Assembly: GCF_010994095.1 (NCBI RefSeq)
Contig: NZ_WJYO01000006.1
Coordinates: 310,001-374,000, forward strand
Source: Mumia xiangluensis
Lineage (GTDB): Bacteria; Actinomycetota; Actinomycetes; Propionibacteriales; Nocardioidaceae
DNA: 64,000 bases
Direction: 5' to 3'
Within the stretch, counting starts at the first letter, position 1; each line of letters opens with the position of its first letter. This document shows, piece after piece, positions 1-64,000 of the stretch. A program made the translations under genes and the position numbers. The notes under the pieces were generated by a model, which worked only from the letters and a program-made list of their open reading frames with translations, had not been told where the DNA came from and searched no databases.

Positions 1-1135
1 TGGCGCGCTTCGTCTTGTGAAGCACGAGCGACTGCTTGGCGTTGCGCTCGACGGTCTCCATCAGGGCGCGCTTGTCGCCCCGCTGCGGAACCCGGACCGC
101 CACACGGCTTCCCCGCTGCTGGCTCAGCCAGGCAGCGACGGCATCGACGTCGTCCGGCAGGGCGGGGACGAGCACCTCCCGCGGGATCGCGTCGGCGTGC
201 TCGCCGTCGTACAGCTTCATCATCGCCCGCTCGACCATCTCGCCCGGACCGGCGTCGTCGGTCTTGTCAGCCACCCAGCCACGCTGGCCGCGGATGCGCC
301 CACCGCGCACGGAGAAGATCTGGATGCCGACCTCGAGCGGGTCGTCGGCGAGCCCGATGACGTCGGCGTCGGTCGCATCGCCCAGGACGACGGCGTTCTT
401 GTCGAGCGCCTTGCGGAGGGCATCGATGTCGTCGCGCAGGCGCGCGGCGCGCTCGTACTCCTGCTCCCCCGCCGCAGCCCTCATCTCGCGCTCGAGCCGC
501 TTGATGTAGGTGGTCGTGTTGCCGGCGAGGAACGAGCAGAAGTCGTCGACGATCTGCCGGTGCTCCTCCTCCGAGACGCGGCCCACGCAGGGTGCGGCGC
601 ACTTGCCGATGTAGCCCAGGAGGCACGGGCGGCCGATCTGCGCGGACCGCTTGAAGACGCCGTTGGTGCACGAGCGCATCGGGAACACCCGCAGCAGCAG
701 GTCGACGGTCTCGCGGATCGCCCACGCGTGGCTGTAGGGGCCGAAGTAACGGACGCCCTTGCGCTTGGCACCCCGCCCGACCGTGACTCGCGGGAACTCC
801 TCGTTGAGGGTGACCGCGAGCCACGGGTAGGACTTGTCGTCGCGGTACTTCACGTTGAACCGCGGGTCGTACTCCTTGATCCACGTGTACTCGAGCTGGA
901 GCGCCTCGACCTCGTTGGACACCACCGTCCACTCGACGCTCGCAGCGGTCGTCACCATCTGCTGGGTGCGCGGGTGCAGCCCTGCGATGTCCTGGAAGTA
1001 GGACGAGAGGCGGGGCCGCAGCGACTTCGCCTTGCCGACGTAGATCACCTGACGGTGCTCGTCGCGGAACCGGTAGACGCCGGGCGCGTCAGGGATGGAC
1101 CCCGGAGCGGGCCGGTACGTCGCTGGATCTGCCAC
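1..1135 (-). CDS. uvrC: UvrABC system protein C (excinuclease subunit), partial
   Basis: UvrC makes both incisions in nucleotide-excision repair after UvrB has verified a lesion. The N-terminal GIY-YIG nuclease domain is visible ([20 protein letters not shown], about residues 18-37), followed by the conserved Cys cluster region ([13 protein letters not shown]) and the UVR motif that binds UvrB ([18 protein letters not shown]). About 378 codons are present; the C-terminal RNase H-like and HhH parts lie beyond the window edge. The GTG at 1135 sits 7 nt after a -10 element (1143-1148), so the mRNA is probably leaderless. It follows a Rieske gene and uvrA on the same strand, a usual actinobacterial order. 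Identity is secure. Confidence 0.96.
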
Positions 1136-1142
1136 AAGCACC

Positions 1143-1165
1143 ACCCTACGAGGGCGCTCCGACAG
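1143..1165 (-). promoter_or_regulatory. RecA-NDp/PafBC-type promoter of uvrC
   Basis: Read on the minus strand: CTGTCGGAG, an 8-nt spacer, then TAGGGT. This fits the mycobacterial LexA-independent DNA-damage promoter (TTGTCRGTG-N8-TAnnnT). The -10 ends 7 nt before the GTG of uvrC, which predicts a leaderless transcript. The same 23-bp geometry precedes uvrA and uvrB. Confidence 0.7.
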
Positions 1166-1177
1166 GTGACGGCGCTG

Positions 1178-1681
1178 TCAGACCAAGAAGATCGTGTCGC
1201 CGTCCACGCGCACCTCGCGCGACTCCAGCGGCTGCTCCGCCGGGCCCTCCGACGGCGCGCCGTCGGAGATCGAGAACTCGCTCCCGTGGCACGGGCAGAT
1301 CATCACGGCGTCCTCGACCATGCTCACGGCGCACCCCTGGTGGGTGCAGACCGAGGAGAACCCCTTGAAGGTGCCCTCGGTCGGCTGGGTGACGATGACC
1401 TTCTCGGACTCGTAGAAGCGCCCGCTCCCCACCTGCACGTCGCTCGCCGGGCCCAGCTCGGTGCCGCCGCCCGTGGTAGCCCCGCCTTCGGTCGTCGCCT
1501 CGGGTGCGGGCGACGTCGCGCTCTCGGCCGGCGGCGCGCTCGTCTCGCCGCTCGACGACCCACCGTCCGAGCCGCACGCTGCGAGGAGCCCTCCGGCGAC
1601 CACCGTCCCGCCGACGGCGCCGGCTCCGTGGATGACGGTGCGGCGCCGGATCGAGCTGGCCGTGCTTCGGTTGTCGGTCAT
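1178..1681 (-). CDS. Rieske (2Fe-2S) Tat-exported lipoprotein
   Basis: A 167-residue extracytoplasmic Rieske protein. It has a twin-arginine signal (RRRTVIHGAG) running into a lipobox ending LLAACGS, then a Ser/Thr/Pro/Ala-rich linker. The Rieske ligands are CTHQGC and CPCHGS, so the cluster site is intact. The ATG at 1681 was chosen because GAGAGG lies just upstream; a longer frame to 1732 exists but would push the Arg motif too far in. Small Rieske lipoproteins of this type recur between uvrA and uvrC in actinobacteria, but their redox partner is not known from the sequence. No other redox gene is adjacent. Confidence 0.88.
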   Translation of the reverse strand: MTDNRSTASSIRRRTVIHGAGAVGGTVVAGGLLAACGSDGGSSSGETSAPPAESATSPAPEATTEGGATTGGGTELGPASDVQVGSGRFYESEKVIVTQPTEGTFKGFSSVCTHQGCAVSMVEDAVMICPCHGSEFSISDGAPSEGPAEQPLESREVRVDGDTIFLV

Positions 1682-1765
1682 GCCTCGCCTCTCGTTGGTG
1701 ATGCAGTCGGTGGAACGTTCAACGATCCCCACAGCCGAGAGGTGCCCGCAACTTCGCGAGTGCGG

Positions 1766-4876
<3,111 letters not shown>

Positions 4877-4972
4877 GTGATCAGCCTTCCTGGGGGTCTC
4901 GCCGGTCGAGGGATTGACTGTCTGACGACAGGGCTGCAGGCGCAGCCAGGCAGGGCTCGACCCACCTCGTCA

Positions 4973-4995
4973 ATCGTACTGTCGGGGTCTGACAA
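4973..4995 (-). promoter_or_regulatory. RecA-NDp/PafBC-type promoter of uvrA
   Basis: Minus strand: TTGTCAGAC, 8-nt spacer, TACGAT. This is the best of the three matches in the window to TTGTCRGTG-N8-TAnnnT. It predicts a transcript start near 4966 and a leader of about 90 nt before the GTG start, consistent with uvrA having a Shine-Dalgarno sequence. Confidence 0.72.
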
Positions 4996-5027
4996 GTCCG
5001 ATCTGGCGAATCTGACAGGCTGGCCCC

Positions 5028-5726
5028 ATGGCGACGCCGAACGACGTGATCGACCTCGTGGACTCGCGCACGGGCGAGCTGCTCCTGGCCCTCGACGCGC
5101 TCGACGACGCAGACATGCGCGCCCCGAGCCTGCTGCCCGGCTGGACGCGCGGCCACGTCGTCACCCATCTCGCCCGCAATGCCGACGCCCTCGGCAACCT
5201 GTTCCACTGGGCGGAGACCGGCGAGGAGACACCGGCGTACGCCTCGCGAGACGCACGTGACGCCGACATCGAGGCGGGGGCGCACCGCAGCGCCGACGCC
5301 CTCCTCGACGACCTCACCGAGGCGTCCGTCCGCTGGATCGTCACCGCGCGACGGCTGCCGGAGGAGGCCTGGGCCCGCGTCGTCACCCACCGGCCCGGGC
5401 GCGAGATCCCCGGGTCGTGGATCCCGATGCTGCGCGCCGGCGAGGTGATCCTCCACCACTACGACCTCGCCCTCGGGTACGAGCCCGAGCAGTGGCCCGG
5501 CGGATGGGTCTCCCTGGCCCTGCACGACGCCGCCGGCGGCCTCGCCGACCGCGCCGGCGAGCCGCTGGCGCTGCGGGCGATCGACTCGGGCTTCGGCGTC
5601 GGCGACGGCGGAGGACGCACGGTCTCGGGCACGCAGGCCGACCTGCTCGCCTGGGTCACCCGCGGGCGCGTCGGCGACTCCCTGACCACGACGGGCGACC
5701 TGCCCGAGCTCGGACCGTGGCGCTGA
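5028..5726 (+). CDS. Maleylpyruvate isomerase-family (DinB-like) mycothiol-dependent enzyme
   Basis: A 232-residue four-helix DinB/MDMPI-type protein. The N-terminal motif LLPGWTRGHVVTHLARNADAL holds the first metal-ligand His of this superfamily; a later EVILHHYDLALGY supplies further His residues. Family members use mycothiol as cofactor for isomerisation or conjugation, and mycothiol is the actinobacterial low-molecular-weight thiol. The true substrate cannot be read. It is transcribed divergently from uvrA and is followed after 34 nt by an MBL hydrolase. This trio is conserved in many actinobacteria, suggesting a detoxification role. ATG at 5028 is the first plausible start. Confidence 0.85.
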   Translation: MATPNDVIDLVDSRTGELLLALDALDDADMRAPSLLPGWTRGHVVTHLARNADALGNLFHWAETGEETPAYASRDARDADIEAGAHRSADALLDDLTEASVRWIVTARRLPEEAWARVVTHRPGREIPGSWIPMLRAGEVILHHYDLALGYEPEQWPGGWVSLALHDAAGGLADRAGEPLALRAIDSGFGVGDGGGRTVSGTQADLLAWVTRGRVGDSLTTTGDLPELGPWR

Positions 5727-5760
5727 GCCAGCGCCGTACGCGATTCCAGGAGGAAGCACG

Positions 5761-6414
5761 ATGTCGTACACCGGCAAGGTCACCGTCGGCGGGACGCCCG
5801 ACGTCCACGAGCTCGCGGACCTCATCATCACCAAGGTCGCCGTCGGGCCGATGAGCAACAACGCGTACGTCCTGCGCTGCCGCCACACCGACGAGCAGGT
5901 CCTCGTCGATGCCGCCAACGATGCCGAGACGCTGATCGAGGTGATCGGGGACGCCGGTCTCGCCGCCGTCGTCACCACCCACGGTCACGGCGACCACTGG
6001 CAGGCGCTCGCGGCGGTCGTCGAGGCGACGGGCGCGCGTACGCTCGCGGGCGCCGACGATGCCGAGGCGATCGGGGCGCCGGTCGACACGGCGCTCGTCG
6101 GCGGAGACGAGGTCGCGGTCGGACGCTCCCGGCTCGAGGTCATCCACCTCGTCGGGCACACTCCCGGGTCGATCGCGCTCCTGTACGACGACCCGGAGGG
6201 CATGCCGCACCTGTTCACCGGCGACTCGCTCTTCCCCGGCGGCGTCGGCAAGACCTGGTCGCACGACGACTTCGCCAGCCTCATCGACGACGTGGAGTCC
6301 AAGATCTTCGACCGGCTGCCGGACGAGACGTGGTTCTATCCCGGCCACGGCGACGACTCCACGCTCGGTGCCGAGCGGCCCCACTTGGCGGAGTGGCGAG
6401 CTCGAGGGTGGTGA
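5761..6414 (+). CDS. MBL-fold metallo-hydrolase
   Basis: A 217-residue metallo-beta-lactamase-fold protein. The metal motif THGHGDHW is at about residues 73-80, followed by VGHTPGSIALL, FTGDSLFPGGVGKTW and YPGHGDD, in the order typical of glyoxalase II/persulfide dioxygenase-like hydrolases. GAGGAAGCACG precedes the ATG. It lies downstream of the mycothiol-linked gene, so a thiol-ester or thiol-conjugate substrate is plausible but not shown. Its last 158 nt have a shortened second copy at 6674-6795. Confidence 0.9.
   Translation: MSYTGKVTVGGTPDVHELADLIITKVAVGPMSNNAYVLRCRHTDEQVLVDAANDAETLIEVIGDAGLAAVVTTHGHGDHWQALAAVVEATGARTLAGADDAEAIGAPVDTALVGGDEVAVGRSRLEVIHLVGHTPGSIALLYDDPEGMPHLFTGDSLFPGGVGKTWSHDDFASLIDDVESKIFDRLPDETWFYPGHGDDSTLGAERPHLAEWRARGW
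6254..6411 (+). repeat. Source copy of partial duplication (3' end of MBL gene)
   Basis: This stretch of the MBL gene recurs, diverged and with an internal deletion, at 6674-6795. The final 36 nt (6376-6411) are identical in both copies. Confidence 0.85.
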
Positions 6415-6443
6415 CCCGATCCGTCTGGACGCACCGGGTCCCG

Positions 6444-6659
6444 TCAGCGCCGCCGTCGTTCAAGCATGAGGTGGACAACCACTCCAGCCCTCACGATGGC
6501 GAGCGCACCGGCAAGGCACCCGAACACCCAGAGGAAGACTTGGTTGCCTCGATCTGGTTCATCGATCGACCAGTACAGCGGTACAGCTGCGAGCGCGCAC
6601 AGCATCAAGGTCCCGAACACGGCCTGCCCGATAGTGGGTTTGGACGGAAACCACTCCAT
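6444..6659 (-). CDS. Small membrane protein of unknown function
   Basis: A 71-residue protein with two hydrophobic spans (about residues 11-29 and 40-63) and a charged ending LMLERRRR, so probably a two-pass inner-membrane protein. No family is recognised. It lies between the two copies of the MBL 3' repeat and its base composition is lower in GC than its surroundings, which suggests that it came in with, or was caught by, that rearrangement. Coding status rests on the clean two-TM pattern only. Confidence 0.5.
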   Translation of the reverse strand: MEWFPSKPTIGQAVFGTLMLCALAAVPLYWSIDEPDRGNQVFLWVFGCLAGALAIVRAGVVVHLMLERRRR

Positions 6660-6673
6660 CGCCCGAGCCTAGC

Positions 6674-6795
6674 CCTGGTCGCACGACGACTTCGTGAGCC
6701 TGATCAACGACGTGGAGGCGAAGGTCTTCGGCCGACTCCCCGACGAGACCTGGTTCTATCGGCCCCACTTGGCGGAGTGGCGAGCTCGAGGGTGG
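6674..6795 (+). repeat. Truncated second copy of MBL 3' end
   Basis: Starts CCTGGTCGCACGACGACTTC as in the gene, follows it with scattered substitutions, drops about 35 nt encoding the YPGHGDD motif, then ends with an exact 36-nt match (6760-6795). It has no start codon context and is a gene remnant. Confidence 0.85.
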
Positions 6796-6817
6796 GGAGC
6801 TGACGCGCGCTGTTCGG

Positions 6818-7294
6818 TCAGGCGGCGGCGGGGACCCTGCGACCGGTGAGCGACACGAGCTCGTCGACGGTCATCTGCAGCGTCGGGTCGCGCTCCTCCC
6901 AGACCTCGTCGAGGACGTGTGCCTCGTACGCGAGGGGGGTGGCCGAGGCCGGCGCCGACGCCGTGGCTGCCACGACGGCGGCATCCTCGCGGGGCTCGAG
7001 ATCGACGACCGAGACCTGGTCGGCGGCGGGGCCGACGGCACCCCGCTTCTTGGCGACGATCATCCACAGCGCCTGGCCTCCGATGAAGACCCAGATCAGG
7101 TTCGCTGCCGCAGAGGGCCACACTCCGTTGAACGCCGCGACGCCGCCCATCAGGCCGGCGCCCAGCAGGTTCGCGCTCTGGTAGCGCGCCGAGGACGCGC
7201 TCCAGCGTCCGCGGGTGACGAGAAGGTACGCGGCGGCACCCGCGACAGCGCCGAACCAGCCGAGGCCGGTGACGAAGTCGGCGACCGAGAACAT
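6818..7294 (-). CDS. CBU_0592-family membrane protein
   Basis: A 158-residue protein with three hydrophobic segments in the first 80 residues (GLGWFGAVAGAAAYLLV, LLGAGLMGGVAAF, NLIWVFIGGQALWMIV), matching the small CBU_0592 membrane family. An acidic, Ala-rich cytoplasmic tail of about 75 residues follows. The ATG at 7294 is preferred to a longer frame reaching 7366 because the family begins at this point. It is divergent from the LysR gene, a common sign of regulation by it. Function unknown. Confidence 0.7.
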   Translation of the reverse strand: MFSVADFVTGLGWFGAVAGAAAYLLVTRGRWSASSARYQSANLLGAGLMGGVAAFNGVWPSAAANLIWVFIGGQALWMIVAKKRGAVGPAADQVSVVDLEPREDAAVVAATASAPASATPLAYEAHVLDEVWEERDPTLQMTVDELVSLTGRRVPAAA

Positions 7295-7436
7295 GTGCAG
7301 CTCCGAGAGGGTCGTGCATGGATGAGGGAGGTGTCTCCACCGGGCCTGGGCCACGAGCGGCGACATGTCCCAGTGTGCGTGCGGAGGGGCTTAAGCACAA
7401 TCGACCCTTTCTTGATCCGGCATTTAGACTTACTGA

Positions 7437-8345
7437 ATGGCAGCGATCGACCCCCGCAGGCTCGCGTTCCTCCTTGCCGTCTACCGCACCGGCGGCATCC
7501 TGGCGGCCGCGGATGAGTTGAAGGTCACACCGTCGGCGGTCTCCCAGCAGATCGCCCGCCTCGAGTCAGAGGAAGGTCTCGACGTCCTCGTACGCGGTCC
7601 GCGCGGGGTCACGCTCACTCCGGAGGGACGGGTGCTGGCGGAGACGGCCGAACGCATCGAGGCCGAGCTCGTGGAGGCTCGCAAGACGCTCGCGACGATG
7701 GGCGACGAAGTCTCCGGCCGTGTCGCCCTCGGGGCGTTCCAGACGTCCATCCAGGCGGTCGTCGGGCCCGCGCTCGGGACCGTCCGCGAGGGCTTCCCCG
7801 GCATCGAGCTCACGGTCGCCGAGCACGAGCCGGACGACGCACTGCGTCTCCTGCGCGCCGGCGACCTGGACCTCGTCCTCCTCGAGCAGGATGAGGACGC
7901 GCCGACCACGACGCCACGCGGCATGCACGACGTGATCCTGCTCGACGAGCCGTGGCGCGTCGTCATCCCCACCGCCTTCCCCACACCCGCACAGGCCGGC
8001 GACCTCGCCGACGCGCCCTGGCTCGGCGCCGAGCGCCAGACGGCCGCCGCTCGTGCACTCGAACGCCTCGCAACCACGCTCGGTGGCGGGCTGCGGACGG
8101 TGCACCAGTTCATGAGCTTCGAAGCGGCGTACGCCCTGGTGGCCGCTGGCGAAGGCGTCGCGCTGGTGCCCGCGCTGGCGCTGAAGGACGGCGCACCGTC
8201 GGGCGTGGAGGTCGTCCCCCTGCCGGGCCTGGGGTCGCGCCGCGTCGTCGCCCGCCACCGCCAGAACCGGCGCGAGCCAGGACCCGCCGTGTCGGCCGTC
8301 CTCGACGCGCTGCTGGCCGCCGCCGCACAGGCCGAGCTGCTCTAG
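7437..8345 (+). CDS. LysR-family transcriptional regulator
   Basis: A 302-residue LysR-type regulator. The N-terminal winged HTH is clear (residues 6-65: FLLAVYRTGGILAAADEL, then TPSAVSQQIARLE), followed by a type-2 periplasmic-binding-like effector domain. The ligand is not predictable. The ATG at 7437 lies 6 nt after TAGACT (7425-7430), so it may be translated from a leaderless mRNA. Its divergent neighbour, a small membrane protein, is the likely target. Confidence 0.92.
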   Translation: MAAIDPRRLAFLLAVYRTGGILAAADELKVTPSAVSQQIARLESEEGLDVLVRGPRGVTLTPEGRVLAETAERIEAELVEARKTLATMGDEVSGRVALGAFQTSIQAVVGPALGTVREGFPGIELTVAEHEPDDALRLLRAGDLDLVLLEQDEDAPTTTPRGMHDVILLDEPWRVVIPTAFPTPAQAGDLADAPWLGAERQTAAARALERLATTLGGGLRTVHQFMSFEAAYALVAAGEGVALVPALALKDGAPSGVEVVPLPGLGSRRVVARHRQNRREPGPAVSAVLDALLAAAAQAELL

Positions 8346-8372
8346 CGCGAGTGGCACCTGACTGCGCCCGCG

Positions 8373-8636
8373 TCAGCCCTGCGGACTCGCCGGTCGGAGC
8401 TTCGTGGCAGACACCCACTGCTCGACCAGGGTCCCCTCCCCCGCCGTACCCGGGACGAACGCCACCCGCGCGACCCAACCCTGCGACTCGCGGCGCCACT
8501 CGATGACGAGTCCCGGGTACGCATCGGTCTCGTAGCGACTGAGCTGCACCCACACGTGCCGGACACCACCGCTCGCTCCGGAGGGGGCGACGGAGCGCTC
8601 GTCGCTGCCGTACCGTCTGTTCGTGCCCACGCGCAC
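8373..8636 (-). CDS. Small conserved-looking protein under a LexA box
   Basis: An 87-codon frame whose core (HVWVQLSRYETDAYPG then LVIEWRRESQGWVARVAFV and QWVSATKLRP) looks like a compact beta-rich domain; the first 25 residues look unstructured. I do not recognise a named family. A perfect LexA operator is centred 22 bp upstream, and a -10 (TATCCT, 8637-8642) lies between it and the gene. If transcription starts at the usual distance, the GTG at 8630 would give a leaderless start; GTG at 8636 is the longer option. A role in the SOS response is inferred only from the operator. Confidence 0.72.
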   Translation of the reverse strand: MRVGTNRRYGSDERSVAPSGASGGVRHVWVQLSRYETDAYPGLVIEWRRESQGWVARVAFVPGTAGEGTLVEQWVSATKLRPASPQG

Positions 8637-8650
8637 AGGATAAGCCGTGA

Positions 8651-8666
8651 TCGAACACCTGTTCGA
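8651..8666. promoter_or_regulatory. LexA binding site (SOS box)
   Basis: The 16-bp palindrome TCGAACACCTGTTCGA is a perfect match to the actinobacterial LexA consensus TCGAAC-N4-GTTCGA. It overlaps the -35 region of a minus-strand promoter (-10 TATCCT at 8637-8642) for the 87-codon gene and lies 75 bp before the permease start on the other side. Confidence 0.85.
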
Positions 8667-8740
8667 CCCATGCCTTGTTCCGTATTGCAGCGTGCAGCGT
8701 GCGGCGGGACAGTGGTGGGTACGCCGACGAGAGGGGCACC

Positions 8741-10150
8741 ATGACCGACAGCGCGAGAACGGACCCCGACGGCCCTCCCGAGCTGAGGCGCTTCCTCACC
8801 CCGAAGCTGCTCCTGCTCTTCATCGTCGGTGACATCCTCGGGACCGGCGTCTACGCCCTCACCGGTCAGGTCGCCGGCGAGGTCGGAGGCGCAGCATGGC
8901 TGCCGTTCCTCCTCGCGTTCGCCATCGCCACGCTGACCGCGTTCTCGTACCTCGAGCTCGTCACGAAGTACCCCCAGGCCGCAGGCGCCGCGCTCTACAC
9001 GCACAAGGCGTTCGGGATCCACTTCCTGACGTTCCTGGTCGCCTTCGCGGTCCTGTCGTCCGGCATCACCTCGGCGTCGACGGCGTCGCGGGTCTTCTCG
9101 CGCAGCCTCGACCAGGGTTTCGGGCTCGACTTGGGCGACAACGGCATCCTTGTCGTCGCGCTGCTGTTCATGGTCGTGCTCGCGCTGGTCAACCTGCGCG
9201 GCGTCGCCCACGGCATCCTGACGAACGTGGTCCTGACCCTCGTCGAGCTGACCGGCCTCATGCTCGTGCTGTTCGTCGGCCTCTGGGCCATGACGCAGGG
9301 CAACGCCGACTTCTCGCGGGTGGTCGCGTTCGACACGCCTGACGACAAGAACGTGTTCCTCGCGGTGACGACGGCGACATCCCTCGCGTTCTTCGCGATG
9401 GTCGGCTTCGAGGACTCGGTCAACATGGCGGAGGAGACCAAGGACCCGGTCTCGACGTTCCCCCGGATCATGCTGACCGGCTTGTCGATCACCGGCCTGA
9501 TCTACGTGCTCGTGTCCATCACCGCGGTGGCGCTGGTCCCCGTCGGCGAGCTCGCCGCCAGCGAGACGCCACTGCTCACGGTCGTGGAGATCGGCGCGCC
9601 CGACCTCCCGATCGACGAGATCTACCCGTTCATCACGATGTTCGCCGTCGCCAACACCGCGCTGATCAACATGCTGATGGCGAGCCGGCTGCTGTACGGC
9701 ATGGCGAAGCAGCACGTCCTCCCCGCCCCGCTCGCGCACGTCGGCAGGCGCAGCCAGACGCCGTGGGTGGCCATCCTCTTCACCACGCTGCTCGCACTGG
9801 GGCTCATCACGTACGTGTTCAACGCCAGCGACGACGCAGTCACCACTCTCGGCGGCACCACCGCGCTGCTGCTGCTCGGGGTGTTCACCCTCGTCAACGT
9901 CGCCGTGCTCGTGCTGCGGCGCGACCACGTCGACAGCGACCACTTCGTCGCGCCGACGATCCTCCCGGTGATCGCGGGGATCACGTCGCTGTACCTCGTG
10001 ACCCCGCTGTCGGGCCGCGACGTCGAGCAGTACGAGGTCGCGGGCCTGATGCTGGGCGTCGGCGTCGTGCTCTGGGTGATCACCTGGGTGGTCAACCGGG
10101 CGTTCTTCGGCGAACGCACCTACGTGAAGGACCCCGCCGACCTCGAGTGA
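8741..10150 (+). CDS. APC-family amino acid permease
   Basis: A 469-residue, about 12-TM permease of the amino acid-polyamine-organocation superfamily. The N-terminal LLFIVGDILGTGVYALTGQVAGEVGG is the unwound TM1 motif of APC transporters; the TM6 region (SLAFFAMVGFEDSVNMAEET) carries the conserved FxGFE-type signature. The ATG at 8741 has GAGAGGGG in front; a longer frame to 8675 overlaps the upstream regulatory region. Substrate unknown. A LexA box lies upstream but is better placed for the divergent gene. Confidence 0.9.
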   Translation: MTDSARTDPDGPPELRRFLTPKLLLLFIVGDILGTGVYALTGQVAGEVGGAAWLPFLLAFAIATLTAFSYLELVTKYPQAAGAALYTHKAFGIHFLTFLVAFAVLSSGITSASTASRVFSRSLDQGFGLDLGDNGILVVALLFMVVLALVNLRGVAHGILTNVVLTLVELTGLMLVLFVGLWAMTQGNADFSRVVAFDTPDDKNVFLAVTTATSLAFFAMVGFEDSVNMAEETKDPVSTFPRIMLTGLSITGLIYVLVSITAVALVPVGELAASETPLLTVVEIGAPDLPIDEIYPFITMFAVANTALINMLMASRLLYGMAKQHVLPAPLAHVGRRSQTPWVAILFTTLLALGLITYVFNASDDAVTTLGGTTALLLLGVFTLVNVAVLVLRRDHVDSDHFVAPTILPVIAGITSLYLVTPLSGRDVEQYEVAGLMLGVGVVLWVITWVVNRAFFGERTYVKDPADLE

Positions 10151-10202
10151 GATCGACGGGGCCCTCAAGCGGTACGTCAGCGACGGATCGCCAGAACGCT
10201 GG

Positions 10203-10673
<471 letters not shown>

Positions 10674-10678
10674 TCACA

Positions 10679-10826
10679 ACGCCTGAGGGGTTAGCTGTCG
10701 GGTTCGGGCCGAAGGTGCCCGGCCTGCCGCATGGTGCACGGCATGGCTTCACCCCAAGGAGCCGAGGCTCCGGATATGGGTTCCCCACTCCCGCCCGTTT
10801 GTTGCTCGTGGTTCGCCGGCCCCGTG
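10679..10826 (-). ncRNA. ydaO-yuaA (cyclic di-AMP) riboswitch
   Basis: On the minus strand the leader of the Rpf gene shows GGGAGTGGGGAACC, then TTGGGGTGAAGCC after a short hairpin, and the 3' signature GCCCGAACCCGACAGCTAAC near the end. These are the conserved blocks of the ydaO class in their proper order. The riboswitch ends about 15 nt before the ATG. Actinobacterial ydaO elements often control Rpf and other wall hydrolases, turning them off at high c-di-AMP. Outer boundaries are approximate. Confidence 0.9.
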
Positions 10827-10956
10827 ACCGGCCCTCCGGGGTAGATCTCGCTCGTGGGCGGGACTCGGCGTCGAGCAAGATCCCAGTCAGACTAACCGAC
10901 ACAAACAAGACATCAAGCCCACCGCGACGCAGAACGTCTTTTACACATCAGCGCCG

Positions 10957-11008
10957 GCGGTGAACCTGGTCCCACGGCGCGGGGCGATGGTGGGACCAGG
11001 CTCACCGC
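10957..11008. repeat. REP-like palindrome, copy A
   Basis: Arms of 19 nt (10957-10975 and 10990-11008) match with one mismatch around a 14-nt loop. The arm core is GGTGARCCTGGTCCCAC. Related arms occur at 12139-12232 and 40350-40401. Confidence 0.8.
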
Positions 11009-11233
11009 GCGGCACGACCACACCGCGCGCCGTACGACAACCGCGCACGCCGTACGACCACCGCGCGCGCACCGTACGGCTGCCGCTGCCGTGCCAGCCC
11101 CGCCCCCCGGTCGGTCCACATGCACGCCGCCCGCACCGCTATCCACAGGGCGACGCCGAGCTGCCCGCGAGCGAGGGCGCTCCTGGCGTGTCATGACGAC
11201 GTGCCCACACCCACACCGATCCCCGAGTCCCTC

Positions 11234-12145
11234 ATGCACGGCCCCTTCACCCGCGAGCGAGCGACAAGCGCCGGCCTCTCATCGAAGGCGCTCCTGGGCA
11301 AACGGTTCCAGCGCCTCCACCCAAGAGTGTGGGTCCACGTCGACCATTCGCTGTCCGACGTGGACCTCATCACCGCGGCTGCGCTCGCCGCGCCGTCGTA
11401 CGCGAAGGTCACCGATGGCGCGCGGCTCCGACTCCTGGGCTATGACGGCCTTCCCCTACGGCCGATCTGCTTCGTCGTTCCCGATGACCACCATGTGGCG
11501 CTGGACGGCGTCCTGGTGCACCGTACGAAGCTGGTCCCGCCGGTCGACGACGTCGGCGTCACGCCTGCCGCCGCGTTCCTCGGCTGCTGCGCGGAGGAGC
11601 GGACGATCGACCTCATCGCCGCTGGGGACTGGCTCGTCCGCAACGGCCACGCGCGGATCGCGGAGATCGCCGACCTGGCAACGTCTGACGGGTGGCGGCC
11701 CGGTGCGGCACGAGCACGTGCGATCCTTCCGCAGCTGAACCCGCGAGCGCGCTCACCTCGGGAGTCCAAGGTGCGCGCGTACCTCGTTGCTGCGGGACTC
11801 CCTGCACCGGAGGTCAACGTCGAGCTCGAGGTCGGGGGCAGGATGCTGGGCTGCGTCGATCTCCTCTATCGCCGCTGGATGCTGGTCATCGAGTACGAGG
11901 GACGCCAGCACGCCGAGGACGAGCACCAGTTCAATGTGGACATCAGCCGGTACGAACGCTTCCGCGACCATCACGTCACCTACGTCCAGGTCACGAACGC
12001 ACGGTTTGCGAACCCTCGAGCGATGGTGATGCTCGTCCACCAGAAGCTGGTCGCGTGCGGGTACGACGGACCGGCGCCGTCGTTCGGCCGACGATGGCGT
12101 GACCTCATCGCTCCTGTCGAGGGCGCCCACGCACGACGGCGGTGA
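11234..12145 (+). CDS. DUF559 (Vsr-like PD-(D/E)XK) protein
   Basis: A 303-residue protein in two parts. The N-terminal half (about 1-165) resembles the AbiEi-like winged-helix region often joined to this domain. The C-terminal half is a DUF559/Vsr-type nuclease fold: SPRESKVRAYLVAAGLPAPE, then CVDLLYRRWMLVIEYEGRQH. The candidate catalytic residues E177, D209, E220 and E222 are all present, so it could be active. The start is uncertain: a frame opens at 11120, but the family sequence begins near MHGPFTRE at 11234. It is bracketed by related palindromes; the downstream one overlaps its stop codon. No methylase or toxin partner is adjacent. Confidence 0.78.
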   Translation: MHGPFTRERATSAGLSSKALLGKRFQRLHPRVWVHVDHSLSDVDLITAAALAAPSYAKVTDGARLRLLGYDGLPLRPICFVVPDDHHVALDGVLVHRTKLVPPVDDVGVTPAAAFLGCCAEERTIDLIAAGDWLVRNGHARIAEIADLATSDGWRPGAARARAILPQLNPRARSPRESKVRAYLVAAGLPAPEVNVELEVGGRMLGCVDLLYRRWMLVIEYEGRQHAEDEHQFNVDISRYERFRDHHVTYVQVTNARFANPRAMVMLVHQKLVACGYDGPAPSFGRRWRDLIAPVEGAHARRR

Positions 12146-12232
12146 GCCTGGTCCCACCGAGATCGCCTCGGGTAGGACCCAGCTCACCGCCGTACGGGTG
12201 GAGTCGCCTCGGGTCGGACCCAGCTCACCGCC
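12139..12232. repeat. REP-like palindrome with duplicated arm, copy B
   Basis: One left arm (12139-12158, GCGGTGAGCCTGGTCCCACC) faces two right arms (12171-12190 and 12211-12232). The right arms lie in a direct repeat of about 31 nt with a 41-nt period (12163-12193, 12204-12234) that differs at one position. The left arm contains the stop codon of the DUF559 gene. It sits between that gene and terC, which converge. Confidence 0.8.
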
Positions 12233-12244
12233 GTGGGGTGCGGG

Positions 12245-13258
12245 TCAGGACTGCGGGATGTCCTCCGCCTCGTCCGGGCGCTGGGGTTCCGGCTGGTTGC
12301 GCGTCTTCCAGAGACTCGCGACCGCCGTGACGCCGAGCACGACGATGATGACTGCGAGGCTCATCAGCGTCGGGATCTCCGGGACGTCCACGTGCTCACC
12401 ATTGTTGATGAACGGCAGCTCGTTCGTGTGGAGCGCGTGCAGGGTCAGCTTGATGCCGATGAACGCGAGGATCACCGACAGGCCGAGCGACAGGTAGACC
12501 AGGCGCTGGAGCAGGCCGCCGAGCAGGAAGTACAGCTGGCGCAGACCCATGAGTGCGAAGATGTTCGCCGTCAGGACCAGGTACGGCTCCTTGGTGATGC
12601 CGTAGATCGCCGGGATCGAGTCGAGGGCGAAGAGCAGGTCCGTGCTGCCCAGCGCCAGGATCACCAGGAACATCGGCGTCAGGAACCGCTTGCCGTCGAT
12701 GCGGATGGCCATCTTCATGCCGTGGAACTCGTCGGTGACGCTGAAGTGGCGCTCGGCGAAGCGTACGACCGCGTTGTCACCCGCTTCCTCGTCGTCGTGG
12801 TTGCGATAGCTCTTGACCAACCCGTACGCCGTGTAGACGAGGAACAGGCCAAAGATGTAGAAGACCCAGCTGAAGTTGTTGATCGCTGCGGCGCCGAGTC
12901 CGATGAAGATCGCTCGGAAGACCAGCGCCAGGATGATGCCGATCATCAGGGCTTCCTGCTGGTACACCCTCGGCACCTTGAAGCTCGCCATGATGATGAT
13001 GAAGATGAACAGGTTGTCCACCGAGAGGCTGTACTCGGTGAGCCAGCCGGTGAAGAACTCGAGCCCGTACTGACCGCCGTGGAAGCTCGCGACCCACACG
13101 CCGAAGGCGATGGCCAGCCCGACGTAGACCGAGAGGGCGAGGCCGGCCTCCTTCATCGAGGGCTCGTGGGGCCTGCGGGCGATCACGACGATGTCGAACA
13201 GGAGCACGGCGACGGTGACGCCGATCGTGATCCACCACTCGAGGGGGGTGACGTTCAT
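12245..13258 (-). CDS. TerC/Alx-family membrane protein (probable Mn2+ exporter)
   Basis: A 337-residue, about nine-TM TerC-family protein. The two conserved acidic membrane motifs are present: SLSVDNLFIF and STDLLFALDSIPAI. Family members of this type export manganese and help to load secreted metalloproteins. The start at 13258 fits the family N-terminus (MNVTPLEWWITIGV). Its ATG overlaps the stop of a six-codon leader (ATGA), and a yybP-ykoY riboswitch lies just upstream, which supports manganese as the signal. The gene ends just after the palindrome cluster shared with the convergent DUF559 gene. Confidence 0.93.
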   Translation of the reverse strand: MNVTPLEWWITIGVTVAVLLFDIVVIARRPHEPSMKEAGLALSVYVGLAIAFGVWVASFHGGQYGLEFFTGWLTEYSLSVDNLFIFIIIMASFKVPRVYQQEALMIGIILALVFRAIFIGLGAAAINNFSWVFYIFGLFLVYTAYGLVKSYRNHDDEEAGDNAVVRFAERHFSVTDEFHGMKMAIRIDGKRFLTPMFLVILALGSTDLLFALDSIPAIYGITKEPYLVLTANIFALMGLRQLYFLLGGLLQRLVYLSLGLSVILAFIGIKLTLHALHTNELPFINNGEHVDVPEIPTLMSLAVIIVVLGVTAVASLWKTRNQPEPQRPDEAEDIPQS

Positions 13259-13275
13259 GCGGTTGCGTCCTTCAT
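13255..13275 (-). CDS. Six-codon leader peptide overlapping terC
   Basis: ATG at 13275 reads MKDATA and its TGA overlaps the terC ATG by ATGA. It is preceded by CGGAGG at about 10 nt. Such an arrangement would couple terC translation to a ribosome that starts at the riboswitch-controlled site. No independent evidence of translation. Confidence 0.45.
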   Translation of the reverse strand: MKDATA

Positions 13276-13312
13276 TAAGTTGAGTCCTCCGGTCGGATCG
13301 GGTGTCTGAGCC

Positions 13313-13417
13313 GGAGGTCTCTTCCGCCGAGCAGGCGGACGACGCCTGGCACGACTCGACGCGCCGGGCCACATCGGCCGTGATGACGACAGGTCGACGA
13401 AAGGAATACTCCCCTCC
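13313..13417 (-). ncRNA. yybP-ykoY manganese riboswitch
   Basis: Minus strand: GGAGGGGAGTATTCC at the 5' end, CTGTCGTCATCACGGCC in the middle, and GGCGGAAGAGACCTCC at the 3' end. P1 forms between GGAGG (13413-13417) and CCTCC (13313-13317), bringing together the GGGGAGTA and GAAGAGAC loops that define the class. The 3' strand CCTCCGG can pair instead with a downstream CCGGAGG (13286-13292), offering an alternative fold. Location before a TerC gene agrees with known Mn2+ control. Confidence 0.85.
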
Positions 13418-13478
13418 GCGCGCCATTCTGCCAGAGCGTGCACATGACTCCTGCACGCGAGATGCTCTCGAGGTGGCG

Positions 13479-14540
13479 GTGAAGCACCTTCGGCTGGTCG
13501 ACAGCCCATCGAGCACCTCGGCGCGCGGCGCCTTGATCGGACGCGGCACCCGCACCGACGTCGCGACGCTTCTCGACACCGCCGTGCTCCGTGCCCGCGA
13601 GGCCGACGTCCCTGGCCGCGCCGCCGTGTCCGGGTTCACGTGGGAGCCGCACGACGTCGATACCGAGGTCTGGTATCCCCAGGGCGTCACCACCTCCGCC
13701 GATGCGACCCCGGCCGCCGCGAGCGGTCGCGACGTCGTCGTCGTCAGCTGGTACGCCCACCAGGGATCGCACCACCAGGGCCTCATCCGCAACGGCGCAC
13801 GTCTCACGTTCGTTGACCTCGCGACGCTTCGCTACCGGCACGTGCTGCTGGTCCGGCCATTCCGTACGCCGTGGGGGGTCCGCCTCCTCCCCGTGCCGAT
13901 CCACGCGGGCGGCATCGCCTGGTACGGCCCCTACCTGTACGTCGCCGCCACCCGCGCCGGCGTCTACGTGTTCCGGATCGAGGACCTGCTTCAGCTCCCG
14001 CCGCACCGACGAACAGGCGTGGCTGGACGGCTCGACTACGACATGGTGCTCCCCGTGTACACGCGCCTGAGGTCCCGCGGACGCGACGCCGGGAGTCGGG
14101 TCCGCTACTCGTTCCTCTCGCTCGCACACGGCCTCCCCGACTCGCCCTCGGCACCCGCCCTCGTGGCCGGCGAGTACGGAGGCGTGGGCAAGACGCAACG
14201 GTTGTGGCGCTACGCGCTGGACCCCGAGACGAATCTCCCCCGCCGTGACGCCGGCGGACACGCGACGCCCCACGAGCTCCACGCCGACCAGGCCGCACGC
14301 ATGCAGGGAGCGACCGTCCTGGACGGGACCTGGTACGTCACGACGAGCCAGGGCCGCGGCAACCCGGGCGACCTCCTCGTCGGGGCGCCCGGCGCGTTCC
14401 GACGGCACAAGCGAGTGCTGCCCTCCGGCTGCGAGGACATCGCGGCATGGCCGCAGCGGCGTCAGCTCTGGACGGTCACGGAGTGGCCGGGGATGCGGTG
14501 GGTGTACGCCGTCGACGCCGACGCGTGGCCTAGCGGTTGA
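13479..14540 (+). CDS. Unknown protein, possibly beta-propeller-like
   Basis: A 353-residue protein of no recognised named family. It contains repeated short beta-strand patterns (GIAWYGPYLYVAATRAGVYV, TWYVTTSQGRGNPGDLLVG, LWTVTEWPGMRWVYAVDA) suggestive of a propeller-like fold. There is no signal peptide or TM segment. The GTG at 13479 is chosen for the GAGGTGG in front and because the longer frame (to 13302) would run antisense through the terC riboswitch. Its last codons overlap the end of the convergent XRE gene by 11 nt. Confidence 0.72.
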   Translation: MKHLRLVDSPSSTSARGALIGRGTRTDVATLLDTAVLRAREADVPGRAAVSGFTWEPHDVDTEVWYPQGVTTSADATPAAASGRDVVVVSWYAHQGSHHQGLIRNGARLTFVDLATLRYRHVLLVRPFRTPWGVRLLPVPIHAGGIAWYGPYLYVAATRAGVYVFRIEDLLQLPPHRRTGVAGRLDYDMVLPVYTRLRSRGRDAGSRVRYSFLSLAHGLPDSPSAPALVAGEYGGVGKTQRLWRYALDPETNLPRRDAGGHATPHELHADQAARMQGATVLDGTWYVTTSQGRGNPGDLLVGAPGAFRRHKRVLPSGCEDIAAWPQRRQLWTVTEWPGMRWVYAVDADAWPSG

Positions 14541-14772
14541 TCTCGGCCCACACCGCGTCGAGCGAGAGGTCGAGGACGTCGGCGATCGCCGCGATCGTCG
14601 GGAACGCGGGAGTCGCGACGCGGCCCGACTCGATCTTGCGAAGGGTCTCCGGCGAGACTCGTGCGTCGAGCGCGGTCTCAAGCATGGAGCGCTCGCCCCT
14701 GGCGCGACGGAGCAGGGCACCGAGTCGCTGGCCGCGCTCGACCTCGGCGGGAGTGTGCGGCAACCGGACCAT
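14530..14772 (-). CDS. XRE-family HTH regulator
   Basis: An 80-residue single-domain Cro/CI-type regulator. The HTH is visible in MLETALDARVSPETLRKIESGRVATPAFPTI (residues 30-60, quoted in part as SPETLRKIESGR). It is divergent from a methionine aminopeptidase gene; this pair occurs together in several actinobacteria. The 65-bp shared upstream region carries direct repeats of ATCCCGG that could be its operator. Confidence 0.88.
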   Translation of the reverse strand: MVRLPHTPAEVERGQRLGALLRRARGERSMLETALDARVSPETLRKIESGRVATPAFPTIAAIADVLDLSLDAVWAEINR

Positions 14773-14786
14773 GGCCCGATTCTAAT

Positions 14787-14822
14787 ACCGGGATACCATG
14801 GCCGGGATAGTTATTGGTCGAG
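14787..14822. promoter_or_regulatory. Candidate XRE operator between XRE gene and map
   Basis: The divergent spacer contains CCGGGATA twice, separated by 6 nt, inside an A/T-rich segment (AATACC to TAGTTATT) that would hold the promoters of both genes. The repeat is direct rather than palindromic. The binder is inferred from position only. Confidence 0.4.
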
Positions 14823-14837
14823 TGAGGAAAGCGTCGC

Positions 14838-15617
14838 ATGATCGAGATCCTGAATCCCGCCAAGCTGGCCCAGGCACGCGTCACGGGCGCCCTGGTCGCT
14901 GACATCCTGCAGGCGCTCAAGAGCCGCGCCACGGTCGGCACCAACCTCCTGGACATCGATCGGTGGACGCAGACGATGATCGCCGACGCCGGCGCGGAGT
15001 CCTGCTACGTCGACTACGCACCGTCCTTCGGTAGCGGTCCGTTCGGCCACTACGTGTGCACGGCCGTCAACGATGCCGTGCTCCACGGCCTGCCGTACGA
15101 CTATGCGCTCGCGGACGGCGACCTTCTGACGCTGGACCTCGCCGTCTCCCAGGGTGGGGTCGCCGCAGACTCGGCGATCAGCTTCGTCGTGGGTGAGTCG
15201 CCGGCCCCGGAGAGCCTCGCGCTGATCGACGCCACCCAGCGCGCCCTGCGCGCAGGGATCGCCGCCGCCGGGCCAGGTGCGCGGACCGGCGACCTCTCGT
15301 ACGCGATCGGGTCGGTCCTCAGCGAGGCGGGCTACCCGATCAACACCGAGTTCGGGGGTCACGGCATCGGGTCGACGATGCACCAGGACCCGCACATCTC
15401 GAACACCGGGCGACCCGGCCGCGGCTACAAGCTGCGCCCCGGCCTGCTGCTCGCCCTCGAGCCGTGGGTCATGGAGGACACGGACGAGCTCGTCACGGAC
15501 GCCGACGGATGGACGCTGCGGAGCGCCACGGGTTGCCGGACGGCGCACAGCGAGCACACGATCGCGATCACCGAGGACGGGGCCGAGATCCTCACCCTGC
15601 CGACGCAGGACCGCTGA
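14838..15617 (+). CDS. map: Type I methionine aminopeptidase
   Basis: A 259-residue enzyme that removes initiator Met from nascent proteins. The metal ligands are visible: the two Asp of LTLDLAVSQGGVAADSA, the His of GHGIGSTMHQDP, the Glu of LALEPWV and the final Glu of AHSEHTIAIT, plus the substrate His in AVLHGLP. The usual HExP after the ligand His reads HQDP here. This copy is coupled to an XRE regulator and is not beside the ribosomal genes, so it is probably an accessory paralogue. GAGGAAAG precedes the ATG. Confidence 0.93.
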   Translation: MIEILNPAKLAQARVTGALVADILQALKSRATVGTNLLDIDRWTQTMIADAGAESCYVDYAPSFGSGPFGHYVCTAVNDAVLHGLPYDYALADGDLLTLDLAVSQGGVAADSAISFVVGESPAPESLALIDATQRALRAGIAAAGPGARTGDLSYAIGSVLSEAGYPINTEFGGHGIGSTMHQDPHISNTGRPGRGYKLRPGLLLALEPWVMEDTDELVTDADGWTLRSATGCRTAHSEHTIAITEDGAEILTLPTQDR

Positions 15618-15631
15618 GGCCGCAGCCGGGT

Positions 15632-17740
15632 CTAGCCGGCTCCGGCCGCCTGCATCTGGCGGAGCTCCTTCTTGAGCTCGCCGATCTCGTCGCGCAGTCG
15701 CGCCGCCACCTCGAACTGCAGCTCCTCGGCCGCGGCGTGCATCTGGGTGTTGAGGTCCTGGATCAGCACCGCCAGCTCGGACGCCGCCATCGTCGACGTG
15801 TCGACGTGCGTGCCGTCGCCGGACGCACCCACCAGCGGAACCGGCGACTTGCCGCGCGACTGCGCCCGGCCGGAGCCGACGAGCTGCTCGAGGTCGGCGT
15901 CCTCCCTGGCCAGCATGTCGGTGATGTCGGCGATCTTCTTGCGCAGCGGCGTCGGGTTGATGCCGTGCTCGGTGTTGTACGCGATCTGGATCGCGCGCCG
16001 TCGGTTGGTCTCGTCGATCGCCTGCTCCATCGACGGGGTGACCGAGTCTGCGTACATCACGACCTGGCCCGACACGTTGCGGGCAGCACGCCCGATCGTC
16101 TGGATCAGGGAGCGGCCCGAGCGCAGGAACCCCTCCTTGTCGGCGTCGAGGATCGCGACCAGGCTCACCTCGGGCAGGTCGAGACCCTCGCGGAGCAGGT
16201 TGATGCCGACCAGGACGTCGTACTCACCCATCCGCAGCTCGCTCAGCAGCTCGACCCGTCGCAGCGTGTCGACCTCGCTGTGGAGGTAGCGGGTCCGGAT
16301 GCCGGCCTCGAGGAGGTAGTCGGTGAGGTCCTCGGCCATCTTCTTGGTCAGGGTGGTGACCAGGACGCGCTCGTTGCGCTCGACGCGGCCCCTGATCAGG
16401 TCGATCAGGTCGTCGATCTGCCCCTTGGTCGGCTTCACGATGACCTCGGGATCCACCAGGCCGGTCGGCCGGATGATCTGCTGGACGATGTCGCTCTCGT
16501 CCTCGACCTTGGACATCTCGTACGGGCCGGGGGTGGCCGACAGGTAGACGGTCTGGCCGATGCGCTGCAGGAACTCCTCCCACTTGAGCGGGCGGTTGTC
16601 CATCGCGCTCGGGAGCCGGAAGCCGTGCTCGACGAGCGTGCGCTTGCGTGACATGTCGCCCTCGTACATGCCGCCGATCTGCGGGATCGTCACGTGCGAC
16701 TCGTCGACGACGAGGAGGAAGTCCTCGGGGAAGTAGTCGAGGAGGCAGTTGGGCGCAGAGCCGGGCAGCCGCCCGTCCATGTGCAGCGAGTAGTTCTCGA
16801 TGCCGGAGCAGGTGCCGACCTGGCGGATCATCTCCACGTCGTACGTCGTGCGCATCCGTAGGCGCTGAGCCTCGAGCAGCTTGCCCTGACGCTCGAGCTC
16901 GCCGAGCCGCTCCTCGAGCTCCCGCTCGATCCCCTGCACCGCCGTCTCGAGCTTCTCCGGACCGACGGTGTAGTGCGTGGCCGCGCCGACGTACAGCTCC
17001 TGCTCGTCGCTCAGCACCTCGCCGGTGAGCGGGTGCAGCGTCATCAGGCGCTCGATCTCGTCGCCGAAGAACTCCACCCGCACCGCCAGCTCCTGGTAGA
17101 CCGGGAAGATCTCCAGCGTGTCGCCGCGCACCCGGAACGTCCCGCGTGTCGCGGCCAGGTCGTTGCGGGCGTACTGGGCGGTCACCAGCGTGCGGAGCAG
17201 CTTGTCGCGGTCCATCTCCGAGCCGACCTGGAGGTGGATCATGCGGTTCATGTATTCCTCGGCGGAACCGAGGCCGTAGATGCACGAGACGGTGGCGACC
17301 ACGATCACGTCACGGCGGGTGAGGAGGTTCCAGGTCGCGGAGTGGCGCAGACGCTCGACCTCCTCGTTGATCGAGGAGTCCTTCTCGATGTAGGTGTCGG
17401 TCTGGGGGACGTACGCCTCGGGCTGGTAGTAGTCGTAGTACGAGACGAAGTATTCGATGGCGTTGTCGGGGAACAGGTGCCTCAGCTCGTTGGCGAACTG
17501 CGCGGCCAGCGTCTTGTTGGGCTGCATCACGAGGATCGGACGCTGAACCTGCTCCGCGAGCCAGGCCACCGTCGCTGTCTTGCCCGTGCCGGTGGCGCCG
17601 AGCAGGACCGTGTCGGTGTCGCCGCGCTGCACGCGCTCGGTGAGCTGCTTGATCGCCTGCGGCTGGTCGCCGCTGGGCTCGAAGTCCGAGACCACCCGCA
17701 GCGGCGCGACCTGGCGCTGGAGATCCTTGACAGAACGCAT
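15632..17740 (-). CDS. uvrB: UvrABC system protein B
   Basis: A 702-residue UvrB, the damage-verifying helicase-like subunit. Walker A is [15 protein letters not shown] near residue 45. The beta-hairpin region follows ([17 protein letters not shown]), then helicase motifs including DESHVTIPQ and [11 protein letters not shown]-terminal UVR motif ([17 protein letters not shown]) binds UvrC. Length is normal for the family. The ATG at 17740 lies 7 nt after a -10 element, suggesting a leaderless mRNA from the damage-type promoter described separately. It is unlinked to uvrA/uvrC by about 13 kb. Confidence 0.98.
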
Positions 17741-17747
17741 GACACCG

Positions 17748-17770
17748 AGACTACGGCGTCGGTGTGACAG
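17748..17770 (-). promoter_or_regulatory. RecA-NDp/PafBC-type promoter of uvrB
   Basis: Minus strand: CTGTCACAC, an 8-nt spacer, TAGTCT, then 7 nt to the ATG. Spacing is identical to the elements before uvrA and uvrC; the upstream box keeps only the TGTC core. It lies within the 3' end of the preceding gene. Confidence 0.6.
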
Positions 17771-18398
17771 AGTCCTTCCGCGAGCGGCGGCGCCGGTACG
17801 CCGGAGCGAGCACGACCAGGCTCACCAGCGCGAGGATGACGACGCCGACGAGCACGGGAGAGATCGCGTTCACGTCCTCGCTGCTGCCGTCGACCACCAC
17901 GTCGTCGCCGGAACCCGCAGTGACCCCGCCGGCGGCTGACTCCTCCACCGGCGTCGGCACGGCTGCGGTCGGCGTCGGGGACGGACCTGTCGGGCGGTAC
18001 GCGGCGCGGTCGCTGGACGCCGCCTCCAGCTCGGTGAGCACCGCGTCGTCCACCGGTCCCGTGCCGCTGCACACGCTGGTCGTCAACGCACCGTCGTCTG
18101 CGCCCCGGGCGAAGAAGACGTACTGCTGGTCCTCCTCGAACGCCCACGGCTGCACGTCCATGTCCGGCTCCACCTGGACCGGCACCGTGCTCGGGACCTC
18201 GCCCTTGTAGACGTCGGTGACCGCGACGACGACCGTGTCCTCGTCGGCCGCGCTCGAGGTCGGCGTCCCGACGAAGACGGCGTCGGAGCGATCCAGCTGC
18301 TCGGCGGCATCCGTCTGCGCGCAGCTCGTCGCCGCGGCGGGGGCCGAGTACAGGCCCAGCACCATCACGACCGCGGCCAGCCACACCGTCGTACGCAT
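17751..18398 (-). CDS. Secreted, membrane-anchored protein with NTR/TIMP-like domain
   Basis: A 215-residue protein: signal peptide (about 1-24, ending APAAA), a globular domain of about 100 residues with Cys near its start (TSCAQTDAA) and in [13 protein letters not shown], a Ser/Thr/Pro linker, one TM span ([20 protein letters not shown]) and a basic tail. The domain layout (early Cys, [22 protein letters not shown]) resembles bacterial netrin/TIMP-like modules. ATG at 18398 with GGAGA upstream is preferred to the frame opening at 18422. Role unknown. Confidence 0.75.
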
Positions 18399-18520
18399 CC
18401 CGGTCTCCCGCCGCTCTCTCACGACGATATCCGCCGCGTGCGCCTACCGTACCCGCTCGAAGTGCCCCGGTATGTGGTGTCGCTCCCCTGGAAAACGCAC
18501 TGAAGCCCTAGACTTCGCAT

Positions 18521-19240
18521 GTGGGAGAAGAGAACGCGGAAGCAGCCGAACCACGTACGCTCCGGGGAGCGCGGGCCACCGCCGCCCGGCGCCGCGCACG
18601 CGAGGACGAGATCATCCGTGCGACGCGCACGCTGTTCGACACCGTCGGCGTCCGAGACGCCCAGATCGAGGACATCGCCCAGGCGGTCGGGATCAACCGC
18701 GCGATCATCTACCGCCACTTCTCCGGCAAGGAGGAGCTCTTCGCGGTGACGCTCATCGGTTATCTCGACGAGATCGCCGAGGTCATGCGCGCCGCCGACG
18801 ACGAGTCGGCTCCCACGCCGCAGCGGCTCACGAGCGTCGCGGAGGCCTTCCTGGACCGTGGCCACGAGTACCCCGCGTTCGTCGACTGCGCCCTCGATCT
18901 GCTGAGCAAGTCGGCCGAGGAGCTGTTCGAGAGCGTCTCCGAGGGAGCCATGATCCGGCTCGGACGCGGCATGCTCGGGCCGCTCGGCGCGCTCGCCCAC
19001 GTGCTGGAGGACGGCAACAAGACCGGCGAGTTCCACGTCGACGACCCGTTCATGCTCGCCAACATGCTCTACACGCAGTCGCTGGGCGCTCTTCAGTTCG
19101 CCCGCAACCAGCTGCTGGTCAGCGAGGGCGCGCCCGGGGTGCCCGCCGTACGCCGGGTCCCGTGGGAGGCCGTCAAGCGGCACACGATCCGTGCGGTGCA
19201 CGCGATGGCGGTCGCCGACGACGTCGACGACCGCCCCTGA
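18521..19240 (+). CDS. TetR-family regulator of the adjacent fatty-acid locus
   Basis: A 239-residue TetR-type regulator. The HTH is in residues 29-75 (IIRATRTLFDTVGVRDAQIE, DIAQAVGINRAIIYRHFSGKEEL). The long ligand-binding domain is typical of acyl-CoA-responsive members. It ends 6 nt before the convergent thiolase gene, and palindromes lie in the thiolase/fabG4 divergent promoter, so control of that locus is likely. GTG at 18521 is the annotated start; no strong Shine-Dalgarno was seen. Confidence 0.9.
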   Translation: MGEENAEAAEPRTLRGARATAARRRAREDEIIRATRTLFDTVGVRDAQIEDIAQAVGINRAIIYRHFSGKEELFAVTLIGYLDEIAEVMRAADDESAPTPQRLTSVAEAFLDRGHEYPAFVDCALDLLSKSAEELFESVSEGAMIRLGRGMLGPLGALAHVLEDGNKTGEFHVDDPFMLANMLYTQSLGALQFARNQLLVSEGAPGVPAVRRVPWEAVKRHTIRAVHAMAVADDVDDRP

Positions 19241-19246
19241 GGCGCG

Positions 19247-20566
19247 TCAGCGCTCGAGGATGGCCGTCACGCCCTGACCCCCTGCGGCGCAGATCGAGAT
19301 GACACCGCGACCGGAGCCCTTCTCGGCGAGCAGCTTGGCGAGCGTCGCGACGATGCGTCCGCCGGTGGCCGCGAAGGGGTGACCGGCCGCGAGCGACGAG
19401 CCGGCCACGTTGAGCTTGCTGCGGTCGATCGAGCCGAGAGGAGCGTCGAGCCCGAGGCGCTCCTTGCAGAAGATCGGGTCTTCCCATGCCTTGAGGGTGC
19501 TGAGGACCTGCGACGCGAACGCCTCGTGGATCTCGTAGAAGTCGAAGTCCTGCAGCGTGAGCCCCGCGCGCTCCAGCATGCGTGGCATCGCGTACGCGGG
19601 AGCCATGAGGAGGCCCTCGCTGCCGCTGACGTAGTCCACGGCAGCCGTCTCGTACTCGGTGAGGTACGCGAGGGGCTCCCAGCCCTTCTTCTTCGCGTAG
19701 TCCTCCGAGGCGAGCAGCACCGTCGACGCACCGTCGGTCAGCGGCGTGGAGTTGGCGGCCGTCATCGTGGCGCCCTCACCCTTGCCGAACACCGGCTTGA
19801 GCGTTGCGAGCTTCTCGACGGACGAGTCACCGCGCAGGTTCTGGTCGCGGTCGAGCCCGAGGTAGGGCGTCAGCATGTCGTCGAGGAAGCCACGGTCGTA
19901 CGCCGCGGCGAGCTTGTGGTGCGACTCGACGGCGAGCTGGTCCTGGTCCTCGCGGCTGATGCCCCACTCGACCGTGGTCAGCGCCTGGCTCTCCCCCATG
20001 GAGAGGCCGGTGCGCGGCTCGGAGTTCTGCGGGATCGACGGAGCGAGGTCGGACGGGCGGATCTTCGCCAGCGCAGCGACGCGACCCTTCAGCGACTTCG
20101 CGCGGTTCGCCTCGAGCAGCGCCTTGCGCAGCCCCTCGCCCACGGCGATCGGAGCGTCGGAGGTCGTGTCGGAGCCGCCGGCGATGCCGACGTCGATCTT
20201 GCCGAGGGCGATCTTGTTGGCGACGAGGATCGCGGCCTGGATGCCGGTGTCGCAGGCCTGCTGGACGTCGTACGCCGGCGTCGTCGGGTCGAGCTTCGAG
20301 CCGAGGACCGTCTCCCGTGCAAGGTTGAAGTCGCGGCTGTGCTTGAGGACGGCGCCGGCGGCGAACTCGCCCACACGCTCCCCCGCCAGGTCGTACCGAT
20401 CGACCAGCCCGTCGAGCGCTGCCGTCAGCATGTCCTGGTTCGACGCGTGCGAGTAGACGGTGTTGGACCGCGCGAAGGGGATCCGGTTGCCGCCGATCAC
20501 CGCGACGCGGCGCGGCGCCGTGCCGCGACCCGCGGACGTCGATGCTGAGCGCTTGGTGGTTGCCAT
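19247..20566 (-). CDS. Acetyl-CoA C-acetyltransferase (FadA2/FadI-like thiolase)
   Basis: A 439-residue thiolase that cleaves or condenses acyl-CoAs. The nucleophilic Cys is in AYDVQQACDTGIQA; the later motifs EIHEAFA, GHPFAATG and CAAGGQG complete the active site. It is divergent from fabG4 and htdX homologues, exactly as mycobacterial Rv0243 (fadA2) lies by Rv0242c and Rv0241c. ATG at 20566 is used; the frame is open to 20737 but that part enters the divergent promoter region. Confidence 0.93.
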   Translation of the reverse strand: MATTKRSASTSAGRGTAPRRVAVIGGNRIPFARSNTVYSHASNQDMLTAALDGLVDRYDLAGERVGEFAAGAVLKHSRDFNLARETVLGSKLDPTTPAYDVQQACDTGIQAAILVANKIALGKIDVGIAGGSDTTSDAPIAVGEGLRKALLEANRAKSLKGRVAALAKIRPSDLAPSIPQNSEPRTGLSMGESQALTTVEWGISREDQDQLAVESHHKLAAAYDRGFLDDMLTPYLGLDRDQNLRGDSSVEKLATLKPVFGKGEGATMTAANSTPLTDGASTVLLASEDYAKKKGWEPLAYLTEYETAAVDYVSGSEGLLMAPAYAMPRMLERAGLTLQDFDFYEIHEAFASQVLSTLKAWEDPIFCKERLGLDAPLGSIDRSKLNVAGSSLAAGHPFAATGGRIVATLAKLLAEKGSGRGVISICAAGGQGVTAILER

Positions 20567-20640
20567 GGGGTCTCCTCGGGAGGACGTCGTTGCGTGGGCC
20601 ACACTTGCGGGAGGGGACGGCGAGTCCCTGTACCGGCGAT

Positions 20641-20655
20641 GTAACTCTAGGTTAC
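20641..20655. promoter_or_regulatory. Palindromic operator in the fadA2/fabG4 divergent promoter
   Basis: GTAACTCTAGGTTAC is a perfect GTAAC-N5-GTTAC inverted repeat in the middle of the 141-bp divergent spacer. A second, shorter palindrome-like site (GATACCAAGGGTATTC) lies about 25 bp closer to fabG4. The nearby TetR protein is the obvious candidate binder, an inference from position. Confidence 0.5.
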
Positions 20656-20707
20656 GGTAGACCTCAATTCCAGATACCAAGGGTATTCGAGAGGCAGGAC
20701 ACACGAC

Positions 20708-22051
20708 ATGAGCGACCGCTACCAAGACCTCGTCCACACGTCGGTCGGCAAGTTCTTGGTGAAGACCCTGGGTCTGCCCAACCCCCCGCGCCTCGAGCGC
20801 TACAACGCGGGTGACCCGCTCGTGTCAGGCACCATCCTCGTCGGCGCTGCACCCGGAAGCACGCTCGGCACCGCTGTCGCCGACGCCCTGGCCGCACTCT
20901 CGATCGCCTCGACCGACGCGCTCGCGGAGGGCGAGAAGATCAAGGGAGTCGTGTTCGACGCGACCGGCCTCGACTCCGCCGGCGACCTCGACCGCATCCA
21001 GGAGTTCCTCACCCCGGTCCTGCGCAGCCTCGGCCGCTGTGCCCGCGTCGTGCTCCTCGGCACACCGCCCGAGCACGCCGACACCGCCGGCCGCGCCATC
21101 GCCCAGCGAGCCCTCGAAGGCATCTCACGCTCCCTCGGCAAGGAGCTCGGCAACGGCTCCACCGCTCAGTCCGTCTACGTCGCCGGCGGCGCCGAGGACG
21201 CGATCGCGTCCACCCTCGGGTTCCTGCTGTCGCCGAAGTCCGCGTACGTCAGCGGCCAGGTCGTCCGGATCGGCACGGCAGGCATCACCGACGCCCCCGC
21301 CTTCGACGTCGCTGCGCCGCTTGTGGGCAAGGTCGCGCTCGTCACGGGTGCCTCGCGCGGGCTCGGCCTCGCGATGGCTCAGACGCTCAAGCGCGACGGC
21401 GCGACCGTCGTCGGCCTCGACGTCGCACCCCTCGCCGACGACCTCGAGCGCGAGATGGCAGCTCTCGACGGTGAGGCGATCGTCCTGGACATCACCGCCC
21501 CGGACGCGCCACAGCGGATCGCCGCGTACCTGTCCGAGCACCACGGCGGCGTCGATGTGGTCGTCCACAACGCTGGGATCACGCGCGACAAGCGGCTGCG
21601 CAACATGGCGACCGAGAACTGGCACAAGGTCGTCGAGATCAACGTCGACGCTCCGCAGCGGATCACCGCCGAGCTCCTCGACCAGAAGCTGATCCACAGC
21701 GGCGGCACGATCCTGGGCGTCTCGTCGATCGCCGGCATCGCGGGCAACAACGGCCAGACGAACTACGCTGCCTCGAAGGCCGGCGTGATCGGCTGGGTCG
21801 CCGAGCTCGCGCCTCGGGTCGCAGCCGACGGCATCACCATCAACGCCGTCGCACCGGGCTTCATCGAGACCGACATGGTCAAGACGATCCCGCTCACGAT
21901 CCGCGAGGCCGGTCGCCGGATGAACTCGCTCTCGCAAGGGGGCCAGCCGATCGACGTCGCGGAGACCATCGCCTGGTACGCGAACCCCGGCTCGGGAGCC
22001 GTCTCGGGCAACGTCGTCCGGGTGTGCGGCCAGAGCCTGCTGGGAGCCTGA
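20708..22051 (+). CDS. fabG4: High-molecular-weight 3-oxoacyl-(ACP/CoA) reductase FabG4-like
   Basis: A 447-residue two-domain FabG. The N-terminal 200 residues form a degenerate Rossmann-like domain, as in mycobacterial FabG4. The C-terminal half is a complete SDR: TGASRGLGLA for NAD(P)H, HNAGITRD, the catalytic Ser of SSIAGIAGNNGQ and YAASK with Tyr/Lys. It reduces 3-oxoacyl-CoA or -ACP, with NADH preferred in the characterised homologue. GAGAGGCAGG precedes the ATG. A MaoC-type dehydratase gene starts 2 nt after its stop, so they are co-translated. Confidence 0.94.
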   Translation: MSDRYQDLVHTSVGKFLVKTLGLPNPPRLERYNAGDPLVSGTILVGAAPGSTLGTAVADALAALSIASTDALAEGEKIKGVVFDATGLDSAGDLDRIQEFLTPVLRSLGRCARVVLLGTPPEHADTAGRAIAQRALEGISRSLGKELGNGSTAQSVYVAGGAEDAIASTLGFLLSPKSAYVSGQVVRIGTAGITDAPAFDVAAPLVGKVALVTGASRGLGLAMAQTLKRDGATVVGLDVAPLADDLEREMAALDGEAIVLDITAPDAPQRIAAYLSEHHGGVDVVVHNAGITRDKRLRNMATENWHKVVEINVDAPQRITAELLDQKLIHSGGTILGVSSIAGIAGNNGQTNYAASKAGVIGWVAELAPRVAADGITINAVAPGFIETDMVKTIPLTIREAGRRMNSLSQGGQPIDVAETIAWYANPGSGAVSGNVVRVCGQSLLGA

Positions 22052-22052
22052 C

Positions 22053-22943
22053 GTGACGGTTCGCCAGTTCGAGCGGGCGCCTGCCACCCTCCCGCTCTAC
22101 CTGCGTGCCGCACTCCCGGCGATCCCGGTGGTCGGCAACCTTCCCGGCGTACGCCACGTTCCGGGGTCGGTGCCCGACGTGACGCTCGTGCGCGCCGGTG
22201 TCACGACCGACCTCGCCGATCTGGCGGCGTACGCCACGGTGTGCGGGTTCAGCATCCGCGACACGCTGCCCGTCACCTACCCGCACATGGCCGCGTTCGG
22301 CCTGCAGATGACCCTCATGACCGACACGGCGTTCCCGTTCGCGCCGATGGGTCTGGTCCACCTGCGCAACAGCATCACGCAGCACCGGCCGATCGCGGTC
22401 ACCGAGTCGTACGCCGTCTCCGTCCAGGCGACACACCTGCGGGAGCACCCGAAGGGCAGGCTGATCGACATCGTCAGCGTCGCCCGGGTCGGGGCCGAGA
22501 CCGTGTGGGAGGAGACGATGACGCTCTTCCGGCGTGGCGGCGGTGGGGCTGCCGAGGCGCAGCGTGCGCCGCTCGACGACGTCGAGGCGCCGGCGGGGAC
22601 GGCCACGTGGTCGCTCGATGCCGGGCTCGGGCGCCGCTACGGCGCGGTGTCGGGTGATCGCAACCCGATCCACCTGTCGCGACTGTCGGCCAAGGCCTTC
22701 GGCTTCCCGCGGCAGATCGCGCACGGCATGTGGACCAAGGCGCGGGCCCTGGCGGCGATCGAGAACCGTCTCCCTGGCGCCTACACGGTCGACGCCGAGT
22801 TCCGGCGCCCGATCCTGCTCCCGGCCGAGGTCACGTTCGGCCACGTCGTCGAAGGCGACCGCCAGCTGTTCGGCGTCACGGGACACGCACGGGGCGACAA
22901 GCCCGCACCGACGCACCTCGTCGGGCGCGTCGTACCCGCCTGA
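22053..22943 (+). CDS. MaoC-type 3-hydroxyacyl dehydratase (HtdX-like)
   Basis: A 296-residue double hot-dog protein. The C-terminal half bears the hydratase-2 motif with catalytic Asp and His (YGAVSGDRNPIHLS ... FPRQIAHGMW). The N-terminal half is a non-catalytic hot-dog. With the thiolase and FabG4 it supplies the reductase and dehydratase steps of a fatty-acyl cycle, matching Rv0241c-Rv0243. GTG start at 22053 is only 1 nt after the fabG4 stop. Confidence 0.93.
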   Translation: MTVRQFERAPATLPLYLRAALPAIPVVGNLPGVRHVPGSVPDVTLVRAGVTTDLADLAAYATVCGFSIRDTLPVTYPHMAAFGLQMTLMTDTAFPFAPMGLVHLRNSITQHRPIAVTESYAVSVQATHLREHPKGRLIDIVSVARVGAETVWEETMTLFRRGGGGAAEAQRAPLDDVEAPAGTATWSLDAGLGRRYGAVSGDRNPIHLSRLSAKAFGFPRQIAHGMWTKARALAAIENRLPGAYTVDAEFRRPILLPAEVTFGHVVEGDRQLFGVTGHARGDKPAPTHLVGRVVPA

Positions 22944-23040
22944 GCCGACGTACGGCGCGGATGGTGGCCGCTCAGGCCTGCGCAACTCAGGGCGCGAGAA
23001 CGACGCCGCCACCCAGCCAGCCAGCCAGCCGACCCACGCT

Positions 23041-23089
23041 TGATCGTGCAGGATCGGTGCTCAGATGAAGCACCGATCCTGCGCGATCA
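23041..23089. repeat. Long palindrome downstream of the htdX-like gene
   Basis: Arms 23041-23061 and 23069-23089 pair at 20 of 21 positions around a 7-nt loop (CAGATGA). There is no T-tract. It lies 98 bp past the stop of the fatty-acid operon and could end that transcript or be a REP-type element. Confidence 0.75.
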
Positions 23090-23415
23090 TCTCGCCATCG
23101 GCGATGCGCCCGGGAGCCATGAGGACTTGCCCGACCGTGCTGTTACCCACGTCGTTGCCGAGGGGCCGCCACCTGCTCGAACTGGTATCTGCCGACGCCG
23201 TCCCGGAGGCTCGACGAACCGTACGACTGGCCAGCGCCGGCAGACACTTGGTGCTTCCGTCAGAGTGCTCCGCCGCGTAGCCGCTGCCGAGACCGGGGCG
23301 GCGTGAAACGAGACTTTCGTCGACTTTGTGGCGCGCGGGTCCTGACCGGGTCCGGCTGGTCACCGCGAGCCAGCCAAGGCTTCGGCGCAAATGACCCGCG
23401 ACAGACGGGAGTGAT

Positions 23416-23460
23416 GGGTGCTCTCACTCGACGCGTTGTCGCGTTGAGTGAGAGCCACCC
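23416..23460. terminator. Terminator-like hairpin after the secreted-protein pair
   Basis: Arms 23416-23435 and 23440-23460 pair with one mismatch and one bulge around a 4-nt loop. It starts 15 nt past the stop of the minus-strand gene ending at 23475. Confidence 0.6.
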
Positions 23461-23474
23461 TTGGTTGGTACTTG

Positions 23475-24263
23475 CTAGTCGGCTGAGCAGGAAGCTTCAG
23501 ATTCCATCTTCTCGGCGTTCTCGTTGAGAACGGTCGGCGTCACGTCGTCGATCTTCTGGGCGATTGCCGCCGGCGTGTCGCCACTAAACTCGGCGACGAC
23601 CTGAGGCGCAACACCGCTCGCCTCCTGGCTTGCGACTGTCACTGCCGCGACGGCAGCCTCGGGGTCGACCGCGACGCCCTCGAACTCGCCTTCTCCGACG
23701 ACGCCGCCATCGGCTGGCACGGCGCCCTCGCTGCCGACCGCACCCCAGCCTGCCGGGGAGTTGCCGTCCTCACCGCACTGCGCGTCATACCAGGTCAGTG
23801 CGAGAACGTACTCGTGCCCGACCTCCAGACGAGGCCCATTGTCCGGTGCAGCCTCGACAAGCTTCCCGCTCTGGTCGACCCATCCGGTGACCGGCATGGT
23901 AAAGGTACTCGGTGCGGGGTGCGTCGAGTCATCCGCGCGCCACAGCACTTCTGCAGTGTCGATCGTGATGTCGCGGCCGATGAGCTGCGAGTCACCCTCG
24001 CCGTCCAGCGGCGGAACATTCTGGGTGGCCTCAGAGGTGACGAACGCGCTCACGAGGTATTCAGCGCCAGCTGCCCAATCCGCAAGGCTGGAGGACGGGT
24101 AGTACTCCATGGCCGACAGAATGACAGGTCCATCGGAGTTTGCGCGCGGGCTCGCAATCGACTGCTCAGCCGCACTGTGCTGGGCGAGACCAAGGGCGAT
24201 CACCGAAGCGGCCGCCACTAGCGCCGGCGGGATGGCGCGTCGGGTGTTCTTCGACAGGTTCAT
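23475..24263 (-). CDS. Secreted protein of unknown function
   Basis: A 262-residue protein with an N-terminal signal (basic MNLSKNTRRAI, hydrophobic ALVAAASVIALGLA, cleavage near HSAAEQ). The mature part is acidic with two Cys in the second half (DAQCGEDG and the terminal SCSAD). WY-rich strands (EYLVSAFVTSEAT, EYVLALTWYDAQC) suggest a beta domain. No family recognised. It follows the metalloprotease-like gene after 9 nt, so the two are probably co-transcribed. Its GC content is clearly below that of the flanking genes, a sign of transfer. Confidence 0.72.
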   Translation of the reverse strand: MNLSKNTRRAIPPALVAAASVIALGLAQHSAAEQSIASPRANSDGPVILSAMEYYPSSSLADWAAGAEYLVSAFVTSEATQNVPPLDGEGDSQLIGRDITIDTAEVLWRADDSTHPAPSTFTMPVTGWVDQSGKLVEAAPDNGPRLEVGHEYVLALTWYDAQCGEDGNSPAGWGAVGSEGAVPADGGVVGEGEFEGVAVDPEAAVAAVTVASQEASGVAPQVVAEFSGDTPAAIAQKIDDVTPTVLNENAEKMESEASCSAD

Positions 24264-24272
24264 CGGTGGCTC

Positions 24273-24818
24273 CTAGTAGATCGCGTTGATGTTGGCGATG
24301 ACCGTCGAACCGAGCGCCGCAGAGTCCGAGCAGGTCGCGGCAGAGCGCATGATGCCCATCACGGAAGCACACACCGTCTGGGACGGATACGCGAAGGGCC
24401 CGTGAAGGAGCCCGACCGCGTGGCCGGTCTCGTGGCCAGCACTGATTGGGGTGATATTGCCGTTGCCGCGAATCCGCACGTACTGCTGGTCGCAGCGGTA
24501 CGCGTAATTGTCACTGGGGTCGTTGCACCAGGTCATGCCGATCGTGCCGGCACTCATCCCGGTCGACCCTTCCTGGTACACGACGTCGGTCTCGGCGCTG
24601 CCCGAGAAGGTGGGTGAGGCGTCGTAGCTGACGCTCAAGTCGGTGGCGTTGTATTGCGACATCGCCGTCTGCACGTCCGCACGGTCGGGCGCCTCAAGCT
24701 CGTACTCGCCGCCGCTGTCCATGTAGTAGGTGAGTGCCGAGTTGTCGGTCTGGCAGGACAGAAGCGCGTCCTGGCCCTGCGCGCACGTGACGTTCGCGGT
24801 ACCCGTCGGAATGATCAT
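24273..24818 (-). CDS. Metzincin-like zinc metalloprotease (5' end frame-displaced)
   Basis: The open frame gives 181 residues with the zinc motif H129-E-T-G-H133-A-V-G-L-L-H139-G and a downstream Met-turn candidate (SVMGIMRS), so it is a metzincin/matrixin-like peptidase. Four Cys in CAQGQDALLSC, TWCNDPSDNYAYRC and others suggest disulfides and export. The frame lacks an N-terminal signal and its first ATG is internal to the domain. Upstream residues in this frame (LAGFALASAPAAFAAPSPD) are a signal-peptide end, but a stop at 24909-24911 precedes them and no start codon lies between. The start half is in another frame (see 24819-24955). Confidence 0.7.
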   Translation of the reverse strand: MIIPTGTANVTCAQGQDALLSCQTDNSALTYYMDSGGEYELEAPDRADVQTAMSQYNATDLSVSYDASPTFSGSAETDVVYQEGSTGMSAGTIGMTWCNDPSDNYAYRCDQQYVRIRGNGNITPISAGHETGHAVGLLHGPFAYPSQTVCASVMGIMRSAATCSDSAALGSTVIANINAIY

Positions 24819-24955
24819 GTCCGGCGAGGGGGCGGCGAATGCCGCCGGTGCCGACGCCAGGGCGAACCCAGCCAGACAAGTGCTCCAGTCCAGAGCAAGA
24901 CAAGAGGCTTAGCCGCCGCCCGCACCGCCTGTCCCAGACGATAGTTGTTGGGCAT
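24819..24955 (-). pseudogene. Displaced signal-peptide start of the metalloprotease gene
   Basis: ATG at 24955, with GAGG at a fitting distance, reads MPNNYRLGQAVRAAAKPLVL then LWTGAL, a classic Sec signal start, but continues into Arg-rich nonsense and stops near 24816. Joining it by a one-base shift near 24870 to the frame reading LAGFALASAPAAFA would make a complete signal peptide of a protein of about 225 residues. It is either a real frameshift or a base-call error. Confidence 0.6.
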
Positions 24956-25315
24956 TCCTTTGCCTCGTTATCTCGTGGGGAGTCGTAGGGGGCGACAGAC
25001 ACAAGGTATTGAGCGGCCACGGACGAAGCAACGAGAACGCTCGAACGTCATACAGACATCCCAGTTGGTGCCCTGAGCACTTTGCCTTCGTCATACGGCG
25101 ACGGGGCGCTCCCGCACGAGGGACATGTCGAGCAGCGAGCGGAAGGGACCATCTCGTCGAGCGGCAGGTCCTCTGGGGACGTCCTGACCGACTGGCTCGG
25201 CGAGAACATCAGCCCGATCAAGCAACCGCGATCGGCAGCTACGACATCAAGCACCTGGTGGAAGGTGCGAACTGGCAGAACGCGATGAACTGCCAGCTCG
25301 GCGCGGGTGGCGGCG
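24956..25315. other. Intergenic stretch, no clear gene
   Basis: Presumed promoter region of the protease gene plus about 300 nt of mixed composition. A minus-strand frame (25048-25254) has a CSTCPSCG knot but no ribosome-binding site or family, so it is not called. GC returns to the genome level toward 25300. Confidence 0.55.
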
Positions 25316-26203
25316 TCAGGCCTGCGGGCGAGGCTTCACGGGGCGGATCAGCCCCTCCTGCGCGACAGACGCGACCAGCGAGCCGTCCTCGGCGAAGATG
25401 TTCGCGGTCGTGAAGCCGCGCGCGCCGATCGCCGACGGTGACGCCTGGTCGTACAGCATCCAGTGGTCGGCCCGCACCGGACGGTGGAACCACATCGCGT
25501 GGTCCAGCGACGCCGGCTGGATCCGCGGGGAGCCGATCGTCAGGCCGTGCGGGACGAGCGAGCTGCCCAGCAGCGTCAGGTCGCTGATGTAGGTCAGCAC
25601 GCAGGCGTTGAGCACCGGATCGGCGGGCAGCTCTCCCCCGGCGCGGAGCCACAGGCGCTGGATCGCCGGCATCAGCGTGCGTGCGGGATCGTCAGCGTCG
25701 CGGTTGTCGCCGACGTACCGGACGTCGAGCGCCGACCACTCCTTGCGCCAGTGCGCCGCGGCACGCTCGTCGACGTAGCCGAGAACCTCCGACAGCGCCG
25801 GGGACGCGTCGACCGGAGGGACCTCCGGCATCGCGTTCTGGTGCTCGAAGCCGTCCTCGATCCGGTGGAACGAGGCCGTCATGTAGAAGATGACCTTGCC
25901 GTGCTGGCGCGCCGACACGCGACGGGTCGAGAACGAGCCGCCGTCACGGATCCGCTCGACGTCATAGATGATCGGGACGCTCGGGTCGCCGCCGAGCAGG
26001 AAGTAGACGTGGAGCGAGTGGACCGGACGGTCCTCCGGGACGCTCCGCGAGGCGGCCATCAGCGCCTGCGCCGCGACCTGCCCGCCGAACACACGCGTCA
26101 GCGTGCTGCCCTCGGGGTGCGTACCGCGATAGAGGTCCTCCTCCAACCGCTCCAGGTCGAGAAGGTCAACGAGCTGTTCGATGGTTGCCGGCACGGACGC
26201 CAT
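25316..26203 (-). CDS. tesB: Acyl-CoA thioesterase II (TesB family)
   Basis: A 295-residue double hot-dog thioesterase that hydrolyses acyl-CoA. Typical TesB segments are present: RGTHPEGSTLTRVFGGQVAAQ, VHSLHVYFLLGGDPSVPI, SFSTRRVSARQHGKVIFYM, then the C-terminal LDHAMWFHRPVRADHW and the catalytic Asp/Thr/Gln-type region (LTYISDLTLLGSSL). ATG at 26203 matches the family start; the open frame to 26341 lacks family sequence. It is separated from the PAC2 gene by 64 bp on the same strand. Confidence 0.95.
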   Translation of the reverse strand: MASVPATIEQLVDLLDLERLEEDLYRGTHPEGSTLTRVFGGQVAAQALMAASRSVPEDRPVHSLHVYFLLGGDPSVPIIYDVERIRDGGSFSTRRVSARQHGKVIFYMTASFHRIEDGFEHQNAMPEVPPVDASPALSEVLGYVDERAAAHWRKEWSALDVRYVGDNRDADDPARTLMPAIQRLWLRAGGELPADPVLNACVLTYISDLTLLGSSLVPHGLTIGSPRIQPASLDHAMWFHRPVRADHWMLYDQASPSAIGARGFTTANIFAEDGSLVASVAQEGLIRPVKPRPQA

Positions 26204-26267
26204 CGTCTCACGCACCGTGCGTGCCGTGCCGGACCACCGCGCAGGGGTCGCCGCGATGTGACGGGGG

Positions 26268-27203
26268 CTACTCGCCGGCGCCCGGCTCCTTGCGGTCGAG
26301 CTGCGCGAGGAACTCCTCGAACTGGGACCCGATCTCGTCACCGGTCGGCAGCTCGGACTCGTCGGCGACCAGCGGCGGCTCGACGGCCGAACGCGTCATC
26401 TGGTCGTACTGGCGCTCCAGGTTGGCCAGCACGTCGCCGCCGTCCTGCTCCTCGACCTGCTTGTGGATGTCGGCGACCGTCTCGGCCTGCTGGAGCCGCA
26501 GCTCCTCCAGGTCGAAGTGCAGCCCCGTACGGCCGGCCACGGCCTCCAGCAGCGCGACGGACGCGCTCGGGTACTCGACCTGCGCGACGTACTGCGGGAC
26601 GTGGGCGACGTAGCCGACCGAGTCGTGCCCCCACTCCCCCAGCCGGATCTCGAGGACCGAGTGGATGCTGGCGGGCACGACCACCTGGGCGCGGAAGAGG
26701 TTCTTGCGATCGAGCAGCTCACGACGGCTGGCGTGGTTGGTGATGACCGACGGGCGCGTGTGCGGGACGCCCATGGGGACGGCGCCCAGACCGATCACGA
26801 GCTCGACGCCGTACTCCTCGACGATCTCGTGGACCTCCTCGGCGAACTGCTCCCACCGGAAGTCCGGCTCGGGGCCGCTCAGCACCAGGTACGGGGCGCC
26901 GTTGTCGTCGTGGTGGGCGCGCAGCTCGAGGGAGGGGCGGTCGTACTCGGCGTACCGGTCGCGGTCGAAGACCATCGGAGGCCGGCGAGCCCGGTAGTCG
27001 AAGTAGTCGTCGAGGTCGAACTCGTGGACGACCTCACCCTCGTCGCGCGACTGGAGGTGCTCCACCGCGAGCCGCGGGGCGGACCCGGCGTTGAGGAAGC
27101 CGTCGAACGCGAACAGCAGGGAGGGGCGTACGCCGTCGGGGATCTGGTCGAACACCCCGGCCTCGCTGCGCCCTGGCCTCAGCCGAGCAAAGAACCTCCG
27201 CAT
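26268..27203 (-). CDS. PAC2-family protein (proteasome assembly chaperone-like)
   Basis: A 311-residue PAC2 (proteasome assembly chaperone 2) fold protein, widespread in actinobacteria. Recognisable parts are LLFAFDGFLNAGSAPRLAVEHL at the start, VLSGPEPDFRWEQFAEEV and the GLGAVPMGVPHTRP core. The C-terminus is acidic and helical (ADIHKQVEEQDGGDVLANL). GGAGG precedes the GTGATG start region; ATG at 27203 is used. The function in bacteria is not established; the fold suggests a scaffold role. Confidence 0.9.
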   Translation of the reverse strand: MRRFFARLRPGRSEAGVFDQIPDGVRPSLLFAFDGFLNAGSAPRLAVEHLQSRDEGEVVHEFDLDDYFDYRARRPPMVFDRDRYAEYDRPSLELRAHHDDNGAPYLVLSGPEPDFRWEQFAEEVHEIVEEYGVELVIGLGAVPMGVPHTRPSVITNHASRRELLDRKNLFRAQVVVPASIHSVLEIRLGEWGHDSVGYVAHVPQYVAQVEYPSASVALLEAVAGRTGLHFDLEELRLQQAETVADIHKQVEEQDGGDVLANLERQYDQMTRSAVEPPLVADESELPTGDEIGSQFEEFLAQLDRKEPGAGE

Positions 27204-27297
27204 CACGACACCTCCCAACGTCGACCGGACGTGCCGTATTCCCCCTGACGGGGACCGGCAGCGCCCGCTCAGCGGGGCCGGTGGCACGCCCTCCAGC

Positions 27298-28821
27298 CTA
27301 CGTCGGGGGTGCCGACGGCTCGTCAGCGGCCGTCCGCTCACCGACCCCGCCGAGGCGGCTGTGCCGACGCCCGTAGGCGAAGTAGACGACGAAGCCGAGC
27401 GCCATCCACACGAGGAACCGGACCCAGGTCTCCCCGACCAGGTTGAGCATCAGGTAGACGCACGCGATCACGGCGAGCACGGCAACCAGGGTCGCCGCAG
27501 GGACCCGGAAACCGCGCTCGAGATCGGGGCGTGTGCGGCGCAGGACCACCACACCGACGCTGACCAGGACGAACGCGAACAGCGTCCCGATGTTGACCAG
27601 GTCGGCCAGCGTCGAGAGGTCGACGAAGCCCGAGATGGCGGCGACGGCGAGACCGGTGATGATGGTGATCCGGTACGGCGTGCGGTGCGTCGGGTGCGTC
27701 CGTGCAAGCCACCGTGGGAGCAGGCCGTCGCGCGCCATGGCGAACGCGACGCGGGTCTGGCCGAGCATGAGGATCATCACGACGACGACGAGACCGATGC
27801 AGGCTCCGACGGAGATCACGTCACCCATCCAGGTGACCCCCACGGAGTCGAAGGCGGTCGCCAGTGGCGCGCCGTCGTTGGGGTCGATGTCGCGGAAGTC
27901 CTGCATGCCGGTGATCACGAGGCTCACGGCCATGTAGAGGACGGTGACGATCGCCAGCGAGCCGAAGATGCCGATCGGGACGTTGCGCTGCGGGTCGTGG
28001 GTCTCCTCGGCGGTGGTGGCGACGACGTCGAAGCCGATGAACGCGAAGAAGACGATCGCGGCGCCGGCGAAGATCCCGGCGGCCCCGTAGACGGCGGGCT
28101 CGAGGCCGAGCAGCGTCTGGATCAGGGGAACCTTCAGCCAGCCACCCTCGCCAGCGGCGGGCGGCTCCGACGGCGGGACGAACGGCGACCAGTTCTGGGC
28201 GTCGATGTACTTGATGCCCGCGATGATCACGAGCAGGACGACGGCGATCTTGATGGCCACGACGACCTGGTTGATCCGGCTGGAGAACTTGATGCCCTGG
28301 ATCAGCACCCACATCACCAGCAGGGAGATCACGATCGCCGGGATGTCGACGACCCCGGACCCTGCCGCCGTACGCAGCTGCTCCGGGAGCTCCAGGAAGG
28401 TGCCTTCGACGAGGTTGTTCCAGTACGACGAGAAGCCGGACGCCAGCGCTGCCGAGCCCACGGTGAACTCGAGCACGAGGTCCCAGCCGATCGTCCAGGC
28501 GATCAGCTCGCCGAACGTCGCGTACGAGAACGTGTAGGCGCTGCCGGCCACCGGCACCGTCGACGCGAACTCGGCGTAGCACAGGGCCGCGAGCCCACAG
28601 GCCAGCGCCGCGACCAGGAACGAGATTGCGATCGCGGGTCCGGCGGTGGTCGCGGCCGCCTGACCGGTCAGGACGAAGATCCCGGCGCCGATGATCACGC
28701 CGACGCCGAACACGATCAGGTCGATCGCGCCGAGGTTCCGGTTGAGCCTGGTCTCCGGGTCGTCGGTGTCCTTGATCGACTGCTCGACGGATTTCGTACG
28801 GAAGAGCTCGCTCTTGGCCAT
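27298..28821 (-). CDS. APC-family cationic amino acid permease (YfnA/CAT-like)
   Basis: A 507-residue permease with about 12-14 TM segments. TM1 carries GVIIGAGIFVLTGQAA, and the helix-6 motif AIVFFAFIGFDVVATTAEE is diagnostic of CAT-type APC transporters for amino acids. NPQRNVPIGI-type loop is seen as DPQRNVPIGIFGS. GGGGG precedes the ATG at 28821. Only 51 nt separate it from the dxs stop, so read-through from dxs is likely. Confidence 0.92.
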   Translation of the reverse strand: MAKSELFRTKSVEQSIKDTDDPETRLNRNLGAIDLIVFGVGVIIGAGIFVLTGQAAATTAGPAIAISFLVAALACGLAALCYAEFASTVPVAGSAYTFSYATFGELIAWTIGWDLVLEFTVGSAALASGFSSYWNNLVEGTFLELPEQLRTAAGSGVVDIPAIVISLLVMWVLIQGIKFSSRINQVVVAIKIAVVLLVIIAGIKYIDAQNWSPFVPPSEPPAAGEGGWLKVPLIQTLLGLEPAVYGAAGIFAGAAIVFFAFIGFDVVATTAEETHDPQRNVPIGIFGSLAIVTVLYMAVSLVITGMQDFRDIDPNDGAPLATAFDSVGVTWMGDVISVGACIGLVVVVMILMLGQTRVAFAMARDGLLPRWLARTHPTHRTPYRITIITGLAVAAISGFVDLSTLADLVNIGTLFAFVLVSVGVVVLRRTRPDLERGFRVPAATLVAVLAVIACVYLMLNLVGETWVRFLVWMALGFVVYFAYGRRHSRLGGVGERTAADEPSAPPT

Positions 28822-28872
28822 CGTGTCCCCCTTCTCGGGGCCACTATGCACCGTGGCGGCGCCTCCGGCAGG

Positions 28873-30732
28873 TCAGAGCCGCGCGAGCGCGTCTGCCGCG
28901 ATCGCGTCTGCCGTCAGCCCCATCCGCTCCAGCAGCACGTCGCGCTTGGCGTGGTCGAAGAACTCCTGCGTCACCCCGTGGACGCGGACCGGGGTGCGGA
29001 CGTCGGCATCGGCGAGCATCTGGGCGAGCACCGATCCCATGCCGCCGACGCGTCCGCTGTCCTCGACCGTGACGAGGAGCCGGTGGCGTGCCGCGAGGTC
29101 GACCAGCGCGGGGTCCAGCGGCTTGATCCACCGCGGGTCGACGACGGTGACGCCGACCCCCCTGGAGACCAGCAGCGCGGCGGCGTCGAGCGCCTGGCGG
29201 GTCATCGGGCCGGCAGCGACGATCAGGACGTCCTCGGCGCCCTCGCGCAGGAGGACGTCGCAGCGTCCGACCGTGCCGACGGCATCGATGTCGGCAGCGA
29301 CGGCCCCCTTGGGGAACCGCACCACGGTGGGCGCGTCGTCGACGGAGACGGCCTCGCGGAGCAGCTCGCGCAGACGGGAACCGTCCCGCGGCGCCGCGAG
29401 CTGGAGGGTCGGGACGACCTGGAGGATCGACATGTCCCACATGCCGTTGTGGCTCGGCCCGTCGTCGCCGGTGACCCCGGCGCGGTCGAGCACGAACGTC
29501 ACACCGCACTTGTGCAGCGCCACGTCGAGCAAGACCTGGTCGAAGGCGCGGTTGAGGAACGTCGCGTAGATCGCGACGACGGGGTGCAGCCCGCCCATCG
29601 CCAGCCCGGCGGCGCTCGTCACGGCGTGCTGCTCGGCGATGCCCACGTCGTACGTGCGGTCGGGGAACTTGTCCGCGAACGCGTCGAGGCCGGTCGGCGA
29701 CAGCATCGCGGCGGTGATCGCGACCACGTCGTCCCGCGAATCGCCGATGCGGACCACCTCGTCGCGGAAGACCGAGGTCCACGACGTGGGCTCCACCGCC
29801 AGGGACTCACCGGTGAGGCGGTCGAACGCCTTCGCCTGGTGCATCTGGTCCTCTTCGTTGGCGACCGCGATGTCGTAGCCCTGGCCCTTGGTGGTGATCA
29901 CGTGCACGATCACCGGGCCGCCGAAGGTCCGTGCCTGCTCGAGGGCCTTCTCGACGCCCGGACGGTCGTGGCCGTCGATGGGGCCGACGTACTTGAGGCC
30001 GAGGTCCTCGAACATGCCCTGCGGGTAGAGCGCGTCCTTGAGGCCCTTCTTGATCGCGTGGAGGGCCTCGTACGCGGCGTTGCCCACCGCGTTGGTGTTG
30101 GAGAGCCGGTCGCGCACGGCACGCAGCGTGGGCTCGTAGCGGGGGTTCGTCCGGAGCTTGGCGAGGTGGTTCGCGAGGCCGCCGACGGTGGGGCGGTAGG
30201 AGCGGCCGTTGTCGTTCACGATCACGACAAGGCGGTTGTCGTTGCCTGCGGCGATGTTGTTGAGCGCCTCCCAGGCCATGCCTCCCGTGAGTGCGCCGTC
30301 GCCGATGACGGCGACGACGTGGTCGGGGCGACCCTGGACCGTGTTGGCCTTCGCGAGCCCGTCGGCGTAGGAGAGGCTCGTCGACGCGTGCGAGTTCTCG
30401 ACGACGTCGTGGGGCGACTCGGCCTGGCTCGGGTAGCCGGACAGCCCGCCCTCCGTCCGCAGGTGCTCGAACCCCGCCGCACGGCCGGTGAGCATCTTGT
30501 GGACGTACGCCTGGTGGCCGGTGTCGAAGATCACCCGGTCCCGCGGCGAGTCGAAGACGCGGTGGATGGCCATGGTCAGCTCGACGACCCCCAGGTTGGG
30601 GCCGAGGTGCCCGCCGTGCGTCGCGACCGCGACGATCAGGCGCTCGCGGATCTCCTCGGCGAGCGCGTCGAGCTCGGCGTCGGTGAGGCCCCGCAGATCA
30701 CTCGGCTGGCTGATCTGGTCGAGCGTGGTCAT
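28873..30732 (-). CDS. dxs: 1-deoxy-D-xylulose-5-phosphate synthase
   Basis: A 619-residue thiamine-diphosphate enzyme condensing pyruvate and glyceraldehyde-3-phosphate, the first step of the MEP isoprenoid pathway. The ThDP motif [18 protein letters not shown] is intact, preceded by [16 protein letters not shown], and the C-terminal halves carry [18 protein letters not shown] and [14 protein letters not shown] at 30732 fits the family start ([13 protein letters not shown]); the frame is open to 31092 without family sequence. Identity is secure. Confidence 0.98.
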
Positions 30733-30916
30733 GGTCCTCCGCGGATGTGGGTGGGCGTCATTCGATCTTAGGCCATGGTGCCCACCCGCCCACGGACCGT
30801 GCACGCATGCCTCCTGCGCTGCGACAGCGGGGCCGGACCGCGCGCAAACCTGCCGCCTGTGACCCGGCACGCGCCTAGCGTGAACGGTGGTCCCCCTGAT
30901 TCCAGCGGGGTGCGCC

Positions 30917-32470
30917 ATGAGCCAGTCCTTCCAGCAACCGCCGCCGCCTCCGTGGGCGGCACCACCAGGCGCCTCCCTCGACGTGCAGGCGCTGCGCCAC
31001 CCGACCGAGTCGTCACGGTTCGCGCTCGCACTGGTCGCCACGGCAGCCAGCACGGCGATCGTGCTGCTCCTGGTGCTCGGCGCCCTCACCACCGCTGGTC
31101 AGGCGGCGTACGTCGTGGGCCTGGTCGTCGTGCTCGTTCTCGCGTGGGTCACGATCCAGATCTGGCGGGTGCGGCTCCTGGCCGACGCGATCCGGGTCGA
31201 CGCGGCGACGCTGCCCCACCTCGACCGGATCCTGCAGGACGTCCGCGAGCGGCTCGCGTTCGACCGCCGCGTGGACGTCTTCGTCGTCGACAAGCTGGGC
31301 CGGGTCGTCCGCGGCGAGACCCGCACGACCATGACGACGACGTTCTTCGGCGTGCGCGTCATCCTCGTCGAGGCCGGGCTCGTCGGGGATCTGCGCAATG
31401 TCGAGGACCGGCAACGCTGCACCTTCCTCATGGCCACGCTGCTCGGGGCGCTGAAAGCCCGTCACACGCAGTGGAGCGCGGTCCTCGAGGTGCTCCACAC
31501 GCTCAAGCTCACCGTGATCGTCGCACCGCTGGTCACCCCGTGGTTGCGCGCAACCGTCTACACCGGGGACCGCCTCGCGTACGCCTGCACCGGCGACCTC
31601 GACGTGAGCCTGAAGGCGGCCTACCAGTCGCTGGTCGGCTCCTCCGTAGCCGCCGACCTGCAGGCCACCGGCCTGGTCGGCCAGGCCCTCACGGTCCGGC
31701 GCAACCCGATCCTGCGGGTCGCCCAGCTCTTGCGCAGCTCACCCCACGTCCCGAACCGCTACCTCGAGCTGCTCGGGTTCGCCGAGGCGTACCAGGGTGG
31801 CGCGTACGCACACTTCCGGCAAGGGCTCGCCGCGCACACGGGCGACCTCGACCACGTCGTCGCCCGTCACCGCAGGCGTCGCGACCACGCGGGGCTCGTC
31901 CCGCTCGCGTTCACCGTCTCGGCGATCCTCGTCCTGGCCGGCGTCGGCGGGGCCTTGGCGCTGTCGGGCGCCTTCGACGACGCCGGGACTCCGCGCGTCG
32001 GTCCCACGACTCCCGCGCCCACCACGACGGAACCGACCTTCACGACGGAGCCGACCTTCACGCCTGCCGACGCGCTGCTCGCCTACGTGCCCGCGACGCT
32101 GCAGGGCGGATGCGCGAGGACCGACCCCACCGACTACGGGGCGGCCGCGGTCGCGTCGTACGCGTGCCCGTCCGGCGCGGAGCCGACCCTGACCTACGTC
32201 GCCTTCTCGTCACCCGCGGACCTCCAGCAGGTCTTCGAGGGCTATGTGACCGGCACGTTCGACACCGACTGCGGCAACGGGATCATCAGCTCGGTCGCGT
32301 GGGTCGGCACGGACGGCCTGGAGCAGGGCGACGTGATGTGCCTGTCCACCGACGCCGGCGTGAACGTGGTCTGGACGGACGAGGAGCAGGGTGTCCTCGG
32401 GTTCGCCTCGTCGTCCGTGATGGGCGCCGGTGACCTCCTCGCGTGGTGGGACAGCACGGTCCGGCCTTAG
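30917..32470 (+). CDS. Membrane protein with degenerate M48-like domain and exposed C-terminal domain
   Basis: A 517-residue protein. Residues about 35-80 hold two TM segments, then an M48 (HtpX-like) peptidase-shaped domain follows ([19 protein letters not shown], later [18 protein letters not shown]). Where active enzymes have HExxH the sequence reads [13 protein letters not shown], so zinc chemistry is lost. A further TM segment ([21 protein letters not shown]), a Thr/Pro linker and a Cys-containing extracellular domain ([31 protein letters not shown]) complete it. The tail resembles sensor domains on actinobacterial kinases. Confidence 0.75.
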
Positions 32471-32485
32471 GTGCGCGAAGGACGA

Positions 32486-32518
32486 CGACCGGGTGAGGCG
32501 GTCAGCCTCACCCGGTCG
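32486..32518. terminator. Bidirectional terminator hairpin
   Basis: Perfect 14-bp stem (32486-32499 with 32505-32518) around a 5-nt loop, placed between two convergent genes 16 and 20 nt from their stops. Confidence 0.8.
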
Positions 32519-32537
32519 CCGGTCGTACGGAGGGCGC

Positions 32538-35444
32538 TCAGCGGCGCACGCGCACCGTCACGGCCTTAGAGGTCGCGGCCCCGTCGATCGTAGATCCGGC
32601 GTACACGGCCCGGAGGTGGTGCTTGCCCGTGCCTCTCAGGCGGATCGTCGTCCTGACGGTGGCGCCTCGCACCGTGATGGTCTTGACCGTACGGCGGCCG
32701 TCGACGATGCGGACGAAGCCGGCTCCCTGCCGTACGCCGCCGAGTCTCACGGTGACGGCGAGACGCTTGCCGGGCTTCACGACCGTGCGGCCGACGGCGA
32801 GGTGCGCCGACGTCGTGGACTTCCTGACCGCGACCGTCACGACGCCGCTGGTGCTCGGTGCGCTCAGCGTCCCGCCGGCGTAGGTCGCGACCAGGCGGTG
32901 CGTCCCGGGACGCAGGCCGCGGACGTCGATCCGGGCCGTGCCCGAGGTGACGGCCGCGCTCCCGACGACGGCGTTGCCGTCGCGCAGCGTCACCCGGCCG
33001 TCGAGGCTGACGCCCGTGCCTCCAGCCACCGTGACCGTGGCTCGCACCACGGACCCGTACGGCGCGCTCGAGGCGCTGACCGACAGGCTCGTGCGGGTGG
33101 CCAGCTCGCGGGCGAAGACCTTGCTCGCGGCGCCCAGCCTCAGGAAGACCGTCTCGCCCGTGGCGTCCTTGAGACCGTCGTTGTCGGTGACCGCGTAGAC
33201 CTGGCCGTTGCGACCGATCGTGAGGCCCTCGAGCTTCTCCTGCGTCCAGCCCTTCGTCGCACGCAGGTCGGGCAGCACGTCGTGCGCGAGCCGCTTCTCG
33301 AGCGGCGTCAGCCCGCTCGCGCTCTCCTTCGCCGGGATGTCGACGGTGTACACGCGCTTGATCCGGGCGTCCGGGCCGTTCAGCTTGTCGCGCTCGATGA
33401 CGGCGAGGGTGTCGCCGTCGACTGCGGAGACCTCGGAGAGGCCGACCCAGTCGACGCCGCCACGGCGGGGCGACGAGAGCGGGTACGCGTACCAGTGCCA
33501 CGAGGCGTCGGCCACGTCGTAGCGTCCGATCCGAGCGACGTCGTCACCGTCGACGGTGCCGTCGGTGCTGGCCGGGTCGGTCCACAGCGGACGTTGCAGC
33601 GCGACCCACACGTGCTCGCCGGCCTTGTCGTTCGTCGCGGTGACACCCTCGAGACCCCACTTGCCGACGTGCGCGGAGACGTCCGTCGGCAGGGCGACCC
33701 GCTGCTGGACGGCACCCGCCGCGTCCGTACGGACCAGCGCGTTCTGCGGGCCGGTCGCACCCTCCGAGGCGAGCCAGAAACCACCCTGCGGACGGGCGAA
33801 GAGGCCCTCCACGTCGAGCGCTGCCGGAGCGCCTGCCTCCGTGACGGGGATCGCGCGGGTGATCTGGGCGGGCGTCTTCGAGACGTCGACCGAGTAGAGC
33901 GAGGCCGACTTCAAGGCGGCGTCGGACGCCGTCCAAAGACGGTTGGCATCCGCCGGGTCGGCCGACAGAGCACCGAGCGCGGTCCAGCCGATCGGAGCGC
34001 CTGCCGCCTCTGTCGAGACGATCGACGGGAACTGCGGGGCGCCCTTGCCGAGCCGGAACAGGCTCACCGAAGCACGGACCGCGACGCTGGCGACGTCCGT
34101 CTCGCTGGAGACCGCGAGGAGGTCGCGCCCCGGGACCGGGAGCAGCCCCTCAGGACCGTTGGTGGTCGGGAGGACCTGCTTCTGCACCGGCTTCGTCGGG
34201 TCGGACACGTCGTACACGGCGACGAAGTTGCTGCGCTCGGAGCCGACGAACGCGTACGGCGTGCCGTCGAACGTCGCGATGGCCAGCCCCTCGGGCTCGG
34301 CACCCTTCTTGGCGGCGCGGTCCTCGTTGGCGAGGCCGTGGCGGATCGCGGTGCGCTCGAACGTGCTGCCGGCGTCCCACACGACGTCGCCGTCGGTGTC
34401 GAAGATCGTCCAGCCACGCGACCCGCCGCGCCAGTCGCCCTCGTTGGCGGTGGCGAGGTGGTCGTCGTCGACCCAGCCGATGGCGTCGGGCTCACGCGGG
34501 ACGTCGGTGATCGTGTCGGTCGGGCGGATCGCGCCGTCCTTCTTCGCGTCAACGCCCTCGACCGTCACCGAGCCGGCGGAGAAGACCTTCGTCAGCTCGC
34601 GGGTGTCCAGGTCGATCAGCGCGACGGCGTTGTTCTCCTGGAGCGTCACGGCGAGCTCGTCACGGCTGTTGATCGAGACGTACTCAGGCTCGGGGTCGGT
34701 CGGCGCGGTGGCACCGGCGGCAACCATCTCGGGCAGCGCCGTACCGTCCGGGTTGACCAGCTCCACCCGCTCCGTCGTCCAGTCGGCGGGACCGCCGTTG
34801 AGATCAAGCACCTGGACGAAGCCTGCCGGGAGCTGCGGGAGGTCGCCCTCGTCGCCGCCCGGCGGCGTCGCCTCCTCGTCGCGCTGGTTCTCGATCGCGA
34901 TGGCGGCGACGCTCTCGTCGGCGTTGACCGCGATGGAGTCGGGCTGCCCCTCGAGATCGATGCTGCGGATCCGCTTGCCGTTGGAGAGGCGTACGACGTC
35001 GAGCCGGCCGGACGGATCCGTGAAGGACGCGCTCGTGTCGACGACCACCAGGACGTACGGGCCGACCACGGCGACCGAGGTCGGCTGGTCGTCGACGTCG
35101 CCGAGCTGAGCGAGCGACAGCGTGCCGTCGGGCTGCGGGTCGGACGGGTTGCTGATGTCCACGAAGCCGATGCGCTTGCCCAGCGCGTCGGTGTAGACCA
35201 GGGTCTTGCCGTCAGCGGAGACGTCGGAGATCTCGGCGACGGTCTCGGCCGCGGGCGAGACGTCTCCGGAGACGTTGCGGTACACGGGGAACGTGGCCGT
35301 GCGGTGGAAGGCGGACGCCGGGGCAGCGGCCGCGCCGGACGCGGTCGTCGCGGCGGGCGACGGCGTCGACGACGCAGTCGCAGCCGGGACGACGGCGGCG
35401 ATCAGCGCAGCCGCCGTCAGACCTCCGGCGGCGTGGCGGAGCAT
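32538..35444 (-). CDS. Secreted esterase-like/phytase-family propeller protein with Ig-like repeats
   Basis: A 968-residue exported protein. The signal peptide covers about residues 1-27 (GGLTAAALIAAVVPAATA). A beta-propeller of the choice-of-anchor-I/LVIVD kind follows, then an esterase-like phytase region (about 430-760: PDAIGWVDDDHLATANEGDWR, GLAIATFDGTPYAFVGSERS, WGLEGVTATNDKAGEHVWVA). The last 190 residues are two Ig-like (Big) domains with SVTV/TVRV strands. Start at 35444 (ATG) or TTG at 35453, which has GGAG at better spacing. Substrate unknown, likely phosphate or carbohydrate ester outside the cell. Quoted motifs are segments, not contiguous. Confidence 0.85.
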   Translation of the reverse strand: MLRHAAGGLTAAALIAAVVPAATASSTPSPAATTASGAAAAPASAFHRTATFPVYRNVSGDVSPAAETVAEISDVSADGKTLVYTDALGKRIGFVDISNPSDPQPDGTLSLAQLGDVDDQPTSVAVVGPYVLVVVDTSASFTDPSGRLDVVRLSNGKRIRSIDLEGQPDSIAVNADESVAAIAIENQRDEEATPPGGDEGDLPQLPAGFVQVLDLNGGPADWTTERVELVNPDGTALPEMVAAGATAPTDPEPEYVSINSRDELAVTLQENNAVALIDLDTRELTKVFSAGSVTVEGVDAKKDGAIRPTDTITDVPREPDAIGWVDDDHLATANEGDWRGGSRGWTIFDTDGDVVWDAGSTFERTAIRHGLANEDRAAKKGAEPEGLAIATFDGTPYAFVGSERSNFVAVYDVSDPTKPVQKQVLPTTNGPEGLLPVPGRDLLAVSSETDVASVAVRASVSLFRLGKGAPQFPSIVSTEAAGAPIGWTALGALSADPADANRLWTASDAALKSASLYSVDVSKTPAQITRAIPVTEAGAPAALDVEGLFARPQGGFWLASEGATGPQNALVRTDAAGAVQQRVALPTDVSAHVGKWGLEGVTATNDKAGEHVWVALQRPLWTDPASTDGTVDGDDVARIGRYDVADASWHWYAYPLSSPRRGGVDWVGLSEVSAVDGDTLAVIERDKLNGPDARIKRVYTVDIPAKESASGLTPLEKRLAHDVLPDLRATKGWTQEKLEGLTIGRNGQVYAVTDNDGLKDATGETVFLRLGAASKVFARELATRTSLSVSASSAPYGSVVRATVTVAGGTGVSLDGRVTLRDGNAVVGSAAVTSGTARIDVRGLRPGTHRLVATYAGGTLSAPSTSGVVTVAVRKSTTSAHLAVGRTVVKPGKRLAVTVRLGGVRQGAGFVRIVDGRRTVKTITVRGATVRTTIRLRGTGKHHLRAVYAGSTIDGAATSKAVTVRVRR

Positions 35445-35600
35445 GCGTGACAAGGAGGGCTCCTCATTCGGGGGTGATATCGCCCCGACCCTTTCGCGCG
35501 CCAGGCAACGGCCTCCCAACCGTCGGTGAACTCCTGGCGACGTACGGCCCAACCCTCGCGACCGCTGCGTCGCCATCAGCGCGACGCAGCGGGACAGGGC

Positions 35601-36746
35601 TCAGTCCGTCACCGTCCGCAGGTCCGCGACCTCGGTGCCGAGCACCGCCTCGACCGCAGGCAGCGCATCGCTCACCGCTGACTCGTCCGGCACCCTCTCT
35701 CCGGGCAGCGGGAGCACCTCGACGTCGATGCGGCTCCCCCGCGGCACGATCCGCCACTGCGCGGTGATGCGGGTGCCGTCGAGCACGATCGGCGTCGTCG
35801 TGCCGTTGATCCGGTTGAAGATCCGGGCCATGTTGTCGAGCGCGGTGAACCGGCCACGCTCGGGCCCGCTGCCTTCGAACCCCAGCAGGAGGCCGTCGAA
35901 CTCGGGCAGCAGACGCACGCCACCGGCGTACGCGCTGCCGTCCGGGGCGTCGGCGAGATCGAGGTAGGTCGTCCCGCCGGCCCCTTCGATCTGCACGACC
36001 TCGTCACCGAGCGCGGCGATCGCGGCATCGACCGGGCGGAGGTTGTCCCCCAGCCACCACGCGATGTCGCGGCGGGTCGCGGGGCCGTACGCGCCGAGGT
36101 GGACGCGGACGAGCTCGCGACGCGCCACGTCGGGGTCGTGGTCGTCGGCGGCGACGGCGTACACGTGGGTCGCCAACCGGTGCAGCGTGTCGGTGCGGGT
36201 GTGCCAGCGGCGGTCCGGCGGGCGGCGTACGAGCTGCGGCGAGCCCCAGACCAGGTTGCGCGCGTGGGAGTCGGCGACCGTGCCGTGCCCGTCGGACTCC
36301 TGCTCTGCCACCCAGTCGGCCACGTGGGCGACGAGCGCGTCACGGTCACGCCAGTCGTCGCTGGCGTACGACGAGCTCTCCGCGCGCACGTCCGTCGCCG
36401 TGAGGCGGTCGAGCCGCAGCGCCTTCGGTAGGCCGAGGTCGAGCCGCGGGCCGGCGACGGCGGCAGACCACGCGTGCTGACGTGCGGTCGAGCTGTGCAC
36501 GGTGCCTCGCAGCGTGGTGCCCTTGACGAGCGCGTACGACTCGAACGCCTCCACCACCGTCTCGTGGGTGACGCCGGGGAGGCGCGACGCCGCGAACAGG
36601 AACGCGGCCCGCGGCACCTGCGTCTGGACCGGCCCCAACGCGGCGTACAGGGCGACGAGGTCGTCGACCCCCGTCCCGGTCGGCGTCGGGAACTGCCGGG
36701 CCAGGGTCCGCAGCGCGAGGTCGTCGGGTGCGACGCGTGCACTCAT
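35601..36746 (-). CDS. Winged-helix DNA-binding domain protein (HTH_42/YcaQ-like), paralogue 1
   Basis: A 381-residue protein of the winged-helix DNA-binding (HTH_42) family, the fold of the crosslink-repair glycosylase YcaQ/AlkX. Recognisable segments are ALYAALGPVQTQVPRAAF at the start, RLPGVTHETVVEAFESYALVK, and the C-terminal LLPEFDGLLLGF plus AQWRIVPRGSRIDVEVLPL. GGAGG precedes the ATG by 9 nt. A second family member is encoded at 37797. Enzymatic activity is not assured. Confidence 0.85.
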   Translation of the reverse strand: MSARVAPDDLALRTLARQFPTPTGTGVDDLVALYAALGPVQTQVPRAAFLFAASRLPGVTHETVVEAFESYALVKGTTLRGTVHSSTARQHAWSAAVAGPRLDLGLPKALRLDRLTATDVRAESSSYASDDWRDRDALVAHVADWVAEQESDGHGTVADSHARNLVWGSPQLVRRPPDRRWHTRTDTLHRLATHVYAVAADDHDPDVARRELVRVHLGAYGPATRRDIAWWLGDNLRPVDAAIAALGDEVVQIEGAGGTTYLDLADAPDGSAYAGGVRLLPEFDGLLLGFEGSGPERGRFTALDNMARIFNRINGTTTPIVLDGTRITAQWRIVPRGSRIDVEVLPLPGERVPDESAVSDALPAVEAVLGTEVADLRTVTD

Positions 36747-36760
36747 GGTTCGATGCCTCC

Positions 36761-37189
36761 ATGTCAGGGTCGTACGACGCCACGTGCACGTTCTGCCGGG
36801 TCGTGGCGGGTGAGGTCGATGCCCCCATCGTGTACGAGGACACCGACACGATCGGGTTCCTGGACCATCGTCCCGTGTTCAAGGGCCACGTCCTGGTCGT
36901 CCCGCGCGACCACGTCGTGACACTGCCGGACCTGCCTGCCGAGCGCCTGGGGTCGTACTTCGCCGTTGTCCAGCACGTGGCGCGGCTCCTCCCGGAGGCG
37001 CTCGGGGCGCAGGGCACCTTCGTCGCCGAGAACAACGTCGTCTCGCAGTCGGTGCCGCACCTGCACGTCCACGTCGTCCCACGGACCAAGGGCGACGGGC
37101 TGCGGGGGTTCTTCTGGCCGCGGACGAAGTACGCCGCGGGCGAGGCCGCCGCGTACGCCGACCGGATCCGCGCCGCGCTCGCGACGTGA
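36761..37189 (+). CDS. HIT-family nucleotide hydrolase
   Basis: A 142-residue histidine-triad protein. CTFCRVVAGEVDAPIVYEDT begins the domain and HLHVHVVPRTKGD is the catalytic triad. Such proteins hydrolyse nucleoside phosphoramidates or AMP-linked dinucleotides. The ATG at 36761 is only 14 nt from the start codon of the divergent winged-helix gene, so promoters must lie within the opposing coding region. No Shine-Dalgarno is seen before this ATG. Confidence 0.93.
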   Translation: MSGSYDATCTFCRVVAGEVDAPIVYEDTDTIGFLDHRPVFKGHVLVVPRDHVVTLPDLPAERLGSYFAVVQHVARLLPEALGAQGTFVAENNVVSQSVPHLHVHVVPRTKGDGLRGFFWPRTKYAAGEAAAYADRIRAALAT

Positions 37190-37210
37190 GCGCTCGCGTG
37201 CCGAGGCGCT

Positions 37211-37726
37211 TCAGCCCAGGTCCACGTACCGCCCTCGCAGGTGCGCGAGCGCCGGTGCGTCCGCGCCGATCTCGACGTGCTCGACCGTGCCGTCGACGAG
37301 CAGCGGCCACCCGACCTGCCGGGGCGGAGCCACCACCCGCGCGCCCAGCCACGCGGTCGCCGACGCCAGCACCGGCCCGTACGGCGTCTCGTCCCAGCTG
37401 CCCAGGGTGAACGGACCGCCCGGAGCCGGCGCGGTCCCGGCGAACGGGTCGGCCAGCGCCCGGTCGCGCGCGCCGAGCACGTTGACGACGAAGGTCTCCC
37501 CCGGCTCGAGCGCGTCGGCGAGGTCGCTGTCCTCGTCGACGAGCATCAGCAGGTGAGCGGGGTCCCCGTCCGCCACCACGAGCGACGAGACCGTCAGGCC
37601 GACGCGCGACGACCCCGCACCCGCCGTGCAGACCGTCACCGCCTGCGCCAGCCGGCCGCGCAGCCGCCGAAGCGGGTCACGCTCGCCCTCCGGGGGTAGG
37701 AACGGGTGCTCGGAGTGGATGGTCAC
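37211..37726 (-). CDS. Flavin reductase-like domain protein
   Basis: A 171-residue flavin-reductase/FMN-binding split-barrel protein. AVTVCTAGAGSSRVGLTVSS, then a DPAHLLMLVDEDSDLADAL segment and ETFVVNVLGARDRALADPFAG are typical of the family. Family members reduce flavin with NAD(P)H for partner monooxygenases, but no such partner is adjacent. GTG at 37726 is preferred over upstream codons that lack family sequence. It converges with the HIT gene. Confidence 0.88.
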   Translation of the reverse strand: MTIHSEHPFLPPEGERDPLRRLRGRLAQAVTVCTAGAGSSRVGLTVSSLVVADGDPAHLLMLVDEDSDLADALEPGETFVVNVLGARDRALADPFAGTAPAPGGPFTLGSWDETPYGPVLASATAWLGARVVAPPRQVGWPLLVDGTVEHVEIGADAPALAHLRGRYVDLG

Positions 37727-37796
37727 CCCGCCAGCGTACGAGTCGGGCGGCGGTCGGCGTTGCAAGAACGTCGGTGCCGTGCGCCAGGATGGTGGC

Positions 37797-38981
37797 GTGC
37801 GCTTCACCGACGAGCAACGCCGCCACCGCCTGGTCGTCCGCCACCGGGTCGGCGCCCCGCCACCCGCGACGCCGCCGTCCGTCGAGGAGATCGTCGACGG
37901 GGTGCTGGTGCTTCACGCGACCGATCCGGCGACCGTCTACCTGTCGGTGCTCGCACGGTCGTCGGCCGCGACGCTGGACGACGTCCGCGAGGCGATGTAC
38001 GCACGCCGGTCGATCGTGCGCGTCCTCGCGATGCGCCGGACCCTGTTCGTCGCCGGGCTCGACGACGTGCCGGTCATCCATGCCGCCGCGAGCCTCGGGG
38101 TCGCGCGGCGGCTGCGCACCCGGCTGCTCAAGGAGCTCCGTACGGTCCCGACCGACCCGCCGGTCCCCGATCCGGAGGCGTGGCTCGCCCTGGTCGAGGA
38201 CGGCGTCGACGCGGCGCTGCGCGCTGCCGGGACGGCGACCGGCGCGCAGCTGAGCACAGCCGTGCCCCAGCTCCGTACGGCGATCCTGCCGACCACGGAC
38301 AAGGCGTGGGACGTCCGCCGTACGGTCACCTCCCCCACCCTCGCGCTCCTGTCTGCCGAGGGCCGGATGGTCCGCACGGAGCCGCGCGGCGCGTGGACGT
38401 CACGTCACCACACGTGGGCCCCGATCGAGGCCTGGTTCGAGGGCGGCCTCCCGGAGCTCGACGAGGCCGAGGCACGCACGCGGCTCGTCGAGCGGTGGCT
38501 CGAGGTCTTCGGTCCCGCGACCGTCGACGACGTGCAGTGGTGGACCGGCTGGAACAAGACCGACACCCGTGCGGCGCTCGCCCGGCTCGCCCTGGTCGAC
38601 GTCGAGCTCGACACGGGGCCGGGCATCGCGCTCCCCGGCACCGAGCCCGTCGACCCGCCCGCTCCGGGAGCCGCACTGCTTCCGGCGCTCGATCCGACGC
38701 CGATGGGCTGGAAGGAGCGCACCTGGTACCTCGGCGCGCACCGCGAGCGCCTCTTCGACCGGATGGGCAACATCGGTCCGACCGTGTGGTGGGACGGCCG
38801 CGTGGTGGGCGGCTGGGCGGTGCGGTCCGACGGCGAGGTCGTCCACCGGTTCCTCGAGGACGTCGGCAGCGACGCGGTCGAGGCGGTCGAGGCCGAGGTC
38901 GAGCACCTGCAGGCACGGCTCGGTGGCGCAACCTTCACCACGAGCTTCCCGACGCCGCTGGAGCGTGAGCTGCGCGCCTGA
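37797..38981 (+). CDS. Winged-helix DNA-binding domain protein (HTH_42/YcaQ-like), paralogue 2
   Basis: A 394-residue relative of the protein at 35601-36746, with the same ordered blocks: VEEIVDGVLVLHATDPATVYLS, LDDVREAMYARRSIVRVLAMR, TVDDVQWWTGWNKTDTRAAL, AALLPALDPTPMGWKERTWY. AGGA sits 8 nt before the GTG at 37797; upstream in-frame ATG codons overlap the divergent flavin reductase gene. A repair or regulatory role is inferred from the fold only. Confidence 0.88.
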   Translation: MRFTDEQRRHRLVVRHRVGAPPPATPPSVEEIVDGVLVLHATDPATVYLSVLARSSAATLDDVREAMYARRSIVRVLAMRRTLFVAGLDDVPVIHAAASLGVARRLRTRLLKELRTVPTDPPVPDPEAWLALVEDGVDAALRAAGTATGAQLSTAVPQLRTAILPTTDKAWDVRRTVTSPTLALLSAEGRMVRTEPRGAWTSRHHTWAPIEAWFEGGLPELDEAEARTRLVERWLEVFGPATVDDVQWWTGWNKTDTRAALARLALVDVELDTGPGIALPGTEPVDPPAPGAALLPALDPTPMGWKERTWYLGAHRERLFDRMGNIGPTVWWDGRVVGGWAVRSDGEVVHRFLEDVGSDAVEAVEAEVEHLQARLGGATFTTSFPTPLERELRA

Positions 38982-38997
38982 GAGGACGGTGGCGGGT

Positions 38998-40242
38998 TCA
39001 GCGCGGGAGGGGTGCTGCGCGCACCTGCGCCAAGGCGCCCTCGGCCGCACTGCTGACAGCGAGCGGGTCGGACATCATCGCGCCGAACGCCAGCTCGCCC
39101 GCTCCGACGATCACCGAGTCCCGACCGAGTCCCGGCAGCAGCACCTCGGTCCGGCGGTCCTCGGAGTCGAGCGTCCCGCGGCGCACCTCGGCGTCGACAT
39201 CGTCCCGTACGGCGGGATAGAGCGCGCTGAGAAGCCCTCCGAGGATCACAGCCTGGGGGTCGAAGATGTTGATGAGGTTCGTGATCCCGACGCCGAGCAT
39301 GAGCCCGACCTCGCGCAGCGGCGGAGACGGCGTGTCGACCTCGTCGAGCAGGTCCACCAGGTGCGCGATCTCGTGCGAGGGGGTCCCGAGCGCGTCCGCC
39401 ACCGCGAGAGCGCCGATCTCGGCCTCCCAGCAACCGCGGTTGCCGCAGCGGCAGCGGCGTCCGTCGACCGTGATCCGCATGTGGCCGACCTCGCCCGCGT
39501 AGCCGACGGTGCCGAGCAGCCTGCGGCCGCGCGTGATCAGGCCCCCGCCGACACCCACGTCGCCGGACAGGTACACGACGTCGGTCATGCCACGGGCGAC
39601 GCCGCGCGCGTGCTCGGCGAGGACACCCAGGTTCGCGTCGTTGCCGATCACGACCGGGATCGCTCCCCCGATGCGCTGCTCGAGCAGGTCGCTGAACGCG
39701 ACGTCGGACCACGAGAGGTTCGGGGCGTAGTGGATGCGACCGTCCTCGGTCGAGACGATGCCGGGCATCCCGACGCCGATCCCGACCAGCAGCGCGTCGT
39801 CGGCCACGTCGGCCAGCAGGTCCGCCGCCGTGCGTACGACCTCGTCCGCAGCGTCGTCGGGGTTCGATCCGGGCGCCATCGGAGCGGAGCGTCGTCCGAG
39901 GACCGCGCCGCCGAGACCGATCCGGGCGAGCTCGATGCTCTCGACCCGCAGCTCGACGGCGATCACGCAGACCTCGCGCTCGCCCGGGCGTACATGCAGC
40001 GAAGGACGGCCGGCACCCTGCCGGTCACCGCGGGGCGTCGCCTGCGCCACGACACCGAGCCGCTCGAGCTCGGCGACGAGGGCTGCGATCGTCGAGCGGT
40101 TCAGATCCATGCGCGTGGTCAGCGCAGCGCGGGACACGTCACCGTCGCGGTGGACGTGTCCGAGCAGGGTGCCCAGGTTGTGGCGGCGTACCGCCTCCTG
40201 GTTGGCTCCCTTGCCGGTCGGTCGCTGCTGCTGCAGAGGCAC
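38998..40242 (-). CDS. ROK-family transcriptional regulator
   Basis: A 414-residue ROK repressor. The N-terminal winged HTH is NLGTLLGHVHRDGDVSRAAL followed by DLNRSTIAALVAELERLGVV. The sugar-kinase-like domain has GIGVGMPGIV, GNDANLGVLAE, the zinc motif CRCGNRGCWEAE and the GIVN-like ILGGLLSAL. It is an orphan: no sugar transporter or enzyme adjoins it, so the ligand is unclear. An inverted repeat lies 55-78 bp before its start, a likely autoregulatory operator. Confidence 0.93.
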   Translation of the reverse strand: MPLQQQRPTGKGANQEAVRRHNLGTLLGHVHRDGDVSRAALTTRMDLNRSTIAALVAELERLGVVAQATPRGDRQGAGRPSLHVRPGEREVCVIAVELRVESIELARIGLGGAVLGRRSAPMAPGSNPDDAADEVVRTAADLLADVADDALLVGIGVGMPGIVSTEDGRIHYAPNLSWSDVAFSDLLEQRIGGAIPVVIGNDANLGVLAEHARGVARGMTDVVYLSGDVGVGGGLITRGRRLLGTVGYAGEVGHMRITVDGRRCRCGNRGCWEAEIGALAVADALGTPSHEIAHLVDLLDEVDTPSPPLREVGLMLGVGITNLINIFDPQAVILGGLLSALYPAVRDDVDAEVRRGTLDSEDRRTEVLLPGLGRDSVIVGAGELAFGAMMSDPLAVSSAAEGALAQVRAAPLPR

Positions 40243-40296
40243 GTGCCCTCCTCGCTCAGATCTCGGGGCGAGGCGAAGGTAGCACGCTTCCGCGTA

Positions 40297-40320
40297 ATTT
40301 TGTCACTGAAGCAACAAAAT
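40297..40320. promoter_or_regulatory. Inverted repeat upstream of ROK regulator
   Basis: ATTTTGT-N10-ACAAAAT, a perfect 7+7 palindrome rich in A/T in a GC-rich region, 55 bp before the ROK start. A probable binding site for the regulator itself. Confidence 0.55.
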
Positions 40321-40349
40321 CGAGACCTGGCCGTGGCGAACCACGTACG

Positions 40350-40401
40350 GCGGTGAGCCAGGTCCCACCGTCGCAAGGACGGGTGGGACCCAACTCACCG
40401 C
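40350..40401. repeat. REP-like palindrome, copy C
   Basis: Left arm 40350-40369 (GCGGTGAGCCAGGTCCCACC) and right arm 40382-40401 (GGTGGGACCCAACTCACCGC) pair with three mismatches around a 12-nt loop. It matches copies A and B near the DUF559 gene. It lies 22 nt past the acnA stop and may also end that transcript. Confidence 0.8.
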
Positions 40402-40423
40402 CGCAGCAGTGGGTGTGGCGCGC

Positions 40424-43252
<2,829 letters not shown>

Positions 43253-43384
43253 CGCCTCTCCTCGTTCGTCAGCCGGTGCCCGCGATCGCAGTGCGGGCCC
43301 TCGAGCGGCATCCGCCTTCTATCGTCGCGCTCTCGCGGAGGAGGCGCGCGATCAGGCTCACCTAAGTGAGACCCGCCCGGTATT

Positions 43385-43402
43385 TATCTCGATGTCAAGA
43401 TA
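43385..43402. promoter_or_regulatory. Imperfect palindrome in the acnA promoter region
   Basis: TATCTCGATGTCAAGATA equals its reverse complement at 14 of 18 positions. It lies 133 bp before the acnA start; the intervening leader is GC-rich. Palindromes of this TCTTGA-TCAAGA kind are typical operators of dimeric HTH regulators. The binder is unknown. Confidence 0.45.
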
Positions 43403-43485
43403 CACGGTATCAAACATCTGCACCGTGTTGCGACACCGGCTTGGCGCCGCGCCGGGATCCCGAGCTCGGCGGGCCCGCCGGCGCG

Positions 43486-43944
43486 TCAGGCGTCGCGGAC
43501 CAGGACGGCGTAGGTGGTGAGGTCGGCCGGCGACTCGAACTTGTCGATCGCCACGAAGCCGAGAGCGTCGACCACCTTGAGCGCACGGACGTTGAACTCC
43601 GCAACCGTCACCCGGAACCGCGTCGGCGTGAACTGCGCGCGGGCGAACTCGAGCCCGGTCGAGATCGCGTCCTGGCCGAGTCCCTGACCGGTCAGCTCGG
43701 GGCGCAACCCTCCCCCGATGTCGAGAGCCTCGTCGTCATAGTCGAAGCCCGGGACCCGCGCCTGCCGGCCGTAGCACCGGTATCCGATGAGTCGACCGTC
43801 CTCGACGAGTGCCCAGAAGCCGCGGGAGAGATCGGTGAAGTGGCGCGGATCCATGCCGGTGAGGTCGTAGCAGCCGTTCGGCTCGGGATAGCTCCAGGTC
43901 ACGATGTCGTCGGCGTGCTCACGCGTCAGCTCGACGATCTCCAT
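43486..43944 (-). CDS. GNAT-family N-acetyltransferase
   Basis: A 152-residue GNAT protein with the acetyl-CoA-binding loop in LRPELTGQGLGQDAISTGL and a downstream NVRALKVVDALGFV. EIVELTREHADDIVTWSYPE at the start is characteristic of a subgroup of small acetyltransferases. GAGGAG precedes the ATG at 43944. Substrate unknown. Confidence 0.9.
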   Translation of the reverse strand: MEIVELTREHADDIVTWSYPEPNGCYDLTGMDPRHFTDLSRGFWALVEDGRLIGYRCYGRQARVPGFDYDDEALDIGGGLRPELTGQGLGQDAISTGLEFARAQFTPTRFRVTVAEFNVRALKVVDALGFVAIDKFESPADLTTYAVLVRDA

Positions 43945-44087
43945 AGCCACTCCTCGTCTCGCTGCCCGCTCACGACGTGCTCCCCCGGACAGCGGCAATC
44001 CAAGCACGTGAGGAGGGTCACAAGCAATGCTTCAATCAGCGTGCACGGACCCCTGACATGCACCCGGGTCCGACCACGGTACGCCCA

Positions 44088-44129
44088 CCGTCCGACACCC
44101 GGAGCACCATTGCCGAGGGTGTCCGACGG
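44088..44129. terminator. Hairpin downstream of the giant membrane protein gene
   Basis: Arms CCGTCCGACACCC (44088-44100) and GGGTGTCCGACGG (44117-44129) pair at 12 of 13 positions. It lies 28 nt past the stop at 44157 and is a likely terminator for the minus-strand transcript. Confidence 0.5.
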
Positions 44130-44156
44130 CAAGGCCCAGAACCGCCGGGCCAGCTC

Positions 44157-46772
44157 TCACCGGAGGCGGCGTACGTACGCCACGGCGGCTCGCGCGTCGC
44201 GCACGCGCGCCTCCCAGGTCGCCCCTGCGACGACGAGCAGGACACCGACGACACCCAGCGGGATCCATCGCGGCAGGTCCCCGAGGACGGGAGCCGCCCA
44301 CCGGACCACCAGCAGGGCCGTGAGGGCTGCGCCGGCGAGGAAGGGCGTCTGCCAGCGGGCCGAGACCCCGACGGCCAGCACAGCCACCGCCGCGAGGGCC
44401 AGGAGCAGACCGCGCAGCGCGGTCGGCTCCTCGAGCGCCTGCGGCAGGCTCGGCAGGAGCCCGAGCGACAGCCCGGGGATCAGCACGCTGCTCGACCGCT
44501 GCGGGTCGCGCCGCATCACCAGCAGGCCGGCTGCCAGCAGCAGCACGCCGAACGGCAGCGTGTACGCCTCGACCACCTCGACGTCCGACGCGACGAGTCG
44601 CAGGACATACGCGAGAGCAAGCATCGCGGCGCCCACGCTGGCGTACGCCCTCCGGTCAGCGCGCAGCAGGCCCACCGCTGCGGCGGCCGCGCCCACCACG
44701 GTCAGGACGAGGCTCGTCGTGCCCGCGCTGACGGACACCGCGAACCCGAGCCCGACCGCCGCGGCGACGGCGACCACCACCTCGACGGCCAGCCGCAGCT
44801 CGACCGGCCACGGCAACCACGTCGCGGCGGCCAGCATGGCGACAGCGAGACCGGCGGCCACCAGCGAGAGCGTCCGCGTGTCGGCTCCCGCGACGTCGCA
44901 CCAGGCCAGCACGGCGGCGACGGTCAGTGCCGCCGTCACCGCCGTCGCCACGGCAGCGCCCGCGAGCCGGTCGGGCCCATCGCTGCGCGCCAGCACCAGC
45001 GCCGTACCGGTGGCGATCCCCGCGACGAGCGCACCGATCACCCAGGTGGTCGCTGCAGCCGGTGCCGAGCCGATCGGCGCGAGCGCGGCGAGGACCACGG
45101 CTACGACCGCGATCGCCGCAGCGACCTGCGAGGTCGCGGTGTCGACGTCGTTCACGAGCCACAGCACCGTCGCGACGACCGCGACGACGAGCAGGCCGAT
45201 CGCGAGCAGGAGGACGGGGACCTCGAGGAGGACGAGCAGCACCCCCACGGAGCAGGCGCCGAGAACGGCCGCGGCCCCCAGGAGGACACGGCGTAGCGCA
45301 GGAGTCCGGGACGGCACCGGCCAGACCGCCACGACTGCCGCCAGCGCGGCGCCGCCGACGACCAGGGCGAAGGCGGCTGCGGTCGGCAGCGGTGAGCTGG
45401 CGTCGATACGGCGCCCCACCTCCGGCTGCCAGCTCGGCGACCACGTCATGAGGACGCCGGTCACCGCCACCACGCCGGACACCGCGATTCCTCCGGCGAG
45501 CGGGAGCGAGAGCACCCCGACCGAGGTGCGGAGTCCGGTCACCCACCCATGAGCCCAGCGCCCGCGGACCGCCGCGAGCGCCGCCGCCACCAGCGGGACG
45601 GCGATCCAGGTCGCGGCTGCCACCTCGACCGGGACCTGGGCCCCCAGGAGCAGGAAGACCAGACCGACGCAGATCGCCAGGTCGAACGCCGCCACGCCCC
45701 GCACCAGCTCCACCGCCGCACGCGACACGTGCCCGGCGAGCATCCGGTCGGCGACAGCGGCGAGCCCCACGACGATCACGCCGTGGAACAGCGCCGCCTG
45801 GGCCTCGCCTCCGGACCAGCGCGCTGCGAAGGTCGGCGCGATCGCCACAGCCGTCACGATCCACACGGCGGCGAGGCCGAGCATCGACGCGCCGGCGATC
45901 CCGGTCGCCCACGCCGCGACGAGGAGTGCGCCGCGCCAGCAGGCGAGCGCGAGGAGCACCACGACGGCGGCGGCGGGCGTGAGCGTCCACCGGAGGTCGG
46001 CGTCGAGGAGCAGCACCACCGCGACAGCGGCAGAGGTGACGCCGATCGCGATACCGAGCTGGGCCGAGGCCAGGGTGGGCATCCACCGGCGGGACCACAG
46101 CGCGACGGCCAGGCCGACGACGGCAAGCGCGACAGAGAACCCGAGGACGACGACCTCGCCGTCGACCTCGTCGAGACCGAGCAGGCCGGCCGAGGTCGCG
46201 GCACCGGTGTCGAACGCGGCGAGGATCCCGGCGACCGTCCACATCGTCTCGGCAGAGGCACGCAGCCGCCGTGTCGTCAGCCAGGCAGCGGCACCGACGG
46301 CCGCGGACGTGACGGCGAGCAGGATCAGGGTGCGCCCGGTCAGCCCGATCCGACCCCAGGTGACGGCGACGAAGACGAATGCGGCGATCACCAGGCAGAG
46401 CGCTCCGAGCGCGAGCAGCGTGCCACCGACTGTCCACCCGCGCGTCGACGACGTGGGGGCGACTCCGGGACGCGGAGCGGCGGTGCCCCGCGGCGCCTGC
46501 GGCTGCCAGATGGGGGTCGCCGGGGGCGCGGTCCTGGGCGCGTACGTCGGTGGCGTGCCGTGCGCGGCGACCTGAGGGGCAGGCGGTGTTGCAGCCCGCC
46601 ACGCGGCCGCCTCCGCCCGCAGGTCGGCGAGGACACCATCAGCCTCGCCGAGGAGGCGCAGGAGCTCGAGCGGCCGCTCACCGCGGAGCTCGATGCCGCA
46701 GCGAGGGCAGCGCGCACTGCCGGTGGCAGGGGTGCTGCAGCTCGGGCAGCGCGAAGGATCGGCGTACGTCAC
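44157..46772 (-). CDS. Giant polytopic membrane protein with N-terminal zinc ribbon (SCO7613-like)
   Basis: An 871-residue protein. Residues 9-26 hold a zinc ribbon (CPSCSTPATGSARCPRCG). A Pro-rich linker follows, then an almost uninterrupted series of more than 20 hydrophobic segments, ending with a short Arg-rich tail. This layout fits the SCO7613 C-terminal-domain family of actinobacteria. The role is unknown. It starts about 75 bp downstream of the methyltransferase gene end and uses the same strand. Confidence 0.85.
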   Translation of the reverse strand: MTYADPSRCPSCSTPATGSARCPRCGIELRGERPLELLRLLGEADGVLADLRAEAAAWRAATPPAPQVAAHGTPPTYAPRTAPPATPIWQPQAPRGTAAPRPGVAPTSSTRGWTVGGTLLALGALCLVIAAFVFVAVTWGRIGLTGRTLILLAVTSAAVGAAAWLTTRRLRASAETMWTVAGILAAFDTGAATSAGLLGLDEVDGEVVVLGFSVALAVVGLAVALWSRRWMPTLASAQLGIAIGVTSAAVAVVLLLDADLRWTLTPAAAVVVLLALACWRGALLVAAWATGIAGASMLGLAAVWIVTAVAIAPTFAARWSGGEAQAALFHGVIVVGLAAVADRMLAGHVSRAAVELVRGVAAFDLAICVGLVFLLLGAQVPVEVAAATWIAVPLVAAALAAVRGRWAHGWVTGLRTSVGVLSLPLAGGIAVSGVVAVTGVLMTWSPSWQPEVGRRIDASSPLPTAAAFALVVGGAALAAVVAVWPVPSRTPALRRVLLGAAAVLGACSVGVLLVLLEVPVLLLAIGLLVVAVVATVLWLVNDVDTATSQVAAAIAVVAVVLAALAPIGSAPAAATTWVIGALVAGIATGTALVLARSDGPDRLAGAAVATAVTAALTVAAVLAWCDVAGADTRTLSLVAAGLAVAMLAAATWLPWPVELRLAVEVVVAVAAAVGLGFAVSVSAGTTSLVLTVVGAAAAAVGLLRADRRAYASVGAAMLALAYVLRLVASDVEVVEAYTLPFGVLLLAAGLLVMRRDPQRSSSVLIPGLSLGLLPSLPQALEEPTALRGLLLALAAVAVLAVGVSARWQTPFLAGAALTALLVVRWAAPVLGDLPRWIPLGVVGVLLVVAGATWEARVRDARAAVAYVRRLR

Positions 46773-46849
46773 GCGTGCAGTGTCTCGCGCGACGGGCTCA
46801 CAACCTGCCGATCAGCACCCGGCGTGGCGACGGCCGCTCGGCGTACGAC

Positions 46850-48133
46850 TCAGCTGCGGCGGTCGAGCACGGCGACGCACTCGACGTGGTGCGTCATCGG
46901 GAACAGCGCGTACGCCTCCACCTCGCCGAGGTCGTACCCCTCGGACGCGAACGTGGCGACGTCGCGCGCCAGCGCGGCCGGGTCGCAGGCGACGTACACG
47001 ACGCGGCGCGGCCGCAACGCGGCGATCGCGCGGACGACCTTGGCCCGGGCCCCCGTCCGCGGCGGGTCGAGGACCACGACGTCGCACCGCTCCCCCACGT
47101 CGCCGCGCCGCAGCAGCTGCTCCACGTCACCGTGCAGGACCGCCGCCTGCGGGAGGTCGTGCAGGTTGCGCTTCGCGTCGCGGGACCCGCGCGCGTCGCC
47201 TTCGACGCTCAGGACCGTCCCCTCGGGGCCGACCGCCTCCGCGAGGAACGCCGTGAACAGCCCGACCCCGGCGTACAGGTCTGCCACCCGCTCGCCCGGT
47301 CGCACGTCAGCAGCCCGCAGCACCGCGTCGACGAGCGTCTCCGCCGACCGCGGGTGGACCTGCCAGAAGCCGCTGCCGCCGACCCGGAACTCGCGGTCCC
47401 GGACCCGCTCGCGCACCCACGCACGCCCGCTCACGCGGCGTCCGTCGGCCATCAGGCCGTCGGTCTCGACCGAGGGCAGGTCGCCGGTGACGTCGTACGC
47501 GCCGACGAAACGGTCACCGCCCGACCCGGCGACCGCCAGCACCCGCGACGCCGGCCACGGCAGGGACAGCACGTCGGGCAGCTCCGGTGACGCGATCGGG
47601 CACGCGTCGAGCGGAACCACCTCGTGGGAGCGGTGCTTACGGAGGCCGAGGGACCCGTCCGAGCCGGTCGCGAACGTCACGCGCGTACGCCAGTCGAGGC
47701 CGTCGGCGTCCTCGTCGCCCAGCGGCGGGCGTACGACGACCCGCCGGTCGATGCGGGCGAGTCGCGAGAGCTGCTCCTCGACCACGGCACCGAGCAGCTC
47801 ACGCTGGACGGCCAGATCGACGTGCTGGAAGTCGCAGCCTCCGCACCCGCCCGGCCCCGACACGGGGCAGCGCGACGCGACCCGGCCCGGCGCGGCGGTC
47901 AGCACCTCGACGGCGTCGGCGCGCAGGAACCGGTCGCCGGCGCCGCCCTCGGTGATCTCGGCGACGACCCGCTCACCTGGCAGGGTGTGGCGGACGAAGA
48001 CGACCCGGCCGTCCCACCGGGCGACGCAGTGCCCGCCGTGCGCGACCGGCCCGATCTCGAGCTCGACGCGGCTGCCGGTCAGGTCCTGGGTGTCTTCGAC
48101 GGGTGTACTCACCCCTCCAGAGTGACGCATCAC
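46850..48133 (-). CDS. TrmA/RlmD-family RNA (uracil-5-) methyltransferase
   Basis: A 427-residue SAM-dependent RNA methyltransferase. An N-terminal TRAM domain (DLTGSRVELEIGPVAHGGHC) is followed by the iron-sulfur Cys set (CPVSGPGGCGGC, and DACPIAS later). The SAM motif DLYAGVGLFTAFLAE, DPPRTG and the nucleophilic Cys of VACDPAALARD are all present. It probably methylates a uridine in rRNA or tRNA. The start is uncertain: GTG at 48112 or ATG at 48130/48133. It belongs to the conserved dut-trkA neighbourhood. Confidence 0.92.
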   Translation of the reverse strand: MMRHSGGVSTPVEDTQDLTGSRVELEIGPVAHGGHCVARWDGRVVFVRHTLPGERVVAEITEGGAGDRFLRADAVEVLTAAPGRVASRCPVSGPGGCGGCDFQHVDLAVQRELLGAVVEEQLSRLARIDRRVVVRPPLGDEDADGLDWRTRVTFATGSDGSLGLRKHRSHEVVPLDACPIASPELPDVLSLPWPASRVLAVAGSGGDRFVGAYDVTGDLPSVETDGLMADGRRVSGRAWVRERVRDREFRVGGSGFWQVHPRSAETLVDAVLRAADVRPGERVADLYAGVGLFTAFLAEAVGPEGTVLSVEGDARGSRDAKRNLHDLPQAAVLHGDVEQLLRRGDVGERCDVVVLDPPRTGARAKVVRAIAALRPRRVVYVACDPAALARDVATFASEGYDLGEVEAYALFPMTHHVECVAVLDRRS

Positions 48134-48140
48134 CGCAACG

Positions 48141-50153
48141 TCACAGGTGGCGGCGCTCGTTGAACGACCGACCCTGGCGCACCTCGCCCGGCACCGGGCG
48201 TACGCGCTCCGGACCGCGCTGCTTCGCAGACCTCAGCTGGTAGGGCACGCTCGTGACCAGGACGCCCGGCGTGAACAGCAGCCGGCCCTTGAGCCGCAGC
48301 GCCGTCTGGTTGTGCAGGAGCTGCTCGTACCAGCGGCCGACCACGTACTCGGGGACGTACACCATCACGATGTCGCGCGGGCTCGCCCGGCGGATCTCCT
48401 TGACGTACTTGATGACCGGTCGGACGAGCTCGCGGTACGGCGACCCGACGACCACCAGCGGCACGGGGATGTCGAGCTCGTCCCACCGGGCGGTGAGCCG
48501 GGCCGTGGCCTCGGGGTCGAGGTCCACGCTGAGCGCCTCGAGCGTGTCCGGCCGCGACACCCGCGCGTACGCGAGCGCCCGCATCGCCGGCTTGTGGAGT
48601 CGTCCGACCAGGACGATCGCGTGGACACGGGAGGGCAGGGTGACGTCGGAGTCCTCGATCGCGAGCTCGTCGGCCACCGCGTCGTAGTGCCGGCGGATCC
48701 TGCGCATGAGGATGTAGAGGACGACCATCGCCGTGATCGCGATCCAGGCGCCGGCGAGGAACTTCGTCAGCAGCACGATCACGAGGACGGTCCCGGTCAT
48801 CGCCAGGCCCACCATGTTGACCGCGCGCGAGCGCAGCATCCGCCGGCGGTCGACCTGCTCGATCACGGTCGGCAGGAGTCGGTTCCAGTGCCGGAGCATG
48901 CCGAGCTGGCTGAGCGTGAAGGACACGAAGACGCCGACGATGTAGAGCTGGATCAGGCGGGTGACCTCGGCGTCGAACGCGAGGATCAGCACGACCGCCG
49001 CGAGGCCGAGGAGGACGATGCCGTTGCTGAACGCCAGCCGGTCGCCGCGGGTGTCGAGCTGACGCGGGAGCAGGCCGTCGCGCGCCAGCACCGCGCCGAG
49101 CACCGGGAAGCCGTTGAACGCGGTGTTGGCGGCCAGGATCAGGATCACGCCGGTCGTGGCGACCGTGAAGTAGAACATCGGCATCGCGTTGTCGTAGACG
49201 GCGGCCGCCAGCTGGCCGATCACGGTGTCCTGCGAGTACGAGTCCCCCACCGGGACGCCGTCGCGCATCAGCTGCGTCGCCGGGTCCTCCGCGAAGCGCA
49301 GGTGCGTCAGGTCGGCGAGGACGATGATGCCGAGCAGCATCGTCACCGCGATCACGCCGAGGAGCGCCAGGGTCGTCGCGGCGTTCTTGCTCTTGGGCCG
49401 CTGGAACGCCGGCACGCCGTTGCTGATCGCCTCGACACCGGTGAGCGCGGCGCACCCCGACGAGAACGCTCGCGCGAGCAGGAAGGTCATCGCGATCGTC
49501 GACACCGCTCCGACGTACGGTTCCTCGGCCACGAGCTCGAGGTCGGCGCTGGCGACCTTCGGCAGGTCACCGAAGGCGTACCGCGCGAACCCCCACGCCG
49601 CCATGCCGACGATCGCGATCATGAACAGGTACGACGGGATCGCGAACGCCGCGCCCGACTCCCGCAGCCCGCGCAGGTTGATCGCGACGAGCAGCAGCAC
49701 GAGAACGGCAGCGGCGGTCGCCTCGTGGCCCTTGAGAAACGGGAGCGCCGCGGTGGCGTTCTGGACGCCCGACGAGATCGACACCGCCACCGTCAGCACG
49801 TAGTCGACCATGAGCGCCGACGCGACCGTGACGCCGGCGCGCGGTCCGAGGTTGACGGTCGCGACCTCGTAGTCACCGCCGCCGCTGGGGTAGGCGCGGA
49901 CGTTCTGCCGGTACGACGTCACCACCACCAGCATCACGACGGCGACGGCGATGCCGATCTTCCAGTTGAACGCGTACGCGGACAGGCCCCCCATCGAGAG
50001 GACGAGGAAGATCTCGTCGGGCGCGTACGCCACCGACGAGAGCGCGTCGCTCGCGAACACCGGCAACGCGATCCTCTTGGGCAGCAACGTCTCCTCGAGC
50101 TGCGTGCTGCGCAGCTTGCGTCCGACGAACATGCGCTTGCCCAGCTCGGCCAT
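48141..50153 (-). CDS. APC-superfamily permease with cytoplasmic C-terminal domain
   Basis: A 670-residue transporter: about 12 TM segments (LPVFASDALSSVAYAPDEIF in TM1; SSGCAALTGVEAISNGVPAF at TM6) and a C-terminal cytoplasmic domain of about 180 residues (SRVHAIVLVGRLHKPAMRAL, VPLVVVGSPYRELVRPVI). In actinobacteria this type of permease is encoded beside two TrkA proteins, suggesting K+-linked or regulated transport. ATG at 50153 begins the family sequence; the frame is open to 50192. It diverges from trkA. Confidence 0.92.
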   Translation of the reverse strand: MAELGKRMFVGRKLRSTQLEETLLPKRIALPVFASDALSSVAYAPDEIFLVLSMGGLSAYAFNWKIGIAVAVVMLVVVTSYRQNVRAYPSGGGDYEVATVNLGPRAGVTVASALMVDYVLTVAVSISSGVQNATAALPFLKGHEATAAAVLVLLLVAINLRGLRESGAAFAIPSYLFMIAIVGMAAWGFARYAFGDLPKVASADLELVAEEPYVGAVSTIAMTFLLARAFSSGCAALTGVEAISNGVPAFQRPKSKNAATTLALLGVIAVTMLLGIIVLADLTHLRFAEDPATQLMRDGVPVGDSYSQDTVIGQLAAAVYDNAMPMFYFTVATTGVILILAANTAFNGFPVLGAVLARDGLLPRQLDTRGDRLAFSNGIVLLGLAAVVLILAFDAEVTRLIQLYIVGVFVSFTLSQLGMLRHWNRLLPTVIEQVDRRRMLRSRAVNMVGLAMTGTVLVIVLLTKFLAGAWIAITAMVVLYILMRRIRRHYDAVADELAIEDSDVTLPSRVHAIVLVGRLHKPAMRALAYARVSRPDTLEALSVDLDPEATARLTARWDELDIPVPLVVVGSPYRELVRPVIKYVKEIRRASPRDIVMVYVPEYVVGRWYEQLLHNQTALRLKGRLLFTPGVLVTSVPYQLRSAKQRGPERVRPVPGEVRQGRSFNERRHL

Positions 50154-50227
50154 TCCCACGCGAGGATCGTAGACCCGTACGGCCGTCCGCACAGTCGCGC
50201 CCGCCCTTCGCGGTGTAGCGTCGTCGC

Positions 50228-50899
50228 GTGCACATCGTGATCATGGGGTGCGGCCGCGTCGGCTCGACCTTGGCGCGCAGGCTCGAGGGACGCGGTCATT
50301 CGCTCGCCGTCATCGACAGCGACGCCGACGCGTTCCGGCGGCTCGGACCCTCGTTCACCGGCCTGACGGTCACCGGGCTGGGGTTCGACCGGGACGTGCA
50401 GCGGCGGGCCGGCATCGAGCGCGCCGACGCGTTCGCCGCGGTCTCCTCCGGCGACAACTCCAACATCATCGCCGCGCGGGTCGCGCGCGAGCTGTTCGGT
50501 GTGGACAACGTGGTCGCGCGCATCTACGACCCCGGTCGTGCCGAGGTGTACGACCGGCTCGGGGTGCCGACCGTCCCGACCGTGACCTGGGCCGCAGACC
50601 ACGTCCTGCGCAAGCTCCTCCCGTCCGGGCACGACCCCGTCTACCGCGATCCGAGCGGTGAGGTCCGTGCCGACCTCGTCACGGTGCCGACGGCCTGGGT
50701 CGGTCGTGAGGTCCGGGTACTGGAGGACGAGGTCCGCGGACGCGTCGCCTGCCTCACGCGCTTCGGCAAGGCACTGGTCCCCGATCCCGGGATGCTCATC
50801 CAGGACGGCGACGTGCTGCACCTGTTCACCGCCATCGCCGACTCCGCCGACGTGTTCAGCACGCTCGAGCGCGGACCACGCCAGGAGGACGACGCATGA
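50228..50899 (+). CDS. trkA: TrkA-family potassium uptake regulator, subunit 1
   Basis: A 223-residue RCK protein. The N-terminal Rossmann fold carries GCGRVGSTLARRLE and the acidic VIDSD that binds the ribose; the C-terminal RCK_C domain ends with PDPGMLIQDGDVLHLF. It binds NAD(H) or nucleotides and gates K+ transport. GTG start at 50228. Its stop overlaps the start of the next gene by 4 nt (ATGA). Confidence 0.93.
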   Translation: MHIVIMGCGRVGSTLARRLEGRGHSLAVIDSDADAFRRLGPSFTGLTVTGLGFDRDVQRRAGIERADAFAAVSSGDNSNIIAARVARELFGVDNVVARIYDPGRAEVYDRLGVPTVPTVTWAADHVLRKLLPSGHDPVYRDPSGEVRADLVTVPTAWVGREVRVLEDEVRGRVACLTRFGKALVPDPGMLIQDGDVLHLFTAIADSADVFSTLERGPRQEDDA

Positions 50900-51606
50900 A
50901 GGTCGCCATCGCCGGCGCCGGCGCCGTCGGGCGCTCGGTCGCCGCCGAGCTGCTCGAGAACGGCCACGAGGTGCTGCTGATCGACCGCAACCCGCGCGCG
51001 ATCCGCTCCGACACGATCCCGGAGGCCGACTGGCTGCTCGCCGACGCGTGCGAGCTGTCGGCGTTGGAGACGGCGCATCTCGAGCGGTGCGACGTCGTGA
51101 TCGCGGCAACCGGTGACGACAAGGCCAACCTCGTCGTCTCGCTGCTCGCCAAGACCGAGTTCGCGGTCGGGCGCACGGTCGCTCGCGTCAACCACCCCGA
51201 CAACGAGTGGCTCTTCAGCGGCGCCTGGGGCGTCGACGTCGCTGTGTCGACGCCGCGGCTCATGTCGGCGCTGGTCGAGGAGGCTGTCACGGTCGGCGAC
51301 CTCGTACGCCTGTTCTCCCTGCGGGGGTCCAACGCGAACCTCGTCGAGCTCACGCTCCCCGACGACTCCCCGTACGTCGGGGTTCGCGTCGGCGACATCT
51401 CCTGGCCGCGCGACGTGGTTCTGGTGGCGATCCTGCGGAGCATGGGCATCCAGGCGCCGGAGCGCGACCGGACGCTCGAGGCGGGCGACGAGCTGCTCTT
51501 CGTCGCGCCGATCGACTCCGAGGAGGAGCTGCAGCGCCTCCTCGCCCCGACCGAGCACCACGGGGCAGGCGCACCCACGCGGCGGGCCGGCGTCGGCGAC
51601 GACTGA
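50896..51606 (+). CDS. trkA: TrkA-family potassium uptake regulator, subunit 2
   Basis: A 236-residue RCK protein paralogous to the preceding one. GAGAVGRSVAAELLENGHE is the nucleotide-binding glycine motif and VVIAATGDDKANLVVSLLAK the usual second block. The last 20 residues are a low-complexity tail. The 4-nt overlap indicates translational coupling and probably a heteromeric gating ring with subunit 1. It converges with the DUF3159 gene. Confidence 0.93.
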   Translation: MKVAIAGAGAVGRSVAAELLENGHEVLLIDRNPRAIRSDTIPEADWLLADACELSALETAHLERCDVVIAATGDDKANLVVSLLAKTEFAVGRTVARVNHPDNEWLFSGAWGVDVAVSTPRLMSALVEEAVTVGDLVRLFSLRGSNANLVELTLPDDSPYVGVRVGDISWPRDVVLVAILRSMGIQAPERDRTLEAGDELLFVAPIDSEEELQRLLAPTEHHGAGAPTRRAGVGDD

Positions 51607-51614
51607 GGATCGCG

Positions 51615-52382
51615 TCAGTCGCGGGGCTGGAGCTTCGGCTGGATCTCGAGCGCTTCCTGCGAGAGCAGCTTGCCCGCTGTCTCCGGGTCGTCGATCGGCG
51701 TGTGGTTGCGGCTCAGCACGTAGACCATCGCGGCGAGCGTCGCCAGCTGCAGCGGCCAGCCCATCGCGATCTTGGCGGTGGCGAGCAGCCCGACGTGGTC
51801 ACCGGCCCACAGCGGGTACTGGACGGCGACCCGCAGCGCGCACGGCAGGGCGAGCATCAGCGTGAGGACCGAGCAGAGCCGGACGAGCGCCCGGTCGCGG
51901 TGCCACGCCGTCGCATCACCGGTGACGCTGCCCACGATGAAGCCGACCAGGGGCCAGCCGATGAGAACCGTGAAGAGGAGGCCGACGGCGTACACGCCGT
52001 TGTAGATGAGCCCGGGCAGGAACGCGTCGCGCGCCTCGCCGGAACGCAGCGCGAACACGGCAGCGATGCCGATCCCGACCATCGAGTTGAGCACGAACTG
52101 GACGGCGCTGCGCTGGAAGATGCGTACCAGCAGGAGGATCACAGCCAGTCCGAGGCTGATGCCGAGGGCGAGCTTGAGCTCCCGCGTCGTGAGCCAGGTC
52201 AGCGTGAAGCCGACGGTCGGCGCTGCGGCCTCGAGCATGCCGCGTGCACCGCCGAGCGCCTTCGCCAGCTGCTGGCGCACGACCTGCTCGACGGTCGTCG
52301 GCGTCGGCTTGCCGGACGGGGCCTGGTCGGCAGCCTTCTCGCCGGCACCGGGGCCGGCGGTGCCGTCGGGGTCCGACGTCAT
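51615..52382 (-). CDS. DUF3159 membrane protein
   Basis: A 255-residue protein of the actinobacterial DUF3159 family: an N-terminal polar segment with TTVEQVVRQQLAKALGG, then five to six TM spans (LKLALGISLGLAVILLLVRI; LLFTVLIGWPLVGFIVGSV). The function is unknown, but it is always found beside OB-fold, DUF3710 and dut genes. Its ATG overlaps the stop of the OB-fold gene by 4 nt. GTG/ATG upstream of 52382 belong to the preceding gene. Confidence 0.9.
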   Translation of the reverse strand: MTSDPDGTAGPGAGEKAADQAPSGKPTPTTVEQVVRQQLAKALGGARGMLEAAAPTVGFTLTWLTTRELKLALGISLGLAVILLLVRIFQRSAVQFVLNSMVGIGIAAVFALRSGEARDAFLPGLIYNGVYAVGLLFTVLIGWPLVGFIVGSVTGDATAWHRDRALVRLCSVLTLMLALPCALRVAVQYPLWAGDHVGLLATAKIAMGWPLQLATLAAMVYVLSRNHTPIDDPETAGKLLSQEALEIQPKLQPRD

Positions 52383-52756
52383 CGGCACAGCTCGTAACGG
52401 GGGTTGTAGATGACCCGGTCGCCGCCGCGGAGCCCGAGCCGGCCCGTCGCCGTCAGCGCTCGGCCGGCCTCGATGCCGGCGATGCGGCTGCGTCCGATCC
52501 ACACGAGGGTCAGCGCCCCGGTCCCGTCGTACAAGGACGCCTCGAGCGCGCGAGCCCCTGACCGCGGACGGTAGGTCACCGCACGGAGCTCGCCGTGGAC
52601 GGTCACCACCTCGCCGACGCGCTGGTCGCACACCGGGTTGCACCCGGCCTCGAGCGCGCCCTCGCGGAGCTGGGCGTCGTCAGCGCGGTCGACCAGGTCG
52701 CTCATGCGCTCACGCGTCCTGGTCCACAGGCTCGCGGTGTCGGTCGTGGGGCTCAT
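52379..52756 (-). CDS. OB-fold nucleic acid-binding protein
   Basis: A 125-residue OB-fold protein. GEVVTVHGELRAVTYRPRSG and LTLVWIGRSRIAGIEAGRAL are the typical strands of this small actinobacterial family; it begins with a helical segment. It probably binds single-stranded nucleic acid. It is the middle gene of the DUF3710-OB-DUF3159 run, with 40 nt before it and a 4-nt overlap after. Confidence 0.9.
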   Translation of the reverse strand: MSPTTDTASLWTRTRERMSDLVDRADDAQLREGALEAGCNPVCDQRVGEVVTVHGELRAVTYRPRSGARALEASLYDGTGALTLVWIGRSRIAGIEAGRALTATGRLGLRGGDRVIYNPRYELCR

Positions 52757-52796
52757 ACGTCCAGCCTAGGTCGAGAACGGTCGTCGAGACGACCGT

Positions 52797-53522
52797 TCAC
52801 GCCTCCTTGGTCTCGGAGTCGGCGCGCACCGCACCCGCGGGGACGACGATCGGGATCTGCTCGCGCGGCGGCATCGGAGAGTCGCCGCGGACCACGATCG
52901 TGTCACGCACCGTCTGCTCCAGGAGGCTGTCGGGGTCGGCCGTGGCCCCGAGGGTGCCCATGAAGGTCGCACGGAGGAGCCAGCGCGGACCGTCGACACC
53001 GATGATCCGGCTCGCCTGCACACCCTGGCGCCCGTCGGCAGCCTGGACCGGCACCTCGACGCGCAGCTCGGTCCCGAAGGAGGACTCGACCTCCTCCACG
53101 GTGCCACCGACACGCTTCACCTCGGCGATGATCTCCGGCCGGATGTCGTCCCAGAGGCCGGAGTGGCGGGGGGCGGCGAAGGCGCGCAGCTCGACGGCGC
53201 TCCCCTCACCGATGGCGACGACGGACGTCGCGGCGCCGGTCTGCGGGTCGGTGGGGATCTGCAGGTCGAGGCCGGGGCGCCCACGCACGATCATGGCGCC
53301 GGCGTCGACGAAGGTCGGGTCGTCCTCGGGGACGTCCTGCTCGGCAGCGTCCCAGGGGCCGGAGGAACGGTCGAAGGCAGCCTGTGCGGCCTCAGCGGTC
53401 GGGGTCGACGCGTCCTGGTCGGACGGGGCGGCAGCGGCTCCGTCGACGACGTCGGCGCCCTCGGTCTCGGTGTCGGCCAGCTCTCGTTGGTCAACAGCCT
53501 TCTTGCGACGACCGAACATCAC
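52797..53522 (-). CDS. DUF3710 protein
   Basis: A 241-residue DUF3710 protein. A basic start (MMFGRRKKAVDQ) is followed by an acidic, low-complexity stretch, then the domain (GLDLQIPTDPQTGAATSVV; HSGLWDDIRPEIIAEVKRVG; GVDGPRWLLRATFMGTLGA). The family is confined to actinobacteria and linked to dut. The function is unknown; no membrane segment or enzyme motif is seen. Confidence 0.92.
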   Translation of the reverse strand: MMFGRRKKAVDQRELADTETEGADVVDGAAAAPSDQDASTPTAEAAQAAFDRSSGPWDAAEQDVPEDDPTFVDAGAMIVRGRPGLDLQIPTDPQTGAATSVVAIGEGSAVELRAFAAPRHSGLWDDIRPEIIAEVKRVGGTVEEVESSFGTELRVEVPVQAADGRQGVQASRIIGVDGPRWLLRATFMGTLGATADPDSLLEQTVRDTIVVRGDSPMPPREQIPIVVPAGAVRADSETKEA

Positions 53523-53574
53523 CGCGCTCCTCTCGTGCTGTCAGCGGGCCGGCACGGACGGCCGGGCTCGTGCA

Positions 53575-54030
53575 TCAGGTGGTCGATGTCACGGCGAACC
53601 CACCCGTCGAACCGTACCCCCCGGCCCCACGCGCGGACTCGGGGAGGGCGTCGACGGCGCGGAAGGACGCCTGCTCGACCTGCTGGAGGACCAGCTGGGC
53701 GATCCGGTCACCGCGTGCCAGGACGATCGGCTCCCTCGGGTCGAGGTTGACCAGACACACCTTGATCTCGCCACGGTACCCGGCATCGACGGTCCCCGGC
53801 GCGTTCACGATCGAGAGACCGGCGCGAGCCGCAAGGCCGCTGCGAGGGTGGACCAGCGCGACGTAGCCGACCGGGATCGCGATCGCGATGCCCGTCGGGA
53901 CGACGGCCCGCTCCCCCGGCTGGAGGGTCACGTCGACCGTCGTGCACAGATCCGCGCCCGCGTCGCCCGGGTGGGCGTACGCCGGAAGCGGGATCGACGG
54001 GTCCAGCAGCGTCACCAACACCTCGACCAT
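53575..54030 (-). CDS. dut: dUTP diphosphatase
   Basis: A 151-residue trimeric dUTPase that hydrolyses dUTP to dUMP, keeping uracil out of DNA. The five motifs are present in order: [42 protein letters not shown] and the P-loop-like [10 protein letters not shown] tail. ATG at 54030 matches the family start. It begins the conserved minus-strand run through DUF3159 and is divergent from DUF3093. Confidence 0.98.
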
Positions 54031-54083
54031 GGTCGTCGACCCTACCGGTCTGGCGGGGCAGACCGTCATGGGAACCTTGTCCC

Positions 54084-54554
54084 ATGACCCGAGACGCTGA
54101 CGCGCCGTCGTACCGCGAGAACCTCAGCGTCCCGGCGTCGTGGTGGCTGGCGTGCGCGGCGCTCACCGCCATCGTCTGGTGGATCTTCGTGCTCGCGACC
54201 CCGATGTGGGTGGCGATCGGCGCTGCCGTCGTCGCCGCCGTGGCGGTCGGCGCAGGGCTCGCCCAGTACAGCAGCACCGCGATCGAGGTCTCGAACGTCC
54301 ATCTCCGCGCCGGCGCCGCTCGGCTCCCGCTCGTGCACTGCGGCGACGTGACGGTGCTCGACGCGACGCAGACCCGAGCGCTGCACGGACCCCAGGCCGA
54401 CGCGCGCGCCTTCTTCCTCGTGCGGCCCTACATCGCCACCGCCGTCCGCATCGACGTCGCCGATCCGCGCGACCCCACCCCGTACTGGCTCGTCGGCACC
54501 CGCCACCCGCACGCGCTCGCCGACGCCATCAGCGACGGCCGCGCCCGCGCCTGA
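54084..54554 (+). CDS. DUF3093 membrane protein
   Basis: A 156-residue protein of the DUF3093 family: [20 protein letters not shown] starts the first of two close TM helices, and the C-terminal half is a soluble domain with [19 protein letters not shown] and [16 protein letters not shown]. It is typically beside dut in actinobacteria. Function unknown. Confidence 0.92.
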
Positions 54555-54639
54555 CCTCACCTCTGCCCACGTCGCCCGCGGAGGGACTAACGTTCCGGTG
54601 AGAGGGTTCGACCGGACCCCGACGAAGGGAAGGGTGAGC

Positions 54640-55008
54640 GTGGCGCGCAGCAAGAAGAAGGCGTCCCCGGCCGGCGGCGGCAAGCGGAAGCGGCCCAGCA
54701 AGGCCACCTGGAAGCTGATGGACCGTACGGCGACGATCGCGGCCAGCGTGATCGCGGCGCAGGGCGCGTCGCTCGTGTGGCACGCAGCGACGGGTCGCAA
54801 GCCGCCGACGGACGCCGACTCGCGCAACCCCGCGGTCGCCACACGGGAGGCCGTGACCTGGGCCGTGCTCGCTGGCGCGAGCGCCGGGGTCATCAAGGTC
54901 GTCCTCAACCGCCAGCTCGTGAACTACTGGGTGAAGTCCACCGGCGACCTGCCGCCCGGTCTGCTGCCGACCAAGGCTCCCCCGACGGTCAACACCCCCA
55001 AGCGCTGA
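54640..55008 (+). CDS. DUF4235 membrane protein
   Basis: A 122-residue protein of the DUF4235 family. The basic start (ARSKKKAS...KRKRPSKATWKL) precedes TM segments (TATIAASVIAAQGASLVWHA; AVLAGASAGVIKVVLNRQLV). GTG at 54640 is chosen for GAAGGGAAGG at 6-nt spacing; GTG at 54634 and 54598 are in frame. A terminator follows at 55023-55055. Function unknown. Confidence 0.88.
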   Translation: MARSKKKASPAGGGKRKRPSKATWKLMDRTATIAASVIAAQGASLVWHAATGRKPPTDADSRNPAVATREAVTWAVLAGASAGVIKVVLNRQLVNYWVKSTGDLPPGLLPTKAPPTVNTPKR

Positions 55009-55022
55009 CCTCGGACACGACG

Positions 55023-55055
55023 ACGCCCCCGACCGCCGTTGCGGTTCGGGGGCGT
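55023..55055. terminator. Bidirectional terminator hairpin
   Basis: ACGCCCCCGACC (55023-55034) pairs with GGTTCGGGGGCGT (55043-55055) with a single bulge around an 8-nt loop. It sits between the convergent DUF4235 and DUF4193 genes. Confidence 0.8.
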
Positions 55056-55105
55056 TGTGCGTGCCTCTCGGCGTGACGCTCGGATCAGGCGCAGTGCTGG
55101 CCCGG

Positions 55106-55402
55106 TCAGGCGCAGTCGACGCAGATCAGCTGGTTGCCCTTCTCGCGGGCGAGCTGGCTGCGGTGGTGCACCAGGAAGCACGACGTGCACGTGAACTCGT
55201 CCGACTGCCTCGGAAGCACCTGGACCGAGAGCTCTTCGTGCGACAGATCGGCACCAGGAAGCTCGAACGACTCCGCGGCCTCGACCTCGTCCTCGTCCAC
55301 CTTGCCCGAGTTCTTCTCGTGGCGGCGTGCCTTGAGCTCCTCGATGCTGTCTTCCGACTGCTCTTCTTCGGTCTTCCGAGGAGCGTCGTAATCGGTCGCC
55401 AT
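55106..55402 (-). CDS. DUF4193 zinc-ribbon protein
   Basis: A 98-residue DUF4193 protein. It begins MATDYDAPRKTEEE, has a charged helical middle, and a C-terminal zinc ribbon (FTCTSCFLVHHRSQLA then ICVDCA). This protein is near-universal and highly conserved in actinobacteria, with unknown function. It lies next to the inositol monophosphatase gene, as usual. Confidence 0.95.
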   Translation of the reverse strand: MATDYDAPRKTEEEQSEDSIEELKARRHEKNSGKVDEDEVEAAESFELPGADLSHEELSVQVLPRQSDEFTCTSCFLVHHRSQLAREKGNQLICVDCA

Positions 55403-55507
55403 GAACCCTCCTCTGCGTATATCGCCCGACCATGCGGGTCGGGATCATCCCAATTTCGTAACCTTCAGGCGCGCAGATTGTGCCACACAGATCCGCTCCA
55501 CCCAACT

Positions 55508-56356
55508 TCAGAAGCCACAAGCGCGTACAAGTCGGAAAAATTCCTGTGCAAAGGGTTCTGGGGCGGCGAGGACCAGACGCTCGTCGGGAGGTCCGTCCAG
55601 CCCTGCGACCACAACCCCGGCCTCGCGGGCGACGAGGCCACCCGCGGCGATGTCCCAGGGCGCGAGTCCCTGCTCGACGTACGCGTCGAGGCGGCCGGCG
55701 GCGAGCGCGCAGAAGTCCAGGGCCGCCGATCCGGTGCGACGGATGTCACGGACGTCGAGCAGCAGGCGGGCCACGGCGGCAGCCTGGTGGGCTCGGACCT
55801 CCGGGACGTAGTTGAAGCCGGTCGCCACGAGCGCGTGGGACGCCGACGGGGGCGCCACGGACTGGAGGCGTACCAGGTCGGAGTCCGGCGCCTCGCGGAG
55901 GTACGAGCCCTGGCCGCGGACAGCGGTGAACTCATGGCCCGTCGCGATGTCGACCACGCACCCCACCTCGACCTCGCCGTCGATCTCGGCAGCGATCGCC
56001 ACCGCGGAGTGCCGCAGGCCGTAGACGAAGTTCACCGTCCCGTCGATCGGGTCGACGACCCACCGGACACCGCTCGCCCCGTCCGCCCGGCCGCCCTCCT
56101 CCCCAAGCTCCTCTCCGGGACTCTCCCCAAACTCCTCTCCGAGGAAGGTGTCCTGGGGTCGCTCCGCCGCGATGCGCTCGCGGACCAGCCGCTCGGTGGC
56201 GCGGTCGATGGCGGTCACCGGGTCGGTGTCGCTGGACTTGGTGGCGGCGACCTGGACGCGGCCCTCCGGGCGAGCCGCACGCACGTACGCCGCCGCGTCC
56301 CGTGCGGTCCGCACCGCCAGGCTCAGGAGCTCCTCGCCGTCCGGCAGGGCGGTCAC
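55508..56356 (-). CDS. Inositol monophosphatase-family phosphatase
   Basis: A 282-residue Mg2+-dependent sugar-phosphate phosphatase. The metal-site motifs are [21 protein letters not shown] and APWDIAAG. An insertion of about 15 acidic residues after GEEFGESP ([16 protein letters not shown]) is unusual. Substrate could be myo-inositol 1-phosphate (mycothiol, phosphatidylinositol) or a related phosphate. Its ATG overlaps the ferrochelatase stop by 4 nt. Confidence 0.93.
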
Positions 56357-57483
56357 CGGTCCGACCCCAGCAGCGCGGGCCGCTCCGGATCACGCTGGTT
56401 CGCACAGCAGCCGACCGGGCACACCGTCCAGCTCGGTGGGAGCGCGCCGACGACCGGCTGGTCGGGCGTCTCCCCGCGCGCCTGGGCGGCGCGCTCCACG
56501 ATCAGCTCGCGGATCGCCGTCACGAACCGGGCGTCGACGCCTGGCGTCGGCACTCGCGCGAACCCGAGCCCGAGCCGCTCGGCGGTGGCCTTCGCCTCGG
56601 TGTCGAGGTCGTAGATGACCTCCATGTGGTCCGAGACGAAGCCGATCGGCAGCAGGACGACCGACGCGGCGCCGTCGTCCGCGAGCGTCTCCAGGTGGTC
56701 GTTGACGTCCGGCTCGAGCCACGGCACCTGCGGAGGACCCGAGCGCGAGCAGTAGACGAGCTCGTACGGCCGCTCCGTCGCGGTCCGAGCAGCGACCGCA
56801 GCGGCGATCACGTCGGCGACGTCGCGGTGCTCACGGACGTACGCTCCGCCGGTCGCGGCGTCGTCGCCGGCCCCCCGACCGCTCGCCTCGTTCATCGCGT
56901 CGGGGATCGAGTGCGTGACGAAGACGAGGCGGGTGTCGTCGCTGTCGTAGCCGTCACGCTTGAGCTGCTCCAGCGCGGCGACCGCCCCGTCCACGAACGG
57001 CTCGACGAACCCGGGGTGGTTGAAGTAGTGGCGCACCCGGTCGAGCCGCGGCGCGCCGTCGCCGGCGGCCGTCGTGGCGTCGTACAGGTTCTCGCGGTAC
57101 TGGCGGCAGCCGGAGTACGAGGTGTACGCGCTGGTGAACAGGCAGACCGCCCGTTCCACGCCGTCGTCGCGCATCGTGGCGAGGGTGTCGGTGAGGTAGG
57201 GGTCCCAGTTGCGGTTCCCCCAGTAGATCGGCAGGTCGATGCCGTGCGAGGCGAGCTCGAGCTGCAGGACGGCGATCAGGTCGCGGTTCTGGTCGTTGAT
57301 CGGCGACCGCCCGCCGAACGAGAAGTAGTGCTCCCCCACCTCGACGAGCCGCTCGCGCGGGATGCCGCGGCCGCGGGTCACGTTCTCCAGGAAGGGGACG
57401 ACGTCCTCCGGTCGTTCGGGTCCGCCGAACGAGATCAGGAGGAACGCGTCGTACGGGCTGGTGTCGGGAGCCTGGGGGTCCAT
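56353..57483 (-). CDS. hemH: Coproporphyrin III ferrochelatase
   Basis: A 376-residue ferrochelatase inserting Fe2+ into coproporphyrin III, the route used by actinobacteria. [20 protein letters not shown] begins the domain, and [29 protein letters not shown] and [20 protein letters not shown] are the expected blocks. C-terminal Cys ([12 protein letters not shown]) and an internal Cys suggest the 2Fe-2S cluster reported for actinobacterial ferrochelatases. Start at 57483; overlapped by the phosphatase. Confidence 0.96.
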
Positions 57484-57599
57484 GCGGCCAATCCTTTCAA
57501 CCCACGGGCTACCCTGCAGGTGCGGCCCCGACGGGTCGCCCGGGGGCTGTCACCTCCGCCACACCCGTCCTTGCGACGGTCACGTCTCGAAGGAACGCC

Positions 57600-58823
57600 G
57601 TGCTCGACTCGTACCGCCGGATCCTCGCGGTGCCCGGTGCGCCGGCCTTCAGCTCGGCGGCGCTCGTCGCCCGCCTGCCGATCTCGATGCTCGGGCTCGG
57701 GCTGGTGCTCCTCGTCTCGGAGCAGACCGGCTCGTACGCGAAGGCCGGCACCATCTCCGCGGCGGCCGTGATCGCCAACGCCGTCGGGGCACCGCTTCAG
57801 GGCCGTCTCACCGACCGCTTCGGGCAGCACCGCGTCCTTCCTGCGACGGCGGCCCTCTTCGGGTTCGCGCTGGCGCTCGGGCTGCTGGCGGTCTACCAGG
57901 GCGCCCCCGCGCCGATCCCGCACCTGTGCGCCGCCCTCATCGGTCTCGCGATCCCGCAGGCCGGCTCGATGGTCCGCGCGCGCTGGACGCACAACGCGCC
58001 GCCGTCGATGATCCCGACCGCGTACGCCCTCGAGGCCGTGCTCGACGAGGTCGTGTTCATCGTCGGCCCGGTCGTCGTCACGTTCCTCGCCACGCTCGTC
58101 AACCCGTACGCCGGGCTGGTCGTCGCCGGAGTCGCCGGAGTGAGCGGGTCGCTGGCGCTCGCGGTGCAGCGCCGTACGGAGCCCCCGTCGGGCCGGGCCA
58201 GCGACACCGCGGGCGGGTCCCGCGGCCGGCTGCCGCTCGGCCTGCTGCTCCCGCTGGTCGGCGCAGGCATCGGGTTCGGCGTCCTCTTCGGCGCTGCCGA
58301 GGTCGTGACGGTCGCCGTCGCCGACCACGCCGGCCACAAAGAGCTGTCCGGCGTGCTTCTCGCGATCTGGGCGGCCGGCAGCCTGATCGCCGGCTTCCTC
58401 GTCGGCGCGCGACCGCTGCCGATCTCGCCGCTCAAGCAGCTGCGGATCACGACGGCCGTCCTGACGCTCAGCATCGTCCCGCTGCTGCTGACGTCGGCGC
58501 TGCCCCTTGTCGCGGTCGCGCTCTTCGTGTCGGGCTTCGCGATCGCTCCGAGCATGGTCGCGTCCACCCAGCTGATCGAGCGCGGCGTGCCGAAGTCGAG
58601 GCTCACGGAGGGCATCTCGTGGTTCACGACCGGCCTCGCCGCCGGTGTCGCGCCCGGTGCCGCGGTCTCGGGCTGGCTGGTCGACAACGTCGCACCGTCG
58701 TGGGGCTACCTCGTGTGCCTCGTGGCGGGCGTGGTCGCCGTGGCCGGCGCCTGGGTCGTACGCGTTCCCGTCGCCGCTGACGCAGGCGTCGAGGAGCCCG
58801 CGCAGACGGCTGACGCTCAGTAG
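57600..58823 (+). CDS. MFS transporter
   Basis: A 407-residue, 12-TM major facilitator. The loop-2-3 motif appears as GAPLQGRLTDRFGQHRVL, a standard MFS signature. LVLLVSEQTGSYAKAGTISA and IAGFLVGARPLPISPLKQLR mark repeats. GTG start at 57600 (GAAGGAA upstream). It is divergent from the ferrochelatase gene. Substrate unknown; efflux of small molecules or heme precursors is possible but unsupported. Confidence 0.9.
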   Translation: MLDSYRRILAVPGAPAFSSAALVARLPISMLGLGLVLLVSEQTGSYAKAGTISAAAVIANAVGAPLQGRLTDRFGQHRVLPATAALFGFALALGLLAVYQGAPAPIPHLCAALIGLAIPQAGSMVRARWTHNAPPSMIPTAYALEAVLDEVVFIVGPVVVTFLATLVNPYAGLVVAGVAGVSGSLALAVQRRTEPPSGRASDTAGGSRGRLPLGLLLPLVGAGIGFGVLFGAAEVVTVAVADHAGHKELSGVLLAIWAAGSLIAGFLVGARPLPISPLKQLRITTAVLTLSIVPLLLTSALPLVAVALFVSGFAIAPSMVASTQLIERGVPKSRLTEGISWFTTGLAAGVAPGAAVSGWLVDNVAPSWGYLVCLVAGVVAVAGAWVVRVPVAADAGVEEPAQTADAQ

Positions 58824-59437
58824 CCGTCCATGCCGGGCGGCAGCGGCGCGTGCCAGCCGCGGCGCAGCGCGATCATCCGGTAGCCGAACGCGATGACGGC
58901 CCCTGGGACGAGCACCCAGAACTCGCCGAGGTCGAGCTCGACCGCGGCGACGGCCATCGACGCGCCGACCAGCGCCGGGAACGCGTACAGCTCCTCGCGC
59001 AGGACGACCGGCACCCGGCCGGCCAGCAGGTCGCGGATCACGCCGCCACCGATCGCGGTCACCATCCCGATCAGCGCGGCGGCAGGCGGCTCGAGCCCGT
59101 AGTCGAGCGCCTTGACCGCGCCCGTCACGCTGAACAACCCCATCCCCGCAGCGTCGAAGACCGAGATCTCCCGCTCCAGGCGACCCAGCACCGGATGGAA
59201 CCGGAAGGCGACGAGCCCCGCGATGAACGGCACCAGCAGGTAGCGCCAGTCCTGCAGCGCTGCAGGCGGCGTCGCTCCGATCAGCAGGTCGCGAAGGAAG
59301 CCGCCACCGAGACCGGTCGCCCCGGCGAGCACCAGGACGCCGAAGACGTCGAGCGGCTTGCGGACCGCGACCAGCGCACCCGACAGCGCGAAGGCGGCGA
59401 TCCCGACCAGGTCGAGGACGACGAGCGCGGTGGACAC
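58817..59437 (-). CDS. TRIC-type cation channel (UPF0126)
   Basis: A 206-residue trimeric intracellular cation channel homologue with two internal repeats of three helices. LDLVGIAAFALSGALVAVRK and GATGLGGGFLRDLLIG in repeat 1 match GLFSVTGAVKALDYG and GMVTAIGGGVIRDLLAG in repeat 2; the GG-xxRD motif is diagnostic. GTG at 59437 is used. It overlaps the end of the MFS gene by 7 nt on the opposite strand. Confidence 0.93.
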   Translation of the reverse strand: MSTALVVLDLVGIAAFALSGALVAVRKPLDVFGVLVLAGATGLGGGFLRDLLIGATPPAALQDWRYLLVPFIAGLVAFRFHPVLGRLEREISVFDAAGMGLFSVTGAVKALDYGLEPPAAALIGMVTAIGGGVIRDLLAGRVPVVLREELYAFPALVGASMAVAAVELDLGEFWVLVPGAVIAFGYRMIALRRGWHAPLPPGMDGY

Positions 59438-59601
59438 GCATCGACGGTAGCGTGGGCCCACGCTGCCAGCCCGGGGTGGAGCGGGTGTCGCGGGCACTCG
59501 TGCGGGGTCTGGCGACCGGTCCCCCGGCGCGCTTGCTTGGATTGACCCGGCAAGCAGTCGACACTGGGCCTGGTACGAGACGCAGAGGGCGGAGGCAACA
59601 G

Positions 59602-60648
59602 ATGCGAGACCTCACCGTGGTGGGGCTGAGCGAGGACCAGCGGTTCCTGGTCCTGCGCGGCCCGGTCGGTGAGCTGTTCCGTGTCCCTGTCGACGACCGG
59701 ATGCGCGCCACCCTCAGGAACGACCGGGCACGACTCGGCCAGTTGGAGATAGCGATGGACAGTGCACTGCGTCCGCGAGACATCCAGGCTCGGATCCGCC
59801 GTGGAGAGTCGCCGGAGGAGGTGGCAGCCGCGGCGGAGCTCCCCGTGGAACGGATCCTGGGCTACGCGCACCCCGTCCTCGCCGAGCGCGAGCACATGGC
59901 CGAGCGAGCCCGCGGGGCGACGGTCCGGCGGAAGCACGCCCAGTCGAACGCGCAGACCCTCGGCGAGTCGGTCGACGCGACCCTGCGCAGCCGCGGCCTC
60001 GACCCCGAGGCAGCGGCATGGGACTCCTACCGTCGCGACGACGCCCGATGGACCGTCACGGTGAGCGCCGGCGCGGTGTCCGCCGAGTACGTCTTCGACC
60101 CTGCCGGCCGCTACACGTTCGCCGACGACGCGGGCGCCCGCGAGCTCGTGGGCGACGTCCCGGAGGCGTCGGACTCTACGGAGATGGCGATCGCCGACGC
60201 GGTCTCGCGGCCCGTCGACGTCGTCGAGCTCGGGTCCGACTCACGCGTCACCTCGCTGCGTCAGGCGCGCGCCCGCCGCGCCGCCGCCGCGAGCGACCGT
60301 GCCGACGAACAGCTCAGCCTCCACGACATCCCCGGCGTCGTCGAGGAGGCCGAGCCGACCCTCGAGCTCGACGAGCCGCGCGTCCCCGCGCAGGCACCGC
60401 ACATGCCGACCGCGCCGCCGGCGCCCAGCGACGAGCCTCGGGACGAGCCTGCCGCCGCGCCGGCCGCCCGGACCACCGACGCCACCGACGCCGCCGGGCC
60501 GTCGACCGACGGGCAGACCGGCGAAGGGTCGAGCGACGCAGCCTCGGGCGACGAGGGTGCGGAGCAGCAGCGCAAGCGAGCGCCTCGCCGTCGCGAACGC
60601 CGCCGGGTCCCGTCGTGGGACGAGATCATGTTCGGCGACAAGGGCTGA
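59602..60648 (+). CDS. sepH: Septation protein SepH (DUF3071)
   Basis: A 348-residue SepH. It begins MRDLTVVGLSEDQRFLVL, and the helix-turn-helix EEVAAAAELPVERILGYA follows a GESP linker; the C-terminal third is acidic, Pro/Ala-rich and ends SWDEIMFGDKG. SepH stimulates FtsZ ring assembly at actinobacterial septa. GGAGG is 6 nt before the ATG at 59602. Neighbourhood with ferrochelatase and IMPase is conserved. Confidence 0.96.
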   Translation: MRDLTVVGLSEDQRFLVLRGPVGELFRVPVDDRMRATLRNDRARLGQLEIAMDSALRPRDIQARIRRGESPEEVAAAAELPVERILGYAHPVLAEREHMAERARGATVRRKHAQSNAQTLGESVDATLRSRGLDPEAAAWDSYRRDDARWTVTVSAGAVSAEYVFDPAGRYTFADDAGARELVGDVPEASDSTEMAIADAVSRPVDVVELGSDSRVTSLRQARARRAAAASDRADEQLSLHDIPGVVEEAEPTLELDEPRVPAQAPHMPTAPPAPSDEPRDEPAAAPAARTTDATDAAGPSTDGQTGEGSSDAASGDEGAEQQRKRAPRRRERRRVPSWDEIMFGDKG

Positions 60649-60662
60649 TCCAGCCCCGCGGG

Positions 60663-61055
60663 TCAGCCGACGGTGTCGACCGTGACCGACCCGCGGCAGA
60701 TCTGGACGACCGCAAGCCGCTGTCCGGCTGCGTCGAACTCGGTGCCGACCGTCACGGGCACCGACCGGACACCGGCGGGGTCGTCGCCGTCGCTGAGGGT
60801 GAGGATCGCCGTCGCCTTGTCCGGGTCGACGTCGATCGATCCGACCCCCGCGCCGACGCCGCCGACCAGCGGGGTGTTGGTCCCCTGGACGACGACGGTG
60901 CCGCCGTCCGCCGTCCCGAGGCAGCCGCTCGAGTCGTTGTCGCCGCCGTCGCCGCACGCGCTCAGCGCGACACAGGCGAGTGCTGAGGCGAGCACCGCTG
61001 CCGTCCGGCGTCCGACCACCCGCGAAGCTCCGCGCACCTTCGTTGCTCCCACCAT
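60663..61055 (-). CDS. Secreted lipoprotein of unknown function
   Basis: A 130-residue protein with a signal (RRTAAVLASALACVALSACGD) ending in a lipobox at the Cys. The mature part has a low-complexity start and a beta-rich domain (PVTVGTEFDAAGQRLAVVQI, CRGSVTVDTVG). No named family. Its ATG overlaps the stop of the TM2 gene by 1 nt, so the two are co-translated. Confidence 0.75.
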   Translation of the reverse strand: MVGATKVRGASRVVGRRTAAVLASALACVALSACGDGGDNDSSGCLGTADGGTVVVQGTNTPLVGGVGAGVGSIDVDPDKATAILTLSDGDDPAGVRSVPVTVGTEFDAAGQRLAVVQICRGSVTVDTVG

Positions 61056-61579
61056 CACTCCTTGAGGGGACGTCCTGAGGCGTCCGCTCGCCAACCGTTC
61101 GCGCCGACGAGATAGAGGATCCCCTCGACGAAGCCCCAGATCGACCCGATGCCACAGGTCAGGATCGTCACGATGATCTGCGCGACGCCGATGCCGGTGA
61201 AGCCGAGGTAGAAGCGGTGGATGCCGAGCCCGCCCAGGAAGACGCCGAGCAGCCCTGCGACGAGCTTGCTCTTGGCCTCGGGGTCGACGTAGCCATAGGG
61301 AGCACCGTACGGCGGCTGACCGTATCCGTAGGGCTGCTGGCCGTACGGCGGCTGCTGGCCGTAGCCATAGGGCTGCTGCCCGTACGGCGGCTGCTGGCCG
61401 TAGCCGTAGGGCTGCTGACCGTACGGCGGCTGCTGGCCGTAACCGGCCTGCTGGTCGTACGGCTGCTGCTGCCATCCCCCTCCACCGTCCGGCGCCTGCG
61501 CGGGATCGGGCTGGCTCGCGCCCTGCCCTCCCTCGCCCGGCGTCGTGGGATCCGGCTGTCCGGAGGGTGTTTCGGTCAC
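61055..61579 (-). CDS. TM2-domain protein with Gln/Tyr/Gly repeats
   Basis: A 174-residue protein. The first 90 residues are low-complexity with three tandem copies of a 13-residue unit ([13 protein letters not shown]; 39-nt DNA period between about 61310 and 61440). The C-terminal half is a TM2 domain ([35 protein letters not shown]). Such proteins are common in actinobacteria; the repeat may form a flexible, phase-separating segment. No function known. Confidence 0.88.
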
Positions 61580-61676
61580 GTGGTCGCTCCTTCGTGGTGG
61601 CTTCCCACACCCTAGCGGTCGCCGGTGAGCGGCCCTGAGGCCTACGGTGGAGGTCCGAGAACATCAGGAGGGCGCG

Positions 61677-61925
61677 ATGACGACCGAGCACGACATCCTG
61701 GGGACGATCTCCTCCTTGGTGGCCGAGGAGAAGGACCTCCGGGGGCGCCGCGAGCGTGGCGAGACCGATGCCGACACCGAGCTGGCGCGTCTCGCCGAGG
61801 TCGAGACGCAGCTCGACCAGTGCTGGGACCTCCTCCGCCAGCGACGCGCGAAGGAAGAGTTCGGGGAGGACCCCGCGACGGCGAAGGTCCGGCCAGCGAC
61901 CGAGGTCGAGGGTTACCTCAGCTGA
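61677..61925 (+). CDS. DUF2630 protein
   Basis: An 82-residue helical protein of the DUF2630 family (DILGTISSLVAEEKDLRGR, DQCWDLLRQRRAKEEFGEDP). AGGAGGGC precedes the ATG at 61677. It is short and charged, and widespread in actinobacteria. Function unknown. Confidence 0.88.
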   Translation: MTTEHDILGTISSLVAEEKDLRGRRERGETDADTELARLAEVETQLDQCWDLLRQRRAKEEFGEDPATAKVRPATEVEGYLS

Positions 61926-61995
61926 GGCGCCCGCGGACCGGACGCGCCGGTCCCGGGCATCGGCAGCGCCTTGGCCGTCGTACTAGCCTGACGAA

Positions 61996-63042
61996 ATGAC
62001 TCGGCTCGCTCGATCAGATCGGCACGCCATCCTCGTCGACGCGGGCTACCTGCTCGCCTCCTCGGCACAGGTTCTCGTCGGCACCTCGCTGCGCCGGGCC
62101 ATCGCCGTGAGCTGGGAGCGACTCGTCACCGGCATCAAGACCTCCGTCGCCGAGACCACGGACACCGATCTCCTGCGGGTGTTCTGGTACGACGCGGCCA
62201 ACGCCCAGGCGACACGTCAGCTCTCCGAGGAGCACAACCTCGTCTCGCTGCTGCCGGACGTCAAGCTGCGGCTCGGACGGGTCAACAACGAGGGCGCCCA
62301 GAAGGGTGTCGACACCCGGATCGCCCTCGACATGGTCAATCTCGCGCTCCAGGGCGCGGTGTCCGAGATCTATCTCGTCTCGGGCGACGACGACCTGACC
62401 GAGGCCGTCGACATGGCTCAGGACTACGGCGTTCGCGTCACGCTCTTCAACGTTCCCAACGACACCTCGCGGCTCGGGGTCCATGCGACCGCGATGAACC
62501 TGGCGCGGGTCGTCGACGAGCGCCTGCGGATCCCGATCGACCTGCTGCGCACGGTCATCACTCCGTCGCCACGGCCGCTCGAGAAGCCTCTCGCGCCGGT
62601 CGCGGAGGCCGGTGGCGCGGCCACTGCGGCGGCTGCAGGCGCCGAGCCCGAGGCTCCCGCGCTCCGGATCCCGACGCCCTCCGACGTCGCGAGGCTGCAC
62701 CCCGCGCCGGTCCCCGCTCCCGAGCCGGTCGAACCCACCGTCGCCCTCGCCTGGAGCAGCATCACCGGCCAGGGTGGACGCCGCGGTGGAGACCCGGACG
62801 CCGACCTGCGGGAGGCGATCCCCGAGGTCGTCAAGGCCGTGGTGCGCAACTGGCTCGACTCCGCCACCCAGGCCGACGTGCGGGCACTCGTCTCGACGCG
62901 CCCCACCATCCCCGGCGACGTGGACTCGACGCTGCTCACCGACCTCGTGGCGCGCAGCGACGACCGCTATCGGATCCTTCAGACCGAGACCCGTTGGCAG
63001 CTCCGCGAGGCCTTCTGGTCGGAGATCGACCAGCACGTCTGA
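61996..63042 (+). CDS. NYN-domain protein (PIN-like nuclease fold)
   Basis: A 348-residue protein. Residues about 10-180 are an NYN/LabA domain with the expected acidic residues: VDAGYLLASSAQV, RVFWYDAANAQATR, QKGVDTRIALDMV and VSGDDDLTEAVDMA. NYN proteins cleave RNA or regulate it. A Pro/Ala linker leads to a C-terminal domain of about 100 residues (EVVKAVVRNWLDSAT, RWQLREAFWSEIDQHV). ATG at 61996. Confidence 0.92.
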   Translation: MTRLARSDRHAILVDAGYLLASSAQVLVGTSLRRAIAVSWERLVTGIKTSVAETTDTDLLRVFWYDAANAQATRQLSEEHNLVSLLPDVKLRLGRVNNEGAQKGVDTRIALDMVNLALQGAVSEIYLVSGDDDLTEAVDMAQDYGVRVTLFNVPNDTSRLGVHATAMNLARVVDERLRIPIDLLRTVITPSPRPLEKPLAPVAEAGGAATAAAAGAEPEAPALRIPTPSDVARLHPAPVPAPEPVEPTVALAWSSITGQGGRRGGDPDADLREAIPEVVKAVVRNWLDSATQADVRALVSTRPTIPGDVDSTLLTDLVARSDDRYRILQTETRWQLREAFWSEIDQHV

Positions 63043-63065
63043 CGAGAGCGACGGACCCCGGCCCG

Positions 63066-63686
63066 TCACGGGTGCAGGTAGCGCTCCAGCATCGTCGTGA
63101 GCTCCTCGTCGAGGGCGTCCAGGTCGTCCTCCTCGACGAACACCGGGGCCGTGAGCACGAACGCCCACGCGTCGAGGAGCACCGCCGCCGTCAGGACTGC
63201 TGTGTCGCCCGCACGGATCGACCCGTCGTTCTGCCCGTCTCGGATGAGGCCTTCCAGGATGCGCGCCTGCTCGCGGGTGCTCGACCCGCGGCGGTGCAGG
63301 ATGTACGGCGTCAGGAACTGCGGGTCGAGCTCGATGACGCGCCGCAGGAGCGGCAGCCTGCGGATCTCACGGACCAGGCCGACCGTCGTGGCCACGAGAA
63401 TCGTCCGGGCGTCGCCGCCGGAGATCCCGCGGACGACCCCCTCCAGCGCACGGTGGAAGTCGCGGGTGAAGAGGTCGGCGACGACGCCGTTGACGTTCGG
63501 CCAGGTCCGGTAGAGCGTCGCCCGAGACACGTCCGCACGCCGCGCCAGGTCGGCCATCGTGAGGCCGCGGAGGCCGACCTCGATCACCAGGTCGTGCGCG
63601 GCGTCGAGGACCTGGTCGCGTGGTATCGCGTTGTGCGCGCGCAGCGGCTGGGAGGGGCGGTCGAATCCCTGGCCGTGCGAGAGCAT
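63066..63686 (-). CDS. TetR-family transcriptional regulator
   Basis: A 206-residue TetR protein. The HTH is QVLDAAHDLVIEVGLRGLTM then DLARRADVSRATLYRTW (residues about 25-65). The ligand domain has no identifiable signature. It is convergent with the NYN gene and divergent from the secreted protein at the window edge, a plausible target. Start at 63686 or 63692. Confidence 0.92.
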   Translation of the reverse strand: MLSHGQGFDRPSQPLRAHNAIPRDQVLDAAHDLVIEVGLRGLTMADLARRADVSRATLYRTWPNVNGVVADLFTRDFHRALEGVVRGISGGDARTILVATTVGLVREIRRLPLLRRVIELDPQFLTPYILHRRGSSTREQARILEGLIRDGQNDGSIRAGDTAVLTAAVLLDAWAFVLTAPVFVEEDDLDALDEELTTMLERYLHP

Positions 63687-63791
63687 GCGCAAACTCTATC
63701 GGCGCGAGGACCACCCCCACGGATCGCGGGACTCCGACTTTCCCGCACGGGGTTTCCTGCGGCTGAGCGGCCGTCGTCTACGCTCGACCGG

Positions 63792-64000
63792 GTGAACGTG
63801 CGCGTCCTGCTCCGAGTCCTCGTCACCGGCGTGACGGCGGCCGTGGTCGTGGCCGGTCTGCCGCCGGGCACTGCTACCGCGGCGACGTCGGGGAAGGTCG
63901 TGAGCCGGAGCGCGACGCTCTACGAAGACTGCTTCAGCCACCCGTTCTCGTACGCGCTCTCCGACGTCGGCGAGGGGTGGAGTCTGACGGTGACCCTGGT
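63792..64000 (+). CDS. Secreted protein, 5' portion only
   Basis: The first 69 codons of a gene cut by the window edge. GTG at 63792 opens a signal peptide (VRVLLRVLVTGVTAAVVVAG, cleavage near ATAATS), followed by a beta-rich start with one Cys (LYEDCFSHPFSYALSDV). No family can be assigned. It is divergent from the TetR gene. Confidence 0.7.
   Translation, partial: MNVRVLLRVLVTGVTAAVVVAGLPPGTATAATSGKVVSRSATLYEDCFSHPFSYALSDVGEGWSLTVTL

Follow-up and report, generated by a model that had tools for sequence, protein, structure and literature searches.

A nuclease gene that stands between two copies of one palindrome raises the question of whether the enzyme and the repeat belong together, and whether such an enzyme might spread the repeat. 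An earlier note on the DNA studied here, a 64-kb window of the Mumia xiangluensis genome (G000), had placed one palindrome before a DUF559/Vsr-type gene, a second over its stop codon and a third near position 40350, and had likened the arrangement to RAYT genes flanked by REP sequences. The three palindromes were confirmed at 10957-11008, 12136-12193 and 40348-40403, and the stop codon of the nuclease gene (TGA) indeed lies within the GGTGAG of the downstream palindrome. The features discussed are the following.

10957-11008, no strand: upstream cognate palindrome, two 18-nt arms with starts 30 bp apart, arms 95% complementary
11201-12145, plus strand: gene for an AbiEi-like plus Vsr/DUF559-like nuclease, 314 aa, GTG start by orthologue comparison
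11201-11725, plus strand: putative palindrome reader, the AbiEi-like N-terminal part of the protein, about residues 1-175 (Foldseek match to 6y8q; palindrome similarity tracks this region)
11741-12100, plus strand: predicted PD-(D/E)XK nuclease domain, Vsr / I-Bth0305I type, about residues 181-300 (conservation, fold, family matches of relatives)
11762, 11858, 11891 and 11897: putative catalytic residues E188, D220, E231 and E233, respectively
12136-12193, no strand: downstream cognate palindrome, arms 87% complementary, overlapping the stop codon
12212-12229, minus strand: extra right arm, 41 bp beyond the first right arm
40348-40403, no strand: dispersed copy of the window palindrome, away from the gene, arms 86% complementary

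A longer open reading frame for the nuclease gene opens at 11120, and the orthologues in three other Mumia genomes (G002, G004 and G001) start at the position equivalent to the GTG at 11201. The ATG at 11234 assumed by the earlier note, 226 bp past the upstream palindrome, is a possible start, but the orthologues favour the GTG; in the 314-residue frame the proposed residue set E177, D209, E220 and E222 is intact as E188, D220, E231 and E233. The first three of these are invariant in an alignment of 11 members, and position 233 is E or D in an alignment of 30 homologues. The window protein has no match in Pfam, NCBIfam or PADLOC and is not among the four DUF559 hits of its own genome; among the relatives in the 11-member alignment, PF18741 was matched in 6 and DUF559 in 4. 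A Foldseek search with the AlphaFold2 model of the window protein (mean pLDDT 85.7) ranks the AbiEi antitoxin 6y8q first (probability 1.00, E 6.7e-3, TM 0.32/0.46) and the catalytic domain of I-Bth0305I (3r3p) fourth (probability 0.97, E 0.30, TM 0.71 to the target), no Foldseek match having an E value as low as 0.001. The sequence match of 3r3p is weak (E 0.035). We label the window protein a nuclease because of the family matches of relatives in the same alignment and because of the fold; the DUF559/Vsr label given earlier is borne out at that level, though not by a family match of the protein itself. By its catalytic residues and fold, the protein would thus be a Vsr/DUF559-type PD-(D/E)XK nuclease with predicted activity. 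In four orthologue pairs (dS 0.6-0.9), dN/dS was 0.15-0.36, and the protein is therefore under purifying selection. The gene is syntenic across Mumia and is thus not now hopping itself. Its likeness to the Vsr, DUF559 and REase_MTES_1575 nucleases and to I-Bth0305I lies in the catalytic domain, as judged by relatives and fold, and we know of no type-specific dispersed palindromes for any of these.

The arm of the window palindrome, GGTGAGCCTGGTCCCACC, has seven matches with at most 3 mismatches in the 64-kb window, against a mean of 0.16 in shuffled sequence, with none of 100 shuffles reaching seven. The element consists of GCGGTGAG..TGGTCCCAC, about 12 variable bases and the inverted arm, the arm starts being 30 bp apart. 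A known RNA family was rejected for the palindromes: near the gene, Rfam at the gathering threshold returned only a c-di-AMP (ydaO/yuaA) riboswitch (RF00379, 48.9 bits; 10666-10828, minus strand). This riboswitch lies upstream of a transglycosylase-like gene, and L040, the orthologous locus of G001, has it as well. Of the hairpins in the window, the one at 23041-23089 is the strongest (score 18, TGATCGTGCAGGATCGGTGCT arms) and is unlike the studied palindrome in sequence.

Short palindromes do occur in GC-rich DNA, and the pair at this gene might be due to chance or to ordinary host repeats that happen to adjoin it. Yet only five hairpins scoring at least 13 were found in the 64 kb, two of them at the nuclease gene. 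The flank before the gene was compared with the flank after it at the best-matching homologue loci returned by searches of six Mumia genomes, 120 Nocardioidaceae genomes (119 with matches) and 148 genomes of the class (105 with matches), a score of at least 38, a threshold picked after the scores had been seen, being taken as a match. Matching flanks were found at 24 of 26 Mumia loci, at all 24 other Nocardioidaceae loci and at 24 of 26 loci of the class-level set (outside the family, 18 of 20), which gives 72 of 76 homologue loci across Actinomycetes, whereas none of 30 other long open reading frames of the window reached the threshold under the same treatment (maximum 36). These control genes led us to reject a chance origin of the bracketing, and we find chance or adjoining host repeats a scarcely credible explanation.

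The Mumia comparison used 26 of 30 loci (L059, L063 and L065, short partial matches, and L046, a broken homologue, were left out) and kept minus-strand loci unturned, so that up and down are swapped for those; the assignment of repeats to the Mumia loci, with the same strand handling, used 27, L046 being included; the Nocardioidaceae comparison used 24 of 30, the other six being Mumia, and the class-level comparison all 26 new loci, with the coordinates of L230 set by hand. Flank matches were missing at L060, L215, L233 and L038, the last of which has N-containing low-complexity sequence on its upstream side. Flank pairs mixed between loci scored a median of 25, with a 95th percentile of 33 in Nocardioidaceae and 34 in the class versus 56 in Mumia, a set in which orthologues have flanks in common; in the Nocardioidaceae set, 17 of 24 own pairs exceeded the mixed 99th percentile (46). 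Homologue types differ in their repeats, and close relatives have common ones (e.g. L054, L060, L050, L055). At four divergent homologues (L057, L058, L062, L064) the repeats are short and in tandem, e.g. GGTGACTCGCGAGC, with opposite orientation before versus after the gene, an arrangement that is a tandem-repeat version of the same bracketing. The idea that the window palindrome itself would cluster at DUF559 paralogues was not upheld: of the G000 homologues examined, six in all, the window gene alone stands between copies of it. The other five carry other repeats (L060 on one side only), and general clustering at all DUF559 paralogues was accordingly not seen in this set.

Are these repeats confined to the gene? 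As the earlier note had proposed, the palindrome was counted genome-wide: its arm has 50 matches (at most 2 mismatches) in its own 4.62 Mb genome versus 3 for a reversed control, and besides the two clusters at the gene they form 23 others, 19 of which hold at least two arms. Fifteen Mumia elements searched in the six genomes gave 29-81 matches per genome. Among the places listed, 102 in total (with the 15 query places included and strands merged by hand), 22 lie within 1 kb of a homologue and 80 are dispersed. In 73 of these 80 the genome has the cognate gene type, in two of them (in G004) as a broken gene, and the remaining 7 are in genomes that do not have it; here and below, the elements came from the searched genomes, which biases the counts toward home matches. 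Two A2 places of G000 (L164, L165) have identical flanks and are perhaps one duplicated stretch. In G004, a broken homologue (L046 / L065; G004:C1:1683673-1684117) was observed, with its palindrome type at two listed places elsewhere in the genome, as expected of relics after gene loss.

For the other Nocardioidaceae, 11 elements were searched in the 11 genomes that they came from, and 90 of the 100 places listed were in the genome of the element concerned. Listed places in the own genome numbered 29 in G022, 20 in G010, 13 in G051, 9 in G019, 6 in G073, 5 in G064, 3 in G013 and 2 in G090 (one further place each for G013 and G090 beside the gene's own), and the single listed place in G024, G079 and G102 is the gene's own copy. 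For ten elements outside the family, the same was true of 100 of 108 listed places, and copies that clearly do not adjoin the gene were listed in G252 (40 listed places), G223 (32), G191 (15) and G158 (5). The listed places are the two flanks in G234 and G247, and a single place was listed in G131, G186, G243 and G122; total matches in these six genomes were 27, 10, 10, 12, 5 and 2, respectively. Some places were off-target, as G102 has 7 listed places for the element of G064 and G223 has 8 for that of G247. Thus, among the places listed, no copy was clearly away from the gene for 3 of 11 Nocardioidaceae elements and 6 of 10 elements outside the family. Many genomes show clear dispersal, but some do not, and this unevenness outside Mumia counts against the repeat-spreading reading.

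The palindromes may instead have been spread by something else, the nuclease gene having homed into them and ended up between two copies. The nuclease domain resembles the homing endonuclease I-Bth0305I, and homing would account for the bracketing, but the repeat type follows the gene type. In G001 the orthologue occupies the same locus but is the most diverged one, with 63% identity to the window protein, and the palindrome on its two sides is GGTGAGCTGGTTCCCAC, which differs from that of the window gene. Arm copies of GGTGAGCTGGTTCCCAC (at most 1 mismatch) number 39 in G001, 31 of them exact, and 3, 1, 1, 0 and 0 in the other five Mumia genomes; the window arm, at the same stringency, numbers 32 in G000, 9 in G002, 14 in G003, 7 in G004 and 0 in both G005 and G001. 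Upstream of the orthologue, G002 and G004 have an element similar to the upstream palindrome and G001 has a different sequence. Hence in G001 the genome-wide set has changed with the diverged gene while the locus has not, which is not expected of a late-coming parasite, and G005, with neither an orthologue (best homologue 33%) nor a copy of the window arm, also argues against homing. We therefore consider it unlikely that the gene is a homing parasite of foreign repeats.

Palindrome similarity was compared with protein identity in 68 homologues and increases with it (Mantel r 0.50; 0 of 2000 permutations). These 68 of 80 loci exclude the four that had no flank match (L038, L060, L215, L233), the four with tandem repeats (L057, L058, L062, L064), three with cut or odd coordinates (L130, L220, L230) and L232; L067 and L106, one gene obtained from two sources, were both retained. 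When the protein regions were regressed jointly, the standardised weights were 0.19 for residues 1-60, 0.44 for residues 61-180 and -0.09 for residues 181-300. Because this weight falls on the first two regions and not on the third, we propose that the palindrome is read by the AbiEi-like part; the correlation points to this, with common descent contributing. Taken singly, the three regions correlate with the palindrome at Spearman 0.32, 0.29 and 0.25, respectively, and the last value, for the nuclease region alone, weakens the case for the repeat-spreading system.

The copies also differ between species. Of the 19 G000 sites queried, 17 were aligned with syntenic Mumia spacers. The element of G000 is absent in every relative fetched at L139 (3 relatives), L140 (3), L144 (2) and L153 (1); it is present in some relatives and absent in others at L131, L137, L143, L151 and L152, present in the one relative fetched at L141, and present in all four species at L147, the remaining spacer alignments being too poor to judge. 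The dispersed copy of the window at 40348-40403 (L152), for instance, is present in the syntenic spacer of G004 and absent from that of G002, with an ambiguous state in G003. Copies thus come and go between Mumia species at syntenic spacers. The comparison of insertion sites suggested in the earlier note succeeded as to presence and absence, but not as to junctions: neither insertion junctions nor target-site duplications were readable, since the Mumia spacers, as well as one G252 site in four relatives, are too diverged. In G003, the spacer syntenic to L139 (L207) was observed to hold other palindromic repeats, TTTGCCACGCCGGCGCGG..., where G000 has the element.

With regard to gene context, a simple ORF heuristic classified 17 of the 19 sites as 8 convergent, 9 co-directional, 0 divergent and 0 intragenic, and many copies lie just past stop codons. 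AbiEi antitoxins are autorepressors that bind inverted repeats, and the palindromes might be the operators of an AbiEi-type autorepressor with a regulon, or else transcription terminators, for which the position of many copies directly after stop codons would be suitable. The terminator alternative, already raised in the earlier note, loses ground in that inspection of the sequence found no T-run after either gene-flanking palindrome, although terminators without a T-run would be compatible with the terminator scan, which detected none but covered loops of 3-8 bases only, as against the 12-base loops here. Moreover, operators are hard to reconcile with 0 of 17 classified sites between divergent genes, and specificity for the homologue type is not expected of terminators. 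Operators or terminators are therefore a distinctly improbable account of the palindromes.

At the G252 sites (L234-L253), the flanks outside the conserved core are self-complementary with a sequence that differs per site (permutation p 1e-4); in G223 this is true of the first four bases only (p 0.009), and it is not significant in the A1 set of G000. The G252 flanks could mean that the element inserts into stems already there, that insertion itself builds the stem, or that a longer stem is selected for.

In G000 and G001, apart from the defining 30 bp, neighbouring arms lie 31, 41-42, 52-53, 60-62 and 92 bp apart; 33 and 38 each occur once, and there is one direct pair at 30. The phase is tight at periods of 10.1-10.5 bp, with a vector strength of 0.88-0.91 that none of 2000 uniform draws attained; with each distinct spacing counted once per genome it is 0.76 (3 of 2000 draws). 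As far as a crude null, non-independent tandem arrays and the dominance of 31 and 41 allow, the phased arms look like duplex binding sites, an indication that is suggestive at most.

Phased arm arrays would also suit the binding of a multimer. The palindromes may be genomic decoys for self-marking or restraint, which tie up a dangerous nuclease and stop it from acting, in the manner of a defence or abortive-infection device. The AbiEi antitoxin of type IV toxin-antitoxin systems (6y8q) is the best fold match of the N-terminal half, and PADLOC AbiEi models match 7 of the 11 relatives, the window protein not being among them; genomes with gene-linked copies alone, among the places listed, would fit such a local role. 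In contrast to AbiEi antitoxins, the protein carries a nuclease domain, its palindromes are dispersed in the genome, and none of the four genes adjoining it at this locus (a permease, a transglycosylase-like gene, TerC and one without a match) is an AbiEii nucleotidyltransferase, so that the expected partner is absent among the neighbours examined. Restraint by decoys does not by itself explain the gain of copies at new places either, and we think it unlikely to be the role of the palindromes.

How far, then, does the likeness to RAYT genes and their repeats (REPtrons) go? According to PMC3733652, PMC8266576 and PMC3686654, REPtrons too have an enzyme gene flanked by its own palindromes and several enzyme/repeat pairs per genome; their dispersed copies likewise lie mostly between convergent or co-directional genes (PMC3733652), and copy number follows the cognate gene, enzyme and repeat co-varying. 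The window gene and many homologues, part of those beyond Mumia excepted, have at their flanks a palindrome with dispersed copies elsewhere in the genome, and repeat abundance depends on the cognate gene with the exception of the 7 of 80 listed dispersed Mumia places. However, the REPtron enzyme is an HUH/Y1 transposase, and the AbiEi-like plus PD-(D/E)XK protein bears no sign of HUH/Y1. The HUH motif and catalytic tyrosine of the IS200/IS605 Y1 fold were not found, the protein having no Pfam match and its conserved residues being E, D and E-x-E/D; no Y1 transposase is among the best 50 of 103 Foldseek matches; and the GTAG tag of REPs is absent from the window arm and the conserved outer bases. 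With these two defining features lacking, membership in the RAYT family was rejected. TnpA-REP processes single-stranded REP (PMC8266576), whereas the phased arms here suggest duplex recognition, and what is recognized is probably the duplex rather than the hairpin. PMC3733652 also describes TIR-flanked relatives of RAYTs, as well as CGTC REPs, which similarly are dispersed palindromes without a known mobiliser but have stems of 8-9 bp and occur mostly in alpha-Proteobacteria; the main text of that paper contains none of the words actinobacter-, Mycobacter- and Streptomyces.

The RAYT/REP-like arrangement with a Vsr/DUF559 nuclease is thus supported as an analogy: in Mumia the repeats are dispersed; they match the cognate gene type, vary from one species to another and have diverged together with the gene, while their spreading by the nuclease is what we infer. 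We incline, with some reserve, to a two-part system made of a nuclease whose AbiEi-like region recognises a type-specific palindrome, and of that element, which flanks the gene and is often scattered. That a single expanded family of AbiEi-Vsr fusion nucleases in Actinomycetes mobilises its own palindromes, independently of HUH RAYTs, through duplex recognition and cut-and-repair, we hold to be nearly balanced between yes and no, a shade on the doubtful side. In the two-part system, the AbiEi-like region would bind the arms as duplex DNA on one helix face, the nuclease of Vsr/homing type would nick or cut the DNA, be it at the element, close to it or at target sites, and repair by the host would copy the element into new intergenic places. 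The gene-linked copies would be the source, and the dispersed set would therefore follow the specificity of the gene. We regard the arrangement as convergent with REPtrons but built on an unrelated enzyme, and its way of working may prove REPtron-like; no title or abstract opening pairs DUF559, Vsr or AbiEi proteins with palindromic repeats in the literature covered, most subscription journals and bioRxiv lying outside that coverage.

The origin and upkeep of bacterial palindromic repeats is an old question, for which the enzymes proposed so far are the HUH RAYTs. The proteins described here would be another enzyme family, unrelated to the RAYTs, that is linked with repeats of its own in one bacterial class, with several enzyme/repeat pairs per genome. 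Given the natural difference in specificity between the orthologues of G000 and G001, both recognition and spreading are testable by domain swaps. This system would suggest a role for common genes that match only AbiEi/DUF559-type models, and it might yield new sequence-specific nucleases.
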